The notes beneath the pieces are model-generated. The model ran no database searches. It had not been told where the DNA came from and saw nothing but the letters and a program-made list of their open reading frames with translations. A DNA stretch of 64,000 nt, from contig NZ_JANZYP010000033.1 of assembly GCF_025506355.1 (NCBI RefSeq), forward strand, positions 1 to 64,000. The letters run 5' to 3'. This document shows positions 1 through 64,000 of this stretch, piece after piece. Source of the DNA: Sphaerisporangium corydalis. GTDB taxonomy: Bacteria; Actinomycetota; Actinomycetes; Streptosporangiales; Streptosporangiaceae. Each line of letters opens with the position of its first letter. Positions within the stretch are counted from its first letter, which is position 1. A program made the translations under genes and the position numbers.

Positions 1-172
1 AGTGGGGTTTTGGAGGGGGTCGCGGGGGTGGGTGGAAATGGGGATCGGAGTGGGTTGGTGGGGGTGAGAAGAATCTCGATAACGAGCGGATAGCGGCCCC
101 TAATACCTTCGTCATCAAGCAGGAGAACGGCAGGACGTGCGCCACCCGGCCACAGACGAGGGGTCATCCGAA

Positions 173-367
173 ATGCAGGATCACATCAAGTCGACCGTCG
201 CCCGGATCATCGTCGTCACGACCATCACCGCCGGATCCGGCGCCGCTCTCAGTGCTGCGGCGATGGCCGACGCGGTCCCTGCCAAGCCTCTGACCGTGGT
301 ATCCGTGCTCACGTCGGGCCCGATCGTTCCCCCCGCATCCGTGCCGCACAACACTCCGTGGGGCTGA
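173..367 (+). CDS. small putative secreted peptide
   Basis: A 64-residue product. The N-terminus has a short charged head (residues 1-11), a hydrophobic stretch around residues 12-30 with VARIIVVTTITAG, and an AAAMADA-like signal-peptidase site near residue 33, leaving a mature peptide of about 30 residues rich in Pro and Val. An upstream in-frame start at 137 exists, but the ATG at 173 puts the signal-like segment at the true N-terminus. A strong hairpin (396-426) follows the stop, which supports a real monocistronic gene. I do not recognise a family; no cysteines are present. It could still be a chance ORF. Confidence 0.4.
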   Translation: MQDHIKSTVARIIVVTTITAGSGAALSAAAMADAVPAKPLTVVSVLTSGPIVPPASVPHNTPWG

Positions 368-395
368 TCCACCCCGCATACACCAAGAACCCCCC

Positions 396-426
396 ACGCG
401 GCCGGAGCGACAGCGCCCGGCCGCGT
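396..426 (+). terminator. hairpin, probable terminator
   Basis: Perfect 10-bp arms, ACGCGGCCGG at 396-405 and CCGGCCGCGT at 417-426, with an 11-nt loop. It lies 28 bp after the stop of the small secreted peptide gene. There is no immediate T-run, which is common for actinomycete terminators. Confidence 0.6.
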
Positions 427-820
427 GAGGCGTTCTACGGCCCGTTCTTTATTCGTCCGACAATCAGACCCGACTGAGCGAAAAGTTTTTCTGTCGCGCC
501 ACGGGCTGGGCGGTCGAAAAAGAACAACAGGTTACGACACGTCGAATTCCCCGACTGGAAACGCGCCTTTCCCGATGGATTCCGGATCCGGGTGATCGGC
601 CCTCTGGTCCCGGGCGGGTCCGGCGGCACGACCGGCGGACGTACCTGGCGCCGCCGGACCGAGTGGGTGGTGCGGGGGCGAGTGGTGCCGGGGGTGTCTC
701 GTGGGGTTTTCCGGTGGTGGAAGGCTCGGGTCGCAGATGCTGGCATCTGTGGAGAAACGGAGTGCGGTTGCCATGGTTTGCCGCGATGGCAGGGGGAATC
801 TGCGGCGGTAGGGTGATTCC
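427..820. other. gene-free stretch
   Basis: About 390 bp without a convincing gene. ORFs crossing it on the minus strand continue antisense through modB and are shadows. No modA-like coding sequence is present here, although that is where it would be expected. Confidence 0.6.
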
Positions 821-943
821 GTGACGACGTTCCGCATCGGCGAGGTGGCCACGCCTCTGGCTGGGACCGCCGGCAAGGTGGGTCGCGGGTGGGGTGGGCG
901 GGTCGGTGGTCTGGGTTGGGTTTGGGTGTTTTTGAGCGCGTGA
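821..943 (+). pseudogene. possible remnant of a HTH-type molybdate regulator
   Basis: A 40-codon ORF starts with GTG and reads VTTFRIGEVATPLAG before turning into Gly/Trp-rich sequence, ending in a TGA that overlaps the GTG of modB (GTGA, 940-943). The first residues resemble the start of the MerR-like HTH of small TOBE-containing molybdate regulators that often precede modA in actinomycetes (typically TTFRIGEAA...); that comparison is from memory. The recognition helix and the rest of the protein are missing, so this is best read as a broken gene or as a short leader coupled to modB. It may be coincidental. Confidence 0.4.
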
Positions 944-1725
944 ACTCCTCTCGTGCGCCCTGGGTGCTGATGGTGCCGGCCGTCGCCGGGCTGGTCTTCC
1001 TGGTCCTGCCGCTCGCGGGGCTGCTGGTCAGGGCGCCCTGGTCCACGCTGGCGGGGCGACTGGCCGAGCCGCAGGTGCTGGAGGCGTTGCGGCTGTCGCT
1101 GGTGACCGCCAGCCTGGCCACCCTGTTCTGCCTGCTGCTCGGCGTGCCGCTCGCCTGGATGCTCGCCCGTACGTCCTTCCCCGGGCGGCGGGTCGTGCGC
1201 GCGCTCGTCACGGTCCCGCTGGTGCTGCCCCCTGTGGTCGGCGGTGTCGCACTGCTGCTCGTGCTCGGCCGCCGGGGACTGGTCGGGCAGTGGCTGGAGA
1301 GCGCATTCGGCTTCTCGCTCCCGTTCACCACCGCCGGTGTCGTGCTCGCCGAGGCTTTCGTGGCGATGCCGTTCCTCGTCATCAGCGTCGAGGGCGCCCT
1401 GCGCGCCGCCGACCAGCGTTTCGAGGAGGCCGCGGCGACGCTGGGCGCCTCGCGGTGGACGGCGTTCCGCCGCGTGACGTTGCCGCTGGTCGCGCCCGGG
1501 ATCACTGCGGGAGCCGTGCTCTGCTGGGCCCGCGCGCTGGGCGAGTTCGGGGCCACCATCACCTTCGCCGGGAACTTCCCCGGCCGGACCCAGACCATGC
1601 CGCTGGCGGTCTACCTGGCGCTGGAGACCGAGCCCGAGGCCGCGATCGTCCTCAGCCTGGTGCTGCTGGCCGTGTCCGTGATCGTCCTGGCCAGTCTCCG
1701 CGACCGGTGGGTGAGCGGCCCATGA
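940..1725 (+). CDS. modB: molybdate ABC transporter permease ModB
   Basis: A 261-residue inner-membrane permease of the ModB/CysW type. Hydrophobic spans begin at WVLMVPAVAGLVFLV, and the cytoplasmic EAA loop is clear: EEAAATLGASRWTAFRRVTLP, followed by the typical GALLCWARALGEFGATITFAG-like region (here GAVLCWARALGEFGAT). I chose the GTG at 940 because it places the first span at the N-terminus and overlaps the preceding stop; a GTG at 889 is an alternative. It should pair with ModC at 1820. No ModA binding protein is encoded in the window, so the substrate-binding partner must be elsewhere or lost. Confidence 0.85.
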   Translation: MNSSRAPWVLMVPAVAGLVFLVLPLAGLLVRAPWSTLAGRLAEPQVLEALRLSLVTASLATLFCLLLGVPLAWMLARTSFPGRRVVRALVTVPLVLPPVVGGVALLLVLGRRGLVGQWLESAFGFSLPFTTAGVVLAEAFVAMPFLVISVEGALRAADQRFEEAAATLGASRWTAFRRVTLPLVAPGITAGAVLCWARALGEFGATITFAGNFPGRTQTMPLAVYLALETEPEAAIVLSLVLLAVSVIVLASLRDRWVSGP

Positions 1726-1819
1726 CCCCGCGCCGCGTCGACCTGAGGACTGGATCGTCGCGCACCCTCCGCGTGTCGGTGGCGAAGCGTGGTCTTCGGG
1801 TGGCGGGGGTGGGAGGGCG

Positions 1820-3016
1820 ATGACGCTGCGGGCGCGGCTGGTGGTGGAGAGGGCGGGGTTCCGGCTGGACGTCGGGTTCGAGGTGGCGCCGGGTGAGGTC
1901 GTCGCCCTGCTCGGGCCGAACGGCGCCGGGAAGACCACCGCCCTGCGTGCCCTCGCCGGGCTGACCGCGCTCACGTCGGGGCACATCGACCTGGAGGGCC
2001 GGGCGCTGCACGAGATCCCGGCTGAGAGCCGCCCGATCGGCATGGTCTTCCAGGACTACCTGCTGTTCCCGCACCTGTCCGCCCTGGACAACGTGGCCTT
2101 CGGGCCGCGCTGCCACGGCGCCTCCAAGGTGGAGGCACGGCGCACGGCCTCGGCCTGGCTGGAGCGGGTCGGGCTGTCCGCCCACGCGGGCTCACGGCCC
2201 CGCCGGTTGTCCGGCGGGCAGGCGCAGCGCGTGGCGCTCGCCCGGGCGCTCGCCGTCGGTCCGCGCCTGCTGCTGCTCGACGAGCCGCTCGCGGCATTGG
2301 ACGCGCACACCCGCCTGGACGTGCGCTCCGAGCTCCGCCGCCACCTCGCAGGCTTCGACGGGGCCACCGTCCTGGTCACCCACGACCCGCTGGACGCCAT
2401 GGTGCTCGCCGACCGGCTGGTGGTCATCGAGAACGGTTCCATCGTGCAGGAGGGCACCTCCGTCGAGGTGGCCCGCCGCCCGCGCACCGACTACGTGGCC
2501 CGGCTGGTCGGCCTGAACCTGTACCGGGGGATCGCCACCGGGCGGACCGTCACCATCGAGGCCACCGCCGGCACGACCAATGACACGACGACCAATGACA
2601 CGACGACCGCCGACATGACGTCCGCCGACACGATCCCCGGCGTCGGGACGTTGTCATCCGGCGGAGGCCCTGGTGCCGGGACGGCGGACGTCGAGGACGG
2701 GGGCGTAGAGGCCGGGGGTGGGGAGGGGGTCGTGTTCAGTGTGGTCGAGCGGTTCGACGGGCCGGTGTTCGTCGCGTTCCCTCCGTCGGCGGTCGCCCTG
2801 TACGGCACCCGGCCGAACGGGACGCCGCGCAACCTGTGGCGCGCGCGCATCGACGGCGTCGAGCGGCACGGCGACAACGTGCGGGTGCATCTCGACGGCC
2901 CGATCCCCGTGGCGGCCGACGTCACCCCGGCCGCCGTCGCCGAGCTCGACCTGGTGCCCGGCAAGCCCGTCTGGGTCTCGGTCAAGGCCACCGAGACCCA
3001 CGCCTACCCGGCGTGA
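1820..3016 (+). CDS. modC: molybdate ABC transporter ATP-binding protein ModC
   Basis: A 398-residue ATPase. Walker A GPNGAGKTT is at residues 32-40, Q-loop near 78, signature LSGGQ at 130-134, Walker B LLLLDEP at 150-156 and the switch His in VTHDP near 188. The C-terminal ~90 residues form a MOP/TOBE-like oxyanion-binding domain. Between the two lies an unusual low-complexity linker (about residues 250-300) rich in Thr, Asp and Gly, partly encoded by a 15-bp tandem repeat at 2579-2608. It is about 95 bp after modB; the short spacer contains no separate gene. The nearby sulfite-oxidase-like enzyme needs molybdenum cofactor, which fits the context. Confidence 0.85.
   Translation: MTLRARLVVERAGFRLDVGFEVAPGEVVALLGPNGAGKTTALRALAGLTALTSGHIDLEGRALHEIPAESRPIGMVFQDYLLFPHLSALDNVAFGPRCHGASKVEARRTASAWLERVGLSAHAGSRPRRLSGGQAQRVALARALAVGPRLLLLDEPLAALDAHTRLDVRSELRRHLAGFDGATVLVTHDPLDAMVLADRLVVIENGSIVQEGTSVEVARRPRTDYVARLVGLNLYRGIATGRTVTIEATAGTTNDTTTNDTTTADMTSADTIPGVGTLSSGGGPGAGTADVEDGGVEAGGGEGVVFSVVERFDGPVFVAFPPSAVALYGTRPNGTPRNLWRARIDGVERHGDNVRVHLDGPIPVAADVTPAAVAELDLVPGKPVWVSVKATETHAYPA
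2579..2608 (+). repeat. 15-bp tandem repeat inside modC
   Basis: AATGACACGACGACC occurs twice in perfect tandem and encodes NDTTT repeats in the linker between the ATPase and TOBE-like domains of ModC. The length is a multiple of three, so copy-number change would keep the frame. Confidence 0.8.
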
Positions 3017-3019
3017 CGC

Positions 3020-4186
3020 TCACCTGAGGGTTGAGGAGGTTACCTTGGGTTTGCCGGCGCCGAGGAAGAAGATGCCGGGGTAGCCGCGGGTTTCGAAGCC
3101 GGCGCTGGGGTTGTGGCGCAGTGTCGAGTGGTCGATGGTCAGTGTGCCGGTGCGGTCGTTGCTGACGAAGAAGATGGCCCCGCCGCCCTCCCTGGCCTGG
3201 TTGTTCTTGATGATCGACCCGGCGACGCGTACGGTGAAGCGGTTGCCGTCGGCGTAGATGGCGCCGCCGCTGCCGCCCCCGGCGGTGCCGCCGCGCGCCG
3301 GGTTGGCGCCCCGCCCGATGGCCTTGTTGTCGCTGATGACGCTGTTGAGCACCACCCACGACACGCCGATGCCGCTCAGCGCGCCGCCGTTGGAGCAGAT
3401 GCCGCCGAGCCCCGGCGCACCGCCGAAGGTGCTGCGGACGACGTACACCGGCAGGTCGCGCGACTGGTCGAGGACCCGGAGGGCGGCCCCGCCGAGGTCG
3501 GGGCCCGACGGGTCGCAGCGGTTGCGGACGAACCGGGAGCCGATCACCTTGACCCGGCCGCCCCGGACGAAGACCGCGCCGCCGCCTCCTCCCTCGGCCC
3601 GCTGCCCGGTCGAGTTCCCGTCGGCGAACGTGAGGTTCTGGAGGGTGAGCTGGGGGGTGGCCTGGTCGTCGCAGTGCGACGTGGTCCACCCCTGCGCCTT
3701 GTCGCAGGTGTTCATGTACAGGATGCGCCGCTTGCCGCCGCCGCTTAGAGTCACTTTGCCGCCGCCGTCGATGACGACCCGCGCGCTGGCGTTGCGGATC
3801 TTGGCGGTGGCCTTCATCGCGATGGTCACCGGCCTCGGGCCGCAGGAGAAGGTGATCACGCCGCCCGCCGCGACCGCCGCGACGACCGCCTGGGACGTGC
3901 AGCTCGCCGGTGTCCCCTTCCCGACGACGCGCGTGGGACGGGAGGTGCCGGCCGGGCGCGCCTCGGCCGGGACGTACGCGCGTCCTGCCGGGTTGCCCGG
4001 GGCGGGCAGCGCCGCCGACGCGTCCGCCGTGGCGAGCGCGGACGCGGTGCTCACGGTCCGGGTCGCGGTGGCCGGCGATCCCGCCGCGCCCCACGCGAGG
4101 GTGGCCGGGGATCCCGCCGTGCCCCATGCGGGGGCGCCGGACAGTACCAGGGAAGTGACGGAGAGAGCGCAGAGCGTGATTCGCAC
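3020..4186 (-). CDS. secreted right-handed beta-helix protein
   Basis: A 388-residue protein with a signal peptide (MRITLCALSVTSLVLSGAPAWG) and an Ala/Gly/Pro-rich spacer up to about residue 95. The rest has the short repeating pattern of a parallel beta-helix: VVIDGGGKVTLSGG, LTLQNLTFADGNS, GGAVFVRGGRVKVIGSRFVRN, GGAIYADGNRFTVRVAGSIIKNN. The repeated GGG(A/G)(I/V)F motifs resemble Chlamydia-type PMP and pectate-lyase-like folds. Cysteines in pairs suggest disulfides outside the cell. No catalytic residues can be assigned. It sits between modC (convergent, 3 bp apart) and the sulfite oxidase-like gene; no functional link is evident. Confidence 0.75.
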   Translation of the reverse strand: MRITLCALSVTSLVLSGAPAWGTAGSPATLAWGAAGSPATATRTVSTASALATADASAALPAPGNPAGRAYVPAEARPAGTSRPTRVVGKGTPASCTSQAVVAAVAAGGVITFSCGPRPVTIAMKATAKIRNASARVVIDGGGKVTLSGGGKRRILYMNTCDKAQGWTTSHCDDQATPQLTLQNLTFADGNSTGQRAEGGGGGAVFVRGGRVKVIGSRFVRNRCDPSGPDLGGAALRVLDQSRDLPVYVVRSTFGGAPGLGGICSNGGALSGIGVSWVVLNSVISDNKAIGRGANPARGGTAGGGSGGAIYADGNRFTVRVAGSIIKNNQAREGGGAIFFVSNDRTGTLTIDHSTLRHNPSAGFETRGYPGIFFLGAGKPKVTSSTLR

Positions 4187-4273
4187 GCGCCGATGCTACT
4201 GCGACACCACTCCCCACATGGTCGTTTTCATCCTGTTTCTCACGCTTACTTCGCGTCAGCGGGAGGGCCGCCG

Positions 4274-5338
4274 TCACGCCCCGCAGGTGACGGTGATCCG
4301 GTCCCAGGAGTTGTTGGCGTAGCCCTTCGGGTTCCACAGGTGGCAGGCGTGCTCGGGCTGGGCGGCGCCGGTGGTGTCCCACGCCCTGACGGTGATCGCG
4401 GACCTTCCCTCGGGCAGGTCGAGCGTGAGGCGCCAGTGCTGCCACGCCCAGGACCCGTCCGGCCGGTCGAGGCCGGCCTGCGCCCAGGTGCGGCCGTCGT
4501 CGAGGGAGACGTCCACGCGCGCCACCTCGCGGTCGTCGCCCGCGTAGGCGTAGCCGGTGACCTCCACCGGGCCGGCGTGGAGCCGCTCGCCGTCCCCCGG
4601 TCGCAGGATGGCGGAGTTGAGGGCGACCGGGCCGAGGGAGATGCCGTCGCCGGGCCCTGCCGTGCCGGGGTCGGCCTCGGGGGGCAGGACGCGGTAGGCG
4701 ACGGCCTGGAAGTAGCCGGCGGAGGGCTCGCGCTGCGCGGTGACCCGCTCCAGCCACTTCACGCTGCGGGCCCCGATCCAGCCGGGCACGACGACGCGGA
4801 GCGGGGCGCCGTGGACCAGGGGCAACGGCCGGCCGTTCATGGCCCAGGCGAGCAGGACCTCACCGGAGGTGGCCTTGGCCGTGGGGACCGACCCGGCGTA
4901 CGGCTCGCGCGGGCCGCCCTGCTCGTTGACGTCCGGCGCGGTGAAGGCGATGTGCGCCGCTCCTGGCCGCAGCCCGGCGTGGGCCAGGACGTCGGCGAGG
5001 CGCACGCCCGTCCAGCTCGCCGTGGAAGTGGCGCCGGGTCCCCACGGGTCCTCGCCGGGGATGTCCCGCACCCTGGTCAGGCCGGCGCGCCGGTTCCCCG
5101 CGCACTGCAGGGTGGCGACGACGGTCCGCTCGGGGAAGGTGGCGCGCAGCTCGTCCAGGGACAGGGTCAGCGGCCGGTCGAGCATGCCGTCCACGGTCAG
5201 CCGCCAGGTCGCGGGGTCCAGTTCGGGTACGGTGCCGTGGTTGCGGCCGTAGAAGGTGTCCAGGGGCGTGATGGGAAGCCCGGCCAGGGCCGCGGGTGGC
5301 GGCTCGGCGTTGTAGGGCCGTGAGTGATGCACGACCAT
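4274..5338 (-). CDS. sulfite oxidase-like molybdopterin oxidoreductase
   Basis: A 354-residue protein with an N-terminal oxidoreductase molybdopterin-binding domain and a C-terminal Mo-co dimerisation domain. The molybdenum-ligating cysteine is Cys79 in ATLQCAGNRR, and HGAPLRVVVPGWIGARSVKWL is the family's typical cofactor-binding stretch. The C-terminal part contains the Ig-like dimerisation fold (GRSAITVRAWDTTGAAQPE). No signal peptide or haem domain is present, so it is a cytoplasmic, plant-type sulfite oxidase relative. I chose the ATG at 5338 because AAAGGGATGAC lies just upstream; the reading frame extends to 5401 but without a ribosome site. Proximity to modBC fits a molybdenum theme. 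The substrate is inferred only. Confidence 0.85.
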   Translation of the reverse strand: MVVHHSRPYNAEPPPAALAGLPITPLDTFYGRNHGTVPELDPATWRLTVDGMLDRPLTLSLDELRATFPERTVVATLQCAGNRRAGLTRVRDIPGEDPWGPGATSTASWTGVRLADVLAHAGLRPGAAHIAFTAPDVNEQGGPREPYAGSVPTAKATSGEVLLAWAMNGRPLPLVHGAPLRVVVPGWIGARSVKWLERVTAQREPSAGYFQAVAYRVLPPEADPGTAGPGDGISLGPVALNSAILRPGDGERLHAGPVEVTGYAYAGDDREVARVDVSLDDGRTWAQAGLDRPDGSWAWQHWRLTLDLPEGRSAITVRAWDTTGAAQPEHACHLWNPKGYANNSWDRITVTCGA

Positions 5339-5407
5339 GTCATCCCTTTTATCCCATATGCCCACACTACTCCGGTTACCCGTGGCCCGGTGTGGCGACA
5401 CCTGTCG

Positions 5408-6097
5408 CTAGGAGTGGGCCTCGACGAGCTGCCGCTCGGCGTCGGCCAGATAGCTGTCGAGGAGGCGCTCGGCGCCGGCCGTGTCGCCCGCCTCGATGAG
5501 TTTGAGAATGTCGCGGTTGCGCCCCAGGTAGGGCTCGTGGAAGGCGCGGGGGTTCTTCATCGCCAGGAAGCTGAGGCGCAGTTCAGCGAGCACCTGGCGC
5601 ATCATCTCGTCCAGCCGGGGGCTGCCGGCCAGCTCGACGATGGCCCGGTGGAAGTGCATGTTGGCGGTGCCCACGTCCTCCCACCGCTCCTCGGCCGCGG
5701 CGAGCTCCGCGATCCGCACCCCTTCGCGAAGGCCGGCGACGGCCTCCTCGGGGACGCCGCGCGGGTCGCGGATCGCGGCGCACTCGATGAGGCGCCGCAG
5801 GCGGTACAGGTCGACGACGTCGGCGGCCGTGAGCCTGCGCACGAACACGCCTCGGTTCAGCTCGTGGACCAGGAGGCGCTCGTGGGACAGCAGGCGGAAG
5901 GCCTCGCGCAGGGTGTTGCGCGACACGCCGAGGGCGGCGCCGATGGACTCCTCCGACAGCCGGGAGCCGGGCTCGAACATGCCTTCGGTGATGCGCTGGC
6001 GCAGGATGGCGGCCACGCGCTCGGCGGTGCTGGTGCGCCCGAGCAGGGCGCGGTCCTCCACGAGGCGCTCGGCCGCGTTCGGCGCACCTTCGGTCAC
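5408..6097 (-). CDS. GntR family (FadR/FCD type) transcriptional regulator
   Basis: A 229-residue DNA-binding protein. The N-terminal winged helix reads SRLSEESIGAALGVSRNTLREAFRLLSHERLLVHELNRGVFV, and the C-terminal FCD ligand domain has the metal/effector His residues around ANMHFHRAIVELAGSPRL. The GTG at 6097 has GGAG six bases upstream; the frame extends further to 6397 but only through sequence that contains the operator. It is divergent from the MFS transporter and 5-oxoproline genes, and the 15-bp palindrome at 6159-6173 lies between them, so it most likely represses or activates that operon in response to 5-oxoproline or a related acid. Confidence 0.85.
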   Translation of the reverse strand: MTEGAPNAAERLVEDRALLGRTSTAERVAAILRQRITEGMFEPGSRLSEESIGAALGVSRNTLREAFRLLSHERLLVHELNRGVFVRRLTAADVVDLYRLRRLIECAAIRDPRGVPEEAVAGLREGVRIAELAAAEERWEDVGTANMHFHRAIVELAGSPRLDEMMRQVLAELRLSFLAMKNPRAFHEPYLGRNRDILKLIEAGDTAGAERLLDSYLADAERQLVEAHS

Positions 6098-6152
6098 GAC
6101 CCGCTCCACCCTCCGCCGTTCCGGACCAGAACGAAATCTTAACACGAGGCTA

Positions 6153-6180
6153 TTGTCAAATCGTTGAACGATTCTATAGT
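6153..6180 (+). promoter_or_regulatory. promoter with embedded operator palindrome
   Basis: TTGTCA (6153-6158) and TATAGT (6175-6180) are separated by 16 bp. The spacer holds a perfect 7-1-7 palindrome, AATCGTT-G-AACGATT (6159-6173). A bound dimer would block RNA polymerase. A second half-site-like GATCGTT follows at 6183-6189. The likely binder is the divergent GntR regulator, whose own promoter would overlap the same site. Confidence 0.65.
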
Positions 6181-6284
6181 GAGATCGTTGGCTCCCAAGC
6201 GAGCCGAGAGACGAGCGGGGGAGCCGGCCGAAGGCCGGGCCCGGTGCCGTCTCCCACCGGCAGATGTGGCATCGAGGTGCGCGA

Positions 6285-7568
6285 ATGACGACATCGTCCA
6301 AGCCCGACCCAGCCGTGGCCGTCTCCGAGGAACAGCACGCCCAGGGGCTCTTCGCCTGGTACACCACGCTCGGCCAGAAGGGCCGCCGGGCCTTCACCGG
6401 CGCCTTCCTCGGCTACAGCCTCGACTCCTACGACTTCTGGGTGCTCCCCCTCGGCCTCACCGCCATCGCGGCGGCCTTCGACCTCGGCACCGCGCAGACC
6501 GGCCTGCTCGCGACCGCGACGCTGGTGTGCTCGGCGCTCGGCGGCATCGCCGCCGGCGTGCTGGCCGACAGGATCGGCCGGGCGCGCACCCTCATGCTCA
6601 CCGTCACCGTGTACGCGATCTTCACGGCCCTGTGCGGCCTCGCGCCCAACTACGAGACCCTGCTGGGCTTCCGCGCGCTCCAGGGGCTCGGCTTCGGCGG
6701 CGAATGGGCGGCCGGCGCGATCCTGGTCGCCGAGTACGCCCAGGCCCGGCACCGGGGGCGCGCGGTCGCGATGATCCAGAGCTCCTGGGCGCTCGGATGG
6801 GGCCTGGCGGTCGTGGTCTACACGCTGGTGTTCCAGCTCGTCGACCAGGACCTCGCCTGGCGGGTGCTGTTCTGGACCGGCGCCCTGCCCGCCCTCATGG
6901 TCATCTACGTGCGGCGCAACGTCACCGACGCGCCGGTCTTCGCCGGACGCGACCGCGAGGCCCCGCGCGTCCCCGTGGCCGCGATCTTCAGCGGGGGACT
7001 GCTCCGCACGACCCTCTTCGCCACACTGCTGGCCACCGGCGTCCAGGGCGGCTACTACACGCTGGCGACGTGGGTGCCGACCTACCTCAAGACCGACCGC
7101 GGCCTGTCGGTGATCGGCACGGGCGGCTACCTGACCTTCCTCATCACCGGCGCCTTCTGCGGCTACCTGACCGGCGGGTACTTCACCGACAAGATCGGGC
7201 GCAAGCCGACGTTCGCCATCTTCTCCGTGCTCAGTGGCGGGCTGATCCTGCTCTACACCCAGCTCCCGGCCGGCGCCAACGCGTACGTGATGTTCCTCGG
7301 GTTCCCGCTCGGGTTCTGCTCCTCCGCCATCTTCTCCGGCTTCGGGGCGTTCCTGTCCGAGCTCTACCCGAGCGCCATCCGGGGGACCGGCCAGGGCTTC
7401 ACCTATAACGTGGGGCGCGGCATCGGCGCTTTCTTCCCCACGATCATCGGGTACCTGGCGACGACGTACAGCGTCGGCGGCGCGATGGCGTTCGGTGCCC
7501 TGGCGTACGGGCTCGCGGTCGTGGCGCTCTTCGGCCTGCCGGAGACCCGCGCCCGGCGGCTCTCCTGA
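6285..7568 (+). CDS. MFS transporter of the sugar/acid proton symporter type
   Basis: A 427-residue inner-membrane protein with 12 predicted spans. Motif A after span 2 reads GVLADRIGRAR, and a second copy is at YFTDKIGRKPT between spans 8 and 9. FLGYSLDSYDFWVLPLGL near the N-terminus is typical of the aromatic-acid/shikimate-type H+ symporters. The ATG at 6285 has GAGGTG at 6274. It is first in the operon that continues with pxpABC, so 5-oxoproline or a related cyclic acid is the probable substrate; this is inference from context. Confidence 0.85.
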   Translation: MTTSSKPDPAVAVSEEQHAQGLFAWYTTLGQKGRRAFTGAFLGYSLDSYDFWVLPLGLTAIAAAFDLGTAQTGLLATATLVCSALGGIAAGVLADRIGRARTLMLTVTVYAIFTALCGLAPNYETLLGFRALQGLGFGGEWAAGAILVAEYAQARHRGRAVAMIQSSWALGWGLAVVVYTLVFQLVDQDLAWRVLFWTGALPALMVIYVRRNVTDAPVFAGRDREAPRVPVAAIFSGGLLRTTLFATLLATGVQGGYYTLATWVPTYLKTDRGLSVIGTGGYLTFLITGAFCGYLTGGYFTDKIGRKPTFAIFSVLSGGLILLYTQLPAGANAYVMFLGFPLGFCSSAIFSGFGAFLSELYPSAIRGTGQGFTYNVGRGIGAFFPTIIGYLATTYSVGGAMAFGALAYGLAVVALFGLPETRARRLS

Positions 7569-7634
7569 GACATCGCACCGACGAAACCCAAGCATCGACG
7601 AAACCCATCGCACCGACCGATCCCGGAGCCCATC

Positions 7635-8420
7635 GTGTCTCGCCTGACGACAACCATCGACCTCAACTCCGACCTCGGAGAGGGGTTCGGCCGCTGGGAG
7701 CTCGGTGACGACGAGGCCCTGCTCTCGATCGTCACCAGCGCCAACGTCGCCTGCGGGTTCCACGCGGGAGATCCGACGATCATGCGCAGGGTGTGCGGGA
7801 CGGCGGTCGCGCGCGGCGTGGCGATCGGCGCCCAGGTGGGCTACCGCGACCTCGCGGGCTTCGGGCGGCGCTTCATCGAGGTGCCGCCCGAAGCCCTCGC
7901 CGACGACATCGTCTACCAGATCGGCGCCCTGGACGCGTTCGCGCGCCTCGCGGGCAGCCGGGTGGGCTACGTCAAGCCGCACGGCGCCCTGTACAACGCC
8001 ATCGTCCACCACGAGGCGCAGGCGGGCGCCGTCGTGGCGGCGGTCCGGGCGTACGACCCCGGGCTGCCGGTCCTCGGGCTGCCCGGGTCGCAGTGGCTGC
8101 GCCAGGCCGAGGCGGCCGGGCTGACCGCCGTCGCCGAATGCTTCGCCGACCGGGCGTACACCCCGCAGGGGACGCTCGTGCCGCGCGACCGTCCCGGCGC
8201 GGTGCTGCGCGATCCGCGCCTGGTGGCGGGGCGGTGCCTGCGCATGGCGCTGGGCGAGCCGATCGAGGCCGTCGACGGCTCGCCGCTGACCGTCAGGGCG
8301 GCCTCGATCTGCGTGCACGGCGACAGCCTTGGCGCGGTGGAGATGGCCCGGGGGGTACGCGCGGCGCTCGCCGCCGCCGGGATCGACCTGGCACCGTTCA
8401 CCGGCAAGGCGGGCCGATGA
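7635..8420 (+). CDS. pxpA: 5-oxoprolinase subunit PxpA (LamB/YcsF family)
   Basis: A 261-residue cytoplasmic protein. It has the family's N-terminal signature [20 protein letters not shown] and [11 protein letters not shown], plus [12 protein letters not shown] and the [21 protein letters not shown] segment ([17 protein letters not shown]). PxpA works with PxpB and PxpC in ATP-dependent hydrolysis of 5-oxoproline to glutamate. Its stop overlaps the start of pxpB by ATGA. Length is as expected for the family (about 245-260). Confidence 0.92.
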
Positions 8421-9037
8421 CGCCCCGGTTCCTGCGGTGCGGCGACGGCGCCGTCCTGGTGGAGGTGGACGGCACCGAGGCGGTGCTCGCCCTGTACGAC
8501 GCGCTCGCCGCCGACCCGCCGCGCGGGGTCACCGACATCCTCCCGGCCGCCCGCACGCTGCTGCTCCGCTTCGGCCCGCCGGCCAGGCGGGAGACGGTGG
8601 AGTCCGCCGTCCTGCGGGCGCGGCCGGCCACCGGGCGCGGCCGGGACGCGGGCGAGGTGACCGTCCCCGTCGTCTACGACGGCGCCGACCTGGCCGGGGT
8701 GGCGGCGCTGACCGGGCTGTCCGAGCGCGAGGTGGTGGAGGCGCACACCGGCACGCCGTGGACGGTGGCGTTCTCCGGGTTCGCCCCCGGCTTCGGCTAC
8801 CTCTCCGGCGGCGACGCCCGCCTGCGCGTGCCCCGCCGTACCGAGTCACGGGTGCGGGTGCCGGCCGGGTCGGTCGCGCTGGCGGCCGGGTTCAGCGCCG
8901 TGTACCCGCGCGAGTCGCCCGGCGGGTGGCGGCTCATCGGCCGCACCGCGCTCACGGTGTGGGACCTGACCGCCGACCCGCCCGCGCTGCTGCGCCCGGG
9001 CACCCGGGTCCGCTTCACGGAGGCACGGGATGCGTGA
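8417..9037 (+). CDS. pxpB: 5-oxoprolinase subunit PxpB (KipI-like)
   Basis: A 206-residue protein of the KipI/allophanate-hydrolase subunit 1 family. The hallmark stretch [20 protein letters not shown] and [26 protein letters not shown] are present, as is [10 protein letters not shown]. It starts with an ATG overlapping the pxpA stop (ATGA at 8417-8420), so the two are translationally coupled. With PxpA and PxpC it forms the 5-oxoprolinase complex; in Bacillus the homologue KipI was first named as a kinase inhibitor. Confidence 0.9.
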
Positions 9038-9055
9038 CCCGCTGTGGGTGAGGGG

Positions 9056-9934
9056 GTGAGGTCGCTGGAGGTGCTGGCCACGGGGCCGATGACGACCGTG
9101 CAGGACCTCGGGCGTCCGGGCCGTGGCGACCTCGGCGTGGGACGCTCGGGCGCCGCCGACCGGGGCGCGTTGCGGCTGGGCAACCGGCTGCTGGCCAACC
9201 CCGAGGGCGCCGCGTCGCTGGAGGTCACCCTGGGCGGTCTGCGGGTGCGCGCCCAGGGTGACCTGCTCATCGCGCTCACCGGGGCCCTGTGCCCGGCCAC
9301 GGTGACCGACGCCGCCGGGCGGGTGCGCGGCGTGGGTCACCAGTCGGTCGAACGGCTGCCCGACGGGGCCACGCTGCGGCTCGGCGTCCCGAGGCGCGGC
9401 CTGCGCACGTACGTGGCCGTCCGGGGCGGCCTGGACGTGCCCGAGGTGCTGGGGTCGCGGGCCACCGACACCATGGCCGGGCTCGGGCCCGAGCGCCCCG
9501 CGCCCGGGACGCTGCTGCCCGTGGGACCGCCGCCGCCGAGGTTCCCGGTCGCCGACCTCGCGCCGGTGTTCGGCATGTCGTCCGGGGATCCCGTGCTGGA
9601 GATCCTGCCCGGCCCGCGCGACGACTGGTTCAGCGCGGACGCGCTGGCGTCGCTGTGCTCGGCGCCGTACGAGGTGACCACCGACAGCGACCGGGTGGGC
9701 ATGCGGCTGCGCGGGCCGCGCCTCACGCGGGTGCGGGAGGAGGAGCTGCCGCCCGAGGGGATGGTGCCCGGCGCGCTGCAGGTGCCGCCGTCCGGGCAGC
9801 CGACGCTCTTCCTGGCCGACCATCCGGTGACGGGCGGGTACCCGGTGATCGCGGTAGTGCGTTCGAGGGACGTCGACCGCGCCGCCCAGACCCGCCCCGG
9901 TCAGCGCGTCCGCTTCCGGCTGGGCCGAACGTGA
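9056..9934 (+). CDS. pxpC: 5-oxoprolinase subunit PxpC (KipA-like)
   Basis: A protein of 292 residues with the biotin-dependent carboxyltransferase-like/KipA fold. Signature segments are [46 protein letters not shown] and the C-terminal [34 protein letters not shown], seen in pieces across the protein. The start is uncertain: GTG at 9056 places LEVLATGP at the N-terminus as in homologues, and GTG at 9044 would add four residues. It is 18 bp downstream of pxpB. Completes the PxpABC complex. Confidence 0.88.
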
Positions 9935-9975
9935 ACAGGACGGACACCGCGAAACGCGGAGAACAGGAGTGCGGG

Positions 9976-10770
9976 ATGACCGGCACAATGACCGATCCGG
10001 CGCGGCTGGCGCCCCGGGAGGCCCGGGCGCTGTTCCGCGGCGGGCTCGTGACGCCCACCGCCGGATGGGCGTCCGGCTGGACCCAGGCCAACCTGATCGC
10101 GCTGCCGAAGGACCGCGCGTACGACTTCCTGCTGTTCGCGCAGCGCAACCCGCGCCCGTGCCCCGTGCTGGACGTGACCGAGCCGGGCGCGCACGCCACG
10201 CCCATCTTCGACGGTGACCTGCGCACCGACCTGCCCGCCTACCGCGTCTACGTGGACGGCGAGCAGGTGGCCGAGGTCACCGACGTCCTTTCGTACTGGC
10301 GCGCGGACCTCGTCTGCTTCCTCATCGGGTGCAGTTTCACCTTCGAGGCGGCGCTGCTGGAGGCGGGCGTCCCGGTGCGGCACCTGGAGGCGGGGACGAA
10401 CGTGCCGATGTACCTCACCAACCGGCAGTGCCGCCCGGCGGGCGACATGTCGGGACCCGAGGTGGTCAGCATGCGTCCGGTGCCCGCCGGGCTGGTGGCG
10501 ACGGCGGTGCGCATCACCTCCCGATACCCCGCCGTGCACGGCGCCCCCGTCCACGTCGGGGACCCGCGCGTGCTGGGCATCGCCGACCTCGACCGGCCCG
10601 ACTTCGGCGAGCCGGTCGAGGTGCGGGAGGGGGAGCTGCCGGTCTTCTGGGGATGCGGCGTGACACCGCAGGCGGCCGTGATGCGGTCACGGCCGCCGTT
10701 CGCGATCGGTCACGCGCCCGGCCACATGGCCGTCACCGACGCCCGCGACAGCGCGTACCAGGTGCCCTGA
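9976..10770 (+). CDS. DUF1445 / D-glutamate cyclase-like putative hydro-lyase (YcsI family)
   Basis: A 264-residue protein of the YcsI family. Diagnostic stretches are [77 protein letters not shown] and the C-terminal [14 protein letters not shown], all of which can be read at the expected places. CAGGAG lies just before the ATG. In Bacillus ycsI also sits with ycsF and kipIA. D-glutamate cyclases make 5-oxo-D-proline, so in this operon it may feed or balance the 5-oxoprolinase; that reaction is inference. Confidence 0.85.
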
Positions 10771-10778
10771 GCGGCCCC

Positions 10779-10822
10779 TACCAGCCGTAACCGGCCGCCC
10801 TACCAGCCGTAGCCGGCCGCGT
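10779..10822. repeat. 22-bp tandem repeat at the 3' end of the GDSL gene
   Basis: TACCAGCCGTAACCGGCCGC-type units at 10779-10800 and 10801-10822 differ at only a few positions. The second unit encodes the last codons of the minus-strand GDSL hydrolase (AGYGW), and the first lies just beyond its stop, so a short duplication of the gene's end has occurred. Confidence 0.7.
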
Positions 10823-11615
10823 AGGTCACGTCGGCGAGCCGGCGCTGGCCGGTGGCGTTGGGGTGGAAGTAGTCCCAGGTGCTGATCTCGGAGAGGGCGA
10901 ACGGGTAGCCGAAGACGGCGCCACCGTCGTACCGGCACGCGGCCTGCTCCCCGCACACCCTGGCCAGCACCGCGTTGAAGTCGGCGACGCGCTGGCGTAC
11001 CCGGTCGCGCCGCTCGGCGTCGGCCGCGTCGGTGGAGCGGGGCCGGGCGAGCATGGACTGGCAGATGCTCAGCGCCGACCACGCCGTGCGCGCCGATGAG
11101 CTGTCCTTGCCGACCTCCCACAACCGCTTGATGTCGGGAACGCTCGCGACGAAGATCAGCGCGTTGGGGAGCCCCGTGGTGAGCGTCTGAAGTGCCGTGC
11201 GGAACCGGGACTCGAAGTCGGCGGCCGAGGTCATGGCCGCCTCCGATGACGTGCACGCGTCGTTGGCCCCGATCAGGATCGTCACGTAGCCGGCGCCCTG
11301 GGAGACGGCGCTCGCGGCCTGCCCCGCCATGTCCGCGACCTTGGCACCGGACTTGGCGTCGTTGAAGGCGGTCACGGACGGGTTCAGCGCCTGGATCCGC
11401 CGGTAGTGGCTGTTCACGCTGCTGTACGACCCGGTGGACCACGAGCGTGAGGTGCAGTCGACGTAGAAGCCGCAGGCGTTGAAGCCGCGGGTGATGGAGT
11501 CGCCCATGGAGGCGATGGAGGCGGGGACCGGCGGGGCGTACGCCCAGGCCGTCGAGGGGACGAAGACGACTGCGAGTGCTGCGAGGAGGACGAGGATACG
11601 GCGGCGGACGTCCAA
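10800..11615 (-). CDS. secreted SGNH/GDSL hydrolase
   Basis: A 271-residue secreted esterase/lipase-like enzyme. The signal peptide spans residues 1-26 (LLAALAVVFVPSTAWA). Block I is SIASMGDSITRGF with nucleophile Ser40, block III is ILIGANDAC, and block V is TWDYFHPN, carrying the Asp and His of the catalytic site. Six cysteines suggest disulfides. Actinomycete SGNH hydrolases of this type act on acyl or acetyl esters outside the cell; the substrate cannot be read here. Divergent from the FhuF-like gene. Confidence 0.88.
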   Translation of the reverse strand: MDVRRRILVLLAALAVVFVPSTAWAYAPPVPASIASMGDSITRGFNACGFYVDCTSRSWSTGSYSSVNSHYRRIQALNPSVTAFNDAKSGAKVADMAGQAASAVSQGAGYVTILIGANDACTSSEAAMTSAADFESRFRTALQTLTTGLPNALIFVASVPDIKRLWEVGKDSSSARTAWSALSICQSMLARPRSTDAADAERRDRVRQRVADFNAVLARVCGEQAACRYDGGAVFGYPFALSEISTWDYFHPNATGQRRLADVTYAAGYGW

Positions 11616-11697
11616 GCTGGGCTCCTGGGTGTGCTCCCCCGATCGGCTCTGACGATCAGAATGTCAGCCAGCTTGACCTGATTTACAAGCTCACATT

Positions 11698-11714
11698 ACA
11701 AGTTACTGACTTGT
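11698..11714. promoter_or_regulatory. inverted repeat between divergent genes
   Basis: ACAAGT (11698-11703) and ACTTGT (11709-11714) flank TACTG. This AT-rich element lies 83 bp before the GDSL hydrolase start and 65 bp before the FhuF-like start, so it could control either. No regulator gene is adjacent. Confidence 0.4.
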
Positions 11715-11766
11715 TGGTAACATACGGCCGGTGTCCCGCCCGCGTCGTCCGTTCCGCGCGCCGCCG

Positions 11767-11772
11767 TACGCT
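11767..11772 (+). promoter_or_regulatory. -10 box of a leaderless transcript
   Basis: TACGCT followed by six bases and then the GTG at 11779. This spacing puts the first base of the start codon at +1, the usual arrangement for leaderless actinobacterial mRNAs, and there is no ribosome binding site upstream. Confidence 0.6.
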
Positions 11773-11778
11773 GGGACC

Positions 11779-12522
11779 GTGGATCGGGACCGAGTGGCGG
11801 ACGCCCTGGCCGACGTGTCGGCGATGGGGCCGTACTTCGCCGTCTCCACCGACCCCGCCCACGACGGCGACCCGCTCTGGCGGCCGCTCGCCGACCTGTC
11901 CGCCGACACCGGTGCCCTGAGCGCGAGGATCACCGACTTCGAGCGGCGCCTCGGCACCGGCGAGAGCCGGGTCGCCGCGTCGATCCTGTTCCAGGGACTC
12001 GCGGCGCGGCTGTGGTCGCCGATCGCCGCCGCCGTCACCGCCCACGGCCTGATCCCCGTCTCGGTCACCGAACACCTGCGTTGGCGCCCGGTCGCCACGG
12101 GGCCCCTCCCGCTGTGGACGGCCACGGCGGCGTGGGAGCCGGTGTCCGGTGACGCCGCCGCGCAGGTCTACCGGACCGTCGTGGACGACCTGCTCACACC
12201 GCTGGCGCGGGCCGTCCAGGACATCACCAAGATCGCCCCCGCCCTGCTGTGGGGCAACGCCGCGTCCGCGCTGGCCGGCGTCCTTCGCACCCTCCCGGTC
12301 GCGCGGCCCGACCTCGGGCCGCGCGCCGCGCGGCTGGTCGGCGAGGTGCTCAGGCTCGGAGTGCTCGCGGGAACGGGGGAGCCGGCGGAGCCCGCGCCCG
12401 GGAACCACTACTTCGTCCGGGTGAGCTGCTGCCTGTACTACCGCGTCCCCGGCGGGGGGATGTGCGATGACTGCGCCCTGCTCGCCCCCGAGACCCGCCA
12501 CGCCCGGTGGGCACGGGCGTGA
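11779..12522 (+). CDS. FhuF-like (2Fe-2S) ferric iron reductase
   Basis: A 247-residue cytoplasmic protein. The C-terminus carries the FhuF cluster motif C-C-x10-C-x2-C as Cys217, Cys218, Cys229 and Cys232 (SCCLYYRVPGGGMCDDC). The upstream helical domain includes VSVTEHLRWRP and the ALLWGNAASALAGVLR segment typical of this family. FhuF reduces ferric siderophores to release iron. The start at 11779 is chosen because of the leaderless promoter; a GTG at 11731 is in frame. Its stop overlaps the GTG of the BtuF-like gene (GTGA), suggesting linked metal or corrinoid handling. Confidence 0.82.
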   Translation: MDRDRVADALADVSAMGPYFAVSTDPAHDGDPLWRPLADLSADTGALSARITDFERRLGTGESRVAASILFQGLAARLWSPIAAAVTAHGLIPVSVTEHLRWRPVATGPLPLWTATAAWEPVSGDAAAQVYRTVVDDLLTPLARAVQDITKIAPALLWGNAASALAGVLRTLPVARPDLGPRAARLVGEVLRLGVLAGTGEPAEPAPGNHYFVRVSCCLYYRVPGGGMCDDCALLAPETRHARWARA

Positions 12523-13304
12523 CCGCGCTCAGGGACGACCTCGGGCTCGATGTCCACCTGCCGGGCGAGGTGCGGCGGGTGGTGTCGCTGGTGCCCTCGC
12601 TGACCGAGTCGGTGGCGGCCACGGCGCCCGGCCTGCTGGCCGGGGCGACCGACTGGTGCTCCCACCCGGCCGGGCTCGACGTGACCCGGATCCGCGGCAC
12701 CAAGAACCCCGACGTGGCCGCCATCATGGCCCTCGCCCCCGACCTGGTCCTGGCCAACGAGGAGGAGAACCGCGTCGCCGACCTGGACGCGCTGCGCGCG
12801 GCCGGCGTGCCTGTGTGGGTCACCGTCGTGCGCACGCTCGACGAGGCCCTCGTCTCGCTCCGGCGGATGCTGGTGGACGCGATGGGCCTTCCCGAGCCCG
12901 GATGGCTGGCCGCCGCCGAGAGGGCGTGGCACCCCGGCCTCGCGCGGGGCGAGCGCCGCGCGGTGATCCCGATCTGGCGCAAGCCGTGGATGGTGGTGGG
13001 CCGGGACACCTTCGCGGGCGACCTGCTGCTGCGCCTGGGCGTGCGCAACGTGTACGCGGGACACGCCGAGCGGTACCCGCGCATCCCGCTGCCCGATTTG
13101 CTGGCGGCCCGTCCCGACCTCGTCGTGCTGCCGGACGAGCCCTACCGGTTCACCGCCGACGACGGTCCCGGCTTCTTCCCCGGCGTCCCGGCCGCGCTTG
13201 TCAGCGGGCGCCATCTCACCTGGTACGGCCCGTCGCTCGCCGAAGCGCCCCAGGTGCTCGCCGAGGCTCTAACCTGGGACGATGGCGCTGGCGTACGCGA
13301 TTGA
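12519..13304 (+). CDS. BtuF-like cobalamin-binding / helical-backbone metal receptor protein
   Basis: A 261-residue protein with the periplasmic-binding-protein type III fold: RRVVSLVPSLTESV at the N-terminus, ALAPDLVLANEEENR, and WYGPSLAEAP at the end. It resembles vitamin B12 or iron-siderophore binding proteins but has neither signal peptide nor lipobox, so it appears to be cytoplasmic. A similar class of soluble BtuF-like proteins exists in actinomycetes. GTG at 12519 overlaps the stop of the FhuF-like gene; a GTG at 12507 is also possible. No permease or ATPase partner is nearby. Ligand unknown. Confidence 0.75.
   Translation: MTALRDDLGLDVHLPGEVRRVVSLVPSLTESVAATAPGLLAGATDWCSHPAGLDVTRIRGTKNPDVAAIMALAPDLVLANEEENRVADLDALRAAGVPVWVTVVRTLDEALVSLRRMLVDAMGLPEPGWLAAAERAWHPGLARGERRAVIPIWRKPWMVVGRDTFAGDLLLRLGVRNVYAGHAERYPRIPLPDLLAARPDLVVLPDEPYRFTADDGPGFFPGVPAALVSGRHLTWYGPSLAEAPQVLAEALTWDDGAGVRD
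13270..13275 (+). promoter_or_regulatory. -10 box of a leaderless transcript
   Basis: TAACCT followed by six bases and the ATG at 13282, inside the 3' end of the preceding gene. The spacing matches a leaderless mRNA and no ribosome binding site is seen. Confidence 0.6.
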
Positions 13305-14004
13305 CCTCGCCGGGCAGGGCTGGCTGCAGCTCGGCGAGCTGTTGCTCGCCTTCGTGCTCTCGGCGGCGATCGGCCTGGAGCGGGAGATCCGGCAGAAGAG
13401 CGCCGGCCTGCGCACCCACACCCTGGTCGGCCTCGGCGCCGCGCTCATCATGCTGGTGTCGAAGTACGGGTTCGGCGACGTCCTCGGCGCGCACGTCACC
13501 CTCGACCCCTCCCGGGTGGCGGCCCAGATCGTGTCGGGCATCGGGTTCCTCGGCGCCGGCCTGATCGTCATCCGGCGGGACGCGGTGCGCGGGCTGACCA
13601 CCGCCGCGACGATCTGGCTCACCGCGGGGGTGGGCATGGCGGCGGGGGCGGGGCTGTGGCTGCTGGCGGTCGTCGTGACCGGGGGGCACTTCGCGGCCGT
13701 GTGCGTGCTCACCCCGCTGGCCACCCGCCTGCCGCACTCCAAGTACGCGCCCTCGCGGGTCCACCTGACCTACCTCGACGGCCGGGGCGTGCTGCGGCGG
13801 GTGCTGGCGGAGTTCACCCGCCGGGGGTTCAGCGTGACCGAGCTGTCGGTCGACCAGCGGCTGCGCCACCAGGACCAGGCGGCCGTCTCCCTGTGGATCA
13901 CCGTGCACGGCGGCGGCTCGCTCTCGGAGCTGACCGCCACGCTCGCGGAGGTCGAGGGCGTGCTCGCCGTGGCGACACAGGACACCGACGCGGTGATGCC
14001 CTGA
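13282..14004 (+). CDS. MgtC/SapB family membrane protein
   Basis: A 240-residue membrane protein. The N-terminal half has four or five spans with the MgtC motifs AAIGLEREIRQKSAGLRTHTLVGLGAAL and IGFLGAGLIVIR...RGLTTAATIWLTAGVGMA. The C-terminal ~95 residues form a soluble ACT-like domain (RVHLTYLDGRGVLRRVLAEF). MgtC proteins affect magnesium homeostasis, often by inhibiting ATP synthase. It overlaps the end of the BtuF-like gene by 23 bp and has its own leaderless promoter. Confidence 0.85.
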   Translation: MALAYAIDLAGQGWLQLGELLLAFVLSAAIGLEREIRQKSAGLRTHTLVGLGAALIMLVSKYGFGDVLGAHVTLDPSRVAAQIVSGIGFLGAGLIVIRRDAVRGLTTAATIWLTAGVGMAAGAGLWLLAVVVTGGHFAAVCVLTPLATRLPHSKYAPSRVHLTYLDGRGVLRRVLAEFTRRGFSVTELSVDQRLRHQDQAAVSLWITVHGGGSLSELTATLAEVEGVLAVATQDTDAVMP

Positions 14005-14034
14005 CCGGCATTCCCCATCATCCCTGGTCATAAG

Positions 14035-14065
14035 GGGTTCCGCCGCCGGTCACGCGGGGGAACCC
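14035..14065. promoter_or_regulatory. inverted repeat upstream of catalase
   Basis: GGGTTCC (14035-14041) and GGAACCC (14059-14065) with a 17-nt spacer. It lies 31 bp after the MgtC-like stop and 117 bp before the catalase start. It may be a terminator of the first gene or an operator for the second. Confidence 0.4.
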
Positions 14066-14181
14066 TGAATCGATCATCGGTTTTCCCGCATCGGAGCCAG
14101 GGCACGTAGCGGCCGTGACGCGCGCCCCCATCACGGGCGCCGCCGGCGCGGCATGGGCCACGCGCGATCGGGGGTACGAGG

Positions 14182-16254
14182 ATGGGCGGCGACGACCGTT
14201 CGGAGAAGGACCGGCAGCTCGACGGCTACCGTGTGGACGAGCGGGACTCGTTCCTCACGACGGACCAGGGCATTCCCGTCGCCGACACCGACAACTCCCT
14301 GAAGGCGGGCGAACGCGGCCCGACGCTGCTGGAGGACTTCCACTTCCGCGAGAAGATCACCCATTTCGACCACGAGCGCATCCCCGAACGGGTCGTGCAC
14401 GCCAGGGGCGCCGGGGCGTACGGCTACTTCGAGCCCTACGACGGCTCGCTGGCCGCGCTGACCCGGGCCGAGTTCCTGCGGACGCCGGGGCTGCGGACGC
14501 CGGTGTTCGTGCGCTTCTCCACGGTCGCCGGTTCGCGCGGGTCGGCCGACACCGTGCGGGACGTGCGGGGGTTCGCCGTCAAGTTCTACACGCGGCAGGG
14601 CAACTTCGACCTGGTCGGCAACAACATGCCGGTCTTCTTCATCCAGGACTCGATCAAGTTCCCCGACTTCGTGCACGCGGTGAAGCCCGAGCCGCACAAC
14701 GAGATGCCGCAGGCGTCGTCCGCGCATGACACGCTCTGGGACTTCGTCCAGCTCCAGCCGGAGACCACGCACATGATGATGTGGGTGATGTCCGACCGGG
14801 CGATCCCCCGGAGCCTCCGCATGATGCAGGGCTTCGGCGTGCACACCTTCCGGCTGGTCGCCGAGGACGGCCGGGCGACCTTCGTGAAGTTCCACTGGAA
14901 GCCGGCGCTCGGCACGCACTCCCTGGTCTGGGACGAGGCGCAGAAGATCGCCGGCAAGGACCCCGACTTCAACCGCCGCGACCTGTGGGAGGCCATCGAA
15001 CGCGGCGCCCACCCCGAATGGGAGCTGGGACTCCAGCTCGTCCCGGAGGAGGACGAGCACTCCTTCGACTTCGACCTCCTCGACTCGACGAAGATCATCC
15101 CCGAGGAGCAGGTGCCGGTGCGCCCGGTCGGGCGGCTGGTGCTCGACCGCAACCCCGACAACTTCTTCGCCGAGACCGAGCAGGTCGCCTTCCACCTCGC
15201 CAACATCGTCCCTGGCATCGACTTCTCCGACGACCCCCTGCTCCAGGGCCGCCTGTTCTCCTACCTCGACACGCAGCTCATCAGGCTCGGCGGCCCGAAC
15301 TTCCCGCAGATCCCGGTCAACCGGCCGATCGCCGAGGTGCGCAACCACCAGCGCGACGGCTACCACCAGACGCGCGTCAACCAGGGCCGGGCCGCGTACC
15401 ACCCCAACTCGGTCGGCGGCGGCGCGCCGGTGCCCTCACCGGAGGACGGGTTCACGCACCACCGGGAGCGGATCGACGGGTACAAGATCCGCATGCGCAG
15501 CGAGAGCTTCGCCGACCACTACAGCCAGGCCACCCTGTTCTGGAACAGCATGACCGGCTGGGAGCGGGACCACATCGTCGCGGCCTTCCGCTTCGAGCTC
15601 GGCAAGGTCGAGGTGCGCGGGATCCAGGAGGGCGTCGTCCGCAACCTCAACGAGGTGGACCACGACCTGGCCGTGCGGGTCGCCGAGGGCATCGGGGTGG
15701 ACGCCCCCGGCCTGCCCGCCACCCCGAACCACGGCCGCTCCTCTCCCGCGCTGAGCATGAGCGACGAGCCGGCGGACGGCATCGCCACCCGCAAGATCGC
15801 GTTCCTGGTCGGCGACGGCGTCGACGCCGAGCAGGTCCGCGGCCTCATGGACGACCTCACGGCCAGAGGCGCCTTTTGCGAGGTCCTCGCCGCGCGCGGC
15901 GGCGCCGTGCAGGGGGCGGCCGGCGACCGGCTCACGGTGACCCGGCCGCTGCCCACCACGGCCTCGGTGATGTACGACGCCGTGGTGGTGGCGGGCGGGG
16001 ACGAGAGCGTGCGGGCGCTGATCGAGGACGGCGACGCGCTGCATTTCGTGTCGGAGGCCTACAAGCACGGCAAGGCGGTCGGCGCCCTCGGCACGGGGGT
16101 CGAGATCCTGGAGCCGGCCCACGTCTCCACCGCCCCCGGGCAGGGCGTTTTCACCTCGTCGGGGGCGGACCTCGGCGCGTTCCTGCCGCCCTTCGTGGCG
16201 GCCATCGCCGCCCACCGCTTCCCGCACCGCCCCGTACGGCCCGTCCCGGCCTGA
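14182..16254 (+). CDS. katE: large-subunit catalase (KatE/HPII clade)
   Basis: A 690-residue haem catalase that decomposes hydrogen peroxide. The active-site His73 is in [15 protein letters not shown], the catalytic Asn lies in VGNNMPVFF (residues 145-153), and the proximal haem Tyr is in [14 protein letters not shown]. The last ~150 residues form the DJ-1/PfpI-like (glutamine amidotransferase-like) domain that defines large-subunit catalases ([32 protein letters not shown]). Length fits the clade. The ATG at 14182 follows GGGGTACGAGG. No OxyR or FurA gene is adjacent. Confidence 0.93.
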
Positions 16255-16426
16255 CCCCGAGCCCCCGTGGGGCCTCCGCGCGATCCCGCACCGCCCTGTC
16301 CGGCATGTACCGGCATCGGGGGCCGGGAGCGCTTTGTACGCGCCTTGGAGCTTTCTTGTACGCCTTCTCCGGACCCTGTCAGGCACGGCACTCCCGTCAT
16401 CGGGAGGCCTGTCCTGAGGAGGAAAC

Positions 16427-17947
16427 ATGATGGCTCCCCGGCCACGCAGGTCCCACCGCCTGGCGGTGGCGCTGGCCTGCGTGCTCGCGATCCCGCTCTG
16501 CCTCACCGGCGGCCCGGCCGCCGCGGCTGTCACAGGCGGTACGGCCCTCGCGGCCCTCACCGGCGGTACGGCCCCTGCGGCCCTCAGCGGCGGTCCGGCC
16601 GCCGTGGCCCCGGCCGCGACCCTCACGGGCGCGTTCGCCGAGGCCGCGGCGGTGTACCAGGTGCCACGCGACCTGCTCGTCGCGCTCGCGTACGCCGAGA
16701 CCCACCTCGACGGGCACGAGGGCAGGCCGAGCGCGAGCGGCGGCTACGGCGTGATGCACCTGGTCACCAATCCGTCCGCCCACACCCTGGAGCGGGCCGC
16801 CGAGCTCACCGGCAGGCCCGTGGCGGCGCTGAGGTCCGACACCGCGGCCAACATCGCGGGCGGCGCGGCCGTGCTGCGGGCCGAGGCCGACGCGCTCGGC
16901 CTGAGCGCGTCCGGCCGCGAGGACGTGGCCCGCTGGTACACCGCCGTGGCGAGGTACGGCGGCGCCGCCGACCCGGGCTCGGCGCGGCTCTACGCCGACA
17001 CCGTGTACGACCTGCTGGCCCACGGCGTGCGCGCGGTCGCCGGCGGCGAGACCGTGACCGTCGCGCCCCGGGCCGTGGTGCCCGACCGGGGCGAGTACGC
17101 GAACGCGCCCGACCTGGACGCGCCGCGCCTGGCGGCGGCGGCCGACTACCCGAGCGCGCACTGGGTGGCGGCCAGCTCCAGCAACTACCGGGTGGCGAGC
17201 AGGGACGCCGCCACGATCGACCGCATCGTCATCCACGTCATGCAGGGGTCGTACGCGGGCACGATCTCCTGGTTCCAGAACCCCGTCGCCAAGGTTTCGG
17301 CGCACTACCTGGTGCGGTCCTCCGACGGCGACATCACCCAGATGGTCCATGACAAGGACGTCGCCTACCACGCCACCACCTACAACAACCGGGCCATCGG
17401 GATCGAGCACGAGGGGTTCGTCAGCGACGCCTCCTGGTTCACCGACGCGATGTACCGCTCCTCGGCCGCGCTGACCCGCTACCTCGCCGACAAGTACGGC
17501 ATCCCGAAGGACCGGACGCACATCGTCGGGCACGTCGAGGTGCCGGGCTCCGACCACACCGACCCGGGGCCGAACTGGAACTGGACCACGTACATGCGAC
17601 TGGTGACGGGCGAGACCGGCGGCAACCCGTACACGCCCGAGCAGGTCTGCGGCGCGGGCTTCGGCGTCATCGACTCCGCCGCCCTGGGCACCGCCGGGAC
17701 GGTCTTCCTGCTGTACGACGCCGGCTCGGGCCGCAACTGCGTGGCCACGATCAAGAGCACCTCGCTGGGCACGGCCACCGCCACCTCGGCGTACCTGGAG
17801 GTGCAGGGGTCGGCGCGGGTCACCGACTCGGGGAGCTTCGCGTACTACGCGGGACCCGTGCGAGCCGCCGCAGCGGACAAATGCGTCAAGTGGGGCGGGA
17901 CGGCCGGTTCGTCGGCGTACAACAGCCCGTTCGAGCACTGCGGCTGA
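16427..17947 (+). CDS. secreted N-acetylmuramoyl-L-alanine amidase with lysozyme-like domain
   Basis: A 506-residue exported cell-wall hydrolase. GAGGAGG precedes the ATG. The signal peptide (residues 1-34) is followed by a short GGTA/APAAL-type repeat, then a lysozyme-like/SLT-type module (about 65-200: LVALAYAETHLDGHEG, GGYGVMHLV). The central amidase_2 domain (about 255-390) has the zinc ligands in DRIVIHVMQGS and HIVGHVEVPGSDHTDPGPNW, and SAHYLVRSSDGDITQMVHD. A Cys-containing C-terminal beta domain (about 405-506) resembles modules on other actinomycete amidases. Cleaves the MurNAc-L-Ala bond of peptidoglycan. Confidence 0.9.
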   Translation: MMAPRPRRSHRLAVALACVLAIPLCLTGGPAAAAVTGGTALAALTGGTAPAALSGGPAAVAPAATLTGAFAEAAAVYQVPRDLLVALAYAETHLDGHEGRPSASGGYGVMHLVTNPSAHTLERAAELTGRPVAALRSDTAANIAGGAAVLRAEADALGLSASGREDVARWYTAVARYGGAADPGSARLYADTVYDLLAHGVRAVAGGETVTVAPRAVVPDRGEYANAPDLDAPRLAAAADYPSAHWVAASSSNYRVASRDAATIDRIVIHVMQGSYAGTISWFQNPVAKVSAHYLVRSSDGDITQMVHDKDVAYHATTYNNRAIGIEHEGFVSDASWFTDAMYRSSAALTRYLADKYGIPKDRTHIVGHVEVPGSDHTDPGPNWNWTTYMRLVTGETGGNPYTPEQVCGAGFGVIDSAALGTAGTVFLLYDAGSGRNCVATIKSTSLGTATATSAYLEVQGSARVTDSGSFAYYAGPVRAAAADKCVKWGGTAGSSAYNSPFEHCG

Positions 17948-18015
17948 GGGTGCCCGATTTGGGCCCCCGATGCTCTTGACGGCGCGGGGTGGGAAATGGT
18001 GACATCGCTTTTTGA

Positions 18016-18030
18016 TAGGAAGCCTTCCTA
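18016..18030 (+). promoter_or_regulatory. operator-like palindrome upstream of chitosanase
   Basis: Perfect palindrome TAGGAAG-C-CTTCCTA, about 100 bp before the chitosanase start. Similar AGGAA...TTCCT palindromes have been described as repressor sites (CsnR, ROK family) upstream of Streptomyces chitosanase genes; that link is from memory. No ROK regulator is in the window. Confidence 0.55.
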
Positions 18031-18131
18031 ACAATTCATCAAGCGGGCTCCAGTCACCCGCTGAGTTCGCCGTGCCCGCGCCCGGCATCGGGGGTGTCGA
18101 GCGTCGGGTACGGCCGGCAGAAAGGCTGATC

Positions 18132-19217
18132 GTGCACCCCCTCCTGTCGGCGCTCCGGCGCCCCGCCCACGCCGCACTCCTCCTGCTCACCCTCCTCGCC
18201 ACCCAGGTCTTCCTGGGCGGCTCCTCCTACGCCGCCACGACCTACGAGGCCGAGAACGCGACGCTCTCGCAGGCCACCGTCGCCAGCGACCACTCCGGAT
18301 ACTCCGGATCGGGGTTCGTGGACTACACCAACGTCACCGGCGGCTACGTCCAGTGGACCGTCAACGCCGCGACGGCGGGCAGCACGAGCCTCGTGTTCCG
18401 CTACGCCAACGGCCCGGCGGCCAACCGGCCGATGAACATCTCGGTCAACGGCACCGTCGTGTCCTCGGCGCGGGCCTTCAACTCGACCGGTAGCTGGGAC
18501 ACCTGGGCCGACAACACCCTGACCGTGACGCTGAACGCCGGCAACAACACGGTGCGGGCGACGGCGACCACGGCCAACGGCGGCCCGAACGTCGACAAGC
18601 TCACCGTCGGCACCGCCACCGGCGGCACCGTCACCGCCGCGCAGCTCCTCTCCAAGGTGACGACCTGCAGCCAGATCTCCAACGGCAACTACAAGACCGA
18701 CAGCGACGTCGGCACGGCGACCATCCCGGTGTGCAACAAGACCGGCGCCGTGTTCTGGAAGGCCGACATGGACATCGACTGCGACGGTGTCCGCACCACC
18801 CAGTGCAACGAGGACACCGACTGCTGCTTCCTGCCCGACACCGCCTGCCAGTCCACGGCCGGCGGCCCGCTCAACGCCGCGCAGCTCCCCTACGTGGTGG
18901 TGCCCAGCAGCAGCTCCATCTGGAACTACACCTCCAAGGGCATCGGCTGCGGGACGGTCGTGGCGGTGATCTACAACGGCCAGATCGAGTACGCCGTCGT
19001 GGGTGACACCGGGCCTACCGAGATCATCGGCGAGGCCTCCTACAAGACCGCGTCCGACCTGGGCATCAACCCCGACCCGAGCAACGGCGGCACCGACAGT
19101 GGCGTCACCTACATCGTGTTCACCGGATCGGGCACCAAGGTGTCCACCGTCCAGGACCACGCGCAGGCCGTGAGCCTCGGCCAGCAACTCGCCCAGCAGT
19201 TCGTCAGCAGCAACTGA
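18132..19217 (+). CDS. secreted GH75 chitosanase with carbohydrate-binding module
   Basis: A 361-residue secreted endo-chitosanase. The signal peptide is residues 1-34 (HAALLLLTLLATQVFLGG). A CBM6/35-type module follows (about 37-160: TYEAENATLSQATVASDHSG, GGYVQWTVNAATAG). The GH75 catalytic domain occupies about residues 168-361, with the acidic DMDIDCDG motif and VVGDTGPTEIIGEASY, typical of this family. Six or more cysteines lie in the catalytic part. The GTG at 18132 has AAAGG just upstream; the frame extends upstream to 18012 through the operator, which argues against a longer protein. Hydrolyses chitosan outside the cell. Confidence 0.88.
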   Translation: MHPLLSALRRPAHAALLLLTLLATQVFLGGSSYAATTYEAENATLSQATVASDHSGYSGSGFVDYTNVTGGYVQWTVNAATAGSTSLVFRYANGPAANRPMNISVNGTVVSSARAFNSTGSWDTWADNTLTVTLNAGNNTVRATATTANGGPNVDKLTVGTATGGTVTAAQLLSKVTTCSQISNGNYKTDSDVGTATIPVCNKTGAVFWKADMDIDCDGVRTTQCNEDTDCCFLPDTACQSTAGGPLNAAQLPYVVVPSSSSIWNYTSKGIGCGTVVAVIYNGQIEYAVVGDTGPTEIIGEASYKTASDLGINPDPSNGGTDSGVTYIVFTGSGTKVSTVQDHAQAVSLGQQLAQQFVSSN

Positions 19218-19224
19218 CCCGGCC

Positions 19225-19257
19225 GGCGGCGGGACCGGCCCCCCGGCCCGCCGCCGC
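19225..19257 (+). terminator. hairpin after chitosanase
   Basis: 10-bp perfect arms CGGCGGCGGG (19225-19234) and CCCGCCGCCG (19248-19257) with a 13-nt loop, starting 8 bp after the stop codon. No T-run. Confidence 0.7.
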
Positions 19258-19410
19258 TCCGTGTTCCTGATGCCCGGCCGAGGGCAGAGGGGGTCCGGCC
19301 GTCTCTGCCGGTCAGGGGGCCGGGGTGGTTGGACGAACTACCTCAAAACCCGTGAACGGCGAGAGGTGGCGGACTAAGGTTCTGGACGACTGATCAAACG
19401 AGGAGTGGCA

Positions 19411-19617
19411 ATGAGCGAGTACGCGGTGACCTTCGATCTGGTCGACGCCGACAAGGACGGGCTCATCTCTGCCGGAGAGCTGCTGCGCCTCATGGAGGTG
19501 CTGGGCCAGCCGGTCACGGACGAGGCCGCCGAGGCAGCCGTCCAGAAGCTCGACCAGGACGGCGACGGGCTCATCTCGCTGGAGGAGTTCTCCGCGTACC
19601 TCAGCGCCGGCCGGTAA
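19411..19617 (+). CDS. small EF-hand calcium-binding protein
   Basis: A 68-residue, calmodulin-like acidic protein with two EF-hands: loop 1 DADKDGLISAGE (about residues 11-22) and loop 2 DQDGDGLISLEE (about 48-59). Both loops keep the Asp at positions 1, 3 and 5, and Glu at 12. The ATG at 19411 has GAGGAG upstream. No membrane or signal sequence is present, so it is a cytosolic calcium sensor or buffer, similar to small calerythrin/CabB-type proteins in actinomycetes. A hairpin terminator follows, so it is monocistronic. Partner unknown. Confidence 0.88.
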   Translation: MSEYAVTFDLVDADKDGLISAGELLRLMEVLGQPVTDEAAEAAVQKLDQDGDGLISLEEFSAYLSAGR

Positions 19618-19639
19618 CCGGCGGCACGCCAGATGTGAG

Positions 19640-19670
19640 CGGGCCCGGCGAGCGCCGGGCCCGGATTTTC
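19640..19670 (+). terminator. intrinsic terminator after the EF-hand gene
   Basis: 11-bp perfect stem (19640-19650 with 19653-19663) with a 2-nt apparent loop, followed by GATTTTCC. The T-run makes this the most classical terminator in the window. Confidence 0.8.
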
Positions 19671-19806
19671 CGTAGGTGCCCGCCGATGTCCGAGGACGCG
19701 GCGGGCTTCCCGCGTTCCTGGGGGGACGTACCGAAAAAAGGGGAACCGGGTTCGCCGGAGCGGCCAAGTACGGGTTGACCGCATCGAAACCCGGAGAGGA
19801 CCGCAC

Positions 19807-20406
19807 GTGGTGAGTGCCGAGGCACTGCTCGACGGCTCCACACTGGACGACTCCACCGTCATCTCCCGCTCGCTCGACCACCCCGAGCTGTTCGCGGTGG
19901 TGTTCGACCGGCACGCCGACGAGATCTTCCGGTACGCCGCGAGACGGCTCGGGGCCGAACCGGCGGAGGACGTCACGGCGGAGGTGTTCCTGGTCGCGTT
20001 CCGCGGCAGGGTCCGCTACGACCGCTCGCGCCCCGACGCCCGGCCCTGGCTCTACGGCATCGCGACGAACGTGACGTCGCAGTACAGAAGGGCCGAACGC
20101 CGGCGCACCCGGGCCATGGCCAGGGTCCCCGCCGAACGCCCCGGCGCCTTCGACGAGCGGAGCGCGGACCGCGTCACGGCCGAGTCGCTCCAGCCCGCGC
20201 TCGCCCGGGCGCTGTCCGGCCTGTCGTCACGCGAACGCGACCTTTTGCTGCTCGTGGCGTGGACGGACCTGACCTACGAGGAGGTCGCGCTGGCGCTCGG
20301 CCTCCCGATCGGCACGGTCCGCTCCCGGCTGCACCGCGTCCGGGCGAAACTTCGCCGGGCGCTCGGCGGCGTCGATCCCCTCAGTTTGGAGTCCCAGCAT
20401 GGATGA
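19807..20406 (+). CDS. ECF-type RNA polymerase sigma factor
   Basis: A 199-residue sigma-70 family protein. Region 2 spans about residues 27-95 (VVFDRHADEIFRYAARRLG, AEDVTAEVFLVAF, ARPWLYGIATN) and region 4 about 130-185 (ALSGLSSRERDLLLLVAWTDLTYEEVALALGLPIGTVRSRLHRVRAKLR). The start is one of two consecutive GTG codons, with GGAGAGG upstream. It overlaps the next gene by 8 bp. Pairing with a CU044_5270-type membrane protein is characteristic; that protein probably acts as the anti-sigma factor. Confidence 0.9.
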   Translation: MVSAEALLDGSTLDDSTVISRSLDHPELFAVVFDRHADEIFRYAARRLGAEPAEDVTAEVFLVAFRGRVRYDRSRPDARPWLYGIATNVTSQYRRAERRRTRAMARVPAERPGAFDERSADRVTAESLQPALARALSGLSSRERDLLLLVAWTDLTYEEVALALGLPIGTVRSRLHRVRAKLRRALGGVDPLSLESQHG

Positions 20407-21499
20407 CGAGATCGAGATCTTCACCGCCGGCCGCCCGGCGGCGCCGCCGTACCCCTCGGAGGCCCGTGAGGAGGCGCGCAGGAACCTGCTCGCGGAAGGG
20501 GGCCGGCGGCGGTTCCGCACGCCCCGGTTCGGCTGGCAGGCGGCGGGCGCGTTCGGGCTGACGGTCGCGCTGATCGGCGGGATCGCCCTGGCCCTGCCGT
20601 CCTGGACCGGCGGTTCCGCGGCGAGACCGGGAGCCGCGGCGACCGAGTCGGCCTCGGTGGCGTCCTCGCAGGGCATGGGGGAGCTGTCCCCGAAGCCGGG
20701 CCAGTTCCTGCTGTTCGAGTCGGAGACGATGTACACCGCCGAGTACGCCGGCGACTCCACCGGCACCGATACGGCCCGCTACCTGTACCGGACCCAGCGG
20801 AAGATCTGGAGCTCGGCCGACGGGAGCGCGCCGGGGCTGCTCTCGATCACCGGCCTGGAACCCCGGGCGCTCCCGGGCCTGCCCCTCCCGGCCGAGGCGA
20901 CGCGAGACGAGCGTGAGAGCTGGCACCAGATCGCCGGCCACTGCCCCGGGTCGCCCGACGTGTTCCGCACCGACTACGCCTACCTGAGCGGCCTGCCCTC
21001 GGACGGGCCCGCGATGCGCGACTACCTCTACGAGCGCGACCACGGGGGGCAGAGCGCCGACGACGGGGTGTTCACCGCGGTCGGCGACCTGACGCGGGAG
21101 AACTACATGCCGCGCGCCCAGCGGCAGGCGCTCTTCGAGGCCGCGAAGACGATCCCCGGCGTCAAGGTGGCCGACGGCGTCAAGGACGCCGCGGGACGCG
21201 CGGGGGTGGCCGTTGGCCGGGAGGAGAACGGGGTGCTCACCCAGCTCGTCTTCGACCCGGACACCTTCCTGTTCCTCGGGGAACGCGGCACCGTGGTCGA
21301 CGAGAAGACCGGTCGCGCCCCGGTGGGCACCGTCGTCGCCCTGACCGCGCAGCTCAAGGTCTCGGTCGTCGACCGGCTGCCGGAGGCCGAGGGCGCCGCG
21401 AGGGACGGAAGCTGCGACGTCCAGGAACGGCCGGCCACACCCCCCGCCGGCGACTACACGATGCCGACGACGAAGCCCTCGTCCCGCACGCCCATGTAG
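20399..21499 (+). CDS. CU044_5270 family membrane protein, probable sigma regulator
   Basis: A 366-residue protein with a cytoplasmic N-terminus of about 45 residues, one transmembrane span (about 50-67: AAGAFGLTVALIGGIALALP) and a large extracytoplasmic domain. Sequence features match the CU044_5270 family, which sits directly after ECF sigma factors in Streptosporangiales and relatives. The N-terminal cytoplasmic part may bind the sigma factor and the outer domain may sense the signal; this is inferred from arrangement. The last 46 bp overlap the 3' end of the convergent PH-like gene. Confidence 0.82.
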   Translation: MDDEIEIFTAGRPAAPPYPSEAREEARRNLLAEGGRRRFRTPRFGWQAAGAFGLTVALIGGIALALPSWTGGSAARPGAAATESASVASSQGMGELSPKPGQFLLFESETMYTAEYAGDSTGTDTARYLYRTQRKIWSSADGSAPGLLSITGLEPRALPGLPLPAEATRDERESWHQIAGHCPGSPDVFRTDYAYLSGLPSDGPAMRDYLYERDHGGQSADDGVFTAVGDLTRENYMPRAQRQALFEAAKTIPGVKVADGVKDAAGRAGVAVGREENGVLTQLVFDPDTFLFLGERGTVVDEKTGRAPVGTVVALTAQLKVSVVDRLPEAEGAARDGSCDVQERPATPPAGDYTMPTTKPSSRTPM

Positions 21500-22080
21500 A
21501 CGCCGGGCCGGTGCGTCCGCATTCCACGGTCGATCGGCTCGATGTGTTTGGGGGCCGAGCCGAGCGGCAGCCGGTAGCCGTTCTCGACCCGGTGGAACTC
21601 CCACAGGTGCTCCATCTCGGGATGGCGCGCCCGGAACCCGGGGTCCGCCGGGAAGAGGTCCACCCGCACCATCACCTTGCGCGGGGTCAGGCGGTCCTCC
21701 GCCCTGATCCTGCGCTGCACGGTGCGGGAGACGCCGACGCCCGCCAGCTCGTGCCAGGCCACGGCCCACGGCCTGCCGCGCGGGTCGTCCCAGCGGATGC
21801 CCTGCTGCTCGATGACCAGGCGGCGCGGCCGGGTGATCTTGCGCCAGGCGACCACCGGGAGCAGGCCGACGGCGATGAACAGCGCGCCGATGACGCCCGC
21901 GGCGACGGCGACACCCGAGCCGCCGTCGACCTGCCCGGTGAACGCCGCGTAGACCGACAGCGCTCCGATGCCCTCGGCGACGACGCACGCGGCGACCGCC
22001 TTGGCCTTCGACCCGGCGCCGACGTCGATGACCACCGGCCGGGGGTCGCCGGGCCACGGCCGGTGGTGCTGGTCCGGCAT
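21454..22080 (-). CDS. membrane protein with PH-like domain
   Basis: A 208-residue protein. Two hydrophobic spans lie at about residues 27-45 and 55-78 (GVAVAAGVIGALFIAVGLLPVVAW), followed by a bacterial PH-like domain: RRLVIEQQGIRWDDPRGRPWAVAWHELAGVGV. The C-terminal part is specific and not recognised. It starts 2 bp after the stop of the secreted protein at 22083, so the two form an operon. Its 3' end overlaps the convergent CU044_5270 gene. Role unknown. Confidence 0.7.
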   Translation of the reverse strand: MPDQHHRPWPGDPRPVVIDVGAGSKAKAVAACVVAEGIGALSVYAAFTGQVDGGSGVAVAAGVIGALFIAVGLLPVVAWRKITRPRRLVIEQQGIRWDDPRGRPWAVAWHELAGVGVSRTVQRRIRAEDRLTPRKVMVRVDLFPADPGFRARHPEMEHLWEFHRVENGYRLPLGSAPKHIEPIDRGMRTHRPGVYMGVRDEGFVVGIV

Positions 22081-22082
22081 GG

Positions 22083-23363
22083 TCACTCGGTCACGTAGAC
22101 CTGGCTGAACACCTCGGAGAGCTTCTTCACGTCCTGGGCGATGCCGACCTCGGGCGACGCCGGGTTGAACATGGTGGTCAGCCGCCGCTGGAGCGGCTCC
22201 AGCTTGTCGAGCTGCTCCCAGGCGGGCGTGGAGGCCAGGCCGGCGCCCATGACGCGGTACGTCGCGCCCGTGCCGTCCTGCCAGCGGGTCCAGAGGTTGA
22301 CCGTCGCCGCGCCGTCCTTCAGCGGGGCCGCGATGCGCTCCTGGGCGGCCGTCGCGGCCTGCTCGGCGGTCAGCGGGGAGGCGTTCTTGCCGGCGAGCCC
22401 GGCGTCCTCGGCGGCGATCTGCGCGAGCGTGTCCCACGCGAGCGTCTTGACCTTGCCCCACTGGTTGCTCTGCGCCTGCTGCGGCGTGATCTTCCAGGTG
22501 GAGTACGAGCCGCGCAGCAGGCCGGAGTCGAGGGCGAGCTGGTCGACCGAGCCGTTGGTGAGCAGCGGCTCGATGTTCTCCGGCGTGAGCAGCGGGTACT
22601 TCTTGGTCATCTCCGCCGTGCAGAGGTCGCTGGCGCCGCAGCCGAACACGGGGACCACGGTGTGCACGCCGAGCTTCTTGCCGGGCGCGACCTGGTGGAG
22701 CGCCGCGGCGGCGGCGGTCACGAACGCGCTCATCTCCTCGGGCGTCTTGACGCCGCCGTTGTAGCCGAGCTGGGAGGTGAACCGGATCCCGACGACGCCC
22801 GGCTGCGCGGCGAGCGCGCCGATCTTCCTGACGGCGGTGGCGAAGGCGGCGCCGCCCGCCTTGTAGTCGTCCAGCAGCTCGGAGTCGACCCACACGCGCA
22901 TGTTGCTCGCCGCCGCGGCGGCGATCGCCTGCCCGGCGGGGGTCTGCGCGGCGGCGGCGATCTCCTCGGGCGTCACCGAGCAGGTCTCGCCCGCGGTCGT
23001 GCAGGTGGGCGGCGAGTCGTCGTCCTGGTAGCCCTCGGGCGCGGGGTCACCGTCGTCGTGGGCCTGGCCGTCGCCCTCGCCGTCGCTGCTGCAGGCCTCG
23101 ACCGTGCAGTCGATCCAGCCGACGGGGTACTCGGTGGCCTCTTTGAGCTTCGCGCCGTCGTCCTTGGCCCAGAAGCGGACGATGTCGAGCGCGTCCTGCG
23201 GGGTGGGCGCCATCCAGAAGCACTGGGGATCGGACTGCGAGCCCCCGTTGGTGACGTTCTTGCAGTCGTCGGCGCCGTCCTCGGAGAACGCCATGGCGGC
23301 CGGCAGGCTCACCGCGAGCACGGTGAGGGTGGCCCCTAGGGCGAGAGCTCTCCTGATGCGCAT
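22083..23363 (-). CDS. secreted protein of unknown function
   Basis: A 426-residue exported protein. The signal peptide is residues 1-25 (ALGATLTVLAVSLPAAMA). An acidic, Cys-containing region (about 30-130; DGEGDGQAHDDGDPAPEG) leads to a larger domain (130-426) whose pattern of strands and helices, such as VVGIRFTSQLGYNG and LGVHTVVPVFGCG, suggests an (alpha/beta) barrel like glycoside hydrolases, but I see no assigned catalytic pair. AAGGAGA precedes the ATG; an upstream TTG at 23366 is unlikely. A palindrome at 23398-23415 lies in the promoter. Forms an operon with the PH-like membrane protein. Confidence 0.65.
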   Translation of the reverse strand: MRIRRALALGATLTVLAVSLPAAMAFSEDGADDCKNVTNGGSQSDPQCFWMAPTPQDALDIVRFWAKDDGAKLKEATEYPVGWIDCTVEACSSDGEGDGQAHDDGDPAPEGYQDDDSPPTCTTAGETCSVTPEEIAAAAQTPAGQAIAAAAASNMRVWVDSELLDDYKAGGAAFATAVRKIGALAAQPGVVGIRFTSQLGYNGGVKTPEEMSAFVTAAAAALHQVAPGKKLGVHTVVPVFGCGASDLCTAEMTKKYPLLTPENIEPLLTNGSVDQLALDSGLLRGSYSTWKITPQQAQSNQWGKVKTLAWDTLAQIAAEDAGLAGKNASPLTAEQAATAAQERIAAPLKDGAATVNLWTRWQDGTGATYRVMGAGLASTPAWEQLDKLEPLQRRLTTMFNPASPEVGIAQDVKKLSEVFSQVYVTE

Positions 23364-23397
23364 CAAGCGTCTCCTTGGGCGGCGTCAAATCTCCATT

Positions 23398-23415
23398 GAT
23401 CGTCCGTAAACGATC
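23398..23415 (-). promoter_or_regulatory. operator-like inverted repeat
   Basis: GATCGT (23398-23403) and ACGATC (23410-23415) around CCGTAA, 35 bp before the start of the secreted unknown protein. The nearest regulator is the IclR protein encoded just upstream on the same strand. Confidence 0.4.
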
Positions 23416-23588
23416 GAAACGACTGTATCGGGCACATCTCTACTCGACCAGAGGATCCCCACGATTGCTCCAGCACCGACCGCCCCTGTCGGTGCGGCCC
23501 ACCCTGATCTCGGCTCGCATGATCCTCCCGCAGGACACGCCGGTCCGGACCACGGTCTCGGCCGGCCGGCCGCACGACGACCGCGTGC

Positions 23589-24233
23589 TCAGGTGAGTGC
23601 CTCGCTGAGTTCGGCGGCGGCGGCGACCACGCGCGGGCCGAGGGTGGCGGTGTCGAAGGCGCCGAAGGTCACGATGCCCACCGACGCCTCCAGCCACGGC
23701 AACCCGGGCAGCGGAGCGGCGACTCCGCGTGCGCCCTCCTGGAGCTGTCCTTCGGTGACGATGTAGTCCTCGCGCCCCTCCCGCAGGGCCAGGATCGCCA
23801 GGCCTGCGGCCCCGCGCGACAGGGGGTGGCGAGCGCCCTCGCGGTAGGCGACGTGCATGTCGGTCCACGTCGGCTCGACCACGGCGATGGCGAGCCCTTC
23901 GTCACCCTCGGCCACGGTCAGGTGGGCGGTCGCCCCGGCCTCCTCGGCGAGCCGGCGCAGCGGCGGAAGCGCCGCCGCCCTGAGCAGGGGCTGGACGGCC
24001 CGTGCCAGCGCGAGCACGCCGAAGCCGAGATGCACCCGCCCTTCGGCGTCCCGGCGGGCGAAACCCTCGTTCTGGAGCGTGGTGAGCAGCCGGTAGACGA
24101 TCGGACGGCTCAGCCCGAGCTCCTGGGCCAGCTCCGTGGGAGTGCGGCCGCGATGGCCGTCGGCGAGCAACCGCAGCAACCGCAACCCCCGCTCCAGCGT
24201 CTGCGCCGACTCCGGCCCCCCTTTGTGCTCCAC
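23589..24233 (-). CDS. IclR family transcriptional regulator
   Basis: A 214-residue regulator. The winged helix is at about residues 8-65 (SAQTLERGLRLLRLLADGHRGRTPTELAQELGLSRPIVYRLLTTLQNEGF) and the C-terminal effector domain reads AHLTVAEGDEGLAIAVVEPTWTDMHVAYREGARHPLSRGAAGLAILA. GTG at 24233 has a -10-like CATAAT seven bases upstream, so it may be leaderless; the frame continues upstream through non-IclR sequence. IclR proteins often control aromatic catabolism, and the homogentisate genes lie 3.3 kb downstream on the other strand, beyond the radical SAM operon. Which target it controls is unproven. Confidence 0.85.
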   Translation of the reverse strand: MEHKGGPESAQTLERGLRLLRLLADGHRGRTPTELAQELGLSRPIVYRLLTTLQNEGFARRDAEGRVHLGFGVLALARAVQPLLRAAALPPLRRLAEEAGATAHLTVAEGDEGLAIAVVEPTWTDMHVAYREGARHPLSRGAAGLAILALREGREDYIVTEGQLQEGARGVAAPLPGLPWLEASVGIVTFGAFDTATLGPRVVAAAAELSEALT

Positions 24234-24416
24234 CTTCCCGATTATGCGGTCCCCGCCCCCGCCACCGCCCTCCCGCCCCGCGGCCGCGGGACCCACCGGG
24301 TGACCGCCGCCGGTGGCGGGGGTGCCGGGAGACCTCGCGAATTTACAGCCGATATGTTGCCGACGACTCAGCCGAAATAAATTCGACGATGCTCCGTACA
24401 CCAGAAATGACGCATA

Positions 24417-24462
24417 TTGACAGGCACCTGACAGCGATGCACCATTAAGTTGGAATTCCAAC
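24417..24462 (+). promoter_or_regulatory. putative promoter and palindrome of the radical SAM operon
   Basis: TTGACA at 24417-24422 with a weak -10 CACCAT at 24440-24445 (17-bp spacer). The perfect 14-bp palindrome GTTGGAATTCCAAC (24449-24462) falls at the expected transcription start, 43 bp before the GTG of the first substrate gene. The whole 24330-24500 stretch is noticeably AT-rich for this genome. Confidence 0.5.
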
Positions 24463-24505
24463 CCTGAGTGATCATCTTATCCATTATGTGAAAGGATCCC
24501 GCTCA

Positions 24506-25315
24506 GTGGATCGCAACGAATTCGCCGGCGCCGAGCCCCCCGCGAAGATGTCCCGTCGTAACATGGTGAATTCCATAGGCGGCGGAGTTCTGGCCGCCAT
24601 CGGGGCCACACCCTCCCACGTCGCCCCCAACGGCGCATCGGGTGCCGCCGCCGCGGCAGGCCCAGGCGGCCCGTCCGAATGCCCAGGACCGCCGTTGGAG
24701 ATTTCTCCGAGCGAGGTCAGTTCCCGGTTGAGGTCGCTGTACACCACCATGCTCGGAGACAGCCAACTACAGGCGCGGTTCATTCAGAATCCGTCCAGCG
24801 TCCTTGTCCAATATGGCATGGCCTCGTCCATCACCTACGAGGCGGCCAGCGCCGCGAACCGGCTGCTGTTCTCCATTCTGAGCAACCCCGCCTTCCGGGA
24901 GTGGCTGCGCTCCTACGCGGCGCAGCACCTCGGCACGAGGCTGGATTCCAGGCAGGCCGCTCAAGATCTCACGGTGGCCATCCGGGACTTCGGAGATCCG
25001 AACCTGATCAGCGCGATGGTCGAGTCCGCGACCGTGGGTCAACCCATCCCGGGCGGTGGTTTCGGACCGCTCGCGAACCAGTTGCTGGTCAACAACGCGT
25101 CCGGAACCACCGTCGTCACCCCGGTGTCGAGTCCGTCGACCAGCAACCAGACCATCCACAGTTCCTCGAACTTCGACGGCACCGGGGAGAGCCTCGGCGG
25201 CCCGTCCGTGATCAGTTCCGCCCTCCTGCGGACGCTCGCCGAGCAGTTGACGACCCGGGCGCAGCAACTGTCGAGTGCCGGAACCCTGTCCGATCTCCGC
25301 ACCCGGATCTTCTGA
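24506..25315 (+). CDS. putative radical SAM substrate A, exported, twin-arginine-type signal
   Basis: A 269-residue protein, paralogous to the product at 25399. A twin-arginine-type start reads KMSRRNMVNSIGGGVLAAIG (residues 14-33), then an Ala/Gly-rich stretch and a single cysteine at residue 59 in SECPGPPLEIS. The mature part has strongly conserved blocks shared with the paralogue: LLFSILSNPAFREWLRSYAA (120-139), GDPNLISAMVESATVGQPIP (163-182), GGGFGPLANQLL (183-194), and a C-terminal FDGTGESLGGPSVISSALLR (223-242). The chain ends in an aromatic residue (RIF). GTG at 24506 has AAAGGA nine bases upstream. I know no family; it is far longer than usual RiPP precursors. Probable substrate of the radical SAM enzyme, by context. 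Confidence 0.7.
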   Translation: MDRNEFAGAEPPAKMSRRNMVNSIGGGVLAAIGATPSHVAPNGASGAAAAAGPGGPSECPGPPLEISPSEVSSRLRSLYTTMLGDSQLQARFIQNPSSVLVQYGMASSITYEAASAANRLLFSILSNPAFREWLRSYAAQHLGTRLDSRQAAQDLTVAIRDFGDPNLISAMVESATVGQPIPGGGFGPLANQLLVNNASGTTVVTPVSSPSTSNQTIHSSSNFDGTGESLGGPSVISSALLRTLAEQLTTRAQQLSSAGTLSDLRTRIF

Positions 25316-25317
25316 CA

Positions 25318-25333
25318 GGAGCGCCCGCGCTCC
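25318..25333 (+). terminator. short hairpin between the two substrate genes
   Basis: GGAGCGC (25318-25324) and GCGCTCC (25327-25333), 2-nt apparent loop, directly after the first stop codon. It could attenuate or process the operon mRNA and set the ratio of the two substrates to the enzyme. No T-run, so termination is doubtful. Confidence 0.35.
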
Positions 25334-25398
25334 CTGCGGCGCAGTTGGGCCGAACCGATCCGAGTGATCATCCGCTTGCGTGTGGAAGAGGGAATCCA

Positions 25399-26178
25399 GT
25401 GGCACGCGACGAATCCGACAGCACCTCACTCCCCGAACACGTCTCCCGCCGTAAGGCGATCGCGATGGGCGGTGGGGCCATCGCCGCGATCGGCGGCGTT
25501 TCGGCCGCGGCCGCGCCGGCCGCGGCGGGGGCGGCGGCCGTGACCGACTGCCCCGGCTCGCCGTTGCAGATCTCCGCGAGCACGGTCTACTCCAACCTGA
25601 GGTCGTTGTACACGACCATGTCGACGAACAACTCGCTACAGGCGCAGTTCATCCAGGATCCGTCCGGCGTTCTCGCCCAGTACGGCATGCAGTACACGAT
25701 GCCGGCCGACGCGACCACGGCCGCGAACCGGCTGCTGTTCTCCATTCTGAGCAACCCCGCCTTCCGGGAGTGGCTGCGCTCCTATGCGGCGCAGCACATC
25801 GGCACGAGGCTGCCTCCGTACCAGGCCGCCAACGACATATCGGCGGCCATCCAACGTTTCGGGGACCCGAACCTGATCACCGCGATGGTCGAGTCCGCGA
25901 CCGTGGGCCAACCCGTTCCGGGTGGTGGTTTCGGACCGCTGGCGAACCAGTTGCTGATCAACAATGCGGCCGGAAGCGTGTTCGTCACCCCGGTGTCGAG
26001 TCCGTCGACCAATAGCGCCAATAGTTCCTCGCACTTCGACGGCAGAGGGGAGAGCCTCGGCCCCCCGTCCGTGATCAGTTCGGCCCTCCTGCGGCAACTC
26101 GCCGAGCGGTTGACGACGCGGGCACAACAGCTGTCGCAGGCCGGAGTGCTGTCCGACCTACGCCAAGAGATCTGGTGA
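25399..26178 (+). CDS. putative radical SAM substrate B, exported, twin-arginine-type signal
   Basis: A 259-residue paralogue of substrate A. The signal is HVSRRKAIAMGGGAIAAIGG (residues 14-33) followed by an Ala-rich run; the only mature cysteine is Cys51 in TDCPGSPLQIS. All blocks of substrate A are kept: LLFSILSNPAFREWLRSYAA (112-131), GDPNLITAMVESATVGQPVP, GGGFGPLANQLL, and FDGRGESLGPPSVISSALLR (213-232). It ends in EIW, again an aromatic final residue. GTG at 25399 has GAAGAGGGA upstream. Only 4 bp separate it from the radical SAM gene. No lipobox is present (Asp before the Cys). Function unknown. Confidence 0.7.
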   Translation: MARDESDSTSLPEHVSRRKAIAMGGGAIAAIGGVSAAAAPAAAGAAAVTDCPGSPLQISASTVYSNLRSLYTTMSTNNSLQAQFIQDPSGVLAQYGMQYTMPADATTAANRLLFSILSNPAFREWLRSYAAQHIGTRLPPYQAANDISAAIQRFGDPNLITAMVESATVGQPVPGGGFGPLANQLLINNAAGSVFVTPVSSPSTNSANSSSHFDGRGESLGPPSVISSALLRQLAERLTTRAQQLSQAGVLSDLRQEIW

Positions 26179-26182
26179 CCTC

Positions 26183-27319
26183 ATGGAGCAGAGAGCCGAC
26201 GCCGGCGACGTCACGAAGTCCGAAGATGACCCGCTCCAACCCCACGAGCAGTCGCTCGTCCGCGGAGTCAAGATCCTGTCGGTCATGCCCACGTTCCGCT
26301 GCACGGCGGCCTGCGCCAGTTGCGGCACCTACAGCAGTCCGGCGGAGCGCACGGTCCTGAACCCGCAGGCCATCCGTGCGGCCATCGGGGAGGCCCACCG
26401 GCTGGGCTTCGGGATCGTGGTCTTCACCGGAGGTGAGGCCACGCTCCAGCGACGCGACCTGCTCGACGCCATCGCCTATGCGACGAGCCTCGACCTGCCG
26501 ACCCGGTTGGTCACCAACGCATACTGGGCACGGAGCCCGCAGAAGGCCGCGCGGGTCATCGACGAGCTCATGACCGCCGGCCTCACCGAGATCAACTACA
26601 GCACCGGCGACGAGCACGTCCGCTTCGTACCGATCGACCGGGTCGCGGTCGCGGTCGTCGAGGCGGTGAAGCGCCGGCTGCCTGTGCACGTCATGGTCGA
26701 GCTGAGAGCGGAGCGTTCGGTGACGCGGGACACCGTCCTCGGCCGCCCCGAACTGCGCGCGCTGTCGGATTCGCAGCGGGACATGGTCAAGGTGGTGGAG
26801 AGTCCGTGGATGCCGCTCGATCCGCATCAGGTGGAGCGCTATCCCGATGGCCTGACGACCGATTCGGGCAACATATCGGAACGGCTCGGTTGTGACAGCC
26901 TGTTGCGCACGTACACCCTCCAGTCCGACGGTAGGGTCGCGGCGTGCTGCGGGCTGGGCATGCGCGCCATCGACGAGCTCAACGTCACCACCGTCGACGA
27001 GCCCGACTTCCTCGGCCGCGCCGTGCGGACCGCGGAGTCCGACGTGCTCAAGCTGTGGATCCACTCTCTCGGGCCCGACCGCGTCCTGCAGTGGGCCGCG
27101 GAGAAGGATCCCTCGATCCAGTGGCAGGGCATGTACGCGCATCATTGCCAATCGTGCCACCGGGTCTACCAGGATCCGAAGGTCCGCGCCGTCATCCAGG
27201 AGCACGGCCACGAAATGATCGGGACGGTCGCACAGACCCTGTGGCTGGACGAGTACCTGGCGCCGGCGGTCATCGACCAGGCGATGCCTCCGAAGGCCGG
27301 GCTCGACATGACCAGGTGA
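26183..27319 (+). CDS. radical SAM protein, probable peptide/protein-modifying enzyme
   Basis: A 378-residue enzyme. The SAM-binding [4Fe-4S] cluster motif C-x3-C-x2-C is Cys40, Cys44 and Cys47 (FRCTAACASCGTY), and the GGE motif is at 83-85 (VFTGGEATLQ). After the partial TIM barrel come extra cysteines at 237, 255, 256, 322 and 325 (GCDSLL; VAACCGLG; HCQSCH), a SPASM/twitch-like set for auxiliary clusters, as in enzymes that crosslink peptides. There is no N-terminal RRE-like domain obvious in the first 30 residues. The ATG at 26183 follows GGTGA, 4 bp after substrate B, so it is co-translated with it. The chemistry is unknown. Confidence 0.82.
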   Translation: MEQRADAGDVTKSEDDPLQPHEQSLVRGVKILSVMPTFRCTAACASCGTYSSPAERTVLNPQAIRAAIGEAHRLGFGIVVFTGGEATLQRRDLLDAIAYATSLDLPTRLVTNAYWARSPQKAARVIDELMTAGLTEINYSTGDEHVRFVPIDRVAVAVVEAVKRRLPVHVMVELRAERSVTRDTVLGRPELRALSDSQRDMVKVVESPWMPLDPHQVERYPDGLTTDSGNISERLGCDSLLRTYTLQSDGRVAACCGLGMRAIDELNVTTVDEPDFLGRAVRTAESDVLKLWIHSLGPDRVLQWAAEKDPSIQWQGMYAHHCQSCHRVYQDPKVRAVIQEHGHEMIGTVAQTLWLDEYLAPAVIDQAMPPKAGLDMTR

Positions 27320-27411
27320 CATCACTCCCGCCGTCCGCCGATTGGACGGTGACCCGGTGTTCGCGCGCCGCGGCCGGAACTCAACTGCGGGCAGGTGGAT
27401 TCCGGCCGGGG

Positions 27412-27430
27412 GGCCTCCGGGAAGGAGGCC
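27412..27430 (+). terminator. hairpin after the radical SAM operon
   Basis: GGCCTCC (27412-27418) and GGAGGCC (27424-27430) with a 5-nt loop, 93 bp after the radical SAM stop and before the hmgA promoter region. Confidence 0.45.
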
Positions 27431-27460
27431 GCATAGCGTGGTCACCTGCTCGGGCGGGAG

Positions 27461-27526
27461 TTGACATCGGTTCGGGGATGGCGGATCGTCGTACGTATAG
27501 AGGACAGTATTGTCCGATATGCGTAC
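27461..27526 (+). promoter_or_regulatory. hmgA promoter with long imperfect palindrome
   Basis: TTGACA at 27461-27466; a weak -10 GATCGT would lie at 27484-27489. A 36-bp imperfect palindrome spans 27491-27526: outer arms GTACG/CGTAC, inner arms GGACA (27502-27506) and TGTCC (27511-27515) around GTAT. It covers the expected transcription start and ends just before the ribosome binding site CAGGAG, so a bound regulator would block expression of the homogentisate operon. Confidence 0.65.
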
Positions 27527-27540
27527 GTCAGGAGAAGCCG

Positions 27541-28716
27541 ATGCCGTACTACCGCACCGTCGGCGAGGTGCCGCGCAAGAGGCATGTCCAGTTCCCGAAG
27601 CCCGATGGCGGGCTCTACGCGGAGGAACTGATGGGGGAGGAGGGCTTCTCCTCGGACTCCTCACTGCTGTACCACCGCCACCTGCCCACCGCGATCGTCA
27701 AGGCGGAGGCGGTCAGCGAGGGGACCAGGACCGCGCTGTCCCCCAACATCCCCCTGTCCCCGCGCCACTTCCGCACCCAGGACCTCGGCTCGGGCGGCGA
27801 CCTGGTCACCGGCCGGCGACCCCTGGCGGGCAACGCCGACGTCCGCATGTCGTACGCCGCCGCCGACCGGCCCAGCGAGCTGTACCGCGACTCCAAGGGC
27901 GACGAGTGCGTCTACATCGCGAGCGGCAGGGCGCGCTTCGAGTCCACGTACGGGATCATCGAGGCCGGTGAGGGGGACTACGTCGTGATCCCCACCGGCA
28001 CGATCCACCGCTGGGTCCCGCTCGACGGCACCACCGTCCGGGCGCTGACCATCGAGGCCGCCGGGCACATCCGGCCGCCGAAGCGCTACCTGTCGCAGTA
28101 CGGCCAGTTCCTGGAGCACGCGCCGTACTCCGAGCGCGACCTGCGGGCGCCCGGCGAGCCGCTGACCGTGGAGGACGGCGAGACGCCGGTCCTGGTCAGG
28201 ACCCGGGGCGGCCTGACCCGGCTGACGTACGCGCACCACCCGTTCGACGTGGTCGGCTGGGACGGCTGCCTGTACCCGTACGCCTTCAACATCGCCGACT
28301 TCGAGCCGATCGTGAAGCGCACCCACGCGCCGCCGCCCGTCCACCAGACCTTCGAGGGGCCCGGCTTCGTCATCTGCTCGTTCTGCCCCCGGCCGCTGGA
28401 CTTCCACCCCGACGCCGTGCCGATCCCGTACAACCACCACAACGTCGACTCCGACGAGTTCATGTTCTACGCGGGCGGCGACTACACCGCGCGCAAGGGG
28501 TCGGGCATCGACGTCGGGTCCATCTCGCTGCACCCCGCCGGCTTCACGCACGGCCCGCAGCCGGGGGCCGTGGAGGCCGTCGTGGAGGCCGTGCGGCAGG
28601 GTCTGACGGTCACCAGCGAGCTGGCCGTCATGGTCGACACCTTCCGCCCGCTCGACCTCGGCGACGCCGCGCTGTCCTGCGAGGACCCCGGCTACGCCTG
28701 GACGTGGGCCGGATGA
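27541..28716 (+). CDS. hmgA: homogentisate 1,2-dioxygenase
   Basis: A 391-residue cupin dioxygenase that opens the ring of homogentisate to maleylacetoacetate in tyrosine and phenylalanine breakdown. By alignment of motifs with the human enzyme the iron ligands are probably His300 and Glu306 (NHHNVDSDEFMFY) and His337 (HPAGFTHGP). FCPRPLDFHPDAVPIPYNHH is typical for the bacterial forms. CAGGAG precedes the ATG. Its stop overlaps the ATG of the next gene (ATGA). The length is a little shorter than the ~430-residue proteobacterial enzymes. Confidence 0.93.
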   Translation: MPYYRTVGEVPRKRHVQFPKPDGGLYAEELMGEEGFSSDSSLLYHRHLPTAIVKAEAVSEGTRTALSPNIPLSPRHFRTQDLGSGGDLVTGRRPLAGNADVRMSYAAADRPSELYRDSKGDECVYIASGRARFESTYGIIEAGEGDYVVIPTGTIHRWVPLDGTTVRALTIEAAGHIRPPKRYLSQYGQFLEHAPYSERDLRAPGEPLTVEDGETPVLVRTRGGLTRLTYAHHPFDVVGWDGCLYPYAFNIADFEPIVKRTHAPPPVHQTFEGPGFVICSFCPRPLDFHPDAVPIPYNHHNVDSDEFMFYAGGDYTARKGSGIDVGSISLHPAGFTHGPQPGAVEAVVEAVRQGLTVTSELAVMVDTFRPLDLGDAALSCEDPGYAWTWAG

Positions 28717-30788
28717 CCCTCCACGGCACGGACCGCGAGCCGGCCGGGACCGAGGGGGCCGACGGCCCCTCGGCACTGTTCTCCGCCCTGGTCGACGACG
28801 CGGGGCTCTACCCTCCCGCGCTCCTGCCGATGTCGGCGGCCCTGGCCCGGCACTACGCCGACGAGGACGCCGACAGCCCGGTGCTCAGCCACCGCTTCCT
28901 GTGCCCCGCGAGCCGCCTGGACGAACTGCGCGCGATGCTGAGCCGCCCCGTCAAGGTGGGCCTCATCCTCGACACGCCCGCCTACCCCGACCTCGGGCGC
29001 CTCGCCGGGCTGACCGACGTCGACGTCGACCTCGTCGAGGTGGCCCTGCCCGCGGGGACCACGCTGGACGCCCTGGTCGGCCGGCTCCGCCCGGACGTCT
29101 CCACGGCGCGGCTCTTCGTCGAGGTCCCGCCAACGGCCCCGCACGACGTCCCCGACGGCGTCGGGCTGAAGGTGCGCTGCGGCGGGCAGACGCCCGGCCT
29201 GTTCCCCTCCACGCACGAGCTCGGGACCTTCATCCGGGGCTGCGTCGAGCGGAACACCCCGTTCAAGGCCACCGCCGGGCTGCACCACGCGGTCAGGCAC
29301 GCCGATCCGAGCATGGGCGTCTACAAGCACGGGTTCCTGAACCTCGTGCTGGCCGTGTGCGCGGCCATCGACGGCCGCGACCCGGCGCGCGCGCTGGAGC
29401 TCATGGACCGGCGCGAGCTGGTGGCGCGGGCGCGGTCCGTGCCGCCGGAGACGGCGCGGCGGGCGCGTGAGCTGCTCGTCTCCTACGGCTCGTGCAACAC
29501 GCACACGCCCATCGACGACCTGCACCGGCTCGGCCTGGCCGAGCGCCACCGCCGGGCGCCGAGGGCCGCGAAGGAGGAGATCGTGACGTCCAGCTGGGTC
29601 CCCGGGGCCGACACCTCCCCCTACACCATCGCGCACCTTCCCTACGGGGTGTTCTCCCGTCCGGGGGAGCCGCCGCGCGCCGGCGCGCGCATCGGCGACC
29701 ACGTCCTCGACCTCGCGCCCGTCCTGCACGACGAGGTGTTCACGTCAGGGACCCTCAACGACTTCCTGGCCAGGGGGCGCACGGCCTGGCGGGACACCCG
29801 CCGCCGGATCCAGCGCCTGCTCTCGGCGGGCGCGCGGGAGGCCTCGGCCAACCGGGCCGCCACAGAACCGCACCTCATCCCCCTGGACCAGGTGCGCATG
29901 CACCTGCCCGTCGAGATCGGCGACTACGTCGACTTCTACGCCTCGCTGGAGCACGCGACGAACCTCGGGCGCATGTTCCGGCCGGACGCCGAGCCGCTCA
30001 CGCCCAACTGGCGGCACCTGCCCGTCGGCTACCACGGCCGGTCCGGCACCGTCGTGGTGTCCGGCACCCCGGTCACCCGCCCCCGGGGCCAGCGGCTCCC
30101 GGGCCCCGGGCAGGCGCCCGTGCTCGGGCCCTCGCGCAAGCTCGACATCGAGGCCGAGCTGGGCTTCGTCGTCGGCGCCGGGACCCGGCTCGGCGACAGC
30201 GCCGGGGCCTTCGACGACCACGTCTTCGGGGTCGCGCTGGTCAACGACTGGAGCGCCCGCGACATCCAGTCCTGGGAGTACGTGCCGCTCGGCCCGTTCC
30301 TCGGCAAGTCGTTCGCCACGTCGATGTCGGCGTGGATCACCCCCCTGGAGGCCCTGGAGGCGGCCAGGGTCCCCGGGCGCGCCCAGGACCCCGAACCGCT
30401 GGACTACCTGCGCAGGCGGGAGCCGTGGGGGCTGGACCTGACGCTGGAGGTGCGGCTCAACGGCGAGCCGATCTCCGCGCCGCCGTACCGGGAGATGTAC
30501 TGGACGCCGGACCAGATGCTCGCCCACATGACCGTCAACGGCGCCGTCCTGCGCACCGGCGACCTGTTCGCCAGCGGCACGGTCTCGGGGGCCGAGCCGT
30601 CGCAGCGGGGGTCGCTGATCGAGATCAGCTGGAACGGCACCGAGACGATCCGGCTGGCCGACGGGCGGGACCGCACGTTCCTGGAGGACGGCGACACGGT
30701 GACGATCACCGCCTCCGCGCCCGGTCCCGACGGCTCCCGCATCGTGCTGGGCGAGGTGACGGGCACGATCCTGCCCTCCCCGGCCTGA
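28713..30788 (+). CDS. fahA: fumarylacetoacetase fused to an unknown N-terminal domain
   Basis: A continuous 691-codon frame. Residues 1 to about 290 are an unknown domain with conserved-looking segments (LVDDAGLYPPALLPMSAAL; VDVDLVEVALPAG; ERNTPFKATAGLHHAVRH; GFLNLVLAVCAAI; YGSCNTHTPIDDL). Residues from about 291 on are a complete fumarylacetoacetase: GDYVDFYASLEHATNLGRMF, VGYHGRSGTVVVSG, KLDIEAELGFVVG, LVNDWSARDIQSWEYVPLGPFLGKSF. A GTG at 29583 is preceded by a perfect AAGGAGGAG, so a separate 401-residue FahA could be made by internal initiation. FahA splits fumarylacetoacetate into fumarate and acetoacetate, the last step after HmgA. The start overlaps the hmgA stop. Confidence 0.85.
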   Translation: MTLHGTDREPAGTEGADGPSALFSALVDDAGLYPPALLPMSAALARHYADEDADSPVLSHRFLCPASRLDELRAMLSRPVKVGLILDTPAYPDLGRLAGLTDVDVDLVEVALPAGTTLDALVGRLRPDVSTARLFVEVPPTAPHDVPDGVGLKVRCGGQTPGLFPSTHELGTFIRGCVERNTPFKATAGLHHAVRHADPSMGVYKHGFLNLVLAVCAAIDGRDPARALELMDRRELVARARSVPPETARRARELLVSYGSCNTHTPIDDLHRLGLAERHRRAPRAAKEEIVTSSWVPGADTSPYTIAHLPYGVFSRPGEPPRAGARIGDHVLDLAPVLHDEVFTSGTLNDFLARGRTAWRDTRRRIQRLLSAGAREASANRAATEPHLIPLDQVRMHLPVEIGDYVDFYASLEHATNLGRMFRPDAEPLTPNWRHLPVGYHGRSGTVVVSGTPVTRPRGQRLPGPGQAPVLGPSRKLDIEAELGFVVGAGTRLGDSAGAFDDHVFGVALVNDWSARDIQSWEYVPLGPFLGKSFATSMSAWITPLEALEAARVPGRAQDPEPLDYLRRREPWGLDLTLEVRLNGEPISAPPYREMYWTPDQMLAHMTVNGAVLRTGDLFASGTVSGAEPSQRGSLIEISWNGTETIRLADGRDRTFLEDGDTVTITASAPGPDGSRIVLGEVTGTILPSPA
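29571..29585 (+). promoter_or_regulatory. internal ribosome binding site and alternative FahA start
   Basis: AAGGAGGAG (29571-29579) followed by ATC and the GTG at 29583. The downstream product would be VTSSWVPGADTSPYTIAHLP..., a typical FahA N-terminus. No stop codon separates the upstream domain from it. Confidence 0.7.
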
Positions 30789-30945
30789 GATTCCGGCAGC
30801 TCTCCTGGGCGGAATGGCGTAAAGGGAGCGCCACGGACGACGCCGGAGCCCTTGCCCTGCCGTACCGCCGAGAATGGGACTACGGTGGCAATTAAGGAAC
30901 CACAGACGCCTGAAATGCGTTTCTCCTTACAGGAGGGCCGGGGCA

Positions 30946-31377
30946 ATGGACTCGTGGATCTTCTGGCTGATACTCGCGGCCGTGCTGGGCGTGGCGGAGA
31001 TCTTCACGCTCACCGCGGCACTCGGGCTGCTCGGTGCGGCCGCGCTCCTGACCGGTGCCGTCGCGGCCATCGGTGTGCCGACCGGGTTCCAGCTCGTGGT
31101 GTTCATCCTCGCGTCGATCTCCGGCATGGTCGTGCTGCGGCCCATCGCCCAGCGCCACATCATCCAGCCTCCGGTCCGGCAGTTCGGCATCTCGGCCCTG
31201 GTGGGGAAGTCCGCGTACGTGACCAGCGAGGTCACGGGCATGAACGGGCGGGTACGCATCGGCGGAGAGGAATGGTCCGCTCGCGCGTATGACGAGACCC
31301 TGGTGATCCCGGCCGGCGCGACGGTGGACGTCATCGAAATAGAGGGGGCCACCGCCCTCGTGTATCCCCGGGAGTGA
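30946..31377 (+). CDS. NfeD family membrane protein
   Basis: A 143-residue protein with three or four hydrophobic spans in the first ~75 residues and a C-terminal OB-fold NfeD domain (LVGKSAYVTSEVTGMNGRVRIGGEEWSARA). AGGAGG lies before the ATG at 30946. It is directly followed by an SPFH/stomatin gene; NfeD and stomatin homologues form membrane microdomain complexes in bacteria and archaea. Likely involved in membrane quality control or fluidity. Confidence 0.85.
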   Translation: MDSWIFWLILAAVLGVAEIFTLTAALGLLGAAALLTGAVAAIGVPTGFQLVVFILASISGMVVLRPIAQRHIIQPPVRQFGISALVGKSAYVTSEVTGMNGRVRIGGEEWSARAYDETLVIPAGATVDVIEIEGATALVYPRE

Positions 31378-31379
31378 GC

Positions 31380-32465
31380 ATGGACGCCGCTTTGATAGCC
31401 GGAATATTCATCGTCCTGCTGGCGGTCTTCACCGTCCTGCGCGCGGTCAGGATCGTTCCACAGGCCCGCGCGGGGAACGTCGAACGCCTGGGCCGCTACA
31501 GCCGCACCCTCGGTCCCGGCCTCAACTTCGTGATCCCCTACGTGGACCGCGTCCGGCCGCTCATCGACCTGCGCGAGCAGGTCGTGTCCTTCAAGCCGCA
31601 GCCGGTGATCACCGAGGACAACCTGGTCGTCGACATCGACACGGTGCTCTACTTCCAGGTCACCGACCCGCGCGCGGCGGCGTACGAGATCGCCAACTTC
31701 ATCCAGGGCGTCGAGCAGCTCACCGTCACCACGCTGAGGAACGTCGTCGGCGGCATGGACCTGGAGAAGACCCTGACCTCCCGCGACACCATCAACAGCC
31801 AGCTCCGCGGCGTGCTCGACGAGGCCACCGGCAAGTGGGGCATCCGGGTCAACCGGGTGGAGATCAAGGCCATCGACCCGCCGAAGACCATCAAGGAGGC
31901 GATGGAGAAGCAGATGCGCGCCGAGCGGGACAAGCGCGCCGCGATCCTCACCGCAGAAGGCTTCCGCCAGTCGCAGATCCTCACCGCCGAGGGCGAGAAG
32001 CAGAGCGCGATCCTGCGCGCCGAGGGCGACAGGACCGCCGCGATCCTGAAGGCCGAAGGCCAGTCGCAGGCCATCGACGAGGTGTTCCAGGCGGTCCACC
32101 GCAACGACCCCGACCCGAAGCTGCTCGCCTACCAGTACCTCCAGATGCTCCCGCAGCTCGCCCAGGGCCCCGGCAACACGTTCTGGGTCATCCCGAGCGA
32201 GGTCACCTCCGCGTTGCAGGGGGTGTCCAAGGCGTTCACCGAGGCCCTGCCCAAGTCCGCCGCCACCCGGGAGGTCGTGAAGCCGAAGACCGCCGCGCGG
32301 GACGAGGCCGCCCACGCCGCCAAGGCCGCCGAGGAGGCGATCGCCGACGCCGAGAGCTCGGGCCCGCGCCAGCTCGGCCGGGGCGCGGGCATCCCCGACC
32401 CGCTCTCCGCCCTGACCTCCGACCCCGCCCCCGCCGAGCCCCGCAAGGCCCACGGCGAATCCTGA
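31380..32465 (+). CDS. SPFH/stomatin/prohibitin family protein
   Basis: A 361-residue protein with one N-terminal membrane anchor (residues 3-22), the SPFH/band 7 domain (about 25-185: IVPQARAGNVERLGRYSRTLGPGLNFVIPYVD), and an Ala/Glu-rich coiled coil (about 185-235; repeated RDKRAAILTAEGFRQSQILTAEGEK-type helices). The tail from about 290 is low-complexity. ATG at 31380 with GGAG upstream; a GTG at 31374 overlapping the nfeD stop is an alternative. Forms an operon with NfeD. Confidence 0.88.
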   Translation: MDAALIAGIFIVLLAVFTVLRAVRIVPQARAGNVERLGRYSRTLGPGLNFVIPYVDRVRPLIDLREQVVSFKPQPVITEDNLVVDIDTVLYFQVTDPRAAAYEIANFIQGVEQLTVTTLRNVVGGMDLEKTLTSRDTINSQLRGVLDEATGKWGIRVNRVEIKAIDPPKTIKEAMEKQMRAERDKRAAILTAEGFRQSQILTAEGEKQSAILRAEGDRTAAILKAEGQSQAIDEVFQAVHRNDPDPKLLAYQYLQMLPQLAQGPGNTFWVIPSEVTSALQGVSKAFTEALPKSAATREVVKPKTAARDEAAHAAKAAEEAIADAESSGPRQLGRGAGIPDPLSALTSDPAPAEPRKAHGES

Positions 32466-32490
32466 CCCACCCGGGTCCGCAGGACGCGGC

Positions 32491-32573
32491 GGGCTACGCC
32501 GGGCTACGCCGGGCTTCGACGGGTGACGCCGGGCTTCGGCGGGTGACGGCGGCTTCGGCGGGTGACGGCGGGC
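32491..32573. repeat. degenerate ~10-bp/20-bp tandem repeat
   Basis: Units such as GGGCTACGCC, GGGCTTCGAC and GGGTGACGCC recur eight times in a row between the SPFH gene and the convergent GTPase gene. Could act as a bidirectional terminator or be slippage-derived. Confidence 0.75.
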
Positions 32574-32612
32574 ATGGTCCGTCCGGCGATGGGACGGCCC
32601 GCTGGAGGCCGG

Positions 32613-34463
32613 TCAGCGGCGCGCGGTGGTGAGGGCCGTGCCGAACCGGCGGGTGCGGGACAGTTCGTCCCGCACCGGGTCGAGCACCAGTTCCCGGCCG
32701 ACCGCGTCCACGCTCGCGTACAGCGCCTTCCGCGCCTTGCGGGCCCTGCGCCGCGCGCCCAGGGCCGCCGCGATCCGGCACAGCAGAGCGACCAGCACCC
32801 CGGCGGCGGCGCCGCCCGCCAGCAGGGCCGTGGGCCAGGGCACCGTGCCGACCGTCGGCGTCGGCGGCTCGGGGAAGCGCAGGTAGGTGAGGGCGAACAG
32901 CCCGGACAGCCAGCCGATCCCGGCCACCATCACGGCGAACAGCAGCCACTGGAGCAGGCCCGCCACCCGCCACCACCGGGGCCGCCGCCGCGCGCCCACC
33001 GCGGTCGCCGACACCGCCTTGTCCAGGCCGTCGGCCAGGTCGTCCGCCATCGAACGGGCCGCCCGGCGCACGGCCGCCGCCCACGGCTCCGGCAGGCCGC
33101 CCGAGACGGCGGTGCCGACGTCACGGATCGCGGTCTCCATCCGGGACCGCTGGACGGCGGTCGCGGGCGGCAGCGACGTCCGCCCCTCGCCCGCGTGCCC
33201 GGTCTCGGCGCCGCGCCCGGCGGACGGTCCTGCCAGGTGCAGGCGGCGCAGCGGGTCGGGGCGGAACCTGCGCAGCCAGCGGGTCACCGGCCAGCCGGTG
33301 GCGGCGACCGACCGGTGCCGGTGGGCCTTGGCGACCGCCGCGACCACCAGCGGGACGCCCGCCGCCTCGGCGAGCGCGGCCGTCAGCGGCCTGGCCAGCA
33401 CGTCGTCGAGCGCCGCCTCCGCCGCCCCGGCCCGCTTCTCCAGCTCCTCCACCGACCCGGGAACCTCACCGCCCCGCTCCCGCCGGACACCGCCGGCGTC
33501 CCGGGCACCCGTACCGCCGGCGTTCCACGGACCCGTGCCGCCGGCGTCCCGGGCACCCGTACCGTCCACGTCACGGAGACCGGTGCCGGTGGCGTTCCGG
33601 CCGCCAGGCTCCGGGTCGCGGACGCTCGCCGGCCCTCCGTCCGCGTCCCGGCCGCCCGCGGACGCCAGGGCCAGCGCGTCGGCGGCCGTGCCCGCGTCGG
33701 CCGTCAGGCGCGTCGCCCACGTGCGCCGGTCGGCGACCCGCTTGGCCAGCGTCGCGCGCAGGTCGGCGATCCCGGTGCCCTTGGTCACGGAGGTGCCGAT
33801 GACGGGCACGCCGGAGAGCCCGTCCTCGTCCAGCAGCCGCCGCAGGTCGCCCACGCAACGCTCGGCCGCCGCCGGGGCGAGGCGGTCGGTCTGGTTCAGC
33901 ACGACGAGCATGACGTCCCGGTGCCTGCCGAGAGACCGCAGGTAGCGTTCGTGCACCGCCGCGTCGGCGTACTTCTGCGGGTCGAGCACCCACACCAGCA
34001 GGTCGACCACCGCGACCAGCCGGTCCACCTCCAGCCGGTGGGCCAGTTCGATGGAGTCGTGGTCGGGCAGGTCCAGCAGGATCAGCCCCGACAGCTCGTC
34101 GGGGCCGCCGACCGCGTGGCGGTGGGGGACGCGCAGCCAGTCGAGCAGCGGTCCCGCGCCCTCCGGGTCCCACATCGCCGCCTGGGCCGTGGACGTCGTC
34201 GGCCGCGTCACCCCGACCCCGGCGAGCGACGTGCCCGACAGCGCGTTGAACAGGGACGACTTCCCGCTGCCCGTCGCACCGGCGAGCGCCACGACGGTGT
34301 GCTCCACCGACAGGCTGCGCCGCGCGCCCGCGCGGGACACGACGTCACGGGCCCGCGCGACCGCCTCCGCGTCCAACCGGCCCTCGGCGAGCCCGGCCGC
34401 CTCGCCGAGCGCGGCGAGCCTGTCGTCGAGCGACACCGCACCCGGCCGCCGGAGCAGCTTCAC
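32613..34463 (-). CDS. dynamin-like/YfjP-type GTPase, second of a pair
   Basis: A 616-residue GTPase. G1 is GATGSGKSS (62-70), G3 DLPD (131-134) and G4 NQTD (190-193). The middle (about residues 280-335) carries degenerate repeats of the form GTGARDAGG, absent from most homologues. Two adjacent hydrophobic segments near residues 500-555 (LLQWLLFAVMVAGIGWLSGLF; ALLAGGAAAGVLVALLC) anchor it to the membrane. Its GTG start overlaps the stop of the upstream GTPase gene (34460-34463), so the two are produced together. Such paired GTPases in actinomycetes resemble the dynamin-like DynA/DynB proteins for membrane remodelling in sporulation division; the assignment is inferred from architecture. Confidence 0.78.
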   Translation of the reverse strand: MKLLRRPGAVSLDDRLAALGEAAGLAEGRLDAEAVARARDVVSRAGARRSLSVEHTVVALAGATGSGKSSLFNALSGTSLAGVGVTRPTTSTAQAAMWDPEGAGPLLDWLRVPHRHAVGGPDELSGLILLDLPDHDSIELAHRLEVDRLVAVVDLLVWVLDPQKYADAAVHERYLRSLGRHRDVMLVVLNQTDRLAPAAAERCVGDLRRLLDEDGLSGVPVIGTSVTKGTGIADLRATLAKRVADRRTWATRLTADAGTAADALALASAGGRDADGGPASVRDPEPGGRNATGTGLRDVDGTGARDAGGTGPWNAGGTGARDAGGVRRERGGEVPGSVEELEKRAGAAEAALDDVLARPLTAALAEAAGVPLVVAAVAKAHRHRSVAATGWPVTRWLRRFRPDPLRRLHLAGPSAGRGAETGHAGEGRTSLPPATAVQRSRMETAIRDVGTAVSGGLPEPWAAAVRRAARSMADDLADGLDKAVSATAVGARRRPRWWRVAGLLQWLLFAVMVAGIGWLSGLFALTYLRFPEPPTPTVGTVPWPTALLAGGAAAGVLVALLCRIAAALGARRRARKARKALYASVDAVGRELVLDPVRDELSRTRRFGTALTTARR

Positions 34464-36223
34464 GGCTTGTCCACCCCCGCGTCCACGGGCGCGTCGATCT
34501 CGCCACGGTGGTCGCGCACGGCCCGCGCCGCCTGCCTGAGCGCCCCGGGCATCTCCTCGGGCGGCCCGAGCCCGTCGAGCAGCGAGGTGAACCGGGACGC
34601 CTCCGCCTCGAACACCGTGCCCACCCGCTCCCTGAGGTCCTCGCGCGCCGCCTGCGTCAGCGTCCGCACCGCCTGGTCGCCGAACACCGCCTCCAGCAGC
34701 TTCTGGCTCAGGACGCTCGTGCCGCCGGCGATGCCGACCTCGATGCCCGTCAGGCCGCCGGTGGACGCGAACACCATGAGCATGAGCAGCAGCCCGGCGC
34801 CGTTCAGGCTGAACGAGGCGAGCCGGGCGGTGGTGCGCTTCTCGGCCCCCTCCTCAGCGACGAGCTCCAGGACGTACCCCTGCCAGGCGCGGACGGCCGA
34901 GGACGCCCGCTCGGGCAGGGAGGCGGACGCGCGGCCGAGGCGCCCCGCAGAGACCGCCCCCGCGCGCTCGATGACGTCACGCCCCGAAGGCATCCCCGAC
35001 CACGCCTCCAGCGCCCGCTCGGCGGCGGCGTCGGCCGAGGACCGGACCAGCGCCTCGACCCCGGACTCCAGCGCCGCCCTGAGCCGGGTGTCGGGAGCCG
35101 GCCGGCCGGTGAACGCCGAGACGATCCGCTCGCGCAGCCAGCCGATGCGCGACTCCAGCGTGCGCATGAAGTCGCCGGTGCCGACGAAGTCCTGCCAGCG
35201 GGCCATGACCTCGCCGCGCAGCAGCGAGCCGTCACGTATCCCGTCGTCGAAGCTCGCCATGGCCGCGCCGTAGGCGGAGTCGACGGAAAGGCGCAGGTCG
35301 GCCAGGCCCGCCCGCTGCCGGTCCGCCTCGTCCGCCAGGGCCGGGACCCGGGTCCCGATGCTCTCAAGGGCTCCGGAAAGGGTCCTGCGCACGACCTCAG
35401 AGCGGGCGTGGGCGTCGGCCGCGATGGCCCCGAGCCAGTCCTTCACGCCACGGACGGCGGACTCCGGCAACCGGGCGTTCTCCTCAGGGAGCACCACCTC
35501 GGGGACGCTGAACAGCGGCGCCCCGGCCAGGCCGTTGGCGTCCAGCAGGCGGTGCAGGTGCGCGGCGACCGGCCCGAGCGCTTCCGGCGGCACCCGGTCC
35601 AGGACCACCGCCAGGGCCGTGCTCCGCTCGCGCGCGCTGCGCAGGAACCCCCACGGCACCTCGTCCGCGTACCGCGAGGCGGTGGTGACGAACAACCACA
35701 GATCGGCCGCCGCGAGAAGCTGCGCCGCGATCTCGCGGTTGGCGGTGACGACGGAGTCGATGTCAGGTGCGTCGAGCAGGGCGAGCCCGGGAGGCAGGCT
35801 GGTCGCCGTCACGATGCGCAGGGTCCCCGGCTCGCCGCGACCGCGCCCGGTCGTCCTGGCCAGGCCGGGCAGCACGCTCTGCCGGGTGAACCACGCCTCG
35901 TCCGCCGGGTTGGCGACCAGCGTGGGGGCCAGCGTCGTGGGGCGCAGCACCCCGGGCTCGGTGACGTCGGCTCCCGCGAGGGAGTTCACCAGCGTCGACT
36001 TGCCCGCCCCCGTCGAGCCGCCGACCACGGCGAGCAGGGGGGCGTCCATGGCCGCCACCCGGGGCAGCAGGTAGTCGTCGAGTTGCCCTATCAGCTCCTT
36101 GTGCGCACGCCGATGCGAAGCGACGTCACCGATCGCGAGGGGGAACAGATCGTGATCGAGCTGACGCCGCAGGGTTTCGAGGGCCACGAGCAGACCATTG
36201 TTCCCCGCCATAAGCACGGTCAT
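34460..36223 (-). CDS. dynamin family GTPase, first of a pair
   Basis: A 587-residue GTPase with G1 GGSTGAGKST (68-77), a threonine switch in RPTTLAPTL, G3 LLDAPDIDS near 150, and a long helical stalk-like region. A hydrophobic hairpin is found near residues 475-510 (FSLNGAGLLLMLMVFASTGGLTGIEVGIAGG), as in bacterial dynamin-like proteins. ATG at 36223 is chosen; an ATG at 36211 is also in frame. Translationally coupled to the following GTPase. Confidence 0.78.
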   Translation of the reverse strand: MTVLMAGNNGLLVALETLRRQLDHDLFPLAIGDVASHRRAHKELIGQLDDYLLPRVAAMDAPLLAVVGGSTGAGKSTLVNSLAGADVTEPGVLRPTTLAPTLVANPADEAWFTRQSVLPGLARTTGRGRGEPGTLRIVTATSLPPGLALLDAPDIDSVVTANREIAAQLLAAADLWLFVTTASRYADEVPWGFLRSARERSTALAVVLDRVPPEALGPVAAHLHRLLDANGLAGAPLFSVPEVVLPEENARLPESAVRGVKDWLGAIAADAHARSEVVRRTLSGALESIGTRVPALADEADRQRAGLADLRLSVDSAYGAAMASFDDGIRDGSLLRGEVMARWQDFVGTGDFMRTLESRIGWLRERIVSAFTGRPAPDTRLRAALESGVEALVRSSADAAAERALEAWSGMPSGRDVIERAGAVSAGRLGRASASLPERASSAVRAWQGYVLELVAEEGAEKRTTARLASFSLNGAGLLLMLMVFASTGGLTGIEVGIAGGTSVLSQKLLEAVFGDQAVRTLTQAAREDLRERVGTVFEAEASRFTSLLDGLGPPEEMPGALRQAARAVRDHRGEIDAPVDAGVDKP

Positions 36224-36328
36224 GCCCTCACAGCGCCAAGCTATCCACCGCCCGCGAAAAACCGCAGCTCAACCCGGCACCGAAATTCACGACACCTTCG
36301 GGGAAAGCCGTCCCTTACTCGGCGGGGA

Positions 36329-37336
36329 TCAGAAGTGCCGGGTGAGGGTCTCATAGATCTTCAGGTAGTCGGTGACCATGCGGCCGGCGCCGAACCGGTG
36401 TTCGGCCCGGGTGCGGCATCCGGCGCGGTCGATCGTGGCGAGGCGGGACACGGCGGACGTCGCCTCCTCGACGGTGTCCACCAGGAAGCCCGTCACGCCC
36501 TGGTCCACGACCTCCGGCATCGACCCGCGCCGGTAGGCGATGACCGGGGTGCCGCAGGCCATCGACTCGACGACCGACAGGCCGAACGGCTCGTCGAACG
36601 CGATGGGGTGCAGCAGGGCCATGGCGCCGCCGAGGATCTCGGCGCGCCGCTCCGGCCCGACCGCCCCGAGGAACGTGACCTGGTCGCCGTCCACGCGCGG
36701 GCCGACCTCCTGGTCGAAGTACCGCTGGTCCTGGACGATCCCGCAGATGGTCAGCGGGACGCCGGCCCGCCGGGCGATCTCGATCGCGGTGTGGGTCCCC
36801 TTGTCGGGGTGGATCCGGCCGAAGGACACCAGCCGGGGGCCGCCGGACGCGTCGAAGGGCAGGGAGTCCAGGTCGATGCCGTGGTGGACCGTGGCCACGT
36901 AGTCGAGCCCCGGGTCCCGGTCGGCGTCGGAGATGGAGACGTAGGCCGAGCGGGCCCGCGCGTACGCCGGCTTGATCCCGGCGCCGGAGAACCCGTGGAC
37001 GGTGGTGAGCAGCGGGGCGCGGCAGTGCCCGGCGAAGGCCAGCGGGAGCCAGTCGAGGTGGTTGTGGACCAGGTCGAACTCGGCGGACCGGCTCAGCGCG
37101 TGCGCGACGTGCATCGCCTCCTGCACCCGGCCGTCGAGGGAGGGGTCCTCGGCGTAGCCGTGGGGGCACACCCCGTCGAGCGTCGCCGAGGTGATCGAGT
37201 CCAGCGTGGCGAACAGGGTGACGTCGACGCCCCGGGCGGTCAGCCCTTCGGCGAGCAGGCTGGTGATCTGCTCCCACGGTCCGTAGTGGCGCGGGGGCGT
37301 GCGCCAGGCGACCGGCCCCAGCAGGGCGACCTTCAC
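36329..37336 (-). CDS. GT4-type glycosyltransferase
   Basis: A 335-residue retaining glycosyltransferase with GT-B fold. N-terminal MKVALLGPVAWRTPPRHYGPWEQ, the acceptor-side DLVHNHLDWLPLAFAGH, and the donor-site motif EPFGLSVVESMACGTPVIAYRRGSMPEVV with the E-x7-E pattern. The protein is shorter than many GT4 enzymes (about 370-400). It is alone on the minus strand and its sugar and acceptor are unknown. Confidence 0.85.
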   Translation of the reverse strand: MKVALLGPVAWRTPPRHYGPWEQITSLLAEGLTARGVDVTLFATLDSITSATLDGVCPHGYAEDPSLDGRVQEAMHVAHALSRSAEFDLVHNHLDWLPLAFAGHCRAPLLTTVHGFSGAGIKPAYARARSAYVSISDADRDPGLDYVATVHHGIDLDSLPFDASGGPRLVSFGRIHPDKGTHTAIEIARRAGVPLTICGIVQDQRYFDQEVGPRVDGDQVTFLGAVGPERRAEILGGAMALLHPIAFDEPFGLSVVESMACGTPVIAYRRGSMPEVVDQGVTGFLVDTVEEATSAVSRLATIDRAGCRTRAEHRFGAGRMVTDYLKIYETLTRHF

Positions 37337-37487
37337 CGGGAATCGGCCGCGCTGCGCGTCTTCGAGCTCATGGTGCCTCTTCCCGTCCGCCGGCGTGCCC
37401 CGGGCCTGGTGCCCGCGACGCCGGCCCTGTGCCCGCGACCCGACCTTACGTCCACGACCGGCGGGAGGGTGACGGCCGGCGGTCCCG

Positions 37488-38315
37488 CTAGCCGGCCATG
37501 CCGAGGAGCACGGCCGCGGCGGCCACGGCCAGGGCGATCGGGTACGCCCACCACCGGGGGGCGGGGCCGTCCCGGAGGACGCGGACGCCGAGGGGGAGCA
37601 GGGCGACGCACAGGCCGAGGGTGGCGACGACGGACATCGGGCCGGTGCCCTTGAGCACGCCGATCGGCAGCGCGGCCATCAGCCCGAGTGCCACGGATCG
37701 GACGATCCCCAGCACGCCGGCCCGCCACGTCCCGACGGCGAGCACGATCCAGCCGAAGAAGACGGCGGCGGACAGGGTGTGGAAGATGTGGAACGCGCCG
37801 TAAGTGTCGGCCATCACCTGCTGCGCGGCGGGAGCCCCCTGGACGTCGACGAGCTGGAAGGCCAGGTGGTTGACCCCCGCGTGGAACGTGCGGGCGAACA
37901 GGCCGAGCAGCACCATCACCCCGCCCCACAGCGCCCACACCGGCCGGGTCCTCCCCACGCGCCGGGCCAGGGCGATGACGGCTGGCCACAGCAGCACGTT
38001 CCCCGCGACGAAGGCGCTGTAGGAGGCGGTCATCCGGGCCGGGCTCGCGGCGACCGCGGCGAGCTGCTGAGGGAAGAAGCCGTCCACGTCGGCGCGGAGC
38101 AGCACCCCGGCGAGCATGAGCGACGGCCCGAGGACGAGCCCGGCCCCCTCCACCCAGCGCCCCGGAAACTCGAACGAGGTCCCGGCCCCCGCCGCGCGCC
38201 CGGTGCCGGCGGAGGTCGCGGGCCGTGTCGCGTCCCCGGAGGCGGCGGGTGGCGTCGCGTGCGCGGTTTCCCTGGAGGTGGTGGCGGGTGCGGTGGTGTC
38301 TCCGGTCCTGGTCAT
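37488..38315 (-). CDS. multi-span membrane protein of unknown function
   Basis: A 275-residue protein with a flexible Thr/Ala-rich N-terminus (about 50 residues) and seven hydrophobic spans. It looks like the DUF4386-like small membrane proteins of actinomycetes but I cannot name the family with certainty. ATG at 38315 is used; the frame extends upstream to 38348. A palindrome CCAGGT-AG-ACCTGG (38370-38383) precedes it. Confidence 0.6.
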   Translation of the reverse strand: MTRTGDTTAPATTSRETAHATPPAASGDATRPATSAGTGRAAGAGTSFEFPGRWVEGAGLVLGPSLMLAGVLLRADVDGFFPQQLAAVAASPARMTASYSAFVAGNVLLWPAVIALARRVGRTRPVWALWGGVMVLLGLFARTFHAGVNHLAFQLVDVQGAPAAQQVMADTYGAFHIFHTLSAAVFFGWIVLAVGTWRAGVLGIVRSVALGLMAALPIGVLKGTGPMSVVATLGLCVALLPLGVRVLRDGPAPRWWAYPIALAVAAAAVLLGMAG

Positions 38316-38369
38316 GAGTCGATCCAACCGGCCCGGCACCCGCCGCACATTGGCGCGGGAACTAGCCCC

Positions 38370-38383
38370 CCAGGTAGACCTGG
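38370..38383 (-). promoter_or_regulatory. palindromic operator candidate
   Basis: CCAGGT-AG-ACCTGG, perfect 6-2-6, 55 bp before the start of the membrane protein at 38315. An overlapping inverted pair AGGTAG/CTACCT is at 38372-38391. No adjacent regulator. Confidence 0.45.
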
Positions 38384-38385
38384 CA

Positions 38386-39066
38386 CTACCTCGGCCGGGC
38401 CTGCGGGTACGCGAGGGGGCGGCGGAGCAGGTGGAGGGCCAGGATGGCGATCCAGGACTGGCCGATGACGAGCGTGAGGCGTTGCAGCAGGCCGCCGATC
38501 GGCATGAGGGCGGGGTTCTGCGCGAAGCCCATGCTCGTGAGCACGAAAGCGGCCAGGACGGCGACGCCGTTCACCAGGCAGTAGAGGGCCCACCCCTTCT
38601 GCCCCAGGACCTGGAACCGGCGGGCGACGACGAAACAGGCCGCGGGCAGGGCGGTGAAGACGGGGGTGGAGAACAGGTCGTGCAGGATGCCGTGCGCGGT
38701 GCGGACCGACGCCGTCATCGGCGTCCCGGGCGGGTAGCCGCTGATGGGGTCGCAGGTGAAAAGCCCGGCGCCGACGAGGCCGATCCCGACCAGCGCGATC
38801 AGCACCGATGCCCAGCCCAGGCCACGCAGGCGAAGTCCGGCGGCGAAGGCGAGGATCAGCGCTCCGGTGACGATGAAGTTCGTCATCTGCGTCCAGCCGA
38901 GCGCACCGATCGAGAGAGAGCTGACGGGGTGCCGCAGCGGGTCGTAGCCGGCCCGGGTGGCGCCCTCGACGAGGAACGCGATCACGAACAGCGCCGGCCC
39001 GGCGACACCGCAGACGAGCAGCGCCCGTCCGGTGCGCGCCGGCGTCTTCCTGGTCGGGGTCTCCAT
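38386..39066 (-). CDS. DUF998 family membrane protein
   Basis: A 226-residue protein with six spans. It has the DUF998 pattern: PALFVIAFLVEGATRAGYDPLRHPVSSLSIGALGWTQMTNFIVTGALI, then FTCDPISGYPPG and AHGILHDLFSTPVF, seen at the expected spacing. The ATG at 39066 lies close to a GCGAGG. It is divergent from the MarR-type regulator at 39175, which probably controls it. Function of DUF998 proteins is unknown. Confidence 0.82.
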   Translation of the reverse strand: METPTRKTPARTGRALLVCGVAGPALFVIAFLVEGATRAGYDPLRHPVSSLSIGALGWTQMTNFIVTGALILAFAAGLRLRGLGWASVLIALVGIGLVGAGLFTCDPISGYPPGTPMTASVRTAHGILHDLFSTPVFTALPAACFVVARRFQVLGQKGWALYCLVNGVAVLAAFVLTSMGFAQNPALMPIGGLLQRLTLVIGQSWIAILALHLLRRPLAYPQARPR

Positions 39067-39084
39067 GCCTCGCAAGCTACACTG

Positions 39085-39129
39085 TTTTCACGTTTTTCTG
39101 AAGATACAAAATCTATTGAAAATGTTAGA
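39085..39129. promoter_or_regulatory. AT-rich divergent operator region
   Basis: An unusually AT-rich stretch with TTTTCA and TGAAAA as distant inverted arms lies between the DUF998 gene and the MarR-type regulator. Its composition and position suggest autoregulation by the latter. Confidence 0.45.
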
Positions 39130-39174
39130 GTGCCGGGATTCCAGGGCGGGCAGTGATCGAAGGACGACGCGGCA

Positions 39175-39690
39175 GTGACCGACAGTACGAAGCGTGACCA
39201 ACAGGCCATCCTCCGGTTCATCGAGCGGTTCGCCTCGATCCTCGCGGACGCCGGCATGCCCCGCATGCCGGCGCGGGTGTTCGCGGCCCTGTTCGCCACC
39301 GACTCCGGACGGCTCACCGCCGCCGAGCTGGCCGGTGTGCTGGGGGTCAGCCCGGCCGCGATCTCGGGCGCGGTGCGCTATCTGATCCAGCTCAACCTGG
39401 CCGCCCGCGAGCGCGAGCCGGGCTCCCGCCGTGACCAGTTCCGCATCCTGGACGACGTCTGGTACGAGGCGGAGCTCCGCAGGGACCAGATGATCAGCCA
39501 GTGGGAGGGCGCCGCGCGCGAGGGCGTCGAGGCGCTCGGCGAGGGCACCCCCGCCGGGGAGCGCATCGCCGAGACGCTCGCGTACTTCGAGTTCGTCCAG
39601 CAGGAGCTGCCCCAGGTCCTGAACCGCTGGCGCGCGCACCGAGCGCACCTGCGCGCCGCGAGGAACCCCGGCGCGAACGACCCCGGCTGA
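39175..39690 (+). CDS. MarR/GbsR-type transcriptional regulator
   Basis: A 171-residue regulator with a winged helix (MPRMPARVFAALFATDSGRLTAAELAGVLGVSPAAISGAVRYLIQLNL) and a C-terminal helical dimerisation part. GTG start at 39175 with GAAGGA upstream. Such GbsR-like regulators often control a neighbouring exporter; here a DHA2 drug exporter follows convergently at 39858 and the DUF998 membrane gene is divergent. Confidence 0.82.
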   Translation: MTDSTKRDQQAILRFIERFASILADAGMPRMPARVFAALFATDSGRLTAAELAGVLGVSPAAISGAVRYLIQLNLAAREREPGSRRDQFRILDDVWYEAELRRDQMISQWEGAAREGVEALGEGTPAGERIAETLAYFEFVQQELPQVLNRWRAHRAHLRAARNPGANDPG

Positions 39691-39857
39691 GCCGCAAGGC
39701 GTACGGGGGCCTCGGGTCGCGGGGTCGAAGGGCGCTGGGCGGCGTGGCGGACGGTGAAGAGCCGGGCGGGCACGGTGGTTCCGTGTCAGCCCGGCTCTTG
39801 TGGGAGGTCCGGTGGGTCCTTGGCAGGAGACAGAGAGGACGAGGGGAGGGGCCGGGG

Positions 39858-41456
39858 TCAGCCGGCGGAGACGAGGACGGGCTGGTCGGCCGGTGCGGCC
39901 TGGTCGGGGGTGGGCTGCGGGGTGGGGGCGGGCTGTCCGCCGTCGCGCAGGATGGCGACGGACAGGACGGCCAGGGCGAGGAAGATGGTGGCGCCGACGG
40001 CGGCGACGGTGTTCAGGCCGGAGGTGAAGGCGGTCCGGGCCGCGTCGACGAGGCCGGTCGCGAGCTGGCCGGGGAGCTGGTCGGCGGCGGCCAGGGCGGC
40101 GCTGATGCTCTCACCGGCGCTGTGGACGGCCCCGGCGGGCAGGCCGTCGGGCAGGTTGCCGGGCAGGTCGGTGCGGTAGACGAAGGTGGACAGGCTGCCG
40201 AGGGCGGCGACGCCCATGGCGACCCCGAACTCGCCGCTGGTCTGGCTGATCGAGGCGGCCGAGCCGGCCTTCTCCGGCGGGACGGCGCCCATGATCAGGT
40301 TCATGGTCAGCGCCATCGGGAAGGCGATGCCGAACGAGGTCAGGACCAGGCCGGTGACCAGCAGCGGCAGCCCGCCGGTCGGGGCGACCTGGGTGTGGAC
40401 GGCCAGGCCGGCGGCGGCGATGACCAGGCCGGCGGCGATGACGTACGCGGGGCGGACGCGGCGGGCCAGTGCGGGGGCGACCATCGAGCCGGCGACCATG
40501 GCGACGTTCTGCGGCAGCAGCCACAGCCCGGAGTCCATCGGGCCGAGGCCCTGGACGGTCTGCAGGTACAGGCTGGAGAGCAGGGTCGCGCCGGCCATCA
40601 CGATGCCGCCGAGGAGCATGACGCCCATCGCGGTGCTGAACGGGCGGTTGGCGAACAGGCGCAGGTCGAGCAGCGGGCCGGCGAGGGTGCGCTGGCGCAG
40701 GGTGAAGACGACGCCGACCGCGATGCCGGCCAGCAGGGCCGCGACGGGCAGCGGGTGCACGCCGCCGCGCGCCAGCTCCTTGAGGCCGTAGATGGCGGGC
40801 AGGATCGCGCCGAGCGACAGGGCGACGCTGGCGAGGTCGAGGCGGCCGGCGGCCTGGTCGCGGTACTCCGGCAGCAGGCGGGGGCCGACGACCAGGAGCA
40901 GCACCATGACCGGGACGCCGAGCAGGAAGGCCGAGCCCCACCAGAAGTGCTCCAGCAGCAGCCCGCCGACCAGCGGGCCCACGGTCATGCCGCCCATGAA
41001 GCAGGCGAACCAGACGCCGATGGCGGTGCCCATCTGCTTGGGGTCGGTGAACATGTTGCGGATCAGCGCCATGGTCGAGGGCATGAGCGTGGCGCCGGCG
41101 ACGCCCAGCAGGGCGCGGGAGGCGATCAGCATCGCGGGGCTGACGGAGTAGGCGGCCAGGACGGAGGCCACGCCGAACGCGCCGGCGCCGATGAGGAGCA
41201 GCTTGCGGCGGCCGATGCGGTCGCCCAGGGTGCCCATGGTGACCAGGAACCCGGCGAGCATGAACGAGTAGATGTCCAGGATCCACAGCTGCTGGGCCGC
41301 GTCGGCGCCGAGGCCGGCGCTCAGGTGGGGCAGTGCCAGGTACAGGACGCTGATGTCCAGCGAGAGCAGCAGGGTGGGCAGGGCCAGCACCGCGAGCCCG
41401 ATCCATTCGCGCCGTCCGGCCCGTGGCGCCGGGCCGGCCTGGAGGTTGGCGGTCAT
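39858..41456 (-). CDS. DHA2 family MFS drug exporter (EmrB/QacA-like)
   Basis: A 532-residue exporter with 14 predicted spans. The first span carries LLLSLDISVLYLALPHL (motif D), motif A is TMGTLGDRIGRRKLL, and motif C is in the GVAGATLMPSTMALIRNMF region. A proton-driven multidrug efflux pump is the likely role. ATG at 41456 has AAGGAAG upstream; a GTG at 41459 lies just before. The upstream region has two inverted repeats (41500-41520 and 41567-41582). Confidence 0.9.
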   Translation of the reverse strand: MTANLQAGPAPRAGRREWIGLAVLALPTLLLSLDISVLYLALPHLSAGLGADAAQQLWILDIYSFMLAGFLVTMGTLGDRIGRRKLLLIGAGAFGVASVLAAYSVSPAMLIASRALLGVAGATLMPSTMALIRNMFTDPKQMGTAIGVWFACFMGGMTVGPLVGGLLLEHFWWGSAFLLGVPVMVLLLVVGPRLLPEYRDQAAGRLDLASVALSLGAILPAIYGLKELARGGVHPLPVAALLAGIAVGVVFTLRQRTLAGPLLDLRLFANRPFSTAMGVMLLGGIVMAGATLLSSLYLQTVQGLGPMDSGLWLLPQNVAMVAGSMVAPALARRVRPAYVIAAGLVIAAAGLAVHTQVAPTGGLPLLVTGLVLTSFGIAFPMALTMNLIMGAVPPEKAGSAASISQTSGEFGVAMGVAALGSLSTFVYRTDLPGNLPDGLPAGAVHSAGESISAALAAADQLPGQLATGLVDAARTAFTSGLNTVAAVGATIFLALAVLSVAILRDGGQPAPTPQPTPDQAAPADQPVLVSAG

Positions 41457-41499
41457 CACATCTTCCTTCGCGATCGGTGGTCTTCGGCCTATCGGGTGT

Positions 41500-41520
41500 C
41501 GACGCGGCCGGGCCGCGTCG
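41500..41520 (-). promoter_or_regulatory. hairpin or operator in the leader of the exporter gene
   Basis: CGACGCGGCC (41500-41509) and GGCCGCGTCG (41511-41520) form a perfect 10-1-10 palindrome, 44 bp before the exporter start. It could be a regulatory hairpin in the mRNA leader or a repressor site. Confidence 0.45.
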
Positions 41521-41566
41521 TCGTCTTCGTCCTTCGGCGGGGCCGGTATGGAAAGACCTTCTCACC

Positions 41567-41582
41567 GACAAGTTTTATTGTC
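41567..41582 (-). promoter_or_regulatory. inverted repeat in the exporter promoter region
   Basis: GACAA (41567-41571) and TTGTC (41578-41582) in an AT-rich core, upstream of the DHA2 exporter. Read on the minus strand TTGTC lies in a plausible promoter position. Confidence 0.35.
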
Positions 41583-41741
41583 AAGGATGTTTTAGTCTTC
41601 GGCAGCGGAGCGTGCGGGGCGGCCATCGGATCCACTGATGAGGCTTGCTCGGATCGGTCCTTTCCGCCGGGCCGTTTTTCGCGTGAACTGGGGAGGTGCA
41701 GTCGGTGCAACTTGCGCCGCTGTCGACGTGGGGGGCGAAAT

Positions 41742-42056
41742 ATGGTCCCGATCCCTGAAGTCGTGGACGTGACCACGCGCATTGGCAGCCTGAACGGGCA
41801 GACGCCGCGCTGCGGTCACGTCTCCGCGGTCTCCGTCGCCGGGCCCGGCGCGCCGGAATGCAAGCAGTGCCTGGTACTCGGCCTGGACTGGACCGCGCTG
41901 ATGGCCTGCCTGACCTGCGGCTGGGTGGCCTGTTCCAACGACTCGCCCGGCTGTCACGCCCGGGAGCACTACGAGGAGAGCGATCACCCGGTGGCCGCCA
42001 GGCTCAACTCCGAGCCGCCGTGGCGATGGTGCTACGTCCACGGCCGGCCGGTTTGA
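41742..42056 (+). CDS. UBP-type zinc finger protein
   Basis: A 104-residue protein consisting almost wholly of a ZnF-UBP domain. Ligands: Cys24 and His26 (RCGH), Cys40 and Cys43 (CKQC), Cys56, Cys59 and Cys64 (CLTCGWVAC), and His72, His76 and His82 in CHAREHYEESDH. In eukaryotes this fold binds ubiquitin C-termini; in actinomycetes it appears as a stand-alone small protein of unknown role. A fatty acid desaturase gene starts 36 bp after it, so the two may be co-expressed. Confidence 0.82.
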   Translation: MVPIPEVVDVTTRIGSLNGQTPRCGHVSAVSVAGPGAPECKQCLVLGLDWTALMACLTCGWVACSNDSPGCHAREHYEESDHPVAARLNSEPPWRWCYVHGRPV

Positions 42057-42091
42057 CCCCGGGCCGGATCGTCACGACCCAGGAGGACTTC

Positions 42092-43108
42092 ATGGCCGTA
42101 TCCGAACGGACGACAGAACAAGGCTACGACGGTGTGTCCGCTTTCCCGGGGGCGCGAGAAGAAACCGAGGAGCCACCGAGCGCCCTGCAGGTGTGGCTGA
42201 CGGGGGCGATCGTCGTGCTGCCGCTGGTGGCGGTCGGCGTCGCCGTCTGGCTCGCGTGGGGCCGTGGCGTGACGGTCACCGACCTGGTCATGGCACTGGT
42301 GTTCTACGTGGTCACGGGGTTCGGGGTCACGGTCGGCTTCCACCGGCTGCTCACCCACGGGTCCTTCAAGGCCCGTCCGTGGCTGCGGGTGGCGCTCGCG
42401 GTGGCCGGCTCGATGAGCTTCGAGGGCAACGTCGTCGACTGGGTGGCCACCCACCGCCGCCACCACGCTTACACCGACCGTCCCGGCGACCCGCACTCCC
42501 CCTACCGCTACGGCACCGGCCTGCGCGGGCAGCTGCGCGGCCTGGCCCACTCCCACCTGGGGTGGATGTTCCGCAACGACCCCACCCCCGCCGCCCGCTT
42601 CGCGCCCGACCTGCTCGCCGACCCGGCGATGACGCGGGTAGCCGGTGCCTTCCCGGCCCTGTGCGCGGTCTCGCTGGTCCTGCCGTTCGCCGCAGGTTGG
42701 GTGATCGGCGGCAGCCTCTACGCGGGGTTCACCGCCTTCCTGTGGGCCGGGCTGATCAGGGTCTTCCTGCTCCAGCACATCACCTGGAGCGTCAACTCGC
42801 TCTGCCACGTGGTGGGCGACCGGCCCTTCACCACCCGCCGCCATGACCGGGCCACCAACCTGTGGCCCCTGGCGCTCCCGTCGTTCGGGGAGAGCTGGCA
42901 CAACGGCCACCACAGTGATCCCGCCTGTGCCAGGCACGGTCTCGGCCGTCACGAGACCGACGTCTCCGCCGGGCTGATCGGGATGTTCGAGCGGCTGGGC
43001 TGGGCCACCGACGTCCACTGGCCCGACCCCGAGCGGGTGGAACGACGCCGCCGGCCGGCCGGCGGCGAGGCCGGCGAAGCCGAGCCGGTCCGGACGCCGG
43101 TGGGATGA
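42092..43108 (+). CDS. membrane acyl-CoA/fatty acid desaturase
   Basis: A 338-residue membrane desaturase. The three His boxes are HRLLTH (84-89), HRRHH (121-125) and HNGHH (270-274), which bind the di-iron centre. Four hydrophobic spans are expected, with TVGFHRLLTHGSFK and WHNGHHSDPACARHG typical of delta-9-type enzymes. AGGAGG precedes the ATG. Introduces a double bond into an acyl chain; the electron donor is not encoded nearby. Confidence 0.9.
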   Translation: MAVSERTTEQGYDGVSAFPGAREETEEPPSALQVWLTGAIVVLPLVAVGVAVWLAWGRGVTVTDLVMALVFYVVTGFGVTVGFHRLLTHGSFKARPWLRVALAVAGSMSFEGNVVDWVATHRRHHAYTDRPGDPHSPYRYGTGLRGQLRGLAHSHLGWMFRNDPTPAARFAPDLLADPAMTRVAGAFPALCAVSLVLPFAAGWVIGGSLYAGFTAFLWAGLIRVFLLQHITWSVNSLCHVVGDRPFTTRRHDRATNLWPLALPSFGESWHNGHHSDPACARHGLGRHETDVSAGLIGMFERLGWATDVHWPDPERVERRRRPAGGEAGEAEPVRTPVG

Positions 43109-43150
43109 CGCTCCCGTCCGCCCGTTCCGGCTCGACCGGAATGGGCGGAC

Positions 43151-44473
43151 ATGAGCCCTGTAGTGTCAAAGAAGCGTAGACCTGCCACCGCAGGATCGCG
43201 ACGAGCCAGGGCCGCCCAGGACGGCCAGGCGACCGGCTCACCTCCATCCGCCACACACGCTGGCCGATGGACGTCTTCACCGCGTGAGGCCCGAATCCCA
43301 TCCGGATCGGCCGATGACCGGAAGGCATCCCAGTTGGCCCGTACATACGGCTTCCTCAGTACCCATCCGCCCACCCAATGCGGTCTCGCCACCTTCAACT
43401 CCGCCCTGGCCTCCCATCTCACCAGGGGCGGCATGCGCGGCGGCATCGTCCGCGTCGTCTCCGAAGGGGACGACGAGCGGCCCGTGCCCGGCGTCGTGCA
43501 CACCTGGGGACCCGACCGGCCGGACGGCTGGAAGGCCGCCGCCGACGCCCTCGACCAGTTCGACGTCGCCGTCGTCCAGCACGAATACGGCATCTACCCG
43601 GGCCCGGACGGCCAGGACGTACTGCCGCTGCTGCGCCGGCTCACCGTGCCGAGCGTCGTGGTCCTGCACACCGTGCTGACCCGGCCCACCCCCCGGCAGC
43701 GCAGGTTGCTCGAGCAGATCGTCGCCGCCGCGGGAGCGGTGGTCACCATGACCGGCACCGCCCGCGACCGGCTGCTCGCCGGCTACCACGTCGACGGCGG
43801 CAAGGTGTCGGTCATCCCGCACGGGGCCGCCGACCACGCCCGCGTCCCTGCCCAGCGCCGCCTGCGTCCCCACCTGCTCACCTGGGGCCTCATCGGCCCC
43901 GGCAAGGGCATCGAGTGGGCGTTGCGCGCCCTGGCCCTGCTCGGCGACCTCACCCCGCCGCCCACCTACACCGTCGCCGGGAAGACGCACCCGAAGGTGC
44001 TGGAGCACCACGGCGAGGCCTACCGCAACCGCCTGCACCGCATCGGCACCAAGCTCGGCGTCGCGCCCTCGGTCCGGTACGACCCGGTCTACCGCGACGA
44101 CGCCTCGCTGAGCCGGCTGATCCGCTCGGCGGACGTCGTCGTGCTCCCGTACGACTCACCGGAGCAGGTGACCTCCGGCGTGCTGATCGAGGCCGTGGCC
44201 GCCGGCATCCCGATCGTCGCCACCTCCTTCCCCCATGCCGTCGAGCTGCTCACCGGCGGGCCCGGCCTGCTCGTCCCGCACGCCGACCCCGCGGCGCTCG
44301 CGCTCGCCGTGCGCCGCATCCTCACCGAGCCCGGTCTCGCCAACGACCTGGCCGGCCGGACGCCCGCCCTGGTCCCGGCCCTGCTGTGGCCCGCCGTGGC
44401 GGCCCGATACGAGGAAGTGGCCCGGTTCCTGCTCGCCGACCGGCCGCCCGCCGTGGTCGCGGCGATGCCGTGA
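43151..44473 (+). CDS. GT4-type glycosyltransferase, first gene of the GH130 operon
   Basis: A protein of up to 440 residues. The first ~60 residues are basic and low-complexity, and the domain starts at LARTYGFLSTHPPTQCGLATFNSALA, so a TTG at 43334 may be the true start. The GT-B fold continues with VVQHEYGIYPG, VVLHTVLTRPTPRQR, VSVIPHG, LLTWGLIGPGKGIEWALRALALL, and VVVLPYDSPEQVTSGVLIEAVAAGIPIVAT. Its stop overlaps the next start by GTGA. The three-gene operon likely makes or remodels a mannose-type glycan. Confidence 0.82.
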   Translation: MSPVVSKKRRPATAGSRRARAAQDGQATGSPPSATHAGRWTSSPREARIPSGSADDRKASQLARTYGFLSTHPPTQCGLATFNSALASHLTRGGMRGGIVRVVSEGDDERPVPGVVHTWGPDRPDGWKAAADALDQFDVAVVQHEYGIYPGPDGQDVLPLLRRLTVPSVVVLHTVLTRPTPRQRRLLEQIVAAAGAVVTMTGTARDRLLAGYHVDGGKVSVIPHGAADHARVPAQRRLRPHLLTWGLIGPGKGIEWALRALALLGDLTPPPTYTVAGKTHPKVLEHHGEAYRNRLHRIGTKLGVAPSVRYDPVYRDDASLSRLIRSADVVVLPYDSPEQVTSGVLIEAVAAGIPIVATSFPHAVELLTGGPGLLVPHADPAALALAVRRILTEPGLANDLAGRTPALVPALLWPAVAARYEEVARFLLADRPPAVVAAMP

Positions 44474-45474
44474 GCCCCGGTGTCCCCGGGTTCCGGCACC
44501 TGGTCCGGCTGAGCGACGACACCGGCCTGTTCGAACACGCCCGGCACGCCATCCCCCGCCGCAGGCACGGCTACTGCACCGACGACGTGGCCAGGGGGCT
44601 CGTCGTCACCAGCCGCGAACCCTCTCCCGCGCCGGAGGTGGTCCGGCTCGCGGAGTGCTACCTCGCCTTCCTCTCCCACGCCCAGGACGCCACCGGCTCC
44701 TTCAGGAACAGGCTCGGCCACGACCGGCGCTGGGCCGACGCCGCGTCGACCGGCGACTGGTGGGGCCGGGCGATGTGGGGCCTCGGCACCGCCGCCGCGC
44801 GCGGCCCCGCCTCGTGGATCCGCCAGGAGGCGCTGCACGCCTTCACGCTCGGTGCCACGCGGCGGTCGCCGCATCCGCGCGCCATGGTGTTCGCCGGGCT
44901 GGGCGCCGCGGAGGTCCTGCGCGCCGACCCCGGCAGGACCGCCGCCGCCCGCCTGCTGGCGGACGCCGCGACGGCGGTCGGCGTCCCCGCCGAGGACCCT
45001 CGGTGGCCCTGGCCGCAGTCACGGCTCACCTACGCCAACGCCGCCCTGGCCGAGGTGGTCATCGCCGCCGGAGACCTGGGCGGTGACCGCTCCCTGGTCA
45101 GCCGAGGTCTGCGCATGCTGGAGTGGCTGGTCGACATCCAGACCGTGGACAAGCGGCTGTCGGTCGTCCCCGTGGCCGGATGGCGCCAGCACATCGCGCG
45201 CGGGCACCACGACCAGCAGCCCATCGAGGTGGCGGCGCTGGCCGACGCCTGCGCCACCGCGTCCGCCGTCACCGGCGACCCGCGCTGGCGCGAGGGCGTG
45301 CTGCGGGCGGTGGCGTGGTTCGACGGCGCCAACGACCAGGACGTCCCCATGTGGGACCACGAGACCGGCGGCGGCTACGACGGCCTGACCGACCACGGCC
45401 CGAACCTCAACCAGGGCGCGGAGTCCACCCTCGCCCTCATCTCGACCATGCAGCACGCGGCGACCCTGTCGTGA
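44470..45474 (+). CDS. (alpha/alpha)6-barrel glycan-processing protein
   Basis: A 334-residue cytoplasmic protein often mis-labelled as glycosyltransferase in related operons. It has helical repeats of a six-hairpin barrel: RRRHGYCTDDVARGLVV, WWGRAMWGLGTAAARG, QSRLTYANAALAEVVIAAG, HHDQQPIEVAALADACA, and EGVLRAVAWFDGANDQ. DVPMWDHETGGGYDGL near the C-terminus looks like an active-site loop. Starts and ends with four-base overlaps to its neighbours, so stoichiometric expression is expected. Activity not known. Confidence 0.68.
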   Translation: MSPGVPGFRHLVRLSDDTGLFEHARHAIPRRRHGYCTDDVARGLVVTSREPSPAPEVVRLAECYLAFLSHAQDATGSFRNRLGHDRRWADAASTGDWWGRAMWGLGTAAARGPASWIRQEALHAFTLGATRRSPHPRAMVFAGLGAAEVLRADPGRTAAARLLADAATAVGVPAEDPRWPWPQSRLTYANAALAEVVIAAGDLGGDRSLVSRGLRMLEWLVDIQTVDKRLSVVPVAGWRQHIARGHHDQQPIEVAALADACATASAVTGDPRWREGVLRAVAWFDGANDQDVPMWDHETGGGYDGLTDHGPNLNQGAESTLALISTMQHAATLS

Positions 45475-46949
45475 CCACCAGGGACCTGGCCGACCGGCTG
45501 GACGTGACGCTCGCCCCCGACCCGCGAAGGGTGATCATCAAGCTGTTCGTCCCCGGCGAGGACGCGGCCGTGGCCCGCACCCGCGCCGCCGGGCTGATCG
45601 ACCGCATCACGCTCATGGACCCCCACGAGACCGGCGCGATGCTGGCGGAGACGGTGCGGAGGTTCGGCGACCGGCACCACGACCTGGAGGCGACCTTCCT
45701 GCACCACTACGACCTGGTCCGCCACCGGGTCCCGCGCCACGTCGACCTGCCGCCGGCCGCCCGGCTCCTGGTCGGCGCGTACTTCAGCCACGAGTACGCG
45801 GTGGAGGCCGCCGCGCTGTGCAACCCGTCGATGGTCCCCCACCCCGACCAGTCCGGCCTGACCCCCGGGCAGCTCCGCGTCGTGATCAGCCTGCGGCAGA
45901 TCGGTGAGGGGCACCTGTCGTCGATCGGTTTCGCCACCGCCCTGCTCGGACCCGGCGACGGCCTCACGGTGGACGACCGCTCGGGGCCGCTGGCGGTGGG
46001 CCTGCGGCGCGGCACCCGCCACCGGCGGGACCTCCTTGCGGCCGGGTTCGCCGACGAGGGCTGGGACGACGAGGTCTCGGCCACGGTGCTCGGGTCCCTG
46101 CCCGAGCGGTTCGAGGACGACGACTTCGAGCAGGCGGTCGCCGAACTCCCGGCCGACCTGCTCACCCGGACCACCACGCAGCGGACGCTGGAGGAACTGC
46201 GCCGCGCGATCAGCTCCGACTACGCCGTGGAGTTCCCGGCCGGCGTCCCCTTGGCCCGGCGGGTGCTGTGGCCGGCCACCGCCGCGGAGAGCAACGGGAT
46301 GGAGGACGCCCGGTTCGTACGGACCCTCAAGGAGGACGGCGCGTCCGCCTACCGGGCGACCTACACCGCCTACGACGGCCGTCACATCCGCTCGTGCGTG
46401 CTCGGCAGCGACGACCTGCTGCGTTTCGAGGTCACCCCGCTTCGCGGGCCGGCCGCCGCGAACAAGGGCATGGCGCTGTTCCCCCGCCCGGTCGGCGGGC
46501 GCCGGCTCGCGCTGTGCCGTTCCGACGGGGAGACCATCGGTCTGACCTCGCTCGACGCGGGCAACAGGTGGCGGCGGCCGGTCCTGCTGCACGCCCCTCG
46601 GGCCGGCTGGGAGCTGATCCAGGTCGGCAACTGCGGGTCCCCTGTGGAGACCGAGCACGGCTGGCTGGTGCTGACCCACGGTGTCGGCCCGATGCGCCGC
46701 TACGCCATCGGCGCCATGCTGCTCGACCTGGACGAGCCGCACCGTGTGATCGCCGAACTCCCTTCCACCCTCCTCACGCCCGATGACGGCGAACGCGAGG
46801 GCTATGTCCCGAACGTCCTGTACTCCTGTGGTGGCCTGGCGCACGCGGGCGCCCTGTGGCTGCCGTACGGGGCCAGTGACGCCCGGATCGGCTTCGCCCG
46901 CGTGCCCCTGGCCACCCTCATGGAGGCGATGCGCCCGGTCGCTTCGTGA
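45471..46949 (+). CDS. GH130 glycoside phosphorylase
   Basis: A 492-residue protein. The C-terminal ~300 residues are a GH130 five-bladed propeller: SNGMEDARFVRTLKEDG, ANKGMALFPRPVGG, WELIQVGNCGSPVETEHGWLVLTHGVGPMRRYAIGAMLLDL, and WLPYGASDARIGFA. GH130 enzymes phosphorolyse beta-mannosyl linkages to give mannose 1-phosphate. The N-terminal ~190 residues are extra and include RQIGEGHLSSIGFATALL. GTG overlaps the preceding stop. Likely recycles or trims the glycan made by the upstream glycosyltransferase. Confidence 0.85.
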   Translation: MTTRDLADRLDVTLAPDPRRVIIKLFVPGEDAAVARTRAAGLIDRITLMDPHETGAMLAETVRRFGDRHHDLEATFLHHYDLVRHRVPRHVDLPPAARLLVGAYFSHEYAVEAAALCNPSMVPHPDQSGLTPGQLRVVISLRQIGEGHLSSIGFATALLGPGDGLTVDDRSGPLAVGLRRGTRHRRDLLAAGFADEGWDDEVSATVLGSLPERFEDDDFEQAVAELPADLLTRTTTQRTLEELRRAISSDYAVEFPAGVPLARRVLWPATAAESNGMEDARFVRTLKEDGASAYRATYTAYDGRHIRSCVLGSDDLLRFEVTPLRGPAAANKGMALFPRPVGGRRLALCRSDGETIGLTSLDAGNRWRRPVLLHAPRAGWELIQVGNCGSPVETEHGWLVLTHGVGPMRRYAIGAMLLDLDEPHRVIAELPSTLLTPDDGEREGYVPNVLYSCGGLAHAGALWLPYGASDARIGFARVPLATLMEAMRPVAS

Positions 46950-46952
46950 CGG

Positions 46953-47894
46953 CTACCAGGACGCGGTGGGGTACCAGCCGTAACCGAACATCGCCGGGAG
47001 CCGCACGTCCCAGTAGAGGAAGGTGAAGGTGCCCGCGACGATGAAGGCGACCGCGGTCACCGTCACCATCCGGCTCGGCTTGGCCGTCATCCACCGCGCG
47101 AACCGTCCCCTGGCCACCAGCATGAGGGCGGCGAACAGCACCGCCATCACCACGATGTTGCCGAGCGACTGAAGAATGAACACCGCCGCGCCGTACAGGG
47201 GGTTGTGGGTCTCGGCGGCGTAGGAGAACAGCTTGTGGAACAGCGGGAACGGCCGGCCGATGAGGAAGCCGCCGACCAGCGCGCCGAGGACGACCAGGCG
47301 GGCGTTCGGGAACCGGCGCTCCAGCCTGGCCAGCGGGTCGGGCAGCAGCCGGATCGAGGCCAGGCCGAGCCAGATGAACGCCAGCCCGATGATCCCGAAG
47401 ACCACGCTGGCCTGGATCAGCCGGACGGGCAGCCCGTCGCCCACGGTCGCGGTCGACAACTGGGGTAACCGGTCACCGAACAGGGCCCCGACGGCGCCGT
47501 ACACCCCGCTGACCACGATCATGCCGATCGCGAGCCTGCTGAGCGGGCGCACGGTCTCGCGGAGGCGGTCGCGCCATGAGTCACCCTCGCGCACCAGCGG
47601 CACCACCGCGCCGAAGGCGGCGACGTTGCAGGCCGTGAACGTCCCGGCCAGGCCGGACACGAAGGCGAACACCGCGCCCGCGACGACCCCGCTGATGGCG
47701 GTGCCCTTGGCGTCGTACCCGAGCAGGGTGTTGGCGACGTTGTCGCCGATCACGCTGTCGACGAAGCGGAACGACCACAGCGCGGCGGCGACCGCGCCGG
47801 CGATCACGCTGAGCACGACGAGACGGCCACGGTGGCGTGGCAGGGATGGACTGGAGGGGAGGGAGTGACTGCCGGGGGCGTCGGTGAGCGTCAT
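46953..47894 (-). CDS. polytopic membrane protein, possibly CcdA/DsbD-like
   Basis: A 313-residue protein with about eight spans. AGTFTACNVAAFGAVVPLV is reminiscent of the cysteine-containing span of CcdA/DsbD-type thiol transporters, but a partner cysteine in a second half is not obvious, so this is a weak match. ATG at 47894 with GAGGA upstream. It is 3 bp from the convergent GH130 gene and divergent from the LysR regulator. Confidence 0.62.
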   Translation of the reverse strand: MTLTDAPGSHSLPSSPSLPRHRGRLVVLSVIAGAVAAALWSFRFVDSVIGDNVANTLLGYDAKGTAISGVVAGAVFAFVSGLAGTFTACNVAAFGAVVPLVREGDSWRDRLRETVRPLSRLAIGMIVVSGVYGAVGALFGDRLPQLSTATVGDGLPVRLIQASVVFGIIGLAFIWLGLASIRLLPDPLARLERRFPNARLVVLGALVGGFLIGRPFPLFHKLFSYAAETHNPLYGAAVFILQSLGNIVVMAVLFAALMLVARGRFARWMTAKPSRMVTVTAVAFIVAGTFTFLYWDVRLPAMFGYGWYPTASW

Positions 47895-48036
47895 GGCACA
47901 TCCTCGCGAAACGTGAAGCCGGGGGAGATGTGTGCTGATCGGCGGCCGCCTATACCAGACTTTGCAGCCGCGATCTTCCGCCGTCAAGAGACGATGCGCC
48001 TTCTGGGGTCATCACCTCAGAACGGCCTCAGTGTTA

Positions 48037-48050
48037 GGTATCCGGGTACC
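48037..48050. promoter_or_regulatory. inverted repeat in the LysR divergent region
   Basis: GGTA-TCCGGG-TACC lies 79 bp before the LysR start and 143 bp before the membrane protein start. A plausible binding site for the LysR regulator, though it is not a classical T-N11-A box. Confidence 0.35.
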
Positions 48051-48128
48051 GTCCAGGGCGCGGTCTCTGCGCGTATCGTGGGGGGGAGACGGTCCACATC
48101 GGCGCTCCCAGCCGGAAGGGGGTGACGG

Positions 48129-49073
48129 ATGGAACTGCGGCAACTCCGTTACTTCGTGACCCTGGCCGAAGAGCTGCATTTCGGCCGGGCCGCCGCGCGT
48201 GAGCACATCGTGCAGTCCGCGCTGAGCCAGCAGGTCCAGCGGCTGGAACGCGAACTCGAAGTGCGGCTGCTGGACCGGAGCACCCACCACGTCGAGCTGA
48301 CCCCGGCGGGCGCCGCGTTCCTGGTGGAGGCGCGCCAGATCCTCGACCACATCGGCCGGGCCACCCAGGCGGCGCGCACCGCCGCCGTCTCCGGCCCCAC
48401 CCTGCGTGCGGGCATCATCGACGCCGGATACGACTCGATGCCGCAGATCCTGCGGTCGGTCCAGCAGCGGAATCCGGGGCTCACGATCCACCAGGTGGAG
48501 ATCGGCACACCCGACCAGTACCAGCAGCTCGCCGACGGCCGGCTGGACATCGGGATCGGGCGGGCGTCCCTGACCCCGCAGGGGGTGGCCTCCGAGCTGG
48601 TCCGCCTCGACGCGCTCGGCGTGCTGGTCCCGCAGAACCACCGCCTGGCCGCCCATGACGGCGTTCCCGTCATCTCGCTCGCCCGGGAGACCCTGCTGCT
48701 GGGCGAGGAGTCACGGACCCCGGAGTTCAACCAGTTCGTCATCGAACTTTGCCGGTCGGTGGGGTTCGCGCCCACGATCTACGAGGGAACGGTCGACAGC
48801 AACCGCGCGGCGGCCGACCTCGTGCTCCAGGGACGCTGTGTGATGTGCGTCCCCTCCTCCTCGCGCACCTCCAACCGGCCGGGAACCGTGTGGAAGCCGC
48901 TGATCGAGCCGGTTCCGCAGTATCCGTGGTCCCTGCTGTGGCGGTACGGAGACCCGTCCGCGCACGTCGCGGCGGTGATCGAGAGTGCCAGGCAGCTGGC
49001 TGACCGGCTAGGATGGCTACAGACCGCCGAGGAGTCCGCCGACCTCCCGGCTACGGATCATCACCCACGGTGA
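48129..49073 (+). CDS. LysR family transcriptional regulator
   Basis: A 314-residue regulator. The N-terminal HTH is MELRQLRYFVTLAEELHFGRAAAREHIVQSALSQQVQRLERELEVRLLDRSTHHVELTPAG, followed by a two-lobe effector domain (about 90-290). AAGGGGGTG precedes the ATG. Divergent from the membrane protein at 46953, which is the most likely target. The inducer is unknown. Confidence 0.9.
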   Translation: MELRQLRYFVTLAEELHFGRAAAREHIVQSALSQQVQRLERELEVRLLDRSTHHVELTPAGAAFLVEARQILDHIGRATQAARTAAVSGPTLRAGIIDAGYDSMPQILRSVQQRNPGLTIHQVEIGTPDQYQQLADGRLDIGIGRASLTPQGVASELVRLDALGVLVPQNHRLAAHDGVPVISLARETLLLGEESRTPEFNQFVIELCRSVGFAPTIYEGTVDSNRAAADLVLQGRCVMCVPSSSRTSNRPGTVWKPLIEPVPQYPWSLLWRYGDPSAHVAAVIESARQLADRLGWLQTAEESADLPATDHHPR

Positions 49074-49160
49074 TGGCCGTTTCTCAGATCGGTCGTTTCC
49101 CGCGGCGTCCGAGCACGATTGACTTGAGCCAGGCCCCATCGTTCAGGCGTTGATCCGCCC

Positions 49161-49194
49161 GCCTGGCTTTGAAGATCGCCTGGCTTTGAAGATC
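49161..49194. repeat. 17-bp perfect tandem duplication
   Basis: GCCTGGCTTTGAAGATC occurs at 49161-49177 and again at 49178-49194, in the intergenic region before the STAS gene. It would change spacing of any promoter there. Confidence 0.85.
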
Positions 49195-49298
49195 GTCGCA
49201 GGGCCGCCAACGGCCCCGCACCTCGACGTGGCCCCCGCCCGACGGACGTTCGCATCGTCCGGAGGGTCGCCGGCCGCGTCAACCGATTGGAGGTCCTC

Positions 49299-49649
49299 AT
49301 GGACCTGTCGACCCGCGTCAACTCCGACTGGACCGTATGCAGTGTGGCCGGGGACGTGAACATCTTCACGACGCACGAGTTCCGTGAGCACCTGCTGGCG
49401 GCGCTGGACCGGCCGGGGCGGCGGCTGCTGGTCGACCTCTCCGCCGTCACCTTCATGGACGCCAGTGGCCTGGCCGTCCTGATCTTCATCAGGCGCATGG
49501 CCATGCGCCGCGGCGGGACGCTCCGCCTGCTCGCCCCGACGCGACTGCTCCGCCGGCTGCTGACGACGAGCGGCCTGTCCAGGACCTTCACCGTGAGCCT
49601 CGACCTGCCGGCCGTCCGGAAGGCGGAGGCGGCGCTCACCACCGTCTGA
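49299..49649 (+). CDS. STAS domain anti-sigma factor antagonist
   Basis: A 116-residue SpoIIAA/RsbV-like protein. The phosphorylatable serine is in TFMDASGLAVLIFIRRM; the strand-helix pattern covers almost the whole protein. GGAGG lies five bases before the ATG. It should bind an RsbW-type kinase anti-sigma factor, none of which is encoded here. A terminator follows, so it is a single-gene unit. Confidence 0.88.
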   Translation: MDLSTRVNSDWTVCSVAGDVNIFTTHEFREHLLAALDRPGRRLLVDLSAVTFMDASGLAVLIFIRRMAMRRGGTLRLLAPTRLLRRLLTTSGLSRTFTVSLDLPAVRKAEAALTTV

Positions 49650-49679
49650 TCACCAGGGGATCATCCCCTCCACCGAGCG

Positions 49680-49716
49680 AATGCCAGGGGCCCTGCGAGG
49701 GCGGTCCCCTGGCATT
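49680..49716 (+). terminator. terminator after the STAS gene
   Basis: 11-bp perfect stem AATGCCAGGGG (49680-49690) with CCCCTGGCATT (49706-49716), 15-nt loop. Confidence 0.75.
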
Positions 49717-49720
49717 CCCC

Positions 49721-49760
49721 CGTTCTGGGCCGGCGGCGGGCGTTCTGGGCCGGCGGCGGG
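49721..49760. repeat. 20-bp perfect tandem duplication
   Basis: CGTTCTGGGCCGGCGGCGGG at 49721-49740 is repeated at 49741-49760, upstream of the AfsR-like gene. Confidence 0.85.
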
Positions 49761-49807
49761 CGCCGTCGGGTCTGCCCTAGGATCGCGGATCATGATGAAG
49801 GTCCCGG

Positions 49808-52732
49808 ATGAGTGACCACGGGCTGCGCTTCTCGATCCTCGGGCCGGTGCGGGCGTGGCGGGACGGCGCCGAGGTGGAGCTGGGGTCGCCGCAGCAGCGG
49901 CTGGTGCTGGCGGTGCTGGTGCTGGCCGAAGGCCGGGTGGTCGGCCATGAGCCGCTGCTGGACGCGGTGTGGTCGGATGATCGTCCCCGTACGGCGATGA
50001 GCACGTTGCGCACGTACGTCTCGCGGCTGCGTTCGGCGCTGGGCGCGGAGGCGGTGGAGTCGGCGGGCGGCGGGTACGCCCTGGCCGGCGGCGAGAGCGA
50101 CCTCGCGGTGATGGAGGAGCTGGCGGCGGCGGGCCGGTACGGCGAGGCGCTGGCGTTGTGGCACGGGGAGCCGCTGGCCGGGCTGGAGGGGCGGTACGCC
50201 GAGGGGCGGCGGGTCCGGCTGGAGCAGCGGCGGCTGGCGGTGCTGGAACGCCGGCTGGCCGAGGACGTGGAGCAGGGCCGGCACGCCGACGCGGTCGCCG
50301 AGCTGACCGCGTTGTGCGCCGAGCATCCGGCCAGGGAACAGGTGTGCGGGCTGCTGATGCTCGCGCTGTACCGGTCGGGGCGGCAGGCCGAGGCGATCGG
50401 GGTCTACACCGACACCCGGCGGCTGCTCGCCGAGGACCTCGGCGTCGGCCCGTCCCCCGAGCTGGCCGAGCTCTACCAGCGGATCATCACCGCCGACCCC
50501 GCCCTCGGCGTGGGGCAGGCGGCTGCACCGGTCCAGGCCACGGCGCCGGTGCCCCGGCAGCTACCGGCCGACCTCACCGACTTCACCGGCAGGGAGCCGG
50601 AGATCCAGCGGATCGCGGCGGGCCTGCGGTCCGGGGACGCCTCGGCGCTGGTGATCTCGGCGGTGGCGGGCGCGGGCGGCATGGGCAAGACGGCCCTGGC
50701 CGTGCACGTGGCGCACCGCCTCGCCCCTGACTACCCCGGCGGGCAGCTCTTCGTGGACCTGCGGGGGACGAGCGCCCAGCCCCTGGCGCCGGAGGCCGTG
50801 CTCGGCTCGTTCCTGCGCTCACTCGGGGTCGAGGCCTCGGACATCCCCGACGAGCCGGCGGAACGGGCGGCGCTGTACCGCTCGGTCCTCGCCGAGCGGC
50901 GGGTGCTGGTGGTGCTGGACAACGCGGCGAACCCGGCACAGCTTCGCCCGCTGCTGCCCGGGACGGCCGGGTGCGCGGTGCTGGCGACCGGCCGCGCCAA
51001 GATGATCGGCCTGTCCGGGGCCCGGCAGGTCGACCTGGGCGTGCTGGGTCACGACGAGGCCGTGGCGCTGCTGGCCAAGGTGGCCGGCCGGGAACGGGTG
51101 GCCGCCGAGCCGGAGGCGGCGGGCGAGCTGGCCGCCGCGTGCGGGTACCTGCCGCTGGCGATCAGGATCGTGGCCGCGCGGCTGGCGGCGCGCCCGGCCT
51201 GGAGCCTGGCCCGGATGCGCGACCGCATGGCCGACGAGCGGCGGCGCCTGGCCGAGCTGCGCGTGGACGACCTGGCCGTGGAGGCCACCTTCGCCCTCGG
51301 GTACGACCAGCTCGACGCCGCGCACGCGTCGGCGTTCCGGCTGCTGGCGGTGCCCGACGCGCCCGAGTCGTCGCTGAGCGCGGCGGCGGCCGTGCTCGGG
51401 CTGGACGAGGCGGACGCGGAGGACGTCTGCGAGACGCTGGTGGACGTCAGCATGCTGGAGTCCCCCGCGCAGGGGCGGTACCGGTACCACGACCTGCTCA
51501 AGATCTTCGCCAGGTCCCGGCCGGCCGGCGAGGACGTCACGCGGGCGGCTCTGTTCCGGCTGCTGGACTTCTACCTCGCCACCGTCGCGACGGGCTTCCG
51601 CCTCGCCTACCCGGGCAAGCGGCTGGCCGACGCGGTCAGCCCCGCGCATCCCGGGCTGTCGTTCGCCGACCTGGACGCGGCGGTCGCGTGGGCCGACGGC
51701 GAGGTCCCCGGCCTGCTGGGCTGCGTGCTCCAGGCGGCGCGGACGCCGGGTGCGCCGCTGCTGGACCTGGTGCGGCTGCTCGACATGCTCTCCGACGGGT
51801 TCGGCGCCGAGACCGACCCCGGACGCCTGGAGCAGGTGGTGGGCGCGATCATCGACGCGGCGGCGGCCCGGGGCGACCGCCGTGCCGAGGCGCACGCGCG
51901 GTGCATGCGCGGCGAGGTGCGGGTGGCGCTGCTGTGGTCACCTGACGGGGCGATCGAGGACGGCACCGCCGCCCGGGACCTCAGCCTGGCCGAGGGCGAC
52001 ATGGCCAAGTACGGGGCGAGCCTCAACCTGCTGGCCATGGCGGTGTCCAGCCGCAGGGACAACGCCGGGGCGATCGCCCTGTACCGCGAGGCGAACGAGA
52101 TCTGGCGCGAGATCGGCGACCGCAAGCTGGAGGCCACCGGGCTGGGCAACCTGGCGATGGAGCTCGTGGCGGCCGGTGAGACCGGCGAGGCGGTGGAGGC
52201 CGTCGAACGGGCCACCCGCATCACCCGCGAGCTGGGCGGCAGGATGGACCACGACGTCCTGTACCAGTCGGCCGTCGTGCTGCGGGACGCCGGGCGCCCG
52301 CAGGAGGCGCTGTCGCGGTTCACCGAGGTCCTCGCGGAGTACCGCGTGCTCAAGCAGCGCCTCTGGGAGGGCGTGACGCTGCTGCGGATGGCCGAGACCC
52401 ACCTCGTGCTCGGGCGGCCCGCCGCGGCCGCCGACCGCGCGGAGGACGCGCTGGCGGTCATGGCGGAGGTGGGCCACGAATGGGTCGAGGGCAAGGCGCT
52501 TGTCGCCCTTGGCCAGGCGCTCGCCCTCCTCGGCCGGGCCGGCCGGGCGCGGGCGTGCCTGACCGAGGCCCTGGAGATCTTCCAGCGCCGCGACCTGCCC
52601 GAGGCCGACGACGTACGGGCCCTGCTGGCCGAGGACGGCGGGACCGGGGACGGCGATCCCGGAGACGTGACCGGGGACGGCGATCCCGGGGACGGCGTGC
52701 CCGAGGACGGGCGCCGGCCGATCATCGCATAG
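49808..52732 (+). CDS. AfsR/SARP-type regulator with NB-ARC and TPR domains
   Basis: A 974-residue regulator. An OmpR-like winged helix (about 5-92: FSILGPVRAWRDGAEVELGSPQQRLVLAVLVL), a bacterial transcriptional activator (BTAD) domain (about 97-230), an NB-ARC ATPase with P-loop GAGGMGKTAL (288-297) and LVVLDNAAN, and a C-terminal run of TPRs (about 620-935; ALYREANEIWREIGDRKLEATGLGNLAMELVAAGE). The last 30 residues are a Gly/Asp repeat (GDGDPGD). Such proteins activate secondary metabolism or other clusters. ATG at 49808 follows GAAGG. The target may be the downstream LLM/ABC locus or distant genes. Confidence 0.88.
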   Translation: MSDHGLRFSILGPVRAWRDGAEVELGSPQQRLVLAVLVLAEGRVVGHEPLLDAVWSDDRPRTAMSTLRTYVSRLRSALGAEAVESAGGGYALAGGESDLAVMEELAAAGRYGEALALWHGEPLAGLEGRYAEGRRVRLEQRRLAVLERRLAEDVEQGRHADAVAELTALCAEHPAREQVCGLLMLALYRSGRQAEAIGVYTDTRRLLAEDLGVGPSPELAELYQRIITADPALGVGQAAAPVQATAPVPRQLPADLTDFTGREPEIQRIAAGLRSGDASALVISAVAGAGGMGKTALAVHVAHRLAPDYPGGQLFVDLRGTSAQPLAPEAVLGSFLRSLGVEASDIPDEPAERAALYRSVLAERRVLVVLDNAANPAQLRPLLPGTAGCAVLATGRAKMIGLSGARQVDLGVLGHDEAVALLAKVAGRERVAAEPEAAGELAAACGYLPLAIRIVAARLAARPAWSLARMRDRMADERRRLAELRVDDLAVEATFALGYDQLDAAHASAFRLLAVPDAPESSLSAAAAVLGLDEADAEDVCETLVDVSMLESPAQGRYRYHDLLKIFARSRPAGEDVTRAALFRLLDFYLATVATGFRLAYPGKRLADAVSPAHPGLSFADLDAAVAWADGEVPGLLGCVLQAARTPGAPLLDLVRLLDMLSDGFGAETDPGRLEQVVGAIIDAAAARGDRRAEAHARCMRGEVRVALLWSPDGAIEDGTAARDLSLAEGDMAKYGASLNLLAMAVSSRRDNAGAIALYREANEIWREIGDRKLEATGLGNLAMELVAAGETGEAVEAVERATRITRELGGRMDHDVLYQSAVVLRDAGRPQEALSRFTEVLAEYRVLKQRLWEGVTLLRMAETHLVLGRPAAAADRAEDALAVMAEVGHEWVEGKALVALGQALALLGRAGRARACLTEALEIFQRRDLPEADDVRALLAEDGGTGDGDPGDVTGDGDPGDGVPEDGRRPIIA

Positions 52733-52761
52733 CGGCGCCCGCGCTCCGGCCGGTCCGCGTG

Positions 52762-53880
52762 TCAGCCCAGCCACACCTCGGCGAGCAGGTCCTGGGAGCG
52801 TACGCGGTCGGCGTGGTCGTGCGTGATGGTCGTGACCAGCAGCTCGTCGGCCCCGGTGGCGTCGCGCAGGACCCTGAGCCGGTCCGCCACCGCCTCGGGG
52901 GTCCCGACGAACCGGGTGTCGAGCCGGTCGGCGACCAGCGCGCGGTCCTCGTCGCTCCAGGCGTGCGCGGCGGCCTCCCGCGGCGAGGGGTAGGCCATCG
53001 CCCCGGCGCCGCTGCGGATGCTGCGCACCCACAGCCCGTACGGCTCGGCGATCCGGCGGGCCTCCTCGTCGGTGGCGGCCACGACCACGTCCGCCGACAC
53101 CATGACGTGCGGCGCGGCGAGCGTGTCCGACGGCTTGAACGCGTCGCGGTACCCCTCCACCGCCTCCAGCACGCTGGACGGGCTGACGTGGTAGTTCGCG
53201 GCGAACGGCAGCCCGCGCTCGCCGGCGACCTGGGCGCTCTGGCCGCCGCTGCTGCCGAGGATCCACAGCTCCACGTCGGCGCCCTCGCCGGGCTGGGCGT
53301 GCGCCTCGTACCCCTCGGCGGAGCGGTACGTGCCCGCCAGCAGGGCCCGGATGTCGTCCACCTGGTCGGCGAAGTCGGGCGACTCCGCGCCGGGTTGCTG
53401 CAGCAGCGACGCGTACAGCTTGAACAGCGGGGAACCGGCGATCGAGGCGAACGAGAACGGGGGCGGGATCAGCAGGCCGTCCACGACACGCGACCCGACC
53501 GGCGGCGGCGGTGGCGCGGAGGCGGCGGAGCGCAGCTCCTTGGCGCGCTGGCCGGAGCGGCCGAGGCCGAGGTCGATCCGCCCCGGGTGCAGCGCCTCCA
53601 GGGTGCCGAACTGCTCGACCACGCCGAGCGCGGTCTGGTGGCCGAGCTGCACGGCCCCCGAGCCGACCCTGATCCGCTCGGTCGCCGCGGCCACCGCGCC
53701 GATGAGCACCGCCGGCGCCGAGCTGGCGACGCCCGGGGTGAGGTGGTGCTCGGCCAGCCAGTAGCGGTGGTAGCCGGCGTCGTCGGCGTGCCGGGCCAGG
53801 TCGATGGTGTCGCGCAGCGCCTCGCGCGCGGTCGCGCCGGACACGATGGGGGCCAGGTCGAGGATCGAAAGCCGGGTCAT
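52762..53880 (-). CDS. LLM-class flavin-dependent oxidoreductase
   Basis: A 372-residue luciferase-like monooxygenase. [43 protein letters not shown] and [37 protein letters not shown] are typical of the MsnO8-like LLM group that uses F420 or FMN. GGAGGAGTCCC precedes the ATG at 53880. It is last in the seven-gene minus-strand locus, 29 bp after the next gene upstream. The substrate is unknown. Confidence 0.88.
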
Positions 53881-53909
53881 GGGACTCCTCCTAGGTGATG
53901 CGGCCGTGG

Positions 53910-55085
53910 TCATGACGCCTTCTGGTAGCGGCCGGCCGGGCGGGGCAGGCCCAGCCTCTCGCGCAGGACCGTGGTCTCGTACGCGCCGCGGAACGCGCCC
54001 CTGGCCTGGAGGGCGGGCACCAGCCCCCGGGTGATCGCGGTGAGGTCGTGCGGGAGCGTGCCGGGGCGGAGCCGGTACCCCGACAGGCCGGCGGCCCGCC
54101 AGTCGAGCAGCAGGTCCGCGAGCCGCTCCGGGGTGCCGGTGAAGACGAGCGCGTCCGAGGCGAGCGCGCCCCCGTCGAGCTCGTCCAGGCGCGCCTTGCG
54201 GTCGGCGGCGTCGTCGCCGAGGAAGACCACCAGGTCGGCGAAGACATGCAGCGGCGGTTCCGAGCGGCCCACGGCGTCCTCGGCGGCCCGCACCCGGCCG
54301 GTGATCGCCTCGGCCTCGGCACGGTCGCGCGGGGTGACGTACACGACGTCGGAACCCTGGGCCGCGAACTCGTACGGCAGCGTGTCATGGGCCAGCGACG
54401 TCACCAGCGGCTGCCCCTGCGGGGGGCGCGGGGTGATCGACGGGCCCTTGACGTCGAACCACTCGCCCTGGAAGTCGACGTAGTGCAGGCGGTCGCGGTC
54501 GACGAACCGGCCGGTCGCGACGTCGCGGATCTCGGCGTCGTCGTCCCAGCTGTCCCACAGCCGGCGGACCACCTCCACCGCGTCGGCGGCCTCGCCGAAC
54601 AGGTCGCGCACGTGCCTGGTGACGATGGGATCGGACAGGTCGAGGGGCGGGAACTCCCGGCGGCCGAAGTGGGCGGCCTCGTCGGGGCGGGGCGACACCC
54701 GGGGACGCCACCCGGCCCTGCCCCGGCTGACGTGGTCGAGCGACGCGATGCCGATCGCGATGTGGAACGGCTCGCTGTGGGTGGTGCTGGTCGTTGGCAC
54801 CAGGCCGATGTGCGAGGTCAGCGGGGCCAGGCTCGCGGCGAGCAGGACCGCGTCCAGCCGGCCGCGCACTTGGTCGAGCCGGTCGTCCGGCCCCTCGAAC
54901 CGGGAGGACTGCAGGCCCAGCGAGTCCTCGAAGGTGACGAAGTCCAGCAGCCCGCGCTCGGCCTCGATCACCAGCTCGGCCCAGTACGCGGCGGTGAACA
55001 GCCGGTCCGGCCGCGCGCCCTTCGCCCGCCACGCCGCGGGGTGCCATCCGGCGCCGTCGAGCGCGACGGCCAGGTGGAGTGTCAT
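53910..55085 (-). CDS. NtaA/SnaA/DszA-family FMN monooxygenase
   Basis: A 391-residue member of the LLM superfamily. Features: [64 protein letters not shown], the active region [19 protein letters not shown] and [28 protein letters not shown]. Enzymes of this family act on organosulfur or amine compounds with reduced flavin from a partner. Its start overlaps the stop of the next upstream gene by ATGA (55082-55085). GAAGGAG precedes the ATG. Confidence 0.88.
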
Positions 55086-56449
55086 GACGTCTCCTTCGGG
55101 TGGGGTGCGAGGCCGGAAGGGCCGGGACGAGGAGCGAGGCCGAGGTGGTCGCGGAGGGTCGGCCCGGTGTAGTCGGCGCGGAAGACGCCCTTCTCCTGCA
55201 GGATCGGGACGACCTTGTCCACCAGGTCGTCCAGCCCGCCGGGGGTGAGGTGGGGGACGAAGATGAAGCCGTCGGCGGCGTCGGTCTGCACGAACCTGTC
55301 GATCTCGGCGGCCACCGACACCGGGGTCCCGATGAAGGTCTGCGGCGCGGCGACCTCGATGACGAGCTCGCGGATGGACAGGTTCTTCTCCTCCGCCAGC
55401 GCCCGCCACTTCGCCGCGACCGCGCCACGGTCGCCGCGGAACTGCGCGCGGCCCTTGGACACGCCCTCCTCCAGCTCCGGTTCGAGGTCGGGGAGCGGGC
55501 CGTCGGGGTCGTGGCCGGACAGGTCCCTGCCCCACACGCCCTCGACGAACGCGATCGCCGTCTGCGGGCTCACCTGTGCGCGCCGGATCTCGGCGGCCCG
55601 CTCGGCCGCCTCCGCCTCGGTGTCGCCCAGCACGTACGTCACCGCCGGAAGGATCTTCAGGTCCTCGTCCCGCCTGCCGTACGCGGCGAGGCGCCGCTTG
55701 ACGTCGCGGTAGAAGGCGCGGCCCTCCTCCAGCTTGCTGTGCCGGCTGAAGATGACGTCGGCGGCCGACGCGGCGAACTCGCGGCCCTCGTCGGAGTCAC
55801 CCGCCTGGATGATCACCGGGTGTCCCTGCGGGCCGCGCGGCACGTTGAAGGCGCCGGAGATGTCGAAGTGCCGCCCCTGGTGCCGGAACGGCGTGATGCC
55901 GCCCGGCCGGACGAACGCGCCGGTGGCGGCGTCGGCGGCCACCGCGTCCGGCGCCCAGGAGTCCCACAGCTCGCGCACGGTCTGCAGGAACTCGGCGGCC
56001 CTGGTGTACCGGTCCTCCTCGGCCAGGAAGCCGCCGCGCCGGAAGTTCTCACCGGTGAACGCGTCGTAGCTGGTCACGACGTTCCACGCGGCCCGGCCGC
56101 CGCTGAGGTGGTCCAGCGAGGCCAGCCGGCGCGCCACCTCGTACGGCTCGTTGAAGGTGGAGTTGACGGTCGCGGCCAGGCCGAGCCGCGTGGTGACGGC
56201 GGACAGGGCCGAAAGGACGGTGAGCGACTCGGGGCGGCCCACGACGTCCAGGTCGTGGATGCGGCCCTTCATCTCCCGCAGCCGCAACCCTTCGGCCAGG
56301 AAGAAGAAGTCGAACTTGCCGCGTTCGGCGGTCTGGGCCAGGTGCCGGAACGACTCGAAGTCGATCTGGCTCCCCGAGCGGGGGTCGGACCAGACGGTGG
56401 TGTTGTTGACGCCGGGGAAGTGCGCGGCGAGGTGGATCTGCTTGGTCAT
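55082..56449 (-). CDS. NtaA/SnaA/DszA-family FMN monooxygenase
   Basis: A 455-residue enzyme of full family length. HLAAHFPGVNNTTVWSDPRSGSQIDFESFRHLAQTAERGKFDFFFLAEGL and NEPYEVARRLASLDHLSGGRAAWNVVTSYDAFTGENFRRGG are hallmark stretches, as is PRGPQGHPVIIQAGDSDEGREFAASAADVIFS. AAGGAGG precedes the ATG at 56449, which overlaps the ATPase stop (ATGA). Likely oxygenates an imported organosulfur compound. The flavin reductase is not in the window. Confidence 0.9.
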   Translation of the reverse strand: MTKQIHLAAHFPGVNNTTVWSDPRSGSQIDFESFRHLAQTAERGKFDFFFLAEGLRLREMKGRIHDLDVVGRPESLTVLSALSAVTTRLGLAATVNSTFNEPYEVARRLASLDHLSGGRAAWNVVTSYDAFTGENFRRGGFLAEEDRYTRAAEFLQTVRELWDSWAPDAVAADAATGAFVRPGGITPFRHQGRHFDISGAFNVPRGPQGHPVIIQAGDSDEGREFAASAADVIFSRHSKLEEGRAFYRDVKRRLAAYGRRDEDLKILPAVTYVLGDTEAEAAERAAEIRRAQVSPQTAIAFVEGVWGRDLSGHDPDGPLPDLEPELEEGVSKGRAQFRGDRGAVAAKWRALAEEKNLSIRELVIEVAAPQTFIGTPVSVAAEIDRFVQTDAADGFIFVPHLTPGGLDDLVDKVVPILQEKGVFRADYTGPTLRDHLGLAPRPGPSGLAPHPKETS

Positions 56450-58125
56450 GAGGCCCTCCTTGTGGGAAGTCCGGTGGAGACGGCGTCCAGGCGGGGGATG
56501 GCGGCCAGGAGCTCGCGTGTGTAGGCGGCCCTGGGTTCGGTGAAGACCTGCCGGACGTCGCCGTACTCGACCGCCCGCCCGTCCTTCATCACAAGGACGC
56601 GGTCGCTGACGTGGTGCACCACACCGAGGTGGTGGGAGATGAACAGATACGCGATGCCGAGCTCGGATTGCAGGTCGGCGAGCAGGTCCAGCACCTGGGC
56701 CTGGATGGAGACGTCCAGCGCGGAGACCGGCTCGTCGCAGACGATCACGCGCGGGCGGGGGGCGAGCGCGCGGGCGATCGCGACCCGCTGGCGCTGGCCG
56801 CCGGACAGCCGCAGCGGGCGCCGGTCCAGCACCGAGGCGTCGAGGCCGACCTGTTCCAGCAGCTCCACCGCCCGGTCCCGTCTGGTCGCACGCGGCTCGC
56901 CGCCGACGCCGAGCGCCTCGTCCAAGACGCGGCGCACGGTGAACCGGGGGTCGAAGGAGCTCAGCGGGTCCTGGTACACGACCTGGATGTGGCGGCGGAG
57001 CTCCCGCCGTTCCCCCGCCGTCAGCCCCGCCCACGGGCGGCCGTCGATCTCGACGGAGCCGGCGTCCGGCGCGAGCAGGCCGAGGACGAGGCGCGCCGTC
57101 GTGGTCTTGCCCGACCCGGACTCGCCGACGACGCCGAGCGTCTCCCCGGCCCGCAGTTCGAACGAGACGCCGTCGACGGCGGGCCGCCCGTGGAACGCCT
57201 TGACCAGGTCCCGCGCCTCGATCACGATCTCGCCGGGCACCGGGGGCGTGATCGTCCGGGGCGGTTCGCCCTCGGCGACCGAAAGGCGGGTGCCCTTGGC
57301 GTGCTCCATCGGCACGGCGGCCAGCAGCCGCCGCGTGTACGGGTGGTCCGGTTCGCGCAGCACCCGCTCCGCCGGGCCGTCCTCGACCACCACGCCGTCC
57401 TTCATGACCAGGACCCGGTCGGCCAGCTCGGCCACCACCGCGAGGTCGTGGCTGATCAGCAGCAGCGCGGTGCCGGTCCGTTTGCGCTCGGCCAGCAGCC
57501 GCAGGATCTGCGCCTGCACCGTGACGTCCAGCGCGGTCGTCGGCTCGTCGGCGATGAGCAGCCGAGGGTGGCAGGCGATGGCCGAGGCGATCAGCGCGCG
57601 CTGGCGCAGCCCGCCGGACAGCTCGTGCGGGTACTGCCGGGCGCGCAGCTCGGGCTCGGGCACCCCCACCTCGCGCAGCAGCTCGACCACGCGCCCGGCG
57701 ACGGCGCCGCGGGGGACCGGGCGGTGCAGCCGCAGTGCCTCGGCGACCTCCTTGCCGACGGGGCGCAGCGCGTCCAGCGAGACCAGCGCGTCCTGCAGGA
57801 CGAAGCCGATCCGCCGCCCCCGTACCGACCGCCAGCGCCGTTCCCCGAACGCGGACGCGTCGGCGCCCTCGACGCGGAACGACCCGGCGCGGACCCGGGC
57901 GTCGTCCCCGGTCAGCCCGAGCAGGGTGCGCGCGGTGACGCTCTTGCCCGACCCGGACTCGCCCACGATGGCCACGCACTCCCCGGGGCGCACGGCGAAC
58001 GACACCCCCCGGACGGCGTGGATCTCCCCGAAGGAGACGTGCAGGTCGGTGACCTCCACGATCGGCTCGGTCTCGGGATCCGCCGCCGATCCGGTCACCA
58101 GGCCCGCCACGGCCGGTTCGGTCAC
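56446..58125 (-). CDS. peptide/nickel-type ABC transporter double ATPase
   Basis: A 559-residue protein with two complete ATPase halves. The first P-loop is GESGSGKS (55-62), the second lies near residue 328 (GESGSGKTTT). Signatures: LSGGLRQRALIASAI and LSGGQRQRVAIARAL; Walker B LLIADEPTTALD and VIVCDEPVSALD. Corresponds to DppD-DppF fused. GTG at 58125 has GGGAGG upstream and overlaps the permease stop by GTGA. Confidence 0.92.
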   Translation of the reverse strand: MTEPAVAGLVTGSAADPETEPIVEVTDLHVSFGEIHAVRGVSFAVRPGECVAIVGESGSGKSVTARTLLGLTGDDARVRAGSFRVEGADASAFGERRWRSVRGRRIGFVLQDALVSLDALRPVGKEVAEALRLHRPVPRGAVAGRVVELLREVGVPEPELRARQYPHELSGGLRQRALIASAIACHPRLLIADEPTTALDVTVQAQILRLLAERKRTGTALLLISHDLAVVAELADRVLVMKDGVVVEDGPAERVLREPDHPYTRRLLAAVPMEHAKGTRLSVAEGEPPRTITPPVPGEIVIEARDLVKAFHGRPAVDGVSFELRAGETLGVVGESGSGKTTTARLVLGLLAPDAGSVEIDGRPWAGLTAGERRELRRHIQVVYQDPLSSFDPRFTVRRVLDEALGVGGEPRATRRDRAVELLEQVGLDASVLDRRPLRLSGGQRQRVAIARALAPRPRVIVCDEPVSALDVSIQAQVLDLLADLQSELGIAYLFISHHLGVVHHVSDRVLVMKDGRAVEYGDVRQVFTEPRAAYTRELLAAIPRLDAVSTGLPTRRAS

Positions 58126-59012
58126 GAGGTCCTCCCTTCCACCAGGCGTCGAAGGTGCCGGCCGACGACGGTGATCGACAGCACGGTGAGCGTGATCGCC
58201 ACGCCGGGGAACACCGCGATCCACCACGCCACCGAGAAGTAGTCGCGCCCGCCGGAGAGCATCGCGCCCCACTCCGGCGCGGGCGGCTGCGGGCCGAGCC
58301 CGAGGTAGCTGAGGGAGGCCGCGGCCACCAGGGCCGTCCCGACCTCGATGGTCGCGAGCACGAGCAGCGGCGCGAACGCGTTGGGCAGGACGTGCCGCGC
58401 GATGATCCGCCCCCGGGTCAGTCCCAGGGAGGTGGCGGCCTCCACGTAGCCGGTGCGCCGGATCACCATCGTCTGGGCGCGGACCAGGCGGGCGTAGCCG
58501 GGCGCGGTGTAGAGCGCGATGGCGAGGATCACGTTGGCGGTGCCCGGCCCGGTGACGGTGATCACCAGGAGCGCGAGCAGCAGGGTGGGCAGTGCCAGCA
58601 GCACCTCGACCAGGCGCATGACGACCTGGTCCAGCACCCGCCCGCCGAGCGCGGCCAGCAGGCCCAGCGCGGTGCCCGCCGTGACCGCCACGGCGGTGGC
58701 GCCGAGGCCGGACAGCAGCGAGGGCGCCGCACCGAACACGATGCGGGCGAACAGGTCGCGCCCGTTGGCGTCGGTGCCGAGCAGGTGCGCGGCACCGGGG
58801 GCCTGAAGCGCGTCCGCCGCGTCCGCCGCGTCGGGGGTGCCGGACGCGACGAGGCCGGGCGCGACCGCCGCGAGGGCGACCAGGGCGAGGAACAGCGCCG
58901 CGGCCCACACTCCCGGCCGGGGGATCCGGCGGGGGCGTCCCGTCCCGATCGCGATGACGGCGGTGGTCACCGGGGCGCCTCCGAGGGGGGACGCGTCGGC
59001 GGCGGAGGTCAT
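58122..59012 (-). CDS. peptide-type ABC transporter permease (DppC-like)
   Basis: A 296-residue permease with about six spans. The EAA loop is YVEAATSLGLTRGRIIARHVLPNAFAPLLVLATIE, and SYLGLGPQPPAPEWGAMLSGGRDYFSVAWW is typical of DppC/OppC. ATG at 59012, overlapping the stop of the other permease (ATGA). Confidence 0.92.
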   Translation of the reverse strand: MTSAADASPLGGAPVTTAVIAIGTGRPRRIPRPGVWAAALFLALVALAAVAPGLVASGTPDAADAADALQAPGAAHLLGTDANGRDLFARIVFGAAPSLLSGLGATAVAVTAGTALGLLAALGGRVLDQVVMRLVEVLLALPTLLLALLVITVTGPGTANVILAIALYTAPGYARLVRAQTMVIRRTGYVEAATSLGLTRGRIIARHVLPNAFAPLLVLATIEVGTALVAAASLSYLGLGPQPPAPEWGAMLSGGRDYFSVAWWIAVFPGVAITLTVLSITVVGRHLRRLVEGRTS

Positions 59013-59953
59013 CGGGCACCTCGCAGCCGGGGGTCGATGACCAGGTACAGCAGGTCGACCAGGATGTTGACGACGACGTACAGCACGGCGGTGACCAGGA
59101 CGACGCCCATCACCACCGGCAGGTCCTTTCCGGTCACCGCGCCCAGCGTGAGCTGCCCGATGCCCTGCCGGGAGAAGATCTGCTCGACCGGGACCATGCT
59201 GCCGAGCAGCAGCCCCACGATCCAGCCGATCAGTGTCACCGCCGGTACCAGGGTGTGCCTGAGCGCGTGCCGCAGCCGGACGCCGAGGTCCGGCATCCCC
59301 CGCGCGCGGGCCGTCAGGACGAAGGGCTCGTCCAGCACCAGTTCCAGGCTCTCCCGCATCATCTGGGTGAGCATGGTCGTGACCGGGAGGGCGACGGCGA
59401 TCACCGGCAGGACCAGCCCGGCGAAACCTTCGCCGCCGGCCGCGGGGAACCAGCCGAGCTGGAAGGAGAAGACGGTCAGCAGCAGGATGGCCGTCCAGAA
59501 CGTGGGGATGGACACCCCGACCAGCTCCAGGCCGGAGGACAGTCCCCGGATCCAGCGTGCCCGCCTGGCCGTGAGCAGCGCCAGCGTGGTCGACGCCACG
59601 ACCGCGAGGACCAGGGCGCTCAGCGTGAGCTGGACCGAGGCCCCGAGCTGCGCGCCGATCGCCGCCGCGACCGATTCGTGCAACTGGTACGACTGCCCGA
59701 GGTCGCCGCGCAGGACGCGGCCGAGGTAGGTCGCGTACTGCGTCAGGAGCGGCCGGTCGAGCCCGTAGTCGGCGATGATCTGGGCGCGGACCTCCGGGGT
59801 CACCGTTGAGCTGCCGATGAGCACGTCGGCCACGTTCCCCGGCGTGAGGTGCAGGGCGGTGAAGGAGACCGTCACCGCGCCCCACAGCACCAGCACCGAC
59901 GTGCCGACGCGGGTCAGGACCAGCCGGCCGGTCCGGCGTCGCGGTCCGCTCAT
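59009..59953 (-). CDS. peptide-type ABC transporter permease (DppB-like)
   Basis: A 314-residue permease. RVGTSVLVLWGAVTVSFTALHLTPGNVADVL at the N-terminus, LGRVLRGDLGQSYQLHESV, and the EAA loop VLTARARGMPDLGVRLRHALRHTLVPAVTLIGW are typical of DppB. ATG at 59953 overlaps the stop of the binding-protein gene (ATGA). Confidence 0.92.
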   Translation of the reverse strand: MSGPRRRTGRLVLTRVGTSVLVLWGAVTVSFTALHLTPGNVADVLIGSSTVTPEVRAQIIADYGLDRPLLTQYATYLGRVLRGDLGQSYQLHESVAAAIGAQLGASVQLTLSALVLAVVASTTLALLTARRARWIRGLSSGLELVGVSIPTFWTAILLLTVFSFQLGWFPAAGGEGFAGLVLPVIAVALPVTTMLTQMMRESLELVLDEPFVLTARARGMPDLGVRLRHALRHTLVPAVTLIGWIVGLLLGSMVPVEQIFSRQGIGQLTLGAVTGKDLPVVMGVVLVTAVLYVVVNILVDLLYLVIDPRLRGAR

Positions 59954-61593
59954 GCCTTCGCGACCCATGCGTCGTAGAAGGTCGGGTACGCCTGCGGCTC
60001 CCAGCCGATGTCGTGCGCCGACCTGTTCGTGCCGAGCAGGTAGGTGAAGACGTACACGGGGAAGATCGCGGCGTCGTCGATGACCTTCCGCTGGACCTCG
60101 GCGTACAGCCCCGCGCGCTTGGTCAGGTCGGTGGTGGCCAGGGCGTCGCCGAGCCACCCGTCCACCTCGGTGTCGCGGTAGCGGGCCAGGTTCTGCCCGA
60201 ACAGCGTGGGGCTCGGGATGGTGGAGACGGCGAACAGGTTGCGCAGGGCGTCGCCGTCGGCGCGCTGCCAGCTGAAGTCGACCAGGTCGTAGTCGCCGGA
60301 GATGGCCTTGGGGGCGAAGTCGTTGGCGGTGACGTCGTCGAAGTGCACCTCGAAGCCGATCTTCTTGGCCTCGGCCTGCACCTGTTCGGCGAGGGTGCCG
60401 CGCTGTTCCCTGGCGAGCGCCTTCAGGAACGGCCAGTGGACCGTCAGGCGCCTGCCGTCCTTGGTGCGGTAGCCCTCGGCGTCGCGGCCGGTCCAGCCCG
60501 CCTCGTCGAGCAGTCTCCCCGACTCCGCGGCGTCGTACTTCCACTGGGTCTCGGTGGACTTGTCGTACCCGGGCGTGACCGGGGAGATGGGGCTGGAAGC
60601 GGGGGCGAACGAGCCGAAGTACAGCTTGCCGACGATGGTGGCGAAGTCGATGCCGTCCCGGAAGGCCTGCCGGACCTTGGGGTCGGTGAACACGCCCTTG
60701 GCGGTGTTGGGGAAGTAGTTGTAGTTGCCGCCCGGGGCCTGCCGCCGGGTGATGGCGAGCTTGGGGTCGGCCTCGACCCGCTTGACGCTCACCGGCGGGA
60801 CGCTCGCGATGGCGTCGATCTGCCCGCTGGTCAGCGCCCCGAGCCGGACCGAGTCCTCGATGAGGACCTTGAACTGGAGCTTCTCCAGGTAGGCGGGCCC
60901 GGTGTGCTTGGCGCCCTGCGGGGCCCAGTTGTAGGCGGGGTTGCGGTGGTAGGTGATGCCCTGGTGCGGGGTGAAGGCGTCGATGATGAACGGCCCGGTC
61001 CCGACGACCTTCTTGGCGAGCGCCTCGGCGCCCTGGGCGAGCGATTTGGGGGACTGGATCCCGAAGTACGCGGTGGCCAGCGCCGCGAGGAACGGGGAGT
61101 ACGGCTTGGCGAAGGACACCTCGACGGTGTGGGCGTCCACGACCTTGGTGCCGGTGTAGGGGCCGAACGCGGCGGCGGCGAGCTGTGACCTGGTCTTGGG
61201 GTCGACGATGTGGTCGAGGTTGGCCTTCACCGCGGCGCCGTCGAAGACGGTCCCGTCGGTGAACCTCACGTCCTCGCGCAGCTTGAAGGTGTAGGTCTTC
61301 CCGCCCGGTGAGATCTTCCAGGAGGTGGCCAGCCAGGGGTGGATCTCGCCCTTGTCGTCGAGCGAGACCAGCGAGTCGAGCGCCGGGCGGGTGAACAGGC
61401 CGGTCACGTCCTGCGGGCTGGCGTGCGGGTCGAGGTTCAGCGGCTCGGTGTTGACGCCGAAGACGAGCGTCCCGCCCTTGGCCGGGGCGCCGGACGGCGT
61501 GCCGGTCGTGGCGGGGGTGCCGCCGCAGGCGGTCAGGGCGGCGAGGGGGAGGAGGGCCAGCCCCGCCAGGCGGGATTTGCGGAGGGGGTTCAA
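59950..61593 (-). CDS. lipoprotein substrate-binding protein of the peptide ABC transporter
   Basis: A 547-residue SBP family 5 protein. Signal peptide with lipobox ALTAC at residue 23, then VFGVNTEPLNLDPHASPQDVTGLFTRPALDSLVSLDDKGEIHPWLATSWKISPGGKTYTFKLREDVRFTDG and PYSPFLAALATAYFGIQSPKSL. The start is TTG at 61593, preceded by AAAGG. It is the first gene of the operon and sits directly behind the SAM-IV riboswitch, so its substrate is likely sulfur-containing rather than an ordinary peptide. Confidence 0.9.
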   Translation of the reverse strand: MNPLRKSRLAGLALLPLAALTACGGTPATTGTPSGAPAKGGTLVFGVNTEPLNLDPHASPQDVTGLFTRPALDSLVSLDDKGEIHPWLATSWKISPGGKTYTFKLREDVRFTDGTVFDGAAVKANLDHIVDPKTRSQLAAAAFGPYTGTKVVDAHTVEVSFAKPYSPFLAALATAYFGIQSPKSLAQGAEALAKKVVGTGPFIIDAFTPHQGITYHRNPAYNWAPQGAKHTGPAYLEKLQFKVLIEDSVRLGALTSGQIDAIASVPPVSVKRVEADPKLAITRRQAPGGNYNYFPNTAKGVFTDPKVRQAFRDGIDFATIVGKLYFGSFAPASSPISPVTPGYDKSTETQWKYDAAESGRLLDEAGWTGRDAEGYRTKDGRRLTVHWPFLKALAREQRGTLAEQVQAEAKKIGFEVHFDDVTANDFAPKAISGDYDLVDFSWQRADGDALRNLFAVSTIPSPTLFGQNLARYRDTEVDGWLGDALATTDLTKRAGLYAEVQRKVIDDAAIFPVYVFTYLLGTNRSAHDIGWEPQAYPTFYDAWVAKA

Positions 61594-61650
61594 GGGTTCG
61601 CCTTTCCGTCAGGTGCGTTTCCGCGACCTCACGACCAGGAGCCCGGACGG

Positions 61651-61757
61651 GCCCCGCGCTTGCGGCGAGGATCTCCTCGCCGCCAGGTTTCCCCGGGGCA
61701 CCCTGCGCGGTGCGAGGGTTGCCGGTCGACCAGCCGGGGCTACGCGTCGACACTCAA
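61651..61757 (-). promoter_or_regulatory. SAM-IV riboswitch
   Basis: Read on the minus strand, the leader shows the conserved SAM-IV parts in order: P2 arms GTCGAC/GTCGAC enclosing GCGTAGCCCCGGCTG, then CCGGCAACCC, a P3 hairpin ending AGGGTGCCCCGGGG, AAACCTGGC, a hairpin GGCGAGGA/TCCTCGCC, and GCAAGCGCGGGG. These match my memory of the Mycobacterium SAM-IV aptamer (AGCCCCGGC...CCGGCAACCC...GGGTGCCCCGGG...GGCAAGCGCGGG). It should switch off the downstream ABC/monooxygenase operon when S-adenosylmethionine is plentiful. Confidence 0.85.
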
Positions 61758-61761
61758 TACC

Positions 61762-61797
61762 TACTTACATAGTAGGAAAAGTGGGTAATCCCGTCAA
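61762..61797 (-). promoter_or_regulatory. promoter of the SAM-IV-controlled operon
   Basis: On the minus strand, -35 TTGACG (61797-61792) and -10 TACTAT (61774-61769) with an ideal 17-bp spacer. Transcription would start about 5 bp before the riboswitch. An inverted repeat CCTACT/AGTAGG (61760-61776) covers the -10, so an additional repressor may act here. Confidence 0.8.
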
Positions 61798-61970
61798 TGA
61801 ACCGGACTCCCTCTCCTCTCCCGGACGGCGGATGCCCCTCCTCGACGGCGGAGTCTCTCCCGGGCGGCGGAATCTCTCCCGAACGGCGGATGGACAGGCT
61901 CGGTACGGCACCGGATCCGCCGGACGGCCGATAGGCCGGCCCGCCACCCCGGGGCGAGGGTGGAGCCATG
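61798..61970. other. intergenic stretch with degenerate repeats
   Basis: The gap between the SAM-IV operon and the membrane gene at 61971 contains no gene. Around 61818-61895 similar GACGGCGGA...TCTCTCCC units recur three to four times. Confidence 0.55.
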
Positions 61971-62984
61971 ATGAGGAACTGGACTCGATGGGCCGGATAC
62001 GCGGCCGCCGTGTGGTCGCTGGCCTACGGGGCGCTCGGCCTGTACTGGGCACTCGGCGGCGGCGGCTTCCCCTTCGGCCGCGCCGACCCCAACTGGGAAC
62101 CCGGCCTGTCGGTGCTCGGTGAGATACGACCGCAGACCGCCGCGCCGGTGATCGCCGTGCTCGGCCTGGTGGGCGCGGTGGCCGGCGTCGCGATGGCCAG
62201 AGGCGCGGGAAGCGGCCGGGTCCGGCCGATCCTGCTCGGCTGGGCGTGGATCTCGGCCGCGGCGCTCGCCATCGTGATCCCCGACAGCCGGGTGCTCATG
62301 CTGGTGGCCTACGCGCCGCTGCTGCTGGTCTGGGTGTTCACCGGTGTGCCCGGCGGGCAGAGCCTGGCCGAGATCGTGCCCTGGTCGCGGATCAACCTGT
62401 TCGTCCTGGTGATCGGCGGGCTGCTGTGGGCGCTGACGGCGCTCGCCTACCGGCGCCGCACCCTCACCGGACCCGCCCGTCCCGGGTGGGCGGCCCCCGA
62501 GGCGGCGCGGCGCTGGGGCCGCTGGGCCGTGTACGTGGCCGCCGCCATCCCCGCCTTCTACGACGTCAGCCGGATCGCCTGGGCCGCGGGCGTCCCCCTC
62601 GGCGTCACCCGGGAGTTCTGGCAGTGGCTCGACGAGTCGGGCCTGAAGTGGGGCGGGCTGTTCCTCAGCGCGATGGGCGTCGGCGGCGCCGTCCTCACGC
62701 TCGGCCTCGTCCAGCGGTGGGGCGAGGTGTACCCGAGGTGGATCTGGTTCAAGGCCGGGCGGCGGGTGCCGCCGATGCTCGCCGTGATCCCCGCCTCGAT
62801 CGTCTCGGTCATCGTGCTGTCGGCCGGGCTGATGTACTGGCGGATGCGCTTCGTCCACGGCTTCGGGCCCGCGAACATGTGGGCCACCTGGGCCCCGTCG
62901 CTGCTCTGGCCCGTGTGGGGCCTCGCCCTGGCCGCCGCGACCCTCGCCTACCATGTGCGCCGCACCGCCCCGGAACGGCCCTAG
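61971..62984 (+). CDS. multi-span membrane protein of unknown function
   Basis: A 337-residue protein with about eight hydrophobic spans (GYAAAVWSLAYGALGLYWAL; PVIAVLGLVGAVAGVAMA; LFVLVIGGLLWALTALA; others). No family is recognised with certainty. ATG at 61971 has GGAG five bases upstream; ATG at 61968 is the alternative. The histidine kinase gene follows with a leaderless promoter formed over its stop codon. Confidence 0.65.
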   Translation: MRNWTRWAGYAAAVWSLAYGALGLYWALGGGGFPFGRADPNWEPGLSVLGEIRPQTAAPVIAVLGLVGAVAGVAMARGAGSGRVRPILLGWAWISAAALAIVIPDSRVLMLVAYAPLLLVWVFTGVPGGQSLAEIVPWSRINLFVLVIGGLLWALTALAYRRRTLTGPARPGWAAPEAARRWGRWAVYVAAAIPAFYDVSRIAWAAGVPLGVTREFWQWLDESGLKWGGLFLSAMGVGGAVLTLGLVQRWGEVYPRWIWFKAGRRVPPMLAVIPASIVSVIVLSAGLMYWRMRFVHGFGPANMWATWAPSLLWPVWGLALAAATLAYHVRRTAPERP

Positions 62985-62987
62985 AGT
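62982..62987 (+). promoter_or_regulatory. -10 box of a leaderless transcript overlapping a stop codon
   Basis: TAGAGT whose first three bases are the TAG stop of the preceding gene, then six bases and the GTG at 62994. Same geometry as at 11767 and 13270. Confidence 0.6.
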
Positions 62988-62993
62988 CGGGCC

Positions 62994-64000
62994 GTGGACC
63001 TCATCGGGGTGCTGATGGCACTCGGCGCGATGATAGTGGCCTTCCTGCCACGTGCTCGTCCCGCGCGTGCCGCCATGGCCGGGGGAGCGGTCTCGCTCCT
63101 GCCACGTGCTCGCGCGGCGCGTGCCGCCATGGCGGGGGGAGCGGTCTCGCTCGCGTTCACCGCCGCCCACCTGCCGGCGGGGACGCCGGCCGGCGCGGAG
63201 TGGGGGCCGCTGGCGGAGGCGCCGCCGCTCCTGGTGCTGGTCACGCTCGCGGTGCGCCGCGCCCCCGTCCGGGAGGCCGCGATAGGGGCCGGGCTCGCCG
63301 GGGGCGCCGTCGCGACGATCCTGCTGCGGGTCACCTTCCCCGGCCCGCCCGCCTTGGTGCTGAGCGCCTGCGCGGGCTGGTCGCTGGGCGCGGTGGCGGC
63401 GGCCGGGGCCGGGCTGTACCTGCGCTTCCTGGACGGCGGCCGGCGCCGGGCGGTGGCGAGGGCCGAGCGGTCCCAGCGGCTCGCCCTGGCCCGTGACCTG
63501 CACGACTTCGTCGCCCACGACGTCAGCGGGATGCTGGTGCGTGCCCAGGCGGCCCTGTTCTCGCCGGAACCGCTGCCGCCCGCCGTGGCCGACGCGCTGC
63601 GGCGCATCGAGGAGGGCGGCAGGCGGGCGCTGGCCTCGCTGGACCGCAGCGTCCAGATGCTCGGCGAGACCGATGAGACCGGCGCCCCCGGCATCGAGGC
63701 GTTACGCGCCCTCGCCGCCGGTTTCTCGCCGTCCGTGCGGGTGAACCTCAGCGGCGATCTCCGGCAGGACGTGTCGCGGGAGACCTCCGTCACCGTCCAC
63801 CGCGTGGTGAGCGAGGCCCTGACGAACGTCCGGCGGCACGCCCCCGGCGCGACGACCGTCGACATCGCGCTGACCGCCGACGCGAAGGCGGTCCACGTCC
63901 GCGTCACCGACGACGGCCGCGCCGGCTCCGGGGATCCCCCGGGAGACGGGGAGGGGCGGAGCGGTGGCTTCGGACTGGCCGGGCTGGACGAGCTGCTCAG
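62994..64000 (+). CDS. sensor histidine kinase (HisKA_3 type), partial
   Basis: An open frame from the GTG at 62994 to the end of the window, at least 335 residues. The N-terminal region has several hydrophobic spans, with a direct 18-residue in-frame duplication (about residues 17-52, LPRARPARAAMAGGAVSL and LPRARAARAAMAGGAVSL). The HisKA_3 phosphoacceptor is His170 in RLALARDLHDFVAHDVSGML, and the ATPase N-box begins VHRVVSEALTNVRRHAPG. The kinase is of the NarL/LuxR-coupled type; its response regulator should lie just beyond the right edge. Confidence 0.85.
   Translation, partial: MDLIGVLMALGAMIVAFLPRARPARAAMAGGAVSLLPRARAARAAMAGGAVSLAFTAAHLPAGTPAGAEWGPLAEAPPLLVLVTLAVRRAPVREAAIGAGLAGGAVATILLRVTFPGPPALVLSACAGWSLGAVAAAGAGLYLRFLDGGRRRAVARAERSQRLALARDLHDFVAHDVSGMLVRAQAALFSPEPLPPAVADALRRIEEGGRRALASLDRSVQMLGETDETGAPGIEALRALAAGFSPSVRVNLSGDLRQDVSRETSVTVHRVVSEALTNVRRHAPGATTVDIALTADAKAVHVRVTDDGRAGSGDPPGDGEGRSGGFGLAGLDELL
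63044..63151 (+). repeat. 54-bp in-frame tandem duplication
   Basis: Two 54-bp units, 63044-63097 and 63098-63151, differ at only a few positions. They encode two 18-residue copies in the membrane part of the histidine kinase. Confidence 0.85.

Follow-up and report, generated by a model that had tools for sequence, protein, structure and literature searches.

Three adjacent genes on the forward strand of the window (the whole 64,000-nucleotide stretch of Sphaerisporangium corydalis DNA that was analyzed) encode two large paralogous proteins and a radical SAM enzyme whose closest solved relative is the epimerase EpeE/YydG. Judging from sequence comparisons, we consider it probable that these genes constitute an enzyme-precursor cassette in which a leader guides EpeE/YydG-type L-to-D epimerization of a core, possibly followed by export. 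As is general for RiPPs, a leader-core precursor gene with a hypervariable core lies beside the gene of a putative modifying enzyme. In the proposed mechanism, the leader would be bound by the enzyme as a recognition element, and a 5'-deoxyadenosyl radical would take the C-alpha hydrogen from core residues, as in EpeE/YydG-type chemistry. Homology and the aligned catalytic cysteine suggest that C256 would then give a hydrogen back from the opposite face, leaving D-residues. More tentatively, the N-terminal signal may export the modified protein with its leader still attached.

Organization of the cassette

The genes of precursor 1 (24506..25315; 269 aa) and precursor 2 (25399..26178; 259 aa), called as ORFs with GTG starts and with homologues found by HMM, stand in tandem, and their products are 67% identical. 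Purine-rich, Shine-Dalgarno-like stretches were seen by eye upstream of both GTG starts. The radical SAM gene (26183..27319; 378 aa, ATG start), assigned by profile, fold and family models, begins 4 bp after the precursor 2 gene. The initial annotation of this DNA had described tandem paralogous proteins of these sizes followed closely by a gene for an enzyme with eight cysteines, and our analysis confirmed this arrangement.

The GC3 of the cassette was 0.82-0.89 compared with 0.98 in two downstream genes, and the cassette therefore looks separately acquired. An IclR-like gene lies on one side of it and homogentisate-pathway-like genes on the other. Neither an oxygenase-like nor an FkbM-type gene is present in the window cassette, and there was no peptidase or transporter among the flanking window genes scanned. 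Regarding a phage or viral origin, a search of 50,697 phage records with the window enzyme found no match at E<=1e-10, and no match to it was confirmed in viral contigs.

Recurrence of the enzyme-precursor pair across bacteria

We compared the window with 19 other loci from Actinomycetota, Proteobacteria and one cyanobacterium, in which the enzyme is about 47-57% identical (20 close loci, including the window). A substrate homologue was encoded immediately upstream of the enzyme in 20/20 of these loci. In 15 relatives, the substrate-enzyme junction, with starts as chosen here, was an overlap in 11, a zero gap in one and a gap of 39-49 bp in three. We built a substrate model from 11 sequences and searched it, at E<=0.1, against ORFs translated in six frames from the window and 75 loci; all matches better than 1e-4 fell in loci with a close enzyme homologue, and none was found in 28 loci of other radical SAM genes (L001-L008 and L011-L030; mostly with ~1.5 kb of flank). 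Further, a model built without S. canus detected the S. canus substrate homologue at E 9.9e-19. The partnership of the radical SAM enzyme with large adjacent substrates, which had been suspected from the window alone, is thus kept throughout the close loci. Co-occurrence was incomplete in the other direction, which in part counts against the pairing by the criterion of the initial annotation: five loci of 11-12 kb each (G113 C27, G127, G193, G233 and G381) possessed the leader without an EpeE-like gene. In each of them an oxygenase-like gene adjoins the substrate domain.

It is highly improbable that these neighbors are not enzyme and substrate, with the radical SAM protein serving a small molecule instead and the two proteins having a structural or regulatory function. 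Such an explanation would accommodate the five enzyme-free loci and the IclR-like and homogentisate-pathway-like genes flanking the window cassette, as well as BlsE, a small-molecule enzyme, being the next fold match behind EpeE. It does not explain why a leader protein lies directly upstream of every close enzyme across phyla, or why the GC3 of the cassette is as if it had been acquired separately. Enzyme and precursor distances also correlated over 19 loci (r 0.93, 0/2000 permutations), but because the rows are related and some are near-identical, this correlation is weak and is not independent evidence. The pairing with an upstream substrate and the fold matches described below led us to disfavor a small-molecule enzyme.

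Outside the close group, leader homology was detected only in Thermus (E 3.2e-12 and 2e-12 in a set of 3 sequences, using models built without Thermus). In the model search, a shared leader was not established for the Eleftheria, alphaproteobacterial, Bacteroidota, Bacillota and archaeal precursors. Among the matches listed in a literature search, no title or abstract opening concerned this cassette; the network data of PMC9062424 could include the enzyme group.

Relationship of the enzyme to EpeE/YydG

The enzyme passed the cut-off of Pfam Radical_SAM (37.9 vs 29.5 bits). It contains exactly eight cysteines (40, 44, 47, 237, 255, 256, 322 and 325), all of which were invariant in 24/24 aligned homologues. 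C40, C44 and C47 form the CxxxCxxC radical SAM cluster motif (26300..26323). C237 (26891..26893), C255, and the C322-C325 CxxC (27146..27157), which aligned with a CxxC of EpeE, are candidate ligands of a second [4Fe-4S] cluster; in the profile alignment, C237 was offset by two residues from the nearest EpeE cysteine. Profile and fold both placed C256 of the C255-C256 pair (26945..26950) at Cys223 of EpeE/YydG, and the C223A crystal construct of EpeE is altered at the second cysteine of the matching CC pair; in the Cys223 mutant of EpeE, epimerization is reported to be lost and the peptide to break. Two papers present Cys223 as the proposed hydrogen donor of EpeE (PMC8326336; PMC5682303).

By sequence profile, the closest solved relative was EpeE/YydG (E 4.9e-22), followed by PqqE (9.4e-7). 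When the structure model of the enzyme (pLDDT 90.6) was used for a fold search, EpeE chains took the top nine places (E 2.3e-16 to 1.4e-15), and BlsE came next (6.9e-10). Further, the YydG family model TIGR04078 matched 24/24 homologues at E<=1e-5, the most members of any family, although the window enzyme scored 57.6 bits against this equivalog, below its curated cut-off of 300. Asp210 of EpeE, which is mutated in 8ai6, corresponds to T243 of the enzyme and lies outside the invariant and nearly invariant columns. The SPASM relatives suggested by the initial annotation gave way to this epimerase. Pfam gave no match to SPASM for the window enzyme at E<=1, and 11/20 precursors contain no cysteine, a combination that does not fit the SPASM maturases of sactipeptides or ranthipeptides.

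Architecture of the precursors

Members of the substrate family begin with an N-terminal extension, followed by a helical domain of ~110 aa that is conserved (the leader), a variable tail predicted to be disordered (the core) and a C-terminal helix, and the precursors were 127-338 aa long in the 20-row alignment. In precursor 2, the alignment and structure model delimit a leader at residues 55-168 (25561..25902), helical from residue 60 and with a pLDDT of 69-87 over residues 61-160. It is followed by a core at residues 169-227 (25903..26079), predicted to be disordered, which carries the motif SSSHF (26023..26037; alignment and motif scan). A C-terminal helical segment spans residues 228-258 (26080..26172); R232, L238 and A242 are conserved in it, and model confidence is low. 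Mapped by alignment from the precursor 2 model, precursor 1 has its leader at about residues 63-176 (24692..25033) and its core at about residues 177-237 (25034..25216), with the motif SSSNF, found in the same way, at 25160..25174. The substrates had been taken to be of folded size; instead, the model of precursor 2 is a helical leader and then a tail with pLDDT < 50.

The window substrates had no Pfam match at E<=1, and neither the fold search nor the profile search yielded a significant PDB match for the leader. The top PDB match of the leader profile, which was not significant (E 0.29), was the borosin precursor SonA, with its LigA-like domain. Borosins differ from our reading of the window cassette in that they undergo backbone N-methylation, and the leader model had no fold match.

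The core had no invariant column and three columns that reached 80%. The window cores are rich in Ser/Thr/Pro/Asn, and cores beside close enzymes range over (GTDT)n, SSSASSSSSATF and VAVIIILALVVVAM while the enzyme stays conserved. This combination of variable core columns and a conserved enzyme favors backbone chemistry over side-chain chemistry. Beside more distant enzymes we found cores such as VVVVVVTVTVV, TITITVTMTMTVTV or VNANVHYNVNTNLNV, so that the core types of related cassettes comprise (GTDT)n, poly-Val and alternating-Asn.

Several specific targets had been suggested before. Each substrate has a single cysteine within CPG-x-P-L (C59 in precursor 1 and C51 in precursor 2), which is not conserved, since the cysteine-free precursors make up over half of the alignment. 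Among the Duganella-type rows, L062-L065 and L071 have a cysteine near the window position, one alignment column off and just before the leader, and the sixth, L066, has no cysteine. The C-terminal aromatic residue, F in precursor 1 and W in precursor 2, occurred only in the window pair among the 20 rows. The block NPAFREWLRSYAA falls inside the conserved leader, and recognition is therefore a likelier role for it than modification; the lone cysteine, the C-terminal aromatic and FREWLRSYAA were all rejected as targets on the substrate alignment, the structure model and the motif scan. FDGxGES is located in the core and is still a possible modified site.

A cross-link in the core (a C-C, C-O or C-N cyclophane-like bond or a thioether), for example at [ST][ST]xxF, appears unlikely as a substitute for epimerization. 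An aromatic core position is indeed conserved (F at position 213 in 16/20 rows, with the motif scan positive in 14/20), and NCBIfam models for cross-linking enzymes or further peptide maturases matched the homologues at lower scores (PqqE 22/24, StsB 16/24, PapB 3/24). However, EpeE was far ahead by both profile and fold, the SPASM domain was undetected in the window enzyme, and six rows (L045, L046, L049, L050, L051 and L059) lacked the motif as scanned. The number of cysteine-free precursors further disfavors thioethers.

Export signal

Both window substrates start with an N-terminal extension (24506..24655 in precursor 1 and 25399..25539 in precursor 2) with RR at residues 17-18 followed by a weakly hydrophobic stretch, Gly/Ala in the former and Ala-rich in the latter, and these extensions may be export signals. 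The RR and Ala/Gly stretch of the proposed twin-arginine-type N-terminus were thus observed, but the Tat model TIGR01409 was unlisted for either N-terminus at E up to 10 over the first 60 residues, a search in which HMMER filters may drop weak matches. Precursor 1 matched TIGR02811, another Tat-target family, weakly (E 1.3, 9.4 bits; cut-off 48.45), and the Thermus homologue scored 16.0 with TIGR01409 against a cut-off of 16.7.

Comparison with known systems

The epipeptide system of Bacillus subtilis (precursor EpeX/YydF and epimerase EpeE/YydG) shares with the window cassette the CxxxCxxC motif, the CC pair with the catalytic cysteine, the C-terminal CxxC and the joint location of precursor and enzyme genes. 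The two differ in that the window enzyme lies far under the YydG cut-off with the Asp210 equivalent unconserved, and the precursors of the window family are much larger proteins with a conserved leader domain. EpeE epimerizes Val and Ile, whereas the window cores are hydrophilic. EpeE is known to act on a small peptide, which loses its 32-residue leader during export (PMC8326336). We counted against the favored reading the score of 57.6 vs 300 bits, the unconserved Asp210, the C237 offset, the unlisted Tat model, the hydrophilic window cores, the five enzyme-free leader loci and the small-peptide substrate of EpeE.

If epimerization is nevertheless the reaction, the biological role of EpeE-type enzymes would extend beyond short secreted antimicrobial peptides to large proteins that bear a leader and may be exported. 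These are encoded in Actinomycetota, Proteobacteria, a cyanobacterium and a Thermus plasmid, and candidate precursors of other kinds occur in Bacteroidota, Bacillota and a haloarchaeon. One enzyme family whose partners carry tails ranging from GTDT-repeat and Ser-rich to poly-Val and alternating-Asn would provide a natural library for residue-choice rules and, possibly, a tool for placing D-residues in proteins.

An oxygenase-like gene was found in 7/20 close loci (Methylocapsa and six Duganella-type loci) and an FkbM-like gene in 6/20. By eye, the former protein of related loci possesses HxD and a distal H, which we take to resemble 2OG-Fe(II) oxygenases; its Pfam match was insignificant (0.066) and it had no PDB relative, and we therefore label it only oxygenase-like. 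In TvgA/TvgB (TVGG repeats, cyclopropylglycine), a repeat core and a radical SAM enzyme are likewise clustered with an Fe/alpha-ketoglutarate oxidase; TvgB works on the repeating TVGG core, and the cluster holds an Fe/alpha-ketoglutarate-dependent oxidase (PMC9062424). The resemblance of GTDT-repeat cores with an oxygenase-like neighbor to this system raises the quite improbable alternative that the enzyme carries out a different C-H reaction on the core, for instance forming cyclopropylglycine, desaturating or oxidizing it. The TvgB reaction depends on Val, however, which the GTDT repeats themselves do not contain, and the cysteine pattern, including the catalytic cysteine, fits EpeE; TvgB is compared here by description.

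Proteusins (polytheonamide PoyA/PoyD and pythonamide EreA/EreD) likewise combine a large leader with a C-terminal core, and are further characterized by a PoyD-type epimerase with a C-terminal RRE. In contrast to theirs, the window-type leader is not recognized as nitrile-hydratase-like: the window substrates had no NHLP-type match, and the NHLP-related TIGR04509 matched 3/20 precursors weakly (best E 0.0061) and S. canus at E 0.0012 (18.8 bits, below the cut-off of 34). The pythonamide pathway joins the epimerase EreD with oxygenase-like and FkbM-like genes (PMC9505594; PMC11285071), a combination with radical SAM genes that also occurs in some relatives of the window cassette. We tentatively raise a wider interpretation, in itself somewhat doubtful, of a new protein class across phyla. 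Its leader, not nitrile-hydratase-like, would steer EpeE-type epimerases, in some lineages with FkbM-like methyltransferases and oxygenases, to diverse tails, and in the window, Thermus and possibly Eleftheria the whole leader-bearing protein would be exported with a D-residue tail rather than cut to a small peptide, so that the proteusin toolkit would have been independently re-invented for exported proteins. The Thermus core alternates with Asn and resembles the GNINVN motif described for polytheonamide.

Probable enzyme-precursor cassette and its relatives

The cassette occupies the forward strand, where substrate 1 (24506-25315, 269 aa) and its paralog substrate 2 (25399-26178, 259 aa) precede the gene of a 378-aa radical SAM enzyme (26183-27319). 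This three-gene layout, two substrates and then the enzyme, had been proposed in the initial annotation and was borne out. An IclR-like regulator is encoded upstream on the opposite strand, and the products of the downstream genes carry homogentisate 1,2-dioxygenase and fumarylacetoacetase domains. Because third-position GC is lower in the cassette (0.82-0.89) than in these two downstream genes (0.98), base composition is consistent with a separate acquisition of the cassette. The substrate genes are closest in nucleotide sequence at amino acids 109-148 and 169-250 (substrate 1 numbering), with few synonymous changes, and these stretches may reflect gene conversion.

When 341 genomes of the family were searched with the enzyme, matches were found in 13 at E<=1e-12 and in 8, including that of the window, at E<=1e-100. 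Scanning of genome contigs yielded 21 loci (three duplicating those of the family search), and scanning of plasmids yielded seven records, Streptomyces canus (49% identical) among them. The enzyme was rare: of 394 genomes sampled across the class, 4 had a match at E<=1e-60. We compared 20 loci, namely the window and loci whose enzyme was about 47-57% identical, each counted once: a cyanobacterium, two Chromobacterium, Methylocapsa, Amycolatopsis, S. canus, six Duganella-type loci (L062-L066, L071) and loci of genomes G291, G287, G237, G004, G113, G126 and G276. G004 and the window genome are congeneric. A substrate homologue was located directly upstream of the enzyme in all 20. The weakest were those of Amycolatopsis (1.6e-6) and the Actinomadura type (2.6e-5 and 6.1e-5), scored with a model built without them; that of S. 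canus scored 9.9e-19. Among 15 relatives measured, precursor and enzyme genes overlapped in 11, abutted with zero gap in one and were 39-49 bp apart in three. We are confident that the cassette is an enzyme-precursor pair.

Similarity of the enzyme to EpeE

In a single-sequence search of the PDB, the best relative of the enzyme was YydG (EpeE), the peptide epimerase of Bacillus subtilis. A profile of 24 homologues likewise matched YydG (4.9e-22), followed by PqqE (9.4e-7), and nine EpeE chains led the Foldseek results for the enzyme model (pLDDT 90.6), with BlsE next. Two PDB entries are named as mutants, 8ai3 (C223A) and 8ai6 (D210A). In the alignment, the residue altered in 8ai3 is the second Cys of a CC pair, and C256 is on this basis the equivalent of Cys223, the H donor proposed for EpeE in two reports (PMC8326336, PMC5682303). 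In contrast, the residue altered in 8ai6 falls opposite T243, so that nothing corresponds to Asp210 of EpeE, and the closest EpeE Cys is displaced by two residues from C237. All 24 homologues were matched by the YydG family model, but the window enzyme scored far below its cut-off. Thus, the enzyme probably works like EpeE but is not classed as a YydG.

Anatomy of the substrates and the proposed reaction

The precursors comprise an N-terminal extension, a conserved helical leader, a variable core and a C-terminal helix. In the 20-row alignment, all five invariant columns were in the leader; the core (169-227 of substrate 2) had none, and three columns reached 80% (G192, T197 and F213). The substrate 2 model, used for outline only owing to its low overall pLDDT (52.6), placed helices at 60-168 and the C-terminal helix at 228-247, with confidence being low over 165-236. 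Cores ranged from GTDT repeats (Duganella) and TGTGTG (Methylocapsa) to Ser-rich (Amycolatopsis) and hydrophobic (G276) sequences; the window core was similar to its cyanobacterial and Chromobacterium counterparts. Of the 20 rows, 14 contained the pattern [ST][STQA]x[NHSTG]F. The cyanobacterial precursor (L055:1515-2447) has a transthyretin-like stretch before the leader in place of a signal (Pfam TTR-52, E 0.00033; short of the cut-off, with 21.6 against 24.9 bits). No Pfam or NCBIfam model matched the window substrates above its cut-off, and a non-exhaustive literature search, covering top-ranked results of a partial collection, did not find the system.

Since the enzyme is conserved and the core residues are variable, backbone C-alpha chemistry, which EpeE performs, is the simplest common reaction. 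We infer that the enzyme would recognize the leader, and we somewhat favor epimerization as its activity. Its target residues and the biological role are likewise putative, as is export of the window proteins, to which we give slightly less than even weight.

Leader proteins without an EpeE-like enzyme

A search of 338 family genomes with the substrate alignment gave matches in 11, at 14 places, one being a second fragment of one gene. At four of these (G113 contig C27, G127, G193 and G233), no EpeE-like gene was found within the 11-12 kb fetched; such a gene is present at another site of the G113 genome, and farther downstream in G193 lies a gene for a SPASM radical SAM protein. Among 396 genomes sampled from the phylum, the two matches at E<=1e-8 were the window genome and G381, at whose leader locus no nearby EpeE-like gene was found. 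Each of the five enzyme-less leader loci carried an oxygenase-like gene, joined at two of them, G113 and G127, by an FkbM-like gene. An oxygenase-like gene was also present in 7 of the 20 enzyme loci (Methylocapsa and the six Duganella-type; 45-51% identity to the G127 protein), six of which had an FkbM-like gene (52-54% identical). Pfam named the FkbM domain in three of three FkbM-like proteins tested. The search detected neither gene in the window. The leader thus appears to be shared by different types of modifying enzyme.

Enzyme-less leader proteins adjoin an oxygenase-like protein at L097, L100, L098, L099 and L106. Long (TG)n cores occur at L097 and L100, together with an FkbM-like gene, and a short TG run at L098 and L099, together with a 146-aa protein.

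The wider enzyme family

Enzymes with 24-44% identity were found in alphaproteobacteria, Bacteroidota, Thermus, Eleftheria, Lactococcus, Enterococcus, Halocatena and Rhizobium. In the tree, the window's group mixed phyla at a fork without strong support, and several distant branches were very long. In 9 of 13 distant loci (L067-L070, L073, L074, L078, L080, L081), an ORF in the vicinity had a stretch rich in Val/Ile/Ala/Thr; a comparable search at 28 loci with other radical SAM genes, a rough control given its shorter flanks, gave four matches. Candidate precursors at L075 and L079 were picked by eye, and none was seen at L082.

Tandem alphaproteobacterial candidates lie upstream of the EpeE-like enzyme at L073:6251-7941 (three) and L070:1571-2667 (two), with cores of poly-Val and alternating Thr/Ile/Val, e.g., TITITVTMTMTVTV. 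On an Eleftheria terrae plasmid (L078:6044-7150), a candidate that starts with MKRRRILGAIG and whose core is rich in Val/Ala/Ile lies downstream of the enzyme.

On plasmid pTA14 of Thermus aquaticus Y51MC23 (L077:2599-6074), where the scan matched only an SdpI-family ORF, an EpeE-like enzyme (39% identical) adjoins a precursor that shares the leader of the window group, has a Tat signal near threshold and alternates with Asn in its core (VNANVHYNVNTNLNVSTNANFNYNANYNYNGN). Two genes downstream of this pair is a methyltransferase gene whose product scores above the Pfam MTS cut-off; its matches to HemK/PrmC-type NCBIfam models stay under their cut-offs. In polytheonamide, PoyE N-methylates D-Asn, according to PMC9505594 and PMC11285071; the Asn-alternating core and HemK/PrmC-like methyltransferase resemble this system in pattern.

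A possible epipeptide-like cluster is located on a Lactococcus lactis plasmid (L079:4454-9464), where a small candidate precursor is encoded together with an EpeE-like enzyme, an ABC transporter and a C1 peptidase.
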